IMG/VR virus record: IMGVR_UViG_3300035665_000212
Span: 1-26,179 of that record
Reading direction: 5' to 3' (one strand)
DNA: 26,179 bases
Source: a virus
The notes under the pieces were generated by a model, which saw only the letters and a list, made by a program, of their open reading frames with translations, did not search any database and was not told the DNA's origin. Below are positions 1-26,179 of the stretch, piece by piece. Made by a program: the position numbers and the translations under genes. The stretch's first letter is position 1. Each line of letters starts with the position of its first letter.

Positions 1-1525
1 CTACACCGAAACCTGCGTTTACCGCTTGGCCTCCCATACGAAGCACATCCTCCTTGCGGTAGACCTTGCCAGATGCTACCATCTTCTTGCAGAACTCACG
101 GCTATTGGTCTTTGTAGATTCGGGAGCATAAGCATAACGAACCTTGTACCTCTTGCCTTCTTCAGTAACTCCGTCTTGGCTGCTCTTGGCGTTAGGGAAT
201 GCGCTGCCTGTTGATGCGAATGCGTACTTGCTTAATGCCTGCTCCGCATCGTAGTCAACGGGTCTTTCATCTACAAGCTCCCACTCATCCATATTCACGA
301 CCTCGCCTACTTCTTCTAAAGCAGCAAACGCCTCCTCAAACATCTCATCGCTCGGCTCTTGGCTTGACAATTTAACGCCAGTCTCCTCCTCACGGGTCTC
401 CATATCCATAGGCGTAACTACGTCTTCCGTAAACTCCAAAGGCTGAAGGGTCTTGAAGTACAAGTTTAGGCTGATGTCGTTGTACGCAAGAATCATATCT
501 ATGCCGTCAATGATAATCTCCTGCTTAGGTCGGATTACAAGGTTATCCAAAAGCGTAGATGCGGTCTTTAGTTCATCAGCGTTGTTGCCGAGTCCCGAAT
601 TGTCTTTAATACCCAATAGCATAGGGCTTACGATACGATGCGACACCATTATCTTCTGCGTGGCTTCAGCACTCAAGAATTGGTACTGCTCTGCGGCATC
701 CGATAACTGAACAGGGTCAACCGTTGCAGCAAGGTCTTTGTTATCGTTGAACGCAAGGATAAACTTACCAGAGTTTGAACTACCGCTAAACTTCGTTGCA
801 ATCTGCTGCTCTATGGTTCTGCGTTCTTCTTCACTCGGTACTCCGTTGTTGAAGTTGATAAGCATAGAAGGCGAAAGGCCGTTCTGAATGTTGTTGATGT
901 GGTAGTTGGCAATCTCCTCCTCAAGTTCTGCGTATGGAAGTCCACCTTGATAGTCAACGGGGGAGTAGTAGTAGAATCCTGCTCGGTATGGCTTGATGTA
1001 CAATATCTCCAATCCCTCACGGCTTGTGCCAAATGCAGGGATGCGTACCGCAGTCTCTTTTCTGTTCTTTACATCGTTCCAATCCTTTGCGTAGTAGTAC
1101 GCCTCAATCTCTCCGTCTTCGTTGCACCTTGCAGCTCTCAACGTCTCTACTGGGATGTGCTGAACCTCTACAATCATATTGTGGTCTGCGGAGTACACCA
1201 CTTGAAATGCACATTGCCCCATCATCACATAGTCGGCTACGACCTTCTGCAAGCAGGCTTTCGTGAACAAGCCACGCATCGCTGCGTACTCGCTCGGCTT
1301 CTTGGCAGAGTCCGTTGCATCCAAGCCCTTACCAAAGGTCATATCCATCAAAGAGTTGAGGATGGCGTTATTGGTAGGTGAGCCGTTGTATCGGTCAATT
1401 AGGTAGCCGAAGTAGTCGTTGTTATTTCCGTATTCTACATAGTCCTTGCCCTGCACCTCTTTAACAACAGGTGTGGTGTAGGAACTGAAGTTCACAACGT
1501 GGACTTTAGATGATGATGTACTCAT
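1..1525 (-). CDS. Phage portal protein, C-terminus cut by the window edge
   Basis: An open frame of 508 codons starts at ATG 1525 and runs off the left edge without a stop. The portal forms the dodecameric ring at one capsid vertex through which DNA is packaged. The protein has the look of portal proteins of Bacteroidota phages: an N-terminal stretch with NNDYFGYLIDRYNGSPTN (about residues 31-48), a long alpha/beta core, and a helical segment around SHRIVSPMLLGIKDNSGLGN that resembles the stem/crown region. The core ends near residue 400; after an acidic stretch comes an extra segment starting near KRYKVRYAYAPES with SREFCKKMV and GKVYRKEDVL, which looks like a separate domain appended to the portal. 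The start overlaps the upstream gene by 20 bases. The portal call rests on remembered family patterns and on the neighbouring capsid and protease genes. Its place at the far end of the structural cluster, not next to the terminase, is unusual. Confidence 0.8.
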   Translation of the reverse strand, partial: MSTSSSKVHVVNFSSYTTPVVKEVQGKDYVEYGNNNDYFGYLIDRYNGSPTNNAILNSLMDMTFGKGLDATDSAKKPSEYAAMRGLFTKACLQKVVADYVMMGQCAFQVVYSADHNMIVEVQHIPVETLRAARCNEDGEIEAYYYAKDWNDVKNRKETAVRIPAFGTSREGLEILYIKPYRAGFYYYSPVDYQGGLPYAELEEEIANYHINNIQNGLSPSMLINFNNGVPSEEERRTIEQQIATKFSGSSNSGKFILAFNDNKDLAATVDPVQLSDAAEQYQFLSAEATQKIMVSHRIVSPMLLGIKDNSGLGNNADELKTASTLLDNLVIRPKQEIIIDGIDMILAYNDISLNLYFKTLQPLEFTEDVVTPMDMETREEETGVKLSSQEPSDEMFEEAFAALEEVGEVVNMDEWELVDERPVDYDAEQALSKYAFASTGSAFPNAKSSQDGVTEEGKRYKVRYAYAPESTKTNSREFCKKMVASGKVYRKEDVLRMGGQAVNAGFGV

Positions 1526-1841
1526 TGTTGTAGCTTGTTTCTTCGGTGTAGACGTTTTCGTTCACCGTAAATTTCTCGTAGTCTGTTTGCGAAGTTACGA
1601 ATACCCTATCTCGATATATTAGATTTCCCGATGCGAATACCTTCAACCCATAGAATCTATTATTGACAAGTACGAACGTGCCTGTGAGGGTCATAAAACC
1701 ATTCGCAGAGGCAGCAGTAACCGCAGGTGTTGCGGTGGTGTTTGTTGATTCATCAATCAGCGCAATCGTAACGCTCGCAGGGAATGTGCGAGGTATGATT
1801 ACTATTGCTTGTGGCGAGGCTGATACTTGAAGAATATGCAT
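1506..1841 (-). CDS. Small beta-rich virion protein (unknown)
   Basis: This gene encodes 111 residues from ATG 1841. The frame is open further upstream to 2000, but that would run through a terminator and deep into the preceding gene, so the start MHILQVSASP is preferred. The sequence is rich in beta-branched and small residues, with no transmembrane segment and no recognisable catalytic motif. Its C-terminal part (VNNRFYGLKVF, then SYNNEYIII) resembles short virion-associated proteins that sit between the tail tube and portal genes in related phages. It overlaps the portal start by 20 bases. The leader holds TAAAAGGTTATTT, the same 13-mer as in front of the tail chaperone gene at 12299. A role as a head-tail connector or capsid decoration protein is inference from position only. 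Confidence 0.65.
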   Translation of the reverse strand: MHILQVSASPQAIVIIPRTFPASVTIALIDESTNTTATPAVTAASANGFMTLTGTFVLVNNRFYGLKVFASGNLIYRDRVFVTSQTDYEKFTVNENVYTEETSYNNEYIII

Positions 1842-1873
1842 CTTAAATAAATAACCTTTTAATTCCGATTTGT

Positions 1874-1903
1874 TTGAAAATAGAAAAGGGGCTTGCGCCC
1901 CTT
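1874..1903 (-). terminator. Factor-independent terminator after the probable tail tube gene
   Basis: On the minus strand AAGGGGC-GCAA-GCCCCTT forms a perfect 7-bp hairpin with a 4-base loop (1886-1903). It is followed by TTTTCTATTTTC, a discontinuous T-rich tract. It lies in the 85-base gap between the 182-residue gene and the next start. Because portal transcription must pass it, it probably acts as a partial terminator or 3' stabiliser. Confidence 0.75.
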
Positions 1904-1926
1904 CAACTATTCTGCCTTGCGGTAGG

Positions 1927-2475
1927 TTACGAGTTTGAACCCACAACAATCGTGTCAGTTGCACCTGCAAGTCCTGCGAATGGATTGGCAGTAGTAGCAC
2001 CTGCGATGAAGTTGGCAGGCATTGTCTCTTGCCCTTCCATTGTCAAAGTGTAACCCGATAGGTCACCCATTGCCGCACCAGTTACAATCGTTCCACCCGT
2101 TACTTCAGCACCGTTGTTCATACCCATAAGGAATGCGTTGCCGTTGTAGTCTTGTACGATAACGTAAGGGCGGCCATAAGCAAGCAACTTCAATTCTTTG
2201 TTGTCCTCCTTCGTAAGTTTGGTCAACGTCAAATTCAAAGTCTGCGTGAAGAAGGTTGTGCCATTATCACGGCTTGAGTTAAAGGTTTGCTCAAAAGAGC
2301 TATTGCCTTTTACCAAGTATTGGTAAGCAGAGAAAGTACCACTAATGTTGGTTACCTCATCGTTGGTGAGGGTAATAGTACCCAAGTCACCATAATCTAC
2401 AAAGTACACGGCACGGATGCCACCTACTACGTCTTTACAGGGTACTGCCCTGCCTTTAGTTAAATCACAAGCCAT
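1927..2475 (-). CDS. Probable major tail tube protein
   Basis: The gene encodes 182 residues from ATG 2475. The predicted composition is beta-rich, without signal peptide or membrane segment, and Ser/Thr/Gly/Asn are abundant. The middle-to-late part carries YGRPYVIVQDYNGNAFLMG (about residues 100-118), followed by EVTGGTIVTGAAMGDLSGYT, a pattern of strand, turn and aromatic residues resembling the tail tube proteins of Bacteroidota siphophages. It lies directly after the major capsid gene, and both genes are bounded by strong terminator hairpins, as expected for the two most abundant virion proteins. The leader is AT-rich (CAATAAAACAAAAAAACA) without a Shine-Dalgarno site. A capsid decoration or head-completion protein cannot be excluded; the tail tube call is an inference from pattern and context. 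Confidence 0.5.
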   Translation of the reverse strand: MACDLTKGRAVPCKDVVGGIRAVYFVDYGDLGTITLTNDEVTNISGTFSAYQYLVKGNSSFEQTFNSSRDNGTTFFTQTLNLTLTKLTKEDNKELKLLAYGRPYVIVQDYNGNAFLMGMNNGAEVTGGTIVTGAAMGDLSGYTLTMEGQETMPANFIAGATTANPFAGLAGATDTIVVGSNS

Positions 2476-2496
2476 TGTTTTTTTGTTTTATTGGAA

Positions 2497-2535
2497 TTAA
2501 AAAAGAGGGCGAGGACATAGCCCAAGCCCCCTCTT
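2497..2535 (-). terminator. Factor-independent terminator after the capsid gene
   Basis: On the minus strand AAGAGGG(GG)C pairs with GCCCTCTT (2526-2535 with 2503-2510), with a 15-base loop, followed by a run of six T and AATT. It lies in the 78-base gap between the capsid and probable tail tube genes, 18 bases after the capsid stop. Confidence 0.75.
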
Positions 2536-2553
2536 GATTTATGTTAACTTGGA

Positions 2554-3480
2554 TTAACTGTACAGCACACAGTCAGCTCCGATTCCGTACTGAACTCCTG
2601 CGAAGAAGCGAAGGATTACGCGAATATTGGCACTTCCGTCAAGGTCGGACATATCGAGGACACGCACTTCGTTTCTCTCATCAGCCAAACCGCAGCCGAA
2701 AAATAGGTTTGAAGCTTCAGCAGCAACCATCTTGTTAGAAGGAAGACCGTTTGCCATAGCAACGCGGATGCCATCAAAGTACAAGTCTCCGTTGCCGTAC
2801 CACATTGTGCCTTGATTGTCAACACCATTTGCTCCAAGACCCGAAGTTCCAAATCCACCAAGAGCGCGGACATAAGCCTTTGCAACGTTCTGTGGAACGT
2901 AGATGGTCAAGTCCTCTTTGCCGTAAAGGGCAGAAGGGATAGCATCTACAACTTTACCAAGCTCGGTGATTACGTTTGCAGCAGTCACGGTGGTAGCGGT
3001 TACGTCAATAACATCAGAGTCAGCAGTCATCAAAGAAAGGAATCCGCTAAACTCACCTGCACTTGCAGCGTTTCCGTTCCAAATGTTCTGCTCAATCTTT
3101 TGGGCAGTCTTTGAAGCAACGTGAGCGATAAGGAAGTCAGCGAAAGAAGCAGGAATGCTATCGTAAGCGGAGACTCCCATCTGACCACCAATCCAAGATG
3201 AGTAGTAGTCTTTCTTGCAAAGCTGCAAGTTTACCTGAAAAGGCTCAACGGCAAGAACGCGGTCGGTCAAAGTCAAGGTAGAAGTTGCATCAAAGTCGCA
3301 CGTGCCATCTTTTACGATGTCGTTGGTGTTCACCTTCTGCAAGGTGGTTTTGTAGTTTACGTTTGGAAGAATCTCAATGAGTCCTTTGTCCAAAGTGTTA
3401 GCAGAAAGAAGCGCAGCAGAGATATACTTCTGCGCAAAAATACCTGCGTAGTTTGTAGTGATTGAAGTAGTTGTGGGCAT
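2554..3480 (-). CDS. Major capsid protein, HK97-fold type
   Basis: The gene encodes 308 residues from ATG 3480. It builds the icosahedral head shell. The layout fits HK97-fold capsid proteins: an N-terminal segment (MPTTTSITTNYAGIFAQKYI), an E-loop-like region after LQLCKKDYYSSWIGG, a long helix with FADFLIAHVASKTAQKIEQN (about residues 114-133), the P-domain element YVPQNVAKAYVRALGG (about 195-210), then GDLYFDGIRVAMANGLPSN and a C-terminal strand-rich end (RFFAGVQYGIGADCVLYS). There is no long N-terminal delta domain, consistent with the separate scaffold-like gene just upstream. Gaps to the neighbours are 9 and 78 bases, the latter holding a terminator. The leader AATAAATAAAA before ATG has no Shine-Dalgarno sequence. 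Confidence 0.88.
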   Translation of the reverse strand: MPTTTSITTNYAGIFAQKYISAALLSANTLDKGLIEILPNVNYKTTLQKVNTNDIVKDGTCDFDATSTLTLTDRVLAVEPFQVNLQLCKKDYYSSWIGGQMGVSAYDSIPASFADFLIAHVASKTAQKIEQNIWNGNAASAGEFSGFLSLMTADSDVIDVTATTVTAANVITELGKVVDAIPSALYGKEDLTIYVPQNVAKAYVRALGGFGTSGLGANGVDNQGTMWYGNGDLYFDGIRVAMANGLPSNKMVAAEASNLFFGCGLADERNEVRVLDMSDLDGSANIRVILRFFAGVQYGIGADCVLYS

Positions 3481-3489
3481 TTTTATTTA

Positions 3490-4068
3490 TTATTTGTTGA
3501 TTCGTGCAAGGACTCGGTCAATCGTCTTTTGGGGGCGGTTGGTACTCATCTTTTGGACTTGCTTTGTTTCGGGGTTGTGCTTGATGGCTTTCGCAGCAGG
3601 TGCGGCAGATAGTTCTGCTTTAACCGCAGCCATCTCCTCCTTCTTGGCGTAACCGCCCATCTCCTCACGCATTCCTTTCATCTCCTCGCGCATCATTGCA
3701 ATTTCTTCGAGAACTCTCTCAATGATTGCAACAACCGCAGGGGCTTCTTCTGCCATTGGCATATCAGCAAGTTCAGTAGCTGCTTCGGCCTCAACCTCAA
3801 CTTCTACCTCTGCTTCAGCGGATGCTTCTTTAATTTCAGCGATTACGCCTTCTTCGGTGATGACGAGTACACGACCATCTTCAAGTAGGTGTTCGCCAAC
3901 TGGAGCAGCAACTCGGTCATCGCCACTTACGACAAAGACTTCGTTACCTGCTTCAAATGATTCTGCCTCAAGAACGGCTCCGTTCTCAAGTGTCATTTGC
4001 TCGAACTTAACCTCGCGGATGGAGGACAGTTCAGCAAGGATGCGGTTAAGTATATTATTCGCTTTCAT
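3490..4068 (-). CDS. Probable scaffold / head-assembly protein
   Basis: The gene encodes 192 residues from ATG 4068, ending 9 bases before the capsid start. The N-terminal 80 residues look like a small beta domain (LENGAVLEAESFEAGNEVFV, then DGRVLVITEEGVIAEI). It is followed by a very acidic Glu/Ala tract (about residues 84-110), a predicted coiled coil with repeated MREEMKGMREEM (about 125-138), and a basic C-terminal tail (NRPQKTIDRVLARINK). An acidic, helical middle plus a basic tail directly upstream of the capsid gene is the usual profile of a scaffolding protein, which is lost from the head during maturation, here perhaps cut by the protease two genes upstream. No enzyme motif is visible. 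The function is inferred from composition and position. Confidence 0.6.
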   Translation of the reverse strand: MKANNILNRILAELSSIREVKFEQMTLENGAVLEAESFEAGNEVFVVSGDDRVAAPVGEHLLEDGRVLVITEEGVIAEIKEASAEAEVEVEVEAEAATELADMPMAEEAPAVVAIIERVLEEIAMMREEMKGMREEMGGYAKKEEMAAVKAELSAAPAAKAIKHNPETKQVQKMSTNRPQKTIDRVLARINK

Positions 4069-4108
4069 ATCTAACTAATTAAAGGGGTTTTGATTATTTG
4101 TAACATTT

Positions 4109-4333
4109 TTAGAGGTCTTGCCATAGAGTATTTGTGGACTCCCATAGCGTGTTGATGGTCTGCCACTCCTCGCCAAGTATGACAACGCTTGTGCCTTGAC
4201 CCACTAACGAGCCTATCCCTTGCGCTTGGATAGTGCCATCGCAGCAGTTGGACTTGTAGGTGTTGTCTTTGCATAAGCATCCACGCCTGCCACCTCTCGG
4301 TGAAGCAACGGGAAGTTTTTGTGGTCTATACAT
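4109..4333 (-). CDS. Small cysteine-containing virion-cluster protein
   Basis: The gene encodes 74 residues from ATG 4333, overlapping the end of the protease gene by 8 bases. It begins with a basic stretch, PQKLPVASPRGGRRG, followed by CLCKDNTYKSNCCDGTIQAQ, which holds four cysteines in the pattern CxC...CC. It then ends in a polar tail rich in Trp and Thr. The CxC/CC arrangement resembles short proteins found near the capsid genes of other Bacteroidota phages. The cysteines could bind a metal or form disulfides in the virion, but no family function is known to me. A second open frame in the same place (4071-4280) has no such features and was discarded. Confidence 0.6.
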   Translation of the reverse strand: MYRPQKLPVASPRGGRRGCLCKDNTYKSNCCDGTIQAQGIGSLVGQGTSVVILGEEWQTINTLWESTNTLWQDL

Positions 4334-5261
4334 TGTTAAGTTCTTTTAGTTTAGATTCTGCCCAACGCTTACCTGCAAGACCGCCCCATAGCAGGAATGA
4401 TATTGTGCCGCAGGCTTCGCTATTGCTTTCATCGTAGTATTCTTCGGCTCTTGATAAGTACGAGTACATCCGCGTAATGGTCTCTACGCTTACAGGCTTG
4501 CCCTGTGCGAGTTGCTGCGCCCTTACCTTACCGACAGGCGTTGCACACTTGTTGCCGTTCTTCTCGTTTAGTTCAATGCCACGCTTGGCGTTGTTCTTTA
4601 CCGCATCGGGGTAGTCAGAGAACGACTCCATCTCGGTGCGTGTTCCCGACTTCTTACGACCATCTCTTTTTATGATTGCAACAATCTGCGCAAGCATCAA
4701 TGCTGCTTCCTGCTCCTCAAGATGCGCCATCTCTTGCTTAGCAAGGTTTAGCTTGTCCACAAAGTACCCCTCAATAGAGAATCCTTTGACCTTTCCTGTC
4801 TTGACAAAGTTTGTCCAAATCTCAGGGTTGTTGACTTTCATAGATACCATCCAAGTGCCTACGGGCAAATCAAAGCCGTACTTCTTGCTCTTGTCGTGTA
4901 CCTCATCTTCAATAATCCAAGACTCCACAACCGTGAGTCCGTTGATGCCTACCTCGTGTTCAAGCGTAGCGTTGTTCTGCTTGGACTTCTGAAAGAACAT
5001 CTCGCTTGCTTTGCGGATGGTGGCTTCGCTGAAGTAAACATAGAACTCCTCTTGCCCCTCTGCTCGGTAGATAGGTTTGTTGGGTACGAGTGCTGCTCCC
5101 ATAAGGATGCGCTTCTCATCGCTCTGCGTGGCAAACTCCAACCGTTGTGAGTTGAGGGCAATAAAGTCCTCCTCAATAGCAGGATATTCTACAAGGGAGA
5201 TTGCATCAATGCCAGTTAGCAGCATTGATTCATCTAGTATTAGTTCAATTAGTTTCATCAT
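4326..5261 (-). CDS. XkdF-like prohead protease with C-terminal extension
   Basis: The gene encodes 311 residues from ATG 5261. Residues 50-170 match the XkdF/S78-type serine protease pattern: VYFSEATIRKASEMFFQ, then NNATLEHE with candidate catalytic His102, LTVVESWIIED, GTWMVSMKV, and KVKGFSIEGYF with candidate Ser162. Such enzymes cleave scaffold and capsid during head maturation. From about residue 215 a second, separate module follows (FSDYPDAVKNNAKRGIELNE ... VGKVRAQQLAQGKP ... GGLAGKRWAESKL), a small domain also seen fused to other phage head proteins; its function is unknown. The start is coupled to the tape measure gene through ATGATG, with the TGA at 5260-5258. The next gene overlaps by 8 bases. 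Being downstream of the tail genes and upstream of scaffold and capsid is an unusual position. Confidence 0.8.
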   Translation of the reverse strand: MMKLIELILDESMLLTGIDAISLVEYPAIEEDFIALNSQRLEFATQSDEKRILMGAALVPNKPIYRAEGQEEFYVYFSEATIRKASEMFFQKSKQNNATLEHEVGINGLTVVESWIIEDEVHDKSKKYGFDLPVGTWMVSMKVNNPEIWTNFVKTGKVKGFSIEGYFVDKLNLAKQEMAHLEEQEAALMLAQIVAIIKRDGRKKSGTRTEMESFSDYPDAVKNNAKRGIELNEKNGNKCATPVGKVRAQQLAQGKPVSVETITRMYSYLSRAEEYYDESNSEACGTISFLLWGGLAGKRWAESKLKELNNV

Positions 5262-7075
5262 CCGAATGTTGCGGTTCTTACTCTTTGGCGTTGTAGTTGT
5301 TGCGAGGTCGTTACATCACCACCCACAACGTATGCACGGATGGGTTGGCTGAACTGACCTCCTATGCTCTGTGCAAGTTGGTTCACGCCACCCTGTCCTA
5401 CGATGTTAAATTGCGGTGGTTGTGATGGCGCGGTTGGGGTAGATGTAGGTGTGGATGGCGGTGAGCCGCCTCCCGTTGGTTGGGCGCGGTTAATGTCACG
5501 AATTGATGCAACGGTTGTTGCTGCAAGGGCTGCTAATTGAATGCCCCTATTTATTGAACCAAAGGGTTCTGGTAGCGATGTGCTATTCTTGAAGATTCCG
5601 ACTGCTGCTTGCGCTGCATCTATAAGCACATTTGCTGATGCTACGGCTTTGCTATTCTTGAATAATGCACCAAGCGCACCCTGTACCGCATCAATGGACT
5701 GATTAACCATTGCGGCCTTTGCATCTTGTGCCGCCTTCTCCAATGCCGTTTGAGCATCGGTTGTCTTTTTTGTGATAGCAACAATCTCTGCTGATTGCTT
5801 TTCTTCAAGAGCAAGCCTCTGTTCTGCTGACAATTCATCCAACTGAAGCAAGGCGAAGTACTTATCACGAACTGCATTTATCTCACGTTCTTGGTCGGTG
5901 AGTAGCATCTCGTATGCCTTATCCAATGATGCGCTCTGCTGCAAATCAAAGTCTGATAATGCTTTCTCCTGCAATGCTGCAAAGGCTTCTTCGGCCTTTA
6001 TCTTCTCATCGGCAGCGGCTTTCTCCTCTGCTCGCAATCCCTTTACTTCAATACCAAGCCTGCGCTTGCGAGCGATGCTCGCCTGCTCTAACTCCGATAC
6101 ACGAGCCTCTGCCTCTGCAATGGCTACGAGTTGCTCCTCGTTTGTTTCTGATATTCTTGCCTGCGCCTGAAGAGCTGAAAGCCTTAGCTTTTGGTTTTTG
6201 ATTTCTTTGGATGCAACGGTCTCTTCTAACGCTCCTGCTTTTAGTACCGCAGCGATACGCTCCTCTGTGCTTTTGGTTAGGTCATCAGCAACGAAGCGAG
6301 CCTCTGCTATCTGCTTGTTTGCCTTTGCACGTTCTACAATTAGCGCACGTTCGGCATCCTCTACGTCATTCAATAATCCTGCGACTCTTGCTCCCTCTTT
6401 GGCTGCTGCCGCTAACGTCTTGGCAAATTCAGCCGCAGCAGCACCTGCTGCCCCAATCTTGTCGGTGACGTTCTCAACTCCAAGCGCAACCTTGCCTGCT
6501 GCATCGGCTGCGGTCTTTGCCGCTTCTTTGAACTGACCCTTTAAGACAAGACCGATTGCTTTACCAAGAGCAGGCAGTAACTCTAAAAGCCCCTCAATTC
6601 GGTTTGTGATATTTTCTTTTAGCAGTTTGCCAAAATCCTTGAGTGCTTGCTGCGGATTCTGAAATGCCTCAAAGAGCTTCTCCCCAAGTTTAACAAGTAC
6701 ATCAGTAAGTTTGCCAACGACTGCACCAAGTGCGCCAAGTACAACCGCTAATGCATCACCACCACGCTCGGTGTTCTTAAAGTAGGTGACAAGAGACGTT
6801 ACCGCGACAAGCAGCGCCCCCAAGCCAGTTGCGATGATTGCTCCTTTGAGTGTGCCGAATGCTTTTACCGCACTACCAATGCCACCCTGCAAACTCTTGA
6901 ACGCAGATACTGCACCTCCTGTGCGCTTGTCTAATGCCTCAAGGCCATCTTTGATAGCATCGTTGCTCTCTTTGGCTTTGGTCTGCGTCTTGTCAGCCTC
7001 TATCCCTACGGCCTTAAGCGCAGCGATTGCTTGACTTGCATCACCTTTAATCTCAATTATTTCAACTGCCGCCAT
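5258..7075 (-). CDS. Tail tape measure protein
   Basis: The gene encodes 605 residues from ATG 7075. It sets tail length and is threaded in the tail lumen. The N-terminal third has a hydrophobic segment (about residues 78-98, GAIIATGLGALLVAVTSLV) within a Gly/Ala-rich region. Residues 230-480 are almost entirely helical and rich in Ala, Glu, Lys and Gln, with coiled-coil stretches such as QLVAIAEAEARVSELEQASI. A Pro/Ser/Thr linker (about 525-550) leads to a short C-terminal domain ending in DVTTSQQLQRQRVRTATFG. At roughly 0.15 nm per residue this predicts a tail near 90 nm, a short siphovirus tail; that is an estimate. The gene starts inside a 50-residue gene (19-base overlap) and ends in an ATGA junction with the protease. 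Confidence 0.9.
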   Translation of the reverse strand: MAAVEIIEIKGDASQAIAALKAVGIEADKTQTKAKESNDAIKDGLEALDKRTGGAVSAFKSLQGGIGSAVKAFGTLKGAIIATGLGALLVAVTSLVTYFKNTERGGDALAVVLGALGAVVGKLTDVLVKLGEKLFEAFQNPQQALKDFGKLLKENITNRIEGLLELLPALGKAIGLVLKGQFKEAAKTAADAAGKVALGVENVTDKIGAAGAAAAEFAKTLAAAAKEGARVAGLLNDVEDAERALIVERAKANKQIAEARFVADDLTKSTEERIAAVLKAGALEETVASKEIKNQKLRLSALQAQARISETNEEQLVAIAEAEARVSELEQASIARKRRLGIEVKGLRAEEKAAADEKIKAEEAFAALQEKALSDFDLQQSASLDKAYEMLLTDQEREINAVRDKYFALLQLDELSAEQRLALEEKQSAEIVAITKKTTDAQTALEKAAQDAKAAMVNQSIDAVQGALGALFKNSKAVASANVLIDAAQAAVGIFKNSTSLPEPFGSINRGIQLAALAATTVASIRDINRAQPTGGGSPPSTPTSTPTAPSQPPQFNIVGQGGVNQLAQSIGGQFSQPIRAYVVGGDVTTSQQLQRQRVRTATFG

Positions 7076-7209
7076 TGTAGCTTAATATATTCGTTCCATC
7101 CTTCGGGTAGTTTGTTCTTGCCTTTGGCAATTTCAACGCAGTCACCTGCGCCAAGCCACTCATCCGAGTTTAGTATTTCAATTAAATAACTTAAATAGGT
7201 GGGCTTCAT
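7057..7209 (-). CDS. 50-residue protein before the tape measure gene
   Basis: This short gene starts at ATG 7209 in an ATGA overlap with the stop of the 715-residue tail gene. It stops at TAA 7059-7057, 19 bases inside the tape measure gene. The 50-residue product (MKPTYLSYLIEILNS at the start, PEGWNEYIKLQWRQLK at the end) is soluble-looking and amphipathic, with one cysteine. The coupled start, the overlapping stop and the fact that it fills the only gap between two structural genes support it as real. No function can be assigned; the position suggests a tail-assembly accessory role. Confidence 0.7.
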   Translation of the reverse strand: MKPTYLSYLIEILNSDEWLGAGDCVEIAKGKNKLPEGWNEYIKLQWRQLK

Positions 7210-9353
7210 ACTACGTTGAGGAGTTCAAATGTTGCTTTGCCTGTGGTCATATTCAGGCTCACGTTGTTGATTAGATACTTGGTGTTGTTCCAAATGATTG
7301 CATTCTGAAGGTTCAGCGTTATGATTTTGCCGATAGGCAACACCGCTTCTACGTTGTACACCCTACGGCTCTTGGCGTATAGGTCGGTGATGTAGTCGCT
7401 CCACTCGTTGTTGTAGAGGCTTTGGTTTACCGATTGCAGGTGGTATGGGTCTATGTCTGCTCCAAACGTGATAGCGTGTGATGCGCCTGCACTATCGTAG
7501 CGGTTTGAGGTATTGGCATACCAAGCAACGGTGACCTCCTCGCTTGTGGTGTTGTCAGAGTTTACAAATGCAACAGGATTTGGAGTTAGGTTGTAGTCAT
7601 CAAAGTAGCCGTAGAATAAGATAGGCGCACCCAAGTATGGATTCAACGTGCCTGCTTCATCAGTATCTCTTGTAATGCTTTTGTAAACGAGTACGTTGGT
7701 AAGTGCGCTTGTATCTTGGTCGGTCAGCCTTTCAAACAAGGGGCATTCAAACGGAACCTCAATTAGGAACTCATCGCCATCAAAACTAAAGGTGTTATTC
7801 AAATCCCCAAAGCCGACATTGTTTGTTTGTAGGTATTGGAAGCCAAGTATCTGCTCTGTCTCTTGGTACTTAAATTCAATCTCCCTGTAAAGCGGTGGGC
7901 GGTTTACGGTGTACTCCGTGATGTCAAGATAGGTCTGATAGTTTTGGTCAGTTCCTGCTGCGTACCAATCTTCCAATGGCTGAAGCAGGAAGTTCGTAGA
8001 TGTAGTCGGCACAATCACCATATTATACATCTTGAGAATGCCTGCCAAGAAGTCCTTGACCTTGATTTCGGGCATTATATCTGAAACAACTACGCTGAAG
8101 GAATAGCTTGCCGATGCGGTCTGGTCTACTTCAAATGCAACAACCGATGTGCTGATATTTGTTGCCTTGTAGTCCGTGCATTGGTATGTCATCGCAGTTG
8201 GCTGCTGCGGTCTAATAAATAATTGTACCGTAGCGGTCAGACCGAGTGTGCTTGGGCCATCAACAGATATAAAGGGGAATATAGATGTTACTGAAGAGGC
8301 AGGGTGAGAAGCTATTAGAATTGATTGTTGAAATACTCCATTTAAAAAAAGAGCAAGTTCATAGGGCTCTGAAGCGTTCTGTATTGTTACATTTACTTGA
8401 TATGGCGAAGTAACATTTAATGGAGTCCAAGTATCGGTAGCCAAATCGAACTGCGAACCGCTGCCCGTATTGCGATTCATATTTATTAACTGATAGGCAA
8501 TGTCGTTGCCCCCTGCAAATAGATAGCCCTCGTAGCGATGCAGCCATAGCGATAAATCAACAAACGGAGTAGCGGATAAGAACGCTCCTGTAAACGTGAT
8601 GCCGTACTTCTGCTCCATAGCATCAAGGATAGCCGTTACCTTTAGCGCAGGCTTTAACTCGTAGTAGTGTATGCCGTGTTGCTCGTTAGCATTGTGGAAG
8701 CTGATGTTGCTATCATTGTGATTGCTATTGTCTGAATCATAAAACCAATTCTTTACAGGGCTGCATAACGGATAAAACAACGGAGCATAGGTGTCAGTAG
8801 TCAGCCTGTCAAATACCGCAGTATCGGAGTATTGGTGGTCAAGTTCTGAAAAGTCAAGGTCATACAGGTAGTCCTCGCCAAACAAATCAACAAGCGTTAC
8901 CACATCGCCATAGAACGTCAAGGTGTACGCATACGGCTCTGTGCCTTTCAACTGCACGTTCTCTACCTCAATCACGCCTGTGCGGAATGGCAAAGAGTTT
9001 ATTTCGATTCTTGCTTCTTGCCTTAACCGACCATCAAAAGTGTTAACTGTGCTTGTCGTAGTTGCACCAGAGTTCCAAGTTGTGTTAAAGGTATTCCAAA
9101 TGATGCCTATGCTATTCCATACGGGGCTGCCGCCTGTCTCGGTAGTGATTAGCGACTCCGTGATATTGGCGTTGTAGTAGTGCTGAAGTATCTCGTTATT
9201 GCGTGGGCTTGCAGGAATGGTAAACCCCTGCGTGAAGTCCGTGAACACCTTGCTGATGTCCTGCACGTTCTGCACCGATAGGTTGATGCTTATCTCCTCA
9301 TCATCAAAGATGTCAAGGCGAAAGCCATTAACGTAAATATCAACCTTGTTCAT
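7206..9353 (-). CDS. Large tail-tip/baseplate-like structural protein
   Basis: The gene encodes 715 residues from ATG 9353. The N-terminal 60 residues (KVDIYVNGFRLDIFDDEEI, then DISKVFTDFTQGFTIPASPR) form a beta-rich module, resembling a conserved N-terminal motif of large tail proteins in Bacteroidota phages. The rest is strand-rich with many aromatic and Asn/Thr residues, and no transmembrane segment, protease or glycan-hydrolase motif is evident. It is coupled by ATGA overlaps to the 411-residue gene before it and the 50-residue gene after it. Size, composition and place next to the tape measure suggest a distal tail or tail-hub protein contacting the host surface. Which exact part it is (hub, distal tail or receptor-binding) cannot be read from the sequence. 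Confidence 0.65.
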   Translation of the reverse strand: MNKVDIYVNGFRLDIFDDEEISINLSVQNVQDISKVFTDFTQGFTIPASPRNNEILQHYYNANITESLITTETGGSPVWNSIGIIWNTFNTTWNSGATTTSTVNTFDGRLRQEARIEINSLPFRTGVIEVENVQLKGTEPYAYTLTFYGDVVTLVDLFGEDYLYDLDFSELDHQYSDTAVFDRLTTDTYAPLFYPLCSPVKNWFYDSDNSNHNDSNISFHNANEQHGIHYYELKPALKVTAILDAMEQKYGITFTGAFLSATPFVDLSLWLHRYEGYLFAGGNDIAYQLINMNRNTGSGSQFDLATDTWTPLNVTSPYQVNVTIQNASEPYELALFLNGVFQQSILIASHPASSVTSIFPFISVDGPSTLGLTATVQLFIRPQQPTAMTYQCTDYKATNISTSVVAFEVDQTASASYSFSVVVSDIMPEIKVKDFLAGILKMYNMVIVPTTSTNFLLQPLEDWYAAGTDQNYQTYLDITEYTVNRPPLYREIEFKYQETEQILGFQYLQTNNVGFGDLNNTFSFDGDEFLIEVPFECPLFERLTDQDTSALTNVLVYKSITRDTDEAGTLNPYLGAPILFYGYFDDYNLTPNPVAFVNSDNTTSEEVTVAWYANTSNRYDSAGASHAITFGADIDPYHLQSVNQSLYNNEWSDYITDLYAKSRRVYNVEAVLPIGKIITLNLQNAIIWNNTKYLINNVSLNMTTGKATFELLNVV

Positions 9354-10585
9354 CGTACCAAGCTGCGCTCATCAAATCCGAAGTCAAAGGACATCGTGTA
9401 ATTGATAAGCTTTGTGTTCACGCTCTTTTGGTATTCTATGCTGCCACGATTCGGAACGGCACTCACCCAGTTGCTATTGGTATAGACCGCGACATACTCG
9501 CTCATCAGAATGTCCTCAATGGTTTCATCGTAGTCTTGGTCAACGAACCCTGTGTTTAGAGTTAGGGTGTTGCGAGAGTTGACGTTGAAGGATTGGTACT
9601 TGCCTATCTCCAATGAAGGGGTGGTGAAGCCATCGTTGTAGATGCTCTTTTGGTAGGAGTCCTGCGTGAAGTTCCCACGCTCATCGCTGCGCTTGAAGAA
9701 CGTGATGAAGTCAGCAACTCCAAAGCGGTTGATAAAGGCCACCTGCACAGGGTCGTACTTGGGTTCGCAGATTACATAGTAGCGAACTCGCCCTATCTCG
9801 TTTGGAGAGTCCTCGTTATCCAAGAGAATTACATCGTAGTAACTGCCTACGCCACCATCGGTCTGTGCGCTTGGCTTTACTTCCGCAGGTAAGTTACCAT
9901 TGTTCTCAAGGTTAGCAGCACCTACGCCTGCATAGATTACGAGGTCTTGCGAGTTGTTGCTTGATGGGTTGGGTGGCGTTGTGCTGCCCCCCCCTGTGTT
10001 TGTCAGTAACGCGGTGGCTCCACCCTGCCAAGTGATGCGGATTGCACCCAAAGCATTAGCTACGCTATTATTTAACGCGAGGGATTCGTAGTTGCCGACA
10101 AGCACCTGCCTATCTCTATCCGTTGCAAGCACCAACTGCGATACCGCAACAGGGGCGATGTTATCACGGGTTGCCCACCCATCGGTTGCGATAAAGGCTT
10201 GAGCGTTGGAGTTTGACCATACCGCAGTTTCAGGGGCAGTTCCATTGTTAGAGTATGTCCAATCACCAAGAGGCGCAACCCACAATACCTCCGCAGGAGG
10301 ACTCTGCGTGAATCCTATGTCATTCCATACGATAAAGTCGTGGTAGAACTCCGAGCGCACAAGGTCGCTGATTTCGTAGTTGATTACCTCGTTGATAGAG
10401 TACGTCTTATTTAGAGTATAGTTTGCCGTTCCTGCAGGTAATGTCTTTGCTCCGTAGTAAATCTTTAGCTGCAATGACATCGCATCAAGCGAATCGTTTG
10501 TCAAAGCGTTATTCTTGCCCGTGATAAACAAAGGGCTGCGACCCATTGACAAACTTGCAGGGCGTGATAAAGTAGGTGTACTCAT
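9350..10585 (-). CDS. Tail structural protein, possible tip or fibre component
   Basis: The gene encodes 411 residues from ATG 10585, in an ATGA junction with the preceding gene and another (9350-9353) with the following 715-residue gene. It is beta-rich. A low-complexity linker, GGGSTTPPNPSSNNS (about residues 197-211), separates two halves, which is typical of modular virion proteins exposed on the surface. The C-terminal part contains NRFGVADFITFFKRSDERG and ends in SFDFGFDERSLVR. Tight coupling to the larger tail protein suggests that the two are made in fixed proportion and assemble together at the tail tip. No enzymatic motif is visible and no specific family is recognised. Confidence 0.6.
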   Translation of the reverse strand: MSTPTLSRPASLSMGRSPLFITGKNNALTNDSLDAMSLQLKIYYGAKTLPAGTANYTLNKTYSINEVINYEISDLVRSEFYHDFIVWNDIGFTQSPPAEVLWVAPLGDWTYSNNGTAPETAVWSNSNAQAFIATDGWATRDNIAPVAVSQLVLATDRDRQVLVGNYESLALNNSVANALGAIRITWQGGATALLTNTGGGSTTPPNPSSNNSQDLVIYAGVGAANLENNGNLPAEVKPSAQTDGGVGSYYDVILLDNEDSPNEIGRVRYYVICEPKYDPVQVAFINRFGVADFITFFKRSDERGNFTQDSYQKSIYNDGFTTPSLEIGKYQSFNVNSRNTLTLNTGFVDQDYDETIEDILMSEYVAVYTNSNWVSAVPNRGSIEYQKSVNTKLINYTMSFDFGFDERSLVR

Positions 10586-11100
10586 TGTGTGGTAAATGCT
10601 TTGAAGTCTTCTTCTGTTAATTGAAATGCCTCTACCAATTCAGCAGGTAGTTTCTTAAACGCCAATCCAAAGGGAGTGCTAAAGAATTTGGTAGCAGGGA
10701 TACCCTTATTGTAGATGCTGCGAGCAAGGGCAAACTGAAGGCTCTGCCTCTTTACAAACTGCCCCTTCTTATTTCGTACGCCATCCAATCCCTTCTTAAT
10801 AGCCCATTGGCTGAACGCCTTTGCAGGGGGCATCTTATTGGTGTACTTGTAAGGAGAGGCCTGTGCGCTTGCATAGGTGCTTTTTGCGCCCCTTACTCCC
10901 TTGTCTTGATACTCACCATAGTCATCCATTGAGAACGTCAAGGAGAATGAACTTGGCCCTGTTTGCAAATCGTAGCTTAAAGAGTTGTATAGGTTCTTGC
11001 TCGCATTGCGTTTGCCCCGCGTAAGGTTGGACTTGGCCTGCTGAATAACATACCCCGCAAACTTCGCAAGCACCGCTTGTATCAAGTCCTTCCGTGCCAT
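10582..11100 (-). CDS. Tail completion-like protein (HK97 gp10-like)
   Basis: The gene encodes 172 basic residues from ATG 11100, two bases after the stop of the preceding gene. The pattern VIQQAKSNLTRGKRNASKNL, followed by SLSYDLQTG and MDDYGEYQDKGVRG (about residues 58-71), resembles the HK97 gp10 group of neck/tail completion proteins in its helix plus strand-turn order and the YGxYxDxGVxG motif. Such proteins join the tail to the head-tail connector. The C-terminal half holds a basic segment (IKKGLDGVRNKKGQFVKRQS) and a helical end. It sits after a tail terminator-like gene, which agrees with the call. The assignment is by remembered family pattern. Confidence 0.6.
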   Translation of the reverse strand: MARKDLIQAVLAKFAGYVIQQAKSNLTRGKRNASKNLYNSLSYDLQTGPSSFSLTFSMDDYGEYQDKGVRGAKSTYASAQASPYKYTNKMPPAKAFSQWAIKKGLDGVRNKKGQFVKRQSLQFALARSIYNKGIPATKFFSTPFGLAFKKLPAELVEAFQLTEEDFKAFTTQ

Positions 11101-11101
11101 T

Positions 11102-11569
11102 TTAGCAGATGCTTATCTCGGTGTTTGCAAGCAGCACGTCAAACGTGGCAGTCCACCCTGCAAGCAGGTTCTCAAACCTCTCGCTAAAAGGAACACAAGA
11201 AGCGGTGCCATCCAACTGGTAAAGGTCGGTGTACAGAGTCCCCCTGCGCAGTTCTGTCACCACATCATTGATGACTGCGAGCTGCGTGTTCAAGATATTC
11301 TGCTCGTTGCTCGTGCCGTAGAACGGCTCTGCCTGCAAGCGTGGGTTCTCTTTGGTCTCATCTACCAAGTCCATACAAACGATGCTTACATTCATACGGA
11401 CTATTTGTCCTTCAAATGTTGCTTGGTTCACAATGATGTGACTCAAAGGGAAGATGGTCTGCTTGTTTAGGTCGATGTCAAAAATATCCCCTGTCGTTAC
11501 CACGTTGACTTGGCTATTGGCTTCAAGGGTATCTTTCAGCTTGGTGGTGATGTCGTAGAACTGTCTCAT
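11102..11569 (-). CDS. Tail terminator-like protein
   Basis: The gene encodes 155 acidic residues from ATG 11569. The ATG overlaps the TGA of the -1 frame chaperone extension as ATGA, which couples the two. The sequence (KLKDTLEANSQVNVVTTGDI near the start, then IIVNQATFEGQIVRMNVSIV) has the alternating helix/strand layout of the tail terminator/neck family that caps the tail tube. A segment LQAEPFYGTSNEQNILNTQL probably forms a loop and helix, and the end (WTATFDVLLANTEISIC) is strand-rich. There is no membrane segment. The position between the tail chaperone and a gp10-like protein supports a tail-end role, but the exact family is not certain. Confidence 0.5.
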   Translation of the reverse strand: MRQFYDITTKLKDTLEANSQVNVVTTGDIFDIDLNKQTIFPLSHIIVNQATFEGQIVRMNVSIVCMDLVDETKENPRLQAEPFYGTSNEQNILNTQLAVINDVVTELRRGTLYTDLYQLDGTASCVPFSERFENLLAGWTATFDVLLANTEISIC

Positions 11570-11820
11570 TTTATTGACTTTTTTATTAGGTCGTTTTCAA
11601 CCTCTTGCTTTTGCTTTTCAAAGGTGAGGAAGTGTAAGCACTGGTGGATGGGAAGTTGTGTAATTGACTCAAACTGCCTAATGTCTCCCTTAGCGAGTTG
11701 ATAGATTGTTGCATACCATCCCCATTGCTTGGCGAATTGTCCTTGCTTGGAGTATTCGTTTGATTCTTCGCCTCCAAAGAGGTCAGCATAGCTTGCAGTA
11801 ACTCGTTCCCTAAATGCCAA
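11566..11820 (-). CDS. Tail assembly chaperone, -1 frame extension
   Basis: This -1 frame is open from the slippery site to TGA 11568-11566. Read after a -1 slip it adds 84 residues to the first 160 of the chaperone, giving a 244-residue fusion. The extension (LAFRERVTASYADLFGG ... QFAKQWGWYATIYQLAKGDI ... CLHFLTFEKQKQEVENDLIK) is helical and ordered, unlike the zero-frame tail. It resembles the second tail chaperone domain known from phage gene pairs of the G/GT type. Its stop forms an ATGA junction with the next gene, whereas the zero-frame stop ends 17 bases short of it, so this frame is the one that fits the operon. No ATG or GTG is near; the only in-frame start candidate is TTG 11820 inside the slippery run. 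Independent initiation there is the alternative to frameshifting. Confidence 0.65.
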   Translation of the reverse strand: MAFRERVTASYADLFGGEESNEYSKQGQFAKQWGWYATIYQLAKGDIRQFESITQLPIHQCLHFLTFEKQKQEVENDLIKKSIK

Positions 11821-12299
11821 AAAAAAAGCGTTGCGCCCATCGCAACATTCATCGGGGCTTGCTTCATCTGCTCCGAGTACTTCCCTGCTCCCTCGTATGG
11901 CTCTATCAGGTACCGATGCTTGACTTCGCTTGTGATAGGGCGATACAATACCGCCATCGCTTTGTGCAGGTCTTGTACGTCTTGCAGGTAGCCGTCAAGG
12001 TCAACGAACTCACCGTAGGTGATATTGTCAAGCTCTGGGATGAAGCCGTACTTGGTGTCTCCCATCGTGAAGGTTGGCGTGAGACTTGGCTTCTCGTTTA
12101 TCATCGCACTAATGTGCTTGCTGATATGGCTCACATCTTTGATGCGTACGTTGGGAAGATTGGCAAGAGGCACTCCGCAGAATATCTCAAGCATCTTGTG
12201 GGTCAAGAACTCCTCATCGCCCTCAAGCCTCGCAAAGCGTTGGTATTGGTCAAGCGTTATCTCCGACAGGGCGGTGGGTACAATTACCTTTAGTTCCAT
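11586..12299 (-). CDS. Tail assembly chaperone, zero-frame product
   Basis: The gene encodes 237 residues from ATG 12299. The first 160 residues (MELKVIVPTALSEITLDQYQ ... FIPELDNITYGEFVDLDGYL ... HKAMAVLYRPITSEVKHRYL) match the N-terminal tail assembly chaperone pattern of Bacteroidota siphophages. These proteins coat the tape measure protein before tail tube polymerisation. Codons 158-160 read CTT TTT TTT, a perfect T_TTT_TTT slippery heptamer. The zero frame then continues for 77 codons into a low-complexity, Ser/Thr/Lys-rich tail ending SPLKSKSKRLKTT. The same DNA in the -1 frame encodes a compact, well-ordered domain (next entry). The start lies 21 bases after the terminase large gene, and the leader carries TAAAAGGTTATTT. 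Confidence 0.7.
   Translation of the reverse strand: MELKVIVPTALSEITLDQYQRFARLEGDEEFLTHKMLEIFCGVPLANLPNVRIKDVSHISKHISAMINEKPSLTPTFTMGDTKYGFIPELDNITYGEFVDLDGYLQDVQDLHKAMAVLYRPITSEVKHRYLIEPYEGAGKYSEQMKQAPMNVAMGATLFFWHLGNELLQAMLTSLEAKNQTNTPSKDNSPSNGDGMQQSINSLRETLGSLSQLHNFPSTSAYTSSPLKSKSKRLKTT
11819..11828 (-). promoter_or_regulatory. Slippery site for -1 frameshifting in the tail chaperone gene
   Basis: The minus strand reads C followed by nine T, then GG. In the zero frame this is CTT TTT TTT TGG, so a T_TTT_TTT heptamer of the X_XXY_YYZ type is in phase. A -1 slip continues as TTG GCA TTT. A T9 run may also allow polymerase slippage or a sequencing length error. Confidence 0.65.
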
Positions 12300-12320
12300 T
12301 ATTAAAATAACCTTTTAGTT

Positions 12321-13487
12321 TTAGCGTATGGCATACCTGCCAAAGTTAGGTCTGCTTAGTTTGTTGTAGGTTGCATAGCGAAGCGCATCTATGGCGTGGT
12401 TGAATGCATCAATGGGGCGATTAAGCAGGTTTCCATTTTTGTCTTCTACCCATTTGTAGTTCTGAAGTTCCTTGATTAGGTTGCTGCTGCGTGGGGTTAC
12501 AAATAGCTTGTGCCGCTTCAGCACGTCAATGCCCACTATGACGCTATCTGCGCCCTTCTGCGTGGGTTTCACGTTCCATCCCATACGATGCAGCTCCTCA
12601 ATAGATTTGGGTTCAGCAGAGTCAGCAAATACCTCCGTACGTCTATCAAGCCCAAGTGAGGCAAGTACGTTGCTGATGTCGGGGTTGGTCATCCCCGTGC
12701 GGTAGATAAGCTCATCCACATAAAGATTGTCACCCGACTTATAGACTGCCACCAATGCGCTTGGGTCATTCGTGTAACCCCAGTCAAGTCCGTGACATAA
12801 GAGCGTGGCATCCGTTGGTATCTCTGCCTGCCCGTATTGAAAGATGGTGGCTCTGCTCATCCCACGTTCTCCGAGTCCGTAGATTCTCCAATAGTCGTTA
12901 TCGGTATCACGTAGCCGTTCTATTTCATTTCGGATGCTGCTATCAAGGAACGGGTTATCAAGGTAGGTGGTCTGATAGAAGTCGCAGTCATCACGGGTCA
13001 CCACCTTATCATAAATCCAATGGAACGCATCCGAAGGGTTGTAGTCAAGGATTGCCCTGTCTTCAGTTCGCATAATAAGCTGCTGCCAATCCTCATACGT
13101 CAGCTCGTTGGCTTCGTTAATGTAAAGTAGGTTGCGCTTGCGCCCTCGTATCTTCTGCGGTTGGTCAAGGCTGATAAACTCCACAAGGTTGCCATTCAGA
13201 TAATACTCGTGGCTTGACCTGTTGTGGTAGCTTTCACTGTACAGGTCGTGGTTGCGCAGTATCTCAAAGAAGTCACGCATCACCGAAGCACGCAGCGAAG
13301 GGAACGTCTTACGGCAGATGGTGATGGTCTTGTTGGTCTCTCGTGTGCTATAATAGAAAATCACCCATAGCAGGATGTTGTAAGTCTTTCCGCTACGAGT
13401 ACCGCCCTGCTCAACGACTATCTTCTTATCGCTGCGCTTTAGGTGGTTGTAAACCTTATTCGTGTAAATCTTCGCCAAGCACCTCAA
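12321..13487 (-). CDS. Terminase large subunit (Terminase_3 / PBSX type)
   Basis: The gene encodes 388 residues. The ATPase domain has the Walker A motif QGGTRSGKT (27-35), a Walker B-like LLYINEANE (120-128) with the catalytic Glu, and the coupling region ILDYNPSDAFHW. The RNase H-like nuclease domain has HGLDWGYTNDPSALVAV with Asp235, VFADSAEP with Asp289 and the C-terminal DAFNHAIDALRYATY with Asp360 and Asp367. The enzyme cuts concatemeric phage DNA and pumps it into the procapsid through the portal. Length is close to that of compact Terminase_3 proteins. The first codon is TTG 13487 (a second TTG lies at 13478); no ATG occurs before residue 70. The start overlaps the small subunit gene by 32 bases. 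Confidence 0.92.
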   Translation of the reverse strand: MRCLAKIYTNKVYNHLKRSDKKIVVEQGGTRSGKTYNILLWVIFYYSTRETNKTITICRKTFPSLRASVMRDFFEILRNHDLYSESYHNRSSHEYYLNGNLVEFISLDQPQKIRGRKRNLLYINEANELTYEDWQQLIMRTEDRAILDYNPSDAFHWIYDKVVTRDDCDFYQTTYLDNPFLDSSIRNEIERLRDTDNDYWRIYGLGERGMSRATIFQYGQAEIPTDATLLCHGLDWGYTNDPSALVAVYKSGDNLYVDELIYRTGMTNPDISNVLASLGLDRRTEVFADSAEPKSIEELHRMGWNVKPTQKGADSVIVGIDVLKRHKLFVTPRSSNLIKELQNYKWVEDKNGNLLNRPIDAFNHAIDALRYATYNKLSRPNFGRYAIR

Positions 13488-13803
13488 TTTGAAATAGCTT
13501 GCCCGAAGATACGTCTAGCTCTTGGCGTTCCACATACCCACGCTTCTTGCCTTTGGTCTTTAGAAAGAAGATAGTAGCGGTGGAGTTGCCCTCCTTTATC
13601 TGCTTGTGCAGTTGGCTCTCTGCAAAGTCAATGGCTACGTCTGATAGTTCTTCGACTGCTGCTTTGTATTCTTTATCCTCTTGCAGCCATCGGTAATGCG
13701 TTTGCCTTGCGATGTCAACGCTCTTGCAAGCGGAGGTCACTACCCCTAAAGATTTCTCCAACGCATCGAGCATTGCCTTTTTATGGATGTCACTACTTGT
13801 CAT
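13456..13803 (-). CDS. Terminase small subunit-like DNA-binding protein
   Basis: The gene encodes 115 residues from ATG 13803, in an ATGA overlap with the ABC/GNAT gene. The N-terminal half holds a helix-turn-helix (VVTSACKSVDIARQTHYRWL, about residues 21-40) typical of phage small terminase or phBC6A51-like helix-turn-helix proteins. The segment EGNSTATIFFLKTKGKKRGY (about 72-91) is a conserved hallmark of the same group. It binds the packaging start site and loads the large subunit, whose gene follows with a 32-base overlap. The C-terminal 20 residues would contact the large subunit. Family assignment is by motif and position. Confidence 0.85.
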   Translation of the reverse strand: MTSSDIHKKAMLDALEKSLGVVTSACKSVDIARQTHYRWLQEDKEYKAAVEELSDVAIDFAESQLHKQIKEGNSTATIFFLKTKGKKRGYVERQELDVSSGKLFQIEVLGEDLHE

Positions 13804-14861
13804 CTAATTTCAAATGATGTTGTTATACGTTGTTTGGATGTTGCACCTTTTAATACACCCGTAGATTCTTTTGTTCTGCCAAATCTTAAGCATCTCCATT
13901 TATCAGATTTCTTCAAAGCGTGAATTAAAGAAGGCGAAGATGTGACTATTGAATATCTATCTTTTTGCTTTTTGTACATCTCACCAATACTTTCAAGCAT
14001 CTTTATTCCGATACCTATGCCTTGATAATCGGGCAAGACAACCAATCTATGTACTTTTTTCATATTCTTTACTTTGGGATGTGGAAAATGGAGAACGCTC
14101 AAGAATGCTGCCAACTGTCCATTTATGTATGCGACAAAAACATTTGCTGCGTTGTTATGCGTGTGACTCAAATAGTGATGTTTAGCAAAGACCTTCCAAA
14201 TTGACTTATCTGCTGCTTGCAATATCTCGAAGTTAATTGATGGTCTATTTTTTTTTTGCCCTTCGTAAGAACGAAAGGTCATTGAATCAGTATCAAATAC
14301 CCAATCGGGCAAGAGCCAATCTTCTATATCAAAATGACAAGTTACTGCTATGAACTGTTTATTGAGCTTTCGTATTGACTTCTGTACTGCGTTGGAACCA
14401 ATTTGCGCAACATTGCGGTCTACTACTGAAGTAAACTCATCAAATACAATTAAGTCTTTATCTTGGAGCAAAGCGTTTGCCAAGTCAACACGCATCTTCT
14501 GACCATTGCTCAATGCCGAATAAGGCTTAAGCCAAGAAGGCGGTGATGAAAAACCAACTGAATTGAATACTGATGTAATTTCATCAACGCTCTTTGACTT
14601 TGGCATATCATCAAGTATTGATTCCGATTCATAGTGAAAATCTGTAATGTATGCATTTTCAAATAGCTCACGAGCTATTGTTGTTTTGCCCGTTCCTGAT
14701 GAACCTACAATGAGACCAACATTCCAAGAACTTGGAATATCAATGCTACCTACAAAATGCTCCTTGATGTGATTTGAGTCAAGGTCAAACTTTCCCATTA
14801 CAGATGCAACACGAAAAGATTTTGAGGGCTTGGACTCCCTTACAATGTCAAAACTCGGCAT
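13800..14861 (-). CDS. ABC-ATPase fused to a GNAT acyltransferase domain
   Basis: The gene encodes 353 residues from ATG 14861. The N-terminal half is a soluble ABC ATPase: Walker A GSSGTGKTT (53-61), signature LSNGQKMRVDLANAL (117-131), Walker B LIVFDEFTS (137-145), D-loop VVDR and the switch histidine in VTCHFD (H176). The C-terminal half is a GNAT fold: KHHYLSHTHN (about 228-237), VAYINGQLAAFLSVLHFPH (243-261) and the acyl-CoA motif RLVVLPDYQGIGIG (272-285). There is no membrane segment, so it is not a transporter. It overlaps the ParB-like gene upstream by 22 bases and the small terminase downstream by ATGA. The GNAT part, with its HY...N start and late Ser/Lys motif, is reminiscent of Mom, the GNAT-fold DNA adenine modification enzyme of phage Mu; this link is inference. 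Confidence 0.85.
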   Translation of the reverse strand: MPSFDIVRESKPSKSFRVASVMGKFDLDSNHIKEHFVGSIDIPSSWNVGLIVGSSGTGKTTIARELFENAYITDFHYESESILDDMPKSKSVDEITSVFNSVGFSSPPSWLKPYSALSNGQKMRVDLANALLQDKDLIVFDEFTSVVDRNVAQIGSNAVQKSIRKLNKQFIAVTCHFDIEDWLLPDWVFDTDSMTFRSYEGQKKNRPSINFEILQAADKSIWKVFAKHHYLSHTHNNAANVFVAYINGQLAAFLSVLHFPHPKVKNMKKVHRLVVLPDYQGIGIGIKMLESIGEMYKKQKDRYSIVTSSPSLIHALKKSDKWRCLRFGRTKESTGVLKGATSKQRITTSFEIR

Positions 14862-15358
14862 TTGTACCCGTCTGATATTAACTGATTATACATCTTCTCT
14901 TGTTCTTCTTCGTTCTCAAGTTCTATTTCTATTCTGAATGCTGATTTGATTTTGTCTGACAAATCGGTTTCATCTTCTGCTTCAAGCACAGGGGTATTGT
15001 CAAAGGGCAGTTCAAGACCCCAATCTTCTAAGGCCTCTACATCCCATTGGTTGGCAAGCAAGTCCCAATCCCATTCACCGAAGCCTACGTTATCCTTAAT
15101 GATAAACTCAGCCTTCTGCGCATCGGTGAGTTGGTCTGCGACAATGATGGGTACTTCCTTCAGTCCTGCGGCTATGCAAGCCTTAAGGCGCATATTTCCC
15201 CCAAGCACTACCATATTGCCATCTACTACGATTGGGCGCAGCTCAAGCATCTGTGGGAACTCCTGTATGGACTTTACAAGCTTCTTGAACTTGTCATCCT
15301 TTATGATTCTTGGGTTTACTGGGTTTGGTATGATTGTACCGATTGCTGCTCTTTGCAT
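14840..15358 (-). CDS. ParB/sulfiredoxin-like domain protein
   Basis: The gene encodes 172 residues from ATG 15358. The ParB-N-like fold is shown by IIPNPVNPRIIKDDKFKKLV (9-28), SIQEFPQMLELRPIVVD (30-46) and VVLGGNMRLKACIAAGLKEV (50-69), which contains the GGNxR(L)KA nucleotide-binding motif. A helical middle (ADQLTDAQKAEFIIKDN) and an acidic C-terminal part follow. Phage proteins of this family are CTPase- or nuclease-like and often lie beside terminase or modification genes. It overlaps the ABC/GNAT gene by 22 bases, suggesting joint production and action. It is not a plasmid partition system: no ParA and no parS-type repeat are visible. The exact activity is unknown. Confidence 0.85.
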   Translation of the reverse strand: MQRAAIGTIIPNPVNPRIIKDDKFKKLVKSIQEFPQMLELRPIVVDGNMVVLGGNMRLKACIAAGLKEVPIIVADQLTDAQKAEFIIKDNVGFGEWDWDLLANQWDVEALEDWGLELPFDNTPVLEAEDETDLSDKIKSAFRIEIELENEEEQEKMYNQLISDGYKCRVLTL

Positions 15359-15360
15359 AA

Positions 15361-15621
15361 CTAAATAACTCTTTTTGATAGGTGGTGGTTGTGTGTTGCT
15401 TTAAGTCGCTCCTTAAATTCTTTAATATCTCCGTATGCAACGTGGCAGGCACGGCATAGTGCCATCAGGTTTTCTATCGTATCAGCAATTTTGCTTCCAC
15501 CCATTCCTCTTGACTCTATGTGATGTATGTCTACGGCTTGGCCTTGACATACCTCGCAGGGGATAAAGTCAGTTGTGGAGTAGCCCATCCCTTTGAGGTA
15601 GACCTTTGTGTGGTTCTTCAC
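15361..15621 (-). CDS. HNH endonuclease
   Basis: The gene is taken from GTG 15621, which overlaps the methyltransferase stop as GTGA and gives 86 residues; TTG 15636 is an alternative start adding five residues. The HNH/Zn site is complete: CEVC, DIHHIESRGMGG, ENLMALCRACH, i.e. two CxxC pairs, the His-His of the first HNH strand, the Asn and the final His. Small phage HNH proteins near terminase genes commonly nick DNA and may assist packaging at cos ends; they can also be homing-type nucleases. The place in a modification-like cassette, tightly coupled on one side and 2 bases from the next gene on the other, argues against a freestanding homing insertion. Confidence 0.85.
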   Translation of the reverse strand: MKNHTKVYLKGMGYSTTDFIPCEVCQGQAVDIHHIESRGMGGSKIADTIENLMALCRACHVAYGDIKEFKERLKATHNHHLSKRVI

Positions 15622-16145
15622 CTTTGGTAAATCCAACAGTCATCAATGAACGTAGCGCGAGGCAGCAGTTCATCAACGGCTTGGATTACTCCCTTCCAAT
15701 GTTCGTGGTAGTCATCTCCTGCTATGTAGCCTCCCTTCTTTACTTTGGGTAGCCATAGCTTGATGTCTTCCTTTACCGCTTCATAAGTATGGGTTAGGTC
15801 TATAAACACCACGTCAAGGGATTCGTTGGCAAACTTCTTTGATGCTGATTTGGATGTTGCTTTGATGGCCTTGTATTTACGGTCTCCCATATTCTCCAAG
15901 AACAGGTCGTAGATGTCTACCTCCGTTGCGAGCTTGTGGGTGGTCGTGAGTTCGTTTGGTGACCCCTTCCAAGAATCTATGATTGTGATGTTTTGGGATG
16001 TTGCTTTGTCGCATAGGTAAGCTGATGACTTACCGAGCCACGCACCCAGTTCTACGAACGTGCCGTCTTCTGGCATATTGGCAAGGAGGTAGTCGTATGC
16101 TGCTTGGTGGTTGAACCACCCGTCTATTTGTTTGCTCGTTTTCAT
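15618..16145 (-). CDS. SAM-dependent methyltransferase (Methyltransf_24-like)
   Basis: The gene encodes 175 residues from ATG 16145, which overlaps the previous stop as ATGA; an in-frame ATG at 16166 would add seven residues but lies inside the previous gene. The Rossmann methyltransferase fold is seen in motif I FVELGAWLGKSSAYL (30-44), the acidic strand end NITIIDSW (52-59) and the DVVFIDLTHTYEAVKEDI (111-128) strand with Asp116, followed by GGYIAGDDYHEHWKG. This group usually methylates oxygen atoms of sugars or small molecules. Amino-DNA methyltransferase motifs ([DNS]PPY) are absent. Two glycosyltransferase genes precede it, so a methylated sugar on DNA or on virion proteins is a reasonable guess. 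Confidence 0.8.
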   Translation of the reverse strand: MKTSKQIDGWFNHQAAYDYLLANMPEDGTFVELGAWLGKSSAYLCDKATSQNITIIDSWKGSPNELTTTHKLATEVDIYDLFLENMGDRKYKAIKATSKSASKKFANESLDVVFIDLTHTYEAVKEDIKLWLPKVKKGGYIAGDDYHEHWKGVIQAVDELLPRATFIDDCWIYQR

Positions 16146-16669
16146 TTTAGGGCGTTGTAATAACAAAGGTACTGCTCTACGCAGATAAGTGTGCCTTGCT
16201 CGGATGCTGCTTGGGCAAAGGTACCGTCTGCCTCATACGTCATTTCAAAGCGTAGATTGGGCAGGTCGTATGGCTTGAACATATAGCAGGCGGTGTCTAT
16301 GTTGCCGACTCTTGGTTGGTCGGTAGGGCGTAGCCTACCTATTTGTCCCCACGTTACGATAGAACAGTCCAAAGCGTTTAGGTTGTTCCACTCCTCAAGG
16401 AACTTTGGGTGCAGCACGTTATCATCATCCAAATAGTAAACCCAGTCCTCTTTGGTAAAGGAATCAGCATACAAGTCAAGAAACTCATTGCGGAGTGGGT
16501 TGCCCATATCTCCCGTGCGTGTGGAGTAGTGTGTGATTGATGCGCTTGTTGCTCCCTTGTAATTGGTAGCAGCATCCATCATCACAACCCACGTTGCGTA
16601 CGCAGGTATGTGTTGTTTTAGCCTTACGAGGTTATGAGGGCGTGAGCAGGGAGTGACTATGTAAAGCAT
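16142..16669 (-). CDS. GT-A type glycosyltransferase
   Basis: The gene encodes 175 residues from ATG 16669. It is a short GT-A domain: the N-terminal MLYIVTPCSRPHNLVRL resembles the nucleotide-sugar entry strand, and DWVYYLDDDNVLHPKFLEE (76-94) carries the DxD-type metal site (Asp81-Asp83). WNNLNALDCSIVTWG and IDTACYMFKP continue the fold. Such enzymes move a sugar from a nucleotide-sugar donor to an acceptor that cannot be named from sequence. At 175 residues it is shorter than most family 2 enzymes, so it may be a minimal domain. It is joined by a 13-base overlap to the GT-B-like gene before it and by ATGA to the methyltransferase after it. Confidence 0.75.
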   Translation of the reverse strand: MLYIVTPCSRPHNLVRLKQHIPAYATWVVMMDAATNYKGATSASITHYSTRTGDMGNPLRNEFLDLYADSFTKEDWVYYLDDDNVLHPKFLEEWNNLNALDCSIVTWGQIGRLRPTDQPRVGNIDTACYMFKPYDLPNLRFEMTYEADGTFAQAASEQGTLICVEQYLCYYNALK

Positions 16670-17595
16670 CGCAGTTCGTTTATCTTATCCATCGTGAAGT
16701 CCTGCACAAACTCATATAACGATTCCGTTAGGTCAGCCACTTGGTTGGGGTTTTCTTTAAGTCTTTTGATTGCTCCTGCCCATTCGCTTGGGTGCTTGAT
16801 GGCAATGCAGTTCTCTTTGGTGATGTAGGGTGAATACGGTTGCGTGTTGCTCACTATCAGAGCGCACTTGCTAAATCCTGCCTCCAACATCTTTAGGTGC
16901 GACTTGCACTTTGCAAACTCCGATGTCGTAAGCGGTACGAGGCTCACGTCAAAGAACTCGTAGAGTTTGTGATAGTGTGTTGGTGGCATTGTTGGCAGCC
17001 TATGGCTTGCCTTCATTATATCTGGGTAGCCATCTACCTCTGCCACATACCCTTGATAGCCTTCAAGGTTGATTGTGGAATCCTTTACGTCTGCTGCGTG
17101 GTGATTGCCTCCGATATACCCAAAGCGTACTTCTTCGCTTGGCTTTCTCTCTACCTGCCACGTTGCTACGCTGATTGCATTGGGGATGATTCGGATGTTG
17201 GTATTGTACTTCTTGACCTTTGAGGCAAGGTGCTTGTTTGTCACCCATACCTCATCTGCTGCTTTCATAGAGCGCACGATGCGAGTTCTCATCCGCTCAA
17301 CGTACAATCCCTGCAAAGGATGCGTAGGAGGCAGAACCCACCAGTCATCATTGTCAACGATTAGCTTGATGCCCTCCTTACGGCAGAGCTTTACGAAGTC
17401 ATCAAACGGCTCTACTGGGAATGCACGGCTTGCAAAGATGTGAGTGACTTTAGGCCACATCTCAGGGTCAATGTCGGTGATTTTCTCAATAAAAAAGACA
17501 TCGGCATCCTTGTGGCATATCAAGGGTGCAAATGTCCTGTGGTGTGATACACCAGAGTTTTGCTTGTGGAACGCGAGTACAAAGGGTCTAATCAT
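16657..17595 (-). CDS. GT-B type glycosyltransferase (family 4-like)
   Basis: The gene encodes 312 residues from ATG 17595, in an ATGA overlap with the preceding small gene. The N-terminal Rossmann half contains GVSHHRTFAPLICHKDADVF, VTHIFASRAFPVEPF and KLIVDNDDWWVLPP. The C-terminal half contains VRFGYIGGNHHAADVKDS, then VSLVPLTTSEFAKCKSHLKM and LEAGFSKCALIVSN, corresponding to the donor-binding E-x7-E-like region of GT-B enzymes. It probably transfers a sugar to phage DNA, to a virion protein or to a host surface molecule. It pairs with the GT-A gene that follows, which suggests two successive sugar additions. No membrane segment is present. Confidence 0.75.
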   Translation of the reverse strand: MIRPFVLAFHKQNSGVSHHRTFAPLICHKDADVFFIEKITDIDPEMWPKVTHIFASRAFPVEPFDDFVKLCRKEGIKLIVDNDDWWVLPPTHPLQGLYVERMRTRIVRSMKAADEVWVTNKHLASKVKKYNTNIRIIPNAISVATWQVERKPSEEVRFGYIGGNHHAADVKDSTINLEGYQGYVAEVDGYPDIMKASHRLPTMPPTHYHKLYEFFDVSLVPLTTSEFAKCKSHLKMLEAGFSKCALIVSNTQPYSPYITKENCIAIKHPSEWAGAIKRLKENPNQVADLTESLYEFVQDFTMDKINELRCFT

Positions 17596-17783
17596 ACATT
17601 AGCCTCTTGGGCTTTGAACCATTGCGCCATCGCTTTGCGCTCAAGAAACTTCACCCACATACGAGCAGCTACTGCTCTGCGTTGGGGCTTGAAGGGGTAG
17701 GTGCTACGGAGCTGCGCCATCGCTATCCTCATAAATTGGTCTTGCATTATTCTTTGGTATTTGAGGTGTTGCAAAAAATGCAA
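17592..17783 (-). CDS. Small basic protein before the glycosyltransferases
   Basis: The frame begins at TTG 17783 directly after a copy of the leader AAAACCAATC (one base between) and ends in an ATGA overlap with the GT-B gene. A later ATG at 17747 would give 51 residues. The 63-residue product is strongly basic and helical (YPFKPQRRAVAARMWVKFLE, MAQWFKAQEANV). The first codons lie in a palindrome, GTTGCATTTTTTGCAAC, which could fold over the TTG. Placement of the leader supports the TTG start; the charge suggests nucleic-acid binding, but no family is recognised. Confidence 0.55.
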   Translation of the reverse strand: MHFLQHLKYQRIMQDQFMRIAMAQLRSTYPFKPQRRAVAARMWVKFLERKAMAQWFKAQEANV

Positions 17784-17797
17784 CGATTGGTTTTATG

Positions 17798-17950
17798 TTA
17801 AAGTTTGGTGTTCCAATAGTATTCGCATTGTCCGTGCTTGATGGGTATGCCAACAAAGAACGATTGGTACATATCCGTAGGGGCGGTGAAGCGGTAGCAG
17901 GTTTCTTTTAGAGGGCAACCTTCGCCTGTGCATTTGGTGATGTCGGTCAT
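17798..17950 (-). CDS. 50-residue four-cysteine protein
   Basis: This short gene starts at ATG 17950 in an ATGA overlap with the PD-(D/E)XK gene and stops at TAA 17800-17798. The product begins MTDITKCTGEGCPLKETC and has cysteines at residues 7, 12, 18 and 42, plus one histidine (39), followed by an aromatic end CEYYWNTKL. The four cysteines with CPxKETCYR spacing resemble a conserved tiny protein of Bacteroidota phages and could form a zinc knuckle. The tight overlap and the regular cysteine spacing make it far more credible than the 77-residue frame on the same strand (17793-18026). Function unknown. Confidence 0.75.
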   Translation of the reverse strand: MTDITKCTGEGCPLKETCYRFTAPTDMYQSFFVGIPIKHGQCEYYWNTKL

Positions 17951-18717
17951 AACGTACCCACAACTGTGTACGAATCCAAGTCCTCACCCAAGATGAAGAA
18001 CTGCTTGTACATTTCAATAGCCTCAAGGGTCTTGCGTTCTCCCTCTGCCACGAACTCTGGACTCACCGAGTAGATGCCTATGTCAAGGCTTGCCTTGTCA
18101 ATAGCGACAAAGAAGAACTTGTCAATCGGCACTCCAAATAATCGGGTGTAGATAAACGCCTGCACATCGTAGCCGTACTTCTTTGCAGAATAAGGGAATG
18201 CTCGTAGGTCGGTTGTTGTTTTCAAATCAGCCAAGAATCCTTCAGCATAGATGTCAGCCTTCGCCCTAAAGGGCAGGCCGCCAATCATACCAATTTTTGG
18301 TACTTCAAACTCGCAGCCTGTGATAAGACCAAGCACGTTCTCGTTGCGCAGGAGCGCGTCAGAGATACGTTGCGCCTCGTTGTACTCTTTACGGGTGCAG
18401 AGGTTGCGCTTGCCCTTTGCATCCTGCCACGCCTTTGCGTTCTTGCTCTGCACCTCAATCACCTCGTAGTCCGCTACGCGGTGCGGCTCCAGAGCCATTA
18501 GGTGAACGAGCCTGCCTACTGCAAACGCATCGGAGTCCTCGCTGCCGTACTTCGTAACGTAGTGATACGTCTTTGGTGATGTCAGCAGCAGCTTACAAGC
18601 AGATGAGGATAGGGCGTTCTTGCCCAGTACTCCGTAGTAAAATTGGTCATCGTGCATCTTCTCAAGGATTGTCTCCATATCCCAAGTGCTTCCGTCAAGT
18701 AGTTCTATGATTTTCAT
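17947..18717 (-). CDS. PD-(D/E)XK exonuclease (RecE/DUF3799-like)
   Basis: The gene encodes 256 residues from ATG 18717, overlapping the previous stop as ATGA. It carries the RecB-family nuclease set: KNALSSSACKLLLTSPKTYH near the start, GRLVHLMALEP with His72, CEFEVP with Glu136/138, FRAKADIY with Asp155, FLADLKTTTD with Asp164 and Lys166, and YDVQAFIYTRLF with the Gln-x3-Tyr motif. This matches the DUF3799/exodeoxyribonuclease VIII group that resects double-stranded ends for phage recombination. An annealing partner (RecT, Erf or Sak type) is not clearly visible in the window. It may work with the SSB-like protein and the RusA-type resolvase encoded upstream. Confidence 0.8.
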   Translation of the reverse strand: MKIIELLDGSTWDMETILEKMHDDQFYYGVLGKNALSSSACKLLLTSPKTYHYVTKYGSEDSDAFAVGRLVHLMALEPHRVADYEVIEVQSKNAKAWQDAKGKRNLCTRKEYNEAQRISDALLRNENVLGLITGCEFEVPKIGMIGGLPFRAKADIYAEGFLADLKTTTDLRAFPYSAKKYGYDVQAFIYTRLFGVPIDKFFFVAIDKASLDIGIYSVSPEFVAEGERKTLEAIEMYKQFFILGEDLDSYTVVGTL

Positions 18718-18896
18718 TTTGATTCTGTTTTGAATGTTGCTTCATACCATTGGTCAAAAGGCACACGAAGCAGGGCATCGTGGTAGGCTATACGCAAGGT
18801 GACCTTCTCAATAGTTTCTATGTCTTTGAGGATTGATTCGGATATGTCTACCGACTTCAGCTCTCGGAGTAGTTGGGATATAGTTTGGTATTTCAT
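18714..18896 (-). CDS. Small helical protein, unknown
   Basis: The start ATG 18896 lies two bases after a leader copy AAAACCAATC (18899-18908), so the product is 60 residues; a longer in-frame start at 18950 would run through the leader and into the previous gene. The sequence (MKYQTISQLLRELKSVDISE ... RVPFDQWYEATFKTESK) is helical with leucine-rich amphipathic stretches. It ends in an ATGA overlap with the exonuclease gene, suggesting a matched production rate. No domain is recognised. Confidence 0.65.
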   Translation of the reverse strand: MKYQTISQLLRELKSVDISESILKDIETIEKVTLRIAYHDALLRVPFDQWYEATFKTESK

Positions 18897-18910
18897 TTGA
18901 TTGGTTTTAA

Positions 18911-19237
18911 TTATTCTTCGGATGCGACTTGAGTTGCCCAATTCATCCACTTAATGTAGATGTCATCGGCAAGGTTTGGTATATCCCTGTAAATGGATGT
19001 GGTAGGGTATGCGGTGGTGTTGGTATAGCCATCCTCGTTGTATGACTCCTCTATGTATGTGATTTGCATCTCGTACTCGTAGAAGTCAGCAACGTGAACG
19101 TAGCCGAGCCACTTGGCAAGAATCTCATCGGAGTTCTTATTGTCTGGGTCGTAATCCTCAAGGGCATCCCAATAGGACTGTGGCAAAAGGTCGGCATCTT
19201 CGAGCCAGAACTTTAGGTCGTTGTATGTGAATATCAT
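18911..19237 (-). CDS. Acidic protein, unknown
   Basis: The gene encodes 108 residues from ATG 19237, one base after the stop of the 34-residue membrane peptide gene. The product is strongly acidic and rich in Tyr, Trp and Asp (WDALEDYDPDNKNSDEIL, QITYIEESYNEDGYTN), with no cysteines and no membrane segment. A low pI and high aromatic content could suit a DNA mimic or a nuclease inhibitor, but this is only an idea from composition. It stops 2 bases before the next leader copy. Confidence 0.65.
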   Translation of the reverse strand: MIFTYNDLKFWLEDADLLPQSYWDALEDYDPDNKNSDEILAKWLGYVHVADFYEYEMQITYIEESYNEDGYTNTTAYPTTSIYRDIPNLADDIYIKWMNWATQVASEE

Positions 19238-19238
19238 C

Positions 19239-19343
19239 TTAAAGGCTTATTAGAAATTCAACAAGGGCAAGGCTGCCAATAAGGGTAAAGATAATTGCTA
19301 ATGAAGCAACTGTCTTTGCAAGGTAAACTTTGAATTGGTACAT
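19239..19343 (-). CDS. 34-residue single-pass membrane peptide
   Basis: This very short gene starts at ATG 19343, two bases after leader copy AAAACCAATC (19346-19355), and stops at TAA 19241-19239, one base before the next ATG. The product starts with a basic MYQFKVYLAK and then has one hydrophobic helix (TVASLAIIFTLIGSLALVEF and three more residues) to the end. The leader copy and the spacing support it as real. Such peptides in the early region could act on the host membrane or in superinfection exclusion; nothing more can be said. Confidence 0.65.
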   Translation of the reverse strand: MYQFKVYLAKTVASLAIIFTLIGSLALVEFLISL

Positions 19344-19361
19344 CTGATTGGTTTTTGTTAC

Positions 19362-19574
19362 TTACTTAATTACTCCGTTCGGTAGTTTTACCATCAAAGT
19401 TATATTCGACTCGTGGCAAAGATTTTCGTAATACGCTGATTCCGAACGATTATCGTTGACTATCGTTTCTATTCTGTATGACTCTAAAAACTTGTCTCTT
19501 TTGTCAGCCCCATTAGGAAAGTAAGACGCTATCATTACTTTGGGGTACATTTTCTGTTCTTCAATAGTTAGCAT
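19362..19574 (-). CDS. 70-residue protein, unknown
   Basis: The start ATG 19574 gives 70 residues (MLTIEEQKMYPKVMIASYFP ... ITLMVKLPNGVIK). A longer frame from TTG 19613 would begin inside the promoter box and translate the leader, so it is rejected. The promoter box TATATTTG (19611-19618) and a leader copy (19591-19600) stand 36 and 16 bases upstream of the start, which makes this the first gene of a transcription unit. It is a mixed alpha/beta soluble protein with one cysteine. No family recognised. Confidence 0.6.
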   Translation of the reverse strand: MLTIEEQKMYPKVMIASYFPNGADKRDKFLESYRIETIVNDNRSESAYYENLCHESNITLMVKLPNGVIK

Positions 19575-19610
19575 AGTGCGTGGTATTTGTGATTGGTTTT
19601 TAATTATACC

Positions 19611-19618
19611 CAAATATA
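19611..19618 (-). promoter_or_regulatory. Bacteroidota-type -7 promoter box
   Basis: The minus strand reads TATATTTG, fitting TAnnTTTG, between a terminator and the 70-residue gene. A TTG lies upstream but at about 27 bases, longer than the usual spacing to a -33 element, so the upstream half is uncertain. Confidence 0.55.
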
Positions 19619-19660
19619 TAACAACTTTACTAATTATTCACACTCCAATAAAAAATAAAT

Positions 19661-19686
19661 AAAAAAAAGAGGACTACTTGCCCTCT
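19661..19686 (-). terminator. Factor-independent terminator
   Basis: On the minus strand AGAGG and CCTCT (19682-19686 and 19668-19672) enclose a nine-base loop and are followed by eight T. The stop codon of the 45-residue gene lies in the loop. It separates the sigma/nuclease unit from the promoter at 19611. Confidence 0.65.
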
Positions 19687-19811
19687 CTAAATTGCGTGTA
19701 GCAAACTGCTATTGCTTGGTCTTTGTCTGGGTACTCGCTTCCGATGGCCTCCAAGCAGCGTTGGATGTATTCGGATTGCTTTTCACCACTTTTGGGTTGA
19801 GGGATTGGCAT
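19674..19811 (-). CDS. 45-residue protein resembling a short phage structural-protein motif
   Basis: The start ATG 19811 lies inside the last codons of the nuclease-like gene (29-base overlap), and TAG 19676-19674 ends it in the terminator loop. The product (MPIPQPKSGEKQSEYIQRCL ... DQAIAVCYTQFREGK) has a pattern of MPIPxPxxGExxxxFIxRC...P...QAxAVCxxQ that recurs as a short helical motif in phage head and portal proteins. Here it stands alone as a free mini-protein. Two cysteines are present. The function is unknown; the motif resemblance is from memory. Confidence 0.7.
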   Translation of the reverse strand: MPIPQPKSGEKQSEYIQRCLEAIGSEYPDKDQAIAVCYTQFREGK

Positions 19812-20289
19812 AGGTTAAAACTTTAAATGAAACTAATCTTTGAATGTCTGGCAACTCAAGTCTGCTTATCACATCCTCTCTGCCTTCTCTTTGGTAGTAT
19901 TTTCTTGTCGCTTCTTGCTTTGTGACAAACACAGGCTCTACAATCTGCTCACATAGCCGTGCAAGCTCCTGCGTTCTCACCATCACAAACCCTCCAAGCT
20001 CTGGCATATCAAATGCAATGTACTCGGCTTTGCCGTACATCCATCCATTGTCACCTTTTACGTTCTTGAACTCCACCCAGATGGTGTTGGGGTGGTTGCC
20101 CCCTTTTACATCTACGGATGTCGTTCCGTTTAGCCGTGTAACGAAGTAGTCAATGTGGTCGTAGATGTCGGTGTTGCGGTCTGACTTCTCACAAGAGTAG
20201 CCAATGGCTTCGCAAGCCTCTACAAACCTCTTTGCAGTAATGTCTCCAACTTGGTTGGAGTACACTCTGCGCTCGTTACTAACTGACAT
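19783..20289 (-). CDS. Putative PD-(D/E)XK nuclease
   Basis: The start ATG 20289 (MSVSNERRVYSNQVGD) gives 168 residues and overlaps the previous gene by 11 bases; the frame is open to 20328, but that reads through the previous gene. The core resembles a restriction-endonuclease-like fold: DIYDHIDYFVTRLNG (Asp near residues 40-45), TTSVDVKGG with an Asp-x-Lys motif, and IWVEFKNVKGDNGWMYG with a Glu-x-Lys motif, followed by AEYIAFDMPELGGFVMV. A role as a phage endonuclease acting on recombination or host DNA is plausible, but the family is not certain. It overlaps the next 45-residue gene by 29 bases. Confidence 0.55.
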   Translation of the reverse strand: MSVSNERRVYSNQVGDITAKRFVEACEAIGYSCEKSDRNTDIYDHIDYFVTRLNGTTSVDVKGGNHPNTIWVEFKNVKGDNGWMYGKAEYIAFDMPELGGFVMVRTQELARLCEQIVEPVFVTKQEATRKYYQREGREDVISRLELPDIQRLVSFKVLTYANPSTQKW

Positions 20290-20683
20290 AAGCGTTGTAT
20301 AATGTCTCAAGCTCCTGCAACCTACCACGAAGGCAAGAGCCGCAGCTTGTTGGCTTCACGGAGTCTTTGAACACTCGGTTGTAGATTCTATTCACTTCCG
20401 TCTGCTCAATAGCAGTCACGGTGTTCCTGCCTCGCATCTTGCCAACAAACTCGTATTCTTCTTTAGTCAAGCATTCAGGCTTCCTGTACCTAAATAGCTT
20501 GTTCAGTTTCTCCTTACGGGCATCGCATCCGCAGTCAACACCAGTTGCTTCGCTAAACCAATCTACCGCAGCCTTGATGCCTGTGGCGGTTGTGATTTGC
20601 TCTATGGTATCACCCAAGCCGCTTGGCTTCTTTGTACGCTTGGTAGGTGTCTTGGCAGTCTTCTTGGATTCGCTCTCTTGCAT
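20279..20683 (-). CDS. Cysteine-containing conserved phage protein
   Basis: The gene encodes 134 residues from ATG 20683, overlapping the sigma-like gene by 74 bases. The N-terminal 22 residues are a Lys/Thr-rich tail (SKKTAKTPTKRTKKPSG), then VDWFSEATGVDCGCDARKEK and SVKPTSCGSCLRGRLQELET carry a CxC and a CxxC pair, a likely zinc site. NTVTAIEQTEVNRIYNRVFK lies between. This cysteine pattern resembles a widespread Bacteroidota phage protein of unknown function. Basic tail plus zinc site suggests nucleic-acid binding. The long overlap with the sigma-like gene suggests coupled expression. Confidence 0.65.
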   Translation of the reverse strand: MQESESKKTAKTPTKRTKKPSGLGDTIEQITTATGIKAAVDWFSEATGVDCGCDARKEKLNKLFRYRKPECLTKEEYEFVGKMRGRNTVTAIEQTEVNRIYNRVFKDSVKPTSCGSCLRGRLQELETLYNAYVS

Positions 20684-21146
20684 TTTTTAGTGTGTTGAAT
20701 ATGGAACGTGCTGAAATCTTGGTCTCATCCGCTAACGTGCGAATTGACATATCGGTGTTGTGGTACAAGGCAAATATCTTTTTGTCGTACCAATGCCAGT
20801 CAGTTTGGGTTGACCACACCCTGTCGTATAGTTGGATGAGCTGCACCTCTGCATCTTCGTTGGCCTCCTCGTATATAAACTCCTCAAGGATGTCCACGTC
20901 TACGAATTCAAATCTTGCTCTCTGGCGCATCAAGGTAGCGTACATATTGCGAAGCGTAACGTAAACGAAGAAGGTGTTGACCTCCGTCTCGTTGTACATT
21001 ATCTTCTCGGCATCATCAACGTATTTGTACAACCGAACGTACATCTCCTGCACAAGCTCTTGGGCAAGGTCATCGCTCGCCCCAAAGCTCTTGCACATCC
21101 GAATCCAATCGGTCTGCCGCTTTGCTAATACTGCGAGGAGTCCCAA
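20610..21146 (-). CDS. Sigma-70-like transcription factor (ECF-like)
   Basis: The frame starts at TTG 21146 (178 residues), overlapping the preceding 52-residue gene by 22 bases; ATG 21098 would give 162 residues. The N-terminal half resembles sigma region 2: SDDLAQELVQEMYVRLYKYV (about 24-43) and NTFFVYVTLRNMYATLMRQR (about 57-76). An acidic linker follows. The C-terminal half has a region 4-like helix-turn-helix: KKIFALYHNTDMSIRTLADE and ISARSIFNTLKNARERIQ. It could direct RNA polymerase to phage middle or late promoters, or it could be a degenerate sigma-like DNA-binding protein. The position in the replication block agrees with a regulatory job. Confidence 0.7.
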   Translation of the reverse strand: MGLLAVLAKRQTDWIRMCKSFGASDDLAQELVQEMYVRLYKYVDDAEKIMYNETEVNTFFVYVTLRNMYATLMRQRARFEFVDVDILEEFIYEEANEDAEVQLIQLYDRVWSTQTDWHWYDKKIFALYHNTDMSIRTLADETKISARSIFNTLKNARERIQEDCQDTYQAYKEAKRLG

Positions 21147-21283
21147 GTGATTTCTACGATTATCACAAACAGGGCAAACTGAACGGTGTGCATCACAATA
21201 TCCTCTTCAAGGTAATCGGTCTTTGACCAGTTAGCCCCAACTACAAGCCCATAGATTGGGTAAAGTCCTACGTTAAAATTCAT
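21125..21283 (-). CDS. 52-residue protein with a hydrophobic C-terminal helix
   Basis: This short gene starts at ATG 21283, overlapping the end of the DnaA-like gene by 11 bases, and ends at TAG 21127-21125 inside the sigma-like gene. The product (MNFNVGLYPIYGLVVGANWS, then VMHTVQFALFVIIVEITW) has a Gly/Tyr-rich start and one hydrophobic helix. It resembles a short conserved protein of Bacteroidota phages. It fills the only gap between its two neighbours, which supports it. Membrane association is likely; function unknown. Confidence 0.7.
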   Translation of the reverse strand: MNFNVGLYPIYGLVVGANWSKTDYLEEDIVMHTVQFALFVIIVEITWDSSQY

Positions 21284-21686
21284 CAAAGGTGCGTTTAAGA
21301 GTTAAGTATAGTTCTTTATACTTAGATAACTCCGCTACCACCTCGTTGAGTTTATTTAGTTCCTGCTCCAACGCTTCAAAGTCGGGCTTGTCAATCGTTG
21401 CCATCGGGTTTTCCTCAAGAACGCAGCAAGCTACCTTGTAGTAGTGCTGATAGTCCCCGTAAATAAGGCGGTCTTTGTGCATCCTTACGGCATAGGCCAC
21501 CGAGCTATGGTCTTTGTCTATGGCCTCACCGAGTTCGTGGAGCGTGGCGTGGTTTCGGAATGCTGAAACGAATGCTGCTCTTGCAGTAGATTCTTTATGC
21601 GCACGGCTTCCATTGTCTTGGAATCCCAGACGGGCATAGTACTGTTCTTTGCTTACTTTTAATTGGCGTATTTCAAATGGTCTCAT
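21273..21686 (-). CDS. DnaA domain IV-like DNA-binding protein
   Basis: ATG 21686 forms a TAATG junction with the preceding stop and gives 137 residues; ATG 21692 would add two. The central segment LHELGEAIDKDHSSVAYAVR (49-68) matches the DnaA C-terminal helix-turn-helix signature (the DHSxVxxAVR motif) that reads DnaA boxes. Upstream lies a basic N-terminal region, downstream a leucine-rich coiled coil (LEQELNKLNEVVAELSKYKE). There is no AAA+ domain, so it is not a full DnaA. It may bind the phage origin, compete with host DnaA, or act as a regulator. Neighbouring ATPase and sigma-like genes support a replication-control role. Confidence 0.7.
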   Translation of the reverse strand: MRPFEIRQLKVSKEQYYARLGFQDNGSRAHKESTARAAFVSAFRNHATLHELGEAIDKDHSSVAYAVRMHKDRLIYGDYQHYYKVACCVLEENPMATIDKPDFEALEQELNKLNEVVAELSKYKELYLTLKRTFDEF

Positions 21687-21913
21687 TAGCATTTGCAGCG
21701 TTTCGCTCTGCCCTCGTTGTAATTGGTTAATATCTTGGTCATTGGCATAGTGTAGTGCTTGTGGTCTGAAAGTCTCTTAAACTTCATCTCACTCGCCCAC
21801 TCCACTAAATTGTCATCCTTGTCTTGGATTATGGTGTAGTCTACTACGAGGTAGTCGCTTCCGTCAACGGAGAAACATTCGTACTTCTGAAAGGGTGAAA
21901 GGATTTGCTTCAT
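21686..21913 (-). CDS. 75-residue protein, unknown
   Basis: The gene encodes 75 residues from ATG 21913, in an ATGA overlap with the previous gene and a TAATG junction with the next. It has a beta-rich first half (YECFSVDGSDYLVVDYTIIQ) and a basic, cysteine-ending tail (GRAKRCKC). No family is recognised. The tight coupling on both sides supports it as a real gene of the replication block. Confidence 0.65.
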   Translation of the reverse strand: MKQILSPFQKYECFSVDGSDYLVVDYTIIQDKDDNLVEWASEMKFKRLSDHKHYTMPMTKILTNYNEGRAKRCKC

Positions 21914-22239
21914 AGCGAGTCCTCAATAATCCCTTGCAGGCGTTGTATCTCGTATATCATCTGCTCACTATCAACTCGCAGCTTGGCGTTAGCAAGGTAC
22001 ATCTCGTTCATCTTGCCTTCGGTGAACTGGCGGTAGTCAATAAACTGCTGCAAGAGGAGGTCTGCATAGTGGCAGCTCATAACGTGGTGCAGGATGTCAT
22101 CTTGTACCTCTCTGCCTTTTGCCTTGTCTGCTGCTTGCTGCGCCAACCACATCGCAGTACCTGCAAGCATCAACTGCTTCTCCCTTATGTAAAGGTCGTG
22201 GGAGTCATCAGAAGGGTACATCAGTCGCAGGCGTTTCAT
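21910..22239 (-). CDS. Helical protein, unknown
   Basis: The gene encodes 109 residues from ATG 22239, overlapping the ATPase gene by 32 bases. It is almost wholly helical with a coiled-coil second half (TEGKMNEMYLANAKLRVDSE, MIYEIQRLQGIIEDSL) and a histidine-containing middle, ILHHVMSCHYADLLLQQFID. The long overlap with the helicase-like gene suggests a helper of that protein, such as a loader or inhibitor, but no motif proves it. Confidence 0.6.
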   Translation of the reverse strand: MKRLRLMYPSDDSHDLYIREKQLMLAGTAMWLAQQAADKAKGREVQDDILHHVMSCHYADLLLQQFIDYRQFTEGKMNEMYLANAKLRVDSEQMIYEIQRLQGIIEDSL

Positions 22240-23140
22240 CCATTTTAATTGGCAGCAAGTTACGCCCGTTTATCACAAAACCGACATTACCCAACACGCT
22301 CTGCAAAACAAGCGGTGTCTCAAGGGGCGTGATGCGCCCACCAGACTCCATCTCTTTGACCTTTCGAACGTGAATGTGTGTGTATATCCAATCGGTTTCG
22401 TGGGCTGCAAAACGGTGAATCACAACAAAACAGTCGCTGCGGGAACTCCACTTACCCCCTCCTTCAACATCTGCCGCATTTGGGGGCATTGGCATCCCTT
22501 CGTATTGGTGTCCTTTATAGAACACCTTGCGCATCGCTTCAGTAACAGGGTGGGCGTTTACGATAGTGGTGACGTTGTTAGTGTGAGCAAACACACGCAG
22601 CGCAGAGGCTACCTCATAGTGGTATTCGTGCATCCCTGTCTTGCCAAGTTTCTTTTGGTCTGTGGATAGGGAGTTGTAGGGGTCAATCAAAGCACCTGTA
22701 TAGTTCCATTCGTTCTTGATAGAGTTCATCACCTCAAGAAGTTCAAATGCGGTGAATAGCCGATTGCCGTCAAGAAATTGGAAGTACTCGTTGATGAAGT
22801 CAAGCTTGCGGTACATCATCCCCTCATCAATTCCCTGTATGGGTTTGCAGACAAGGAACTCAATGAGCTTGCGCTTGAGGCTTGGCACTTCGTTCTCTGC
22901 GGAGTATATCAGCCACTTCTTGCCAAAGTTATACGACTGCAAGAGCATAAGATAAAGCAGCGTATGGGTCTTGCCCACGTTAGCGTGGCCGACCACTACG
23001 ACAAACTCACCATCTTTAAGGCGTAGGTATTGGTCTACCTCATAAACACCGAGCTTGCCAGTGTCGTAGTACTTGCCCTTGAGGGCGCGTTGCAGATATG
23101 GTAACGAAGACTCGTTAGAAAGAAGGTCGGGGTGTATCAT
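22208..23140 (-). CDS. RecA/DnaB-type ATPase, probable replicative helicase
   Basis: The gene encodes 310 residues from ATG 23140. The RecA core has Walker A VGHANVGKTHT (50-60), WLIYSAENEV (76-85) where the Glu is the likely catalytic base, Walker B GALIDPYNSL (149-158), and TIVNAHPVTEAMRK, a sensor-like strand. There is no N-terminal DnaB primase-binding domain, so it is a minimal hexameric helicase or a RepA-like loader. The final residues, ATDVPF, resemble the acidic tip of SSB proteins. A promoter box (23158-23165), a variant leader CACCAATC (23148-23155) and a terminator precede it, making it the first gene of a transcription unit that runs into the DnaA-like and sigma-like genes. Confidence 0.8.
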   Translation of the reverse strand: MIHPDLLSNESSLPYLQRALKGKYYDTGKLGVYEVDQYLRLKDGEFVVVVGHANVGKTHTLLYLMLLQSYNFGKKWLIYSAENEVPSLKRKLIEFLVCKPIQGIDEGMMYRKLDFINEYFQFLDGNRLFTAFELLEVMNSIKNEWNYTGALIDPYNSLSTDQKKLGKTGMHEYHYEVASALRVFAHTNNVTTIVNAHPVTEAMRKVFYKGHQYEGMPMPPNAADVEGGGKWSSRSDCFVVIHRFAAHETDWIYTHIHVRKVKEMESGGRITPLETPLVLQSVLGNVGFVINGRNLLPIKMDETPATDVPF

Positions 23141-23157
23141 TGATTCTGATTGGTGAG

Positions 23158-23165
23158 CAAATATA
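23158..23165 (-). promoter_or_regulatory. Bacteroidota-type -7 promoter box for the helicase unit
   Basis: TATATTTG on the minus strand stands 18 bases upstream of the ATPase start and 16 bases after a terminator. A clear -33 TTG at the usual distance is not present; the upstream stretch is T-rich. Confidence 0.55.
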
Positions 23166-23181
23166 ACAAAATAATTGACAT

Positions 23182-23205
23182 AAAAAAACCCCTCCGTAGA
23201 GGGGC
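23182..23205 (-). terminator. Factor-independent terminator after the SSB-like gene
   Basis: On the minus strand CCCCTC-TACG-GAGGGG is a perfect 6-bp hairpin with a tetraloop (23204-23189), followed by seven T (23188-23182). It ends the unit that starts at the promoter box 23847. Confidence 0.85.
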
Positions 23206-23233
23206 TTCACACAACGACCTAATATAAAACCAA

Positions 23234-23671
23234 TCAGAAAGGGTCGTTGCGATTTGCGAAATGCTCGGTGTGTGATGCAGGAGCAGCACTCTGCCCTGTC
23301 ATCCAAGCGTTAAAGGTCTCTGCGTTGGCAAGGATGGTGTTGACATCGTGTTGCGCAGCACAAGCGTACTCCACCGCAGACTTCAAAGCAACCTGTCGGA
23401 TGATAGAAGCGGAACGGTCATCTGTCTTACCAGCATATGAAAGAGCAGATGGTGCAGACTGGGTGTATCCACCACCGCCAAAAGCATTGGCTCGTTGGAT
23501 TTTCACCGTACCCTTTTCGTTCTTGGTGTACTCCACGTCTTCGCCTACGGCATAGGGTGGGGTCTGTGATTTGGCAAAGGCAGTTCCAAAATCCCCTGAG
23601 TCGAACCTGACTTCAAGTTTGTATAAATCCTGCCACTGTCCTGTGGGGGTGATTGAAATAATTTTAGGCAT
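23234..23671 (-). CDS. Single-stranded DNA-binding-like protein
   Basis: The gene encodes 145 residues from ATG 23671, four bases after leader copy AAAACCAATC (23676-23685). The first 60 residues look like an OB fold (MPKIISITPTGQWQDLYKLE, then FAKSQTPPYAVGEDVEYTKN, GTVKIQRANAF). The second half is helical with TDDRSASIIRQVALKSAVEY and VNTILANAETFNAWMTG. The C-terminus, FANRNDPF, resembles the acidic SSB tip that binds partner proteins. This fits a phage SSB that coats unwound DNA for the helicase encoded next, but the family is identified by pattern only. A strong terminator follows 29 bases later. Confidence 0.6.
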   Translation of the reverse strand: MPKIISITPTGQWQDLYKLEVRFDSGDFGTAFAKSQTPPYAVGEDVEYTKNEKGTVKIQRANAFGGGGYTQSAPSALSYAGKTDDRSASIIRQVALKSAVEYACAAQHDVNTILANAETFNAWMTGQSAAPASHTEHFANRNDPF

Positions 23672-23683
23672 AATAGATTGGTT

Positions 23684-23824
23684 TTAGATAAATAGAATTG
23701 ATTGCTGCTCCAATACATCAATACGAGCTTGAAGCTCTTGTATCTTGTTTTGAAGTGCTTGGATTTGTGCTTGTTGCACTTGCACCATCTCGGTGTAAAC
23801 GTCTTGTGAAAATGATAAAGTCAT
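23684..23824 (-). CDS. 46-residue coiled-coil peptide
   Basis: This short gene starts at ATG 23824, four bases after leader copy AAAACCAATC (23829-23838), and stops at TAA 23686-23684, whose bases are shared with the next leader copy. The product is a heptad-repeat coiled coil with Gln-rich surface (MVQVQQAQIQALQNKIQELQ, then ARIDVLEQQSILFI). It is the first gene behind the promoter box at 23847. The heptad pattern and the leader make it credible. It may form an oligomer or bind a host protein; no family known. Confidence 0.7.
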   Translation of the reverse strand: MTLSFSQDVYTEMVQVQQAQIQALQNKIQELQARIDVLEQQSILFI

Positions 23825-23846
23825 AACTGATTGGTTTTAAGTTATG

Positions 23847-23854
23847 CAAATATA
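23847..23854 (-). promoter_or_regulatory. Bacteroidota-type -7 promoter box for the SSB unit
   Basis: TATATTTG on the minus strand lies just after the stop of the RusA-like gene and 22 bases before the coiled-coil gene start. Upstream sequence GAATAATTAGT is shared with the promoter at 19611. A TTG stands 15 bases further upstream, somewhat close for a -33 element. Confidence 0.55.
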
Positions 23855-23861
23855 CAACTAA

Positions 23862-24218
23862 TTATTCTACAATCACTCCCTCAAAAATAATTTCTGCGGT
23901 GTCTTTAGCAATGGCCTCGCTATGTACCAGTTTAATTTGTTTCACATACTTGGGGCTATCATCACGAATAGCTCCCCACTTCTTGAATGCGTCAAGCGCA
24001 AACTTCACCGCCATAATGGAATTGTCCACATCGTACTTGTAATTCACAAGGCAGGTTATATGTACGTCTGTGATTTGTACGCAGTCCATTGCGTAAAGCT
24101 GCGCAAGGACTTCATCGCAATGTAAGTCTTTAGCCTTTTTGCGAACTGTCCAATGCCTTGATGCATAAAATGCATTTAAGCTCGGAACCTTTGTGACTAC
24201 AACCTTGTAGCTTTTCAA
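23862..24218 (-). CDS. RusA-family Holliday junction resolvase
   Basis: The gene encodes 118 residues from TTG 24218, which forms a TTGA overlap with the previous stop. The RusA pattern is clear: KVPSLNAFYASRHWTVRKKA (10-29), YKYDVDNSIMAVKFALDAFK (60-79) with Asp63, Asp65 and Asp76, and GAIRDDSPKYVKQIK with the third acidic site (Asp86/87). Three catalytic aspartates are conserved. The enzyme resolves Holliday junctions and branched replication DNA before packaging. Size is that of classic RusA. The promoter for the next unit begins directly after its stop. Confidence 0.9.
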   Translation of the reverse strand: MKSYKVVVTKVPSLNAFYASRHWTVRKKAKDLHCDEVLAQLYAMDCVQITDVHITCLVNYKYDVDNSIMAVKFALDAFKKWGAIRDDSPKYVKQIKLVHSEAIAKDTAEIIFEGVIVE

Positions 24219-24472
24219 TTATCGGGAATCAGGTAGCCGCATTGTATAGCGAAGTGCAGGTCTATCTTGGCTATCTCACCCAGTAGCTCTTGTTCTTTGT
24301 ACTTCGCCTGTTGGCGAGCTTGGTATGTGGCTTCGCAGTTAGACATCAGCGTAGCGCACTCCTCAAGGATGAAGTCTATCTTCCTGCGTTTGGCAGGGTT
24401 AGTATAGTACTGCATATCGGCCTGTTGTTGTTTGGCTTCCTTCGCTTGTTGCGCTAATGGTTTGCTGCTCAT
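24215..24472 (-). CDS. Helical protein, unknown
   Basis: ATG 24472 (MSSKPLAQQAKEAKQQQADM) gives 85 residues; a TTG at 24490 would add six. It overlaps the DUF3310-like gene by 74 bases and is joined to the resolvase gene by a TTGA overlap. The sequence is Gln/Lys/Ala-rich and helical, with NPAKRRKIDFILEECATLMS and a hydrophobic end (HFAIQCGYLIPDN). No domain is recognised. The long overlap in different frames is unusual but both frames look coding. Confidence 0.6.
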   Translation of the reverse strand: MSSKPLAQQAKEAKQQQADMQYYTNPAKRRKIDFILEECATLMSNCEATYQARQQAKYKEQELLGEIAKIDLHFAIQCGYLIPDN

Positions 24473-24710
24473 CTTGGCGTTCAAGTTCAAAATTTAGGTG
24501 TGCGATAGCCTTTCTGATGTCATCGCAGATAGGATTGTGAGGTTTCTTCCCTGCTCTCATTAGGTAGGTGAGGGCAGTTCCAAGATTGTAATTATCAGGT
24601 TGGAAGTCCATCACCACATCCTTCGCTTCTATCTTCAACGTCTTGCCGATGTAGTACTTTGGTGTCATTAGCCAAAGGTACATCATCCCAATAAATGTAG
24701 ATGTGGTCAT
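24399..24710 (-). CDS. DUF3310-like (nucleotide kinase-like) protein
   Basis: The gene encodes 103 residues from ATG 24710; an internal ATG at 24665 (MTPKYYIG) gives 88 and is a plausible true start. The core YYIGKTLKIEAKDVVMDFQP, NYNLGTALTYLMRAGKKPHN and CDDIRKAIAHLNFELER (residues 19-77) matches the DUF3310/SaV pattern of phage early proteins, with the conserved YLxRAGKK. The activity is unproven; it is often annotated as a nucleotide kinase. It is the first gene after the AT-rich spacer and a consensus-like promoter, so it opens the replication block. Confidence 0.75.
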   Translation of the reverse strand: MTTSTFIGMMYLWLMTPKYYIGKTLKIEAKDVVMDFQPDNYNLGTALTYLMRAGKKPHNPICDDIRKAIAHLNFELERQDEQQTISATSEGSQTTTGRYAVLY

Positions 24711-24730
24711 TCATTATTTAGAATCATTAC

Positions 24731-24759
24731 ATATTAGCATAAGGACTTGCGTATGTCAA
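24731..24759 (-). promoter_or_regulatory. Sigma-70-consensus-like promoter before the DUF3310-like gene
   Basis: On the minus strand TTGACA (24759-24754) is followed after exactly 17 bases by TAATAT (24736-24731), 20 bases upstream of ATG 24710. The -35 is perfect for the E. coli-type consensus, the -10 matches 4 of 6. This form differs from the TATATTTG boxes elsewhere in the window. Confidence 0.4.
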
Positions 24760-24790
24760 TTTTATTTTGTTTTTTATCAAAGTTGAATAG

Positions 24791-24863
24791 TTAACTTACT
24801 TAACTTAATTACTTAATCAACTATTAACTTGACTTTAGTTAGTAGTTAGTCAACTCTTAACTT
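24791..24863. repeat. TTAACTT repeat cluster
   Basis: Four exact copies of TTAACTT in the same orientation begin at 24791, 24800, 24824 and 24857, mixed with related ACTTAATT and AGTTAGT words. Spacing is irregular (9, 24 and 33 bases), so it is not a CRISPR array; iteron-like or operator function is possible. Confidence 0.55.
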
Positions 24864-24993
24864 TACCAAACAACTTAAAGAAAAAGAAACTAAACAAAGA
24901 AAAAGAAAGAAGTTGCGTTCTAACGCATCCAAATACCTCAAGTCATACACTTATACCATTTTAGTATCTAAGTGCAGTAGAAGCCAAATAAAC

Positions 24994-25401
24994 CTACTCT
25001 ACGAGCTTATCTATCCACTTCTTGATGAAGTACGCAACCACAAGGATAAGCCCAAGCGTAACCGCTGCTCCTTCCAAAGTCCATCCCCTCTGCTTTTTCT
25101 CCTTTGTTAGAATCTTGGTTTGTGTGACTCGGATGGTATCGGGCAAGCACGTTGCCTCAACGTACACCTTTCGGTCTATGTACTGGAGCTGAAGCCTTAC
25201 CTTGTCTTGGTAGATGGTCGTGTCCTTGTAAAGTTCCAGAGTGTCGGTCAGGTACTTTGTCTTGGTGACAATCACCGTGTCCCTTACAACTACACTCTGA
25301 AGGACGGGTTTCACAGTAGCGCAACTGCTAAGAGCCGCAAGAGTCGCAGTCAGCAGGATTGTCCACATTGCAAGTCGGTTGGGGTTTAGTTTCAAGTTCA
25401 T
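24994..25401 (-). CDS. Putative unimolecular spanin (lipoprotein with C-terminal membrane helix)
   Basis: ATG 25401 gives 135 residues; the frame is open to TTG 25416, which overlaps the endolysin stop. The N-terminus is a lipoprotein signal: MNLKLNPNRLAMW, a hydrophobic core, then the lipobox LSSC with Cys27. The middle is strand-rich (SVVVRDTVIVTKTKYLTDTL, QLQYIDRKVYVEATCLPDTI). The C-terminus has one membrane helix (AAVTLGLILVVAYFIKKWID). An outer-membrane lipid anchor plus an inner-membrane helix in one chain is the layout of u-spanins such as T1 gp11, which fuse the two membranes in the last step of lysis. The endolysin gene lies immediately upstream. An ordinary phage-encoded lipoprotein is the alternative. 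Confidence 0.65.
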   Translation of the reverse strand: MNLKLNPNRLAMWTILLTATLAALSSCATVKPVLQSVVVRDTVIVTKTKYLTDTLELYKDTTIYQDKVRLQLQYIDRKVYVEATCLPDTIRVTQTKILTKEKKQRGWTLEGAAVTLGLILVVAYFIKKWIDKLVE

Positions 25402-25412
25402 TGAGCCAGTTA

Positions 25413-25838
25413 TCAAAAGGTGAGGTATTTGGTTTTGCCATTGTGCTTTACTGCTTTTAGAATTTGTTTTCGGTTCTTGGTACTTGAGTAACTAACGTGT
25501 ACCCACGATGGCGCACTATCAGAGCCAAATTCCCAAATGAGTTGGTCAAAGTCTAAATTGTCCTTTATCCAATGAAATAAAACATCATTGCCTGCTTCGC
25601 ACTTTAGGTCGGCTGCTTGTGCTTGCGTATGCTGCGATGTCTTTGCTCCCCCTACTTTGCTATTCACCGCAGGGCTGCGGTATGCACTCGTTACTTTCAC
25701 CGCACCTAAGGCATCTCTCGTGGGTTGTAAGACGTTTTCTGCAAGCGCACGGAGGTTGGGTTCCAGATGCTTGGGTAAAGCGTTAGGAAGCCCTGTTTTT
25801 GTAGCAGTCAGTTCTGCGAGGGTGAAGTTCTTGGTCAC
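25413..25838 (-). CDS. Endolysin, peptidase M15-like
   Basis: The gene encodes 141 residues from GTG 25838. It matches the M15 D-Ala-D-Ala / L-Ala-D-Glu peptidase pattern: TSAYRSPAVNSKVGGAKTSQ leading to the first zinc ligand His70 and Asp77 (HTQAQAADLK), and SWVHVSYS with His114. Upstream is an N-terminal helical part beginning NFTLAELTATKTGLPN. It cuts peptidoglycan cross-link peptides to lyse the cell. No signal peptide or membrane segment is present, so a holin is needed. The spanin-like gene follows (ATG 12 bases after the stop). A 160-base repeat-containing spacer precedes it. Confidence 0.88.
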   Translation of the reverse strand: MTKNFTLAELTATKTGLPNALPKHLEPNLRALAENVLQPTRDALGAVKVTSAYRSPAVNSKVGGAKTSQHTQAQAADLKCEAGNDVLFHWIKDNLDFDQLIWEFGSDSAPSWVHVSYSSTKNRKQILKAVKHNGKTKYLTF

Positions 25839-25999
25839 ATTTTTAATATCAAAAGTTGGACATTTTACACATTATGCTCATTTGAGTTTACACTTTGCAG
25901 TTTTTGCATAGTGCTTAATGTGCATTTAATTGCACAATTTGTAGTCATAATGTACATTAAAACGTACATTAACAGGTAAAGTGCGCCTTAATGCACATT
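25839..25999 (-). repeat. Palindromic repeat region before the endolysin gene
   Basis: The 161-base spacer has no credible gene. It contains AATGTGCATT (25917-25926), AATGTACATT (25949-25958, perfect palindrome), AACGTACATT (25961-25970) and AATGCACATT (25990-25999, the reverse complement of the first). A hairpin GTGCA-TTTAAT-TGCAC overlaps the first. More CATT words continue to 25860. It could be an operator set for lysis or late control, or a protein-binding site. Confidence 0.6.
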
Positions 26000-26128
26000 T
26001 TAACGACCTTGACTTTTGTAAGGCTTCTTGTAGTTTTTACTCGCTTTATTGGCAGATGCACTCTTGGAGTGCTTGCCTCGCTTCTTGCTCTTACTTATTC
26101 GTTGGCTTACCGCCTGTTGCTTCGCCAT
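26000..26128 (-). CDS. 42-residue highly basic protein
   Basis: This short gene starts at ATG 26128, 38 bases inside the preceding membrane protein gene, and ends at TAA 26002-26000. The product is extremely basic (MAKQQAVSQRISKSKKRGKH ... KASKNYKKPYKSQGR), with lysine/arginine at about one third of positions, and ends in the motif YKxxYKSQGR that resembles a tiny conserved protein in Bacteroidota phages. It probably binds nucleic acid or a negatively charged capsid interior. Its stop is next to the palindromic repeat cluster. Confidence 0.7.
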   Translation of the reverse strand: MAKQQAVSQRISKSKKRGKHSKSASANKASKNYKKPYKSQGR

Positions 26129-26179
26129 CTTTAGGGTCTTTTAGAAACATAAGTGCGAACGCACCCATCATAAACGCAC
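26091..26179 (-). CDS. C-terminal end of a small membrane protein (partial)
   Basis: The frame is open from the right edge to TAA 26093-26091 and gives the last 29 residues: a hydrophobic helix end (AFMMGAFALMFLK) followed by a polar tail, DPKDGEATGGKPTNK. The rest lies outside the window. Next to an endolysin and a spanin-like gene, a holin is a possible identity, but too little is seen to call it. Confidence 0.5.
   Translation of the reverse strand, partial: AFMMGAFALMFLKDPKDGEATGGKPTNK

Follow-up and report, generated by a model that had tools for sequence, protein, structure and literature searches.

PeSL cassettes of T4-type phages are reportedly short, traded intergenic units that carry inverted repeats and are associated with gene shuffling. 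In them, a terminator stem-loop goes with an early promoter of recognisable sequence, and one genome carries many of them. In lambdoid phages, linker sequences are conserved stretches of intergenic DNA at module junctions, with a possible role in recombination. The operators of lambda CI and Cro are sets of short sites related by dyad symmetry, set at fixed intervals close to the start of transcription or translation. REP/MITE-like elements are small, palindromic and non-coding, and are apparently mobile. The intergenic cassette analysed here lies upstream of a phage endolysin gene, and PeSLs are its closest known kind: it is likewise a short, traded intergenic unit with inverted repeats, oriented with transcription. 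The repeat cluster is real and exceeds chance; it belongs to a cassette that is mobile and optional, not to a fixed operator of lysis.

The window is the whole stretch of DNA that we analysed, an IMG/VR virus record of 26,179 bp (G000). Its large ORFs lie on the minus strand and include a large terminase and a helicase-like protein, with an M15 endolysin at the right end. A Shine-Dalgarno-like word is present at 3 of 30 gene starts, which were picked by hand. The host is probably a member of the Bacteroidota: among 1,346 records with a terminase match, 15 relatives were listed, at 37-39% identity, and 14 of them are from Bacteroidales or Flavobacterium phages. The cassette fills the gap between a tiny basic gene and the endolysin, where the initial annotation had placed its repeats (Table 1). 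The ORF that overlaps the end of the endolysin gene found no match in the family search, and by position and our own reading alone it is a candidate Rz/spanin-like protein. A TTGACA-17-TAATAT promoter-like site follows a hairpin that resembles a terminator and has a T-rich tail (24731-24759 / 24914-24927, minus strand). The 24 matches to this site among the fetched loci, some of which overlap, are identical or nearly so, and promoter-like matches in the region are not above shuffles (3 versus 2.6). Site and hairpin probably mark the place where the lysis operon ends and another begins. Elsewhere in the window, a protein that combines ABC-ATPase-like and GNAT acetyltransferase parts (13800-14861, minus strand) is encoded beside a ParB_N protein (14840-15358), and a 115-aa ORF (13456-13803) has, by eye, the look of a small terminase. 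As a guess, the ABC-ATPase/GNAT protein and its neighbours (13456-15358) are possibly a DNA-modification set. A 50-aa cysteine-containing protein (MTDITKC..., 17798-17950, minus strand) matched no Pfam family; at the DNA level it is matched at 72-84% in all five divergent records compared (G001, G002, G004, G005 and G019).

Table 1. Positions of the cassette, its repeat units and the neighbouring genes in the window.
Feature	Position	Strand	Sequence	Evidence or remark
Intergenic cassette, 161 bp, basic gene to endolysin	25839..25999	minus		29.6% GC versus 46% in the window
Core, 81 bp	25916..25996	minus		96.3% identity with 59.7-kb phage G001 of another group
Tail word	25868..25876	minus	CATAATGTG	place read from sequence
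Unit A	25990-25999		AATGCACATT plus, AATGTGCATT minus, GTGCATTA form	motif scan
Unit B	25961-25970		AACGTACATT plus, AATGTACGTT minus; GTACATTA on plus	motif scan
Unit C, perfect palindrome	25949-25958	both	AATGTACATT	motif scan
Unit D	25917-25926		AATGTGCATT plus, AATGCACATT minus	motif scan
M15 endolysin, GTG start	25413..25838	minus		Peptidase_M15_3, E 3.6e-16
Basic protein gene, 42 aa	26000..26128	minus		ORF list
Lipoprotein-like ORF, 140 aa, overlaps endolysin end	24994..25416	minus		ORF list

Direct reading and a motif scan agree with the initial annotation on the units themselves: four 10-base units of the AATGYRCATT type span 83 bp (25917-25999) with centre spacings of 32, 12 and 29, one of them a perfect palindrome and two of them (D, AATGTGCATT, and A, AATGCACATT, on the plus strand) reverse complements of each other. 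Unit B (AACGTACATT) has one mismatch to AATGYRCATT. The form GYRCATTA is common to all four; along the transcript, their succession is A(+), B(-), C(both), D(+). The tail word CATAATGTG, nearer the endolysin, is a candidate for a weaker fifth unit or a -10-like box. The window as a whole holds no excess of AATGYRCATT (5 matches with at most one mismatch, versus 4.7 expected; the extra AATGCACATT lies at 1206, within the long ORF 2-1525), yet the four units cluster beyond chance. Four matches fall within 162 bp of 29.6% GC, where the simulated mean is 0.024 and none of 20,000 first-order simulations gave more than 2, a figure that flatters because the pattern had been fitted to these units beforehand. 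For GYRCATTA, a core form chosen after the units were seen, five of the eight window sites lie inside the element (order-2 simulation, P 0.0002; binomial 5e-10, or 5e-8 with the palindrome counted once). The same form makes clusters of 4-5 per 170 bp in all nine core-bearing genomes examined and of at most 2 in all eight core-less ones.

Relatives keep units A, B and C; the 10-mer of unit D is mostly not kept (2 of 25 aligned sequences), and its ACATTA part is present in all 25. The GTGCATT of unit A is invariant in 29 of 29 distinct cores. Conservation extends outside the palindromes (ATTATGACTACAAATTGTGC), and the most conserved stretch, TGTACATTATGACTACAAATTGTGCAAT, reaches past the first hairpin. 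Units A, B and C are repeated at conserved spacing, as operator sites would be, which is a weak test at a column identity of 94-96%. The site offsets are also equal in the window group and in an unrelated phage group, which adds little since the two cores are 96% identical. Just before CAACTTTTGATATT, a four-base word (25859-25862; A1 columns 147-150) is hypervariable (TGTC, CGTA, CCGA, CCCA, CAGA or CAAA), and variants neighbouring it seem freely combined.

The cassette is modular, and its core is present in some relatives and absent from others. In a sample of close relatives, the best 80 endolysin loci of at least 600 matching stretches, 26 have the core, 23 have a gap of at least 30 bp without it, 20 have touching or overlapping genes and 11 are not measurable, with the core visible in one of these 11. 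A gap of -4, in which the stop codon of the 42-aa basic gene overlaps the endolysin ATG, accounts for 12 of the 20 touching or overlapping loci and thus for 12 of the 80. Gaps of at least 30 bp range from 36 to 745 bp in this sample and are assembled from recurring words. By our own word list, 31 combinations of modules, one of them empty, occur among 74 distinct intergenics; a hairpin module, GTRACAWAT.., was seen by eye and stands outside this count. The word CATAAWGTG is found in the tail of 60 of the 74, and in 10 of these 60 it occurs without the core arm, so that core and tail need not act together. The core is dispensable, since 23 of the 80 loci do without it and still have a gap with other modules. 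The idea of a universally conserved block was rejected because many relatives have no core. Over the aligned part, identity to the window is 81-92% for relatives with the core and 81-88% for those without it. When the 27-base core word was counted with up to three mismatches in 19 records, some of which may be incomplete, 13 carried exactly one core and six carried none.

The core also stands in front of other genes. Its 27-base word matches 74 records, and an endolysin lies within 700 bp downstream of the core in 64 of the 73 newly fetched ones; two records (L090 and L109) end too early to judge the gene behind it. Five others (L085, L098, L123, L144 and L153) carry the core before other genes, and in L098, L123 and L153 it lies upstream of a BT4734-like/DnaB_C primase-helicase-like gene. 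L201, of this primase-helicase group, has similar flanking modules and a different middle. L211 has a primase with 94% identity over the 476 residues present, and no core was found in the 1,500 bp upstream. Therefore, 'lysis regulator', as the initial annotation suggested, is too narrow: many relatives are without the core, and in other phages it precedes other genes. L243 and L244 carry a 5' module of the cassette, and in L243, from another phage group, a homing-endonuclease-like gene (653-1387, minus strand) follows it, with a Pfam GIY-YIG match only below the cut-off. Three records were set aside: L194 and L195, coding-like by eye, which matched a 20-base pattern and had nothing else of the core, and L241, where a 19-base pattern matched in an unrelated context. 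The bacterial and archaeal genome collection gave no exact match to a 36-base or a 21-base pattern, and named phages gave no DNA match at E up to 0.1. Plasmids gave one weak match (45 query bases, Malaciobacter, E 0.04), which we took as chance.

The 81-bp core is shared at 96.3% identity between the window and G001 (59,663 bp), a phage of another kind. With a limit of E 1e-6, the two have just one further DNA match, of 139 bp at 72%, in a comparison for which it matters that the window record is shorter than most of its relatives' records; five window ORFs have protein matches in G001 at 30-46%. Tail-gene DNA, in turn, is common to G001 and 7 of 15 fetched relatives of the window (G006, G008, G010, G014, G015, G017 and G024) at 74-95% identity, for example 320 bp at 95% between G008 and G001; the shared stretch (G001 bases 1-1967) encodes tail-like proteins in G006, by eye. 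Four of these seven relatives are without the core. These phages exchange DNA generally, so the identity of the cassette is not exceptional: the cassette is one of the pieces traded, and its likeness to the G001 sequence could stem from ordinary recent exchange. The phages that share tail-like DNA with G001, with and without the cassette, probably share hosts. A further phage kind (G004 and G005) shares about 1 kb of the lysis region with the window, core included, at 64-67% identity; its endolysin is 58% identical to that of the window, and the terminases match at 25% over about 100 residues. Of 138 loci compared at four-fold sites, 88 were kept (34 had no core, 8 were short and 8 had a stop or indel), 55 of them distinct. 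Across these 55, the difference is 5.3% in the 82-nt core, 16% in the 48-nt tail, 9% at endolysin codon positions 1 and 2, and 27% at endolysin four-fold sites. The core difference is flat across the range of endolysin distances. Such flat, low divergence fits free exchange of the cassette, selection, or both.

We favour, with a confidence somewhat short of even, an optional, mobile and modular control cassette that is traded among phages of related hosts and acts as a multi-site operator or activator array. Its presence or absence at a gene-gene junction, modular build, orientation with transcription, sharing between phage kinds and conserved sequence were observed. In this model, its GTRCATTA repeats (A, B, C, the degenerate D and the tail copy) would form a multi-site array on the DNA, placed upstream of a weak promoter-like tail and a leader, and would give the gene behind its own control. 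The controlled gene in the window would be the endolysin, probably together with the next gene, and in the other group the genes upstream of the primase-helicase-like gene. Phages of related hosts would swap the cassette by recombination, possibly aided by homing endonucleases. The multi-site operator proposed in the initial annotation fits the retention of units A, B and C in relatives and the concentration of GYRCATTA sites in the element.

The same record of exchange could be read without any regulatory role, the block being an inert or selfish palindromic element, or a recombination linker for swapping endolysins and other genes. In L086 and L117, a similar cassette and start region are followed by an Amidase_2 endolysin in place of the M15 peptidase, a case of endolysin replacement at the cassette junction. 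In other relatives, the endolysin junction holds a homing-endonuclease-like gene (L063:3255-3935, PHROG E 4.7e-17) or, by eye, an ORF of about 60 codons (L040 and L056) or a membrane-protein-like ORF (L006 and L065). Core distances unrelated to endolysin distances and the general exchange of tail-gene DNA are also in keeping with a linker. An inert element is not expected, however, to keep one copy per core-bearing record, conservation beyond its palindromes and a single orientation. In all 56 distinct contexts long enough to judge (8 more were too short), the core and the longer downstream frame point the same way; these contexts are mostly the one endolysin junction and so are not independent. 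We regard this explanation as rather unlikely, although it fares better than the other alternatives.

The initial annotation also described the cluster as hairpin-rich. A structured RNA leader, in which unit A pairs with B/C in a long hairpin followed by a second stem, might govern stability, processing or translation of the endolysin message. The sense strand of the window does fold beyond shuffles (-47.1 kcal/mol, z -5.18, none of 200 shuffles as good), with several G-U pairs. Among 63 distinct intergenics 60-290 nt long, the sense strand is the more stable one in 43 (mean z -2.1 versus -1.6). The opposite strand of the window reaches z -2.96, likewise with none of 200 shuffles as good. The hairpins thus stand as a fold, but not as a conserved RNA structure, which we rejected for want of compensatory pairs. 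Two-sided compensation was found in 0 of 46 pairs among 25 sequences and in 0 of 24 and 0 of 11 pairs among 29 distinct cores, in a test of low power at 94-96% column identity in which shuffled letters do about as well. In addition, the 5' arm varies and breaks pairs while the 3' arm is nearly fixed, alleles fold differently (L113 is barely better than shuffles, z -0.73), and Rfam gave no match at gathering scores. Although the fold is strong, the lack of two-sided compensation favours sites at the DNA level, and we consider an RNA leader unlikely.

Against the favoured reading, no consensus promoter was found in 25839-25999 by a sigma-70 scan, nor in or near it by a scan for the Bacteroidota-type TTG-N-TAnnTTTG, and the sole promoter-like feature of the cassette is the -10-like word CATAAT. 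No intrinsic terminator was found in the transcribed direction, the only match being on the plus strand (25919-25936). Among the phage proteins first proposed as binders, the DnaA-like protein is present in all eight core-less genomes of the set compared, which excludes it as an obligatory partner, and it has no match in G001, G002, G019, G020 or G025. Furthermore, no ORF of at least 40 aa tracked the element through eight genomes with and eight without the core, some of them incomplete; the single ORF with an eight-to-none pattern is part of the element's own sequence. That leaves a host factor as the candidate binder. In a more specific form, an approximately 81-bp gene-free control element would be read by a conserved host protein and be common to several Bacteroidota phage kinds, one copy each, before different key genes. 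We hold this form to be improbable, on a par with the RNA leader. If true, either endolysin type, or the genes upstream of the primase-helicase, would come under the same host signal.

A replication origin, partition site or packaging site, bound by a phage protein such as a DnaA-like protein, a ParB-like protein or a small terminase, would suit an AT-rich, repeat-bearing element with a single copy per core-bearing record that lies upstream of a primase-helicase-like gene in group ii. This is very unlikely given that the element is tracked by no ORF and that the DnaA-like protein persists at 88-98% identity in core-less relatives that are themselves 81-88% identical to the window over the aligned part. 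A small conserved peptide (MTTNCAIK...), read from an open frame of 27-30 codons that starts at ATGACTACA in many relatives, is hardly credible, since most differences within it, judged by eye, change the residue, and since the frame stops prematurely in L041, L054 and L119 and has another reading in L082.

Natural relatives with and without the cassette exist, so its effect on lysis timing is directly testable. The cassette could also serve as a DNA probe for the possible host factor, and it suggests a route for endolysin swapping. Among the open-licence papers searched, none was found to describe a cassette of this sort from Bacteroidota phages. Among known systems, the lambda CI/Cro operators resemble it in their dyad-related sites at fixed spacing; here, in contrast, no cognate phage repressor was found and the sites travel as a cassette. 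Unlike lambdoid linkers, the cassette is itself present or absent at one junction and is nearly identical across phage kinds, and unlike REP/MITE-like elements it lies at gene junctions, with a single core per record that keeps one orientation throughout the contexts examined. It shares with PeSLs that it is present or absent, shuffled between related phages and oriented with genes. However, it has no consensus promoter and no sense-strand terminator, and it occurs as one core per record instead of many units per genome. Because three of the four PeSL features tested are missed, we do not file it as a PeSL, even though it would work like a mobile regulatory cassette. Phage modularity is usually told gene by gene; here a non-coding, switch-like unit appears to be traded as a module of its own.
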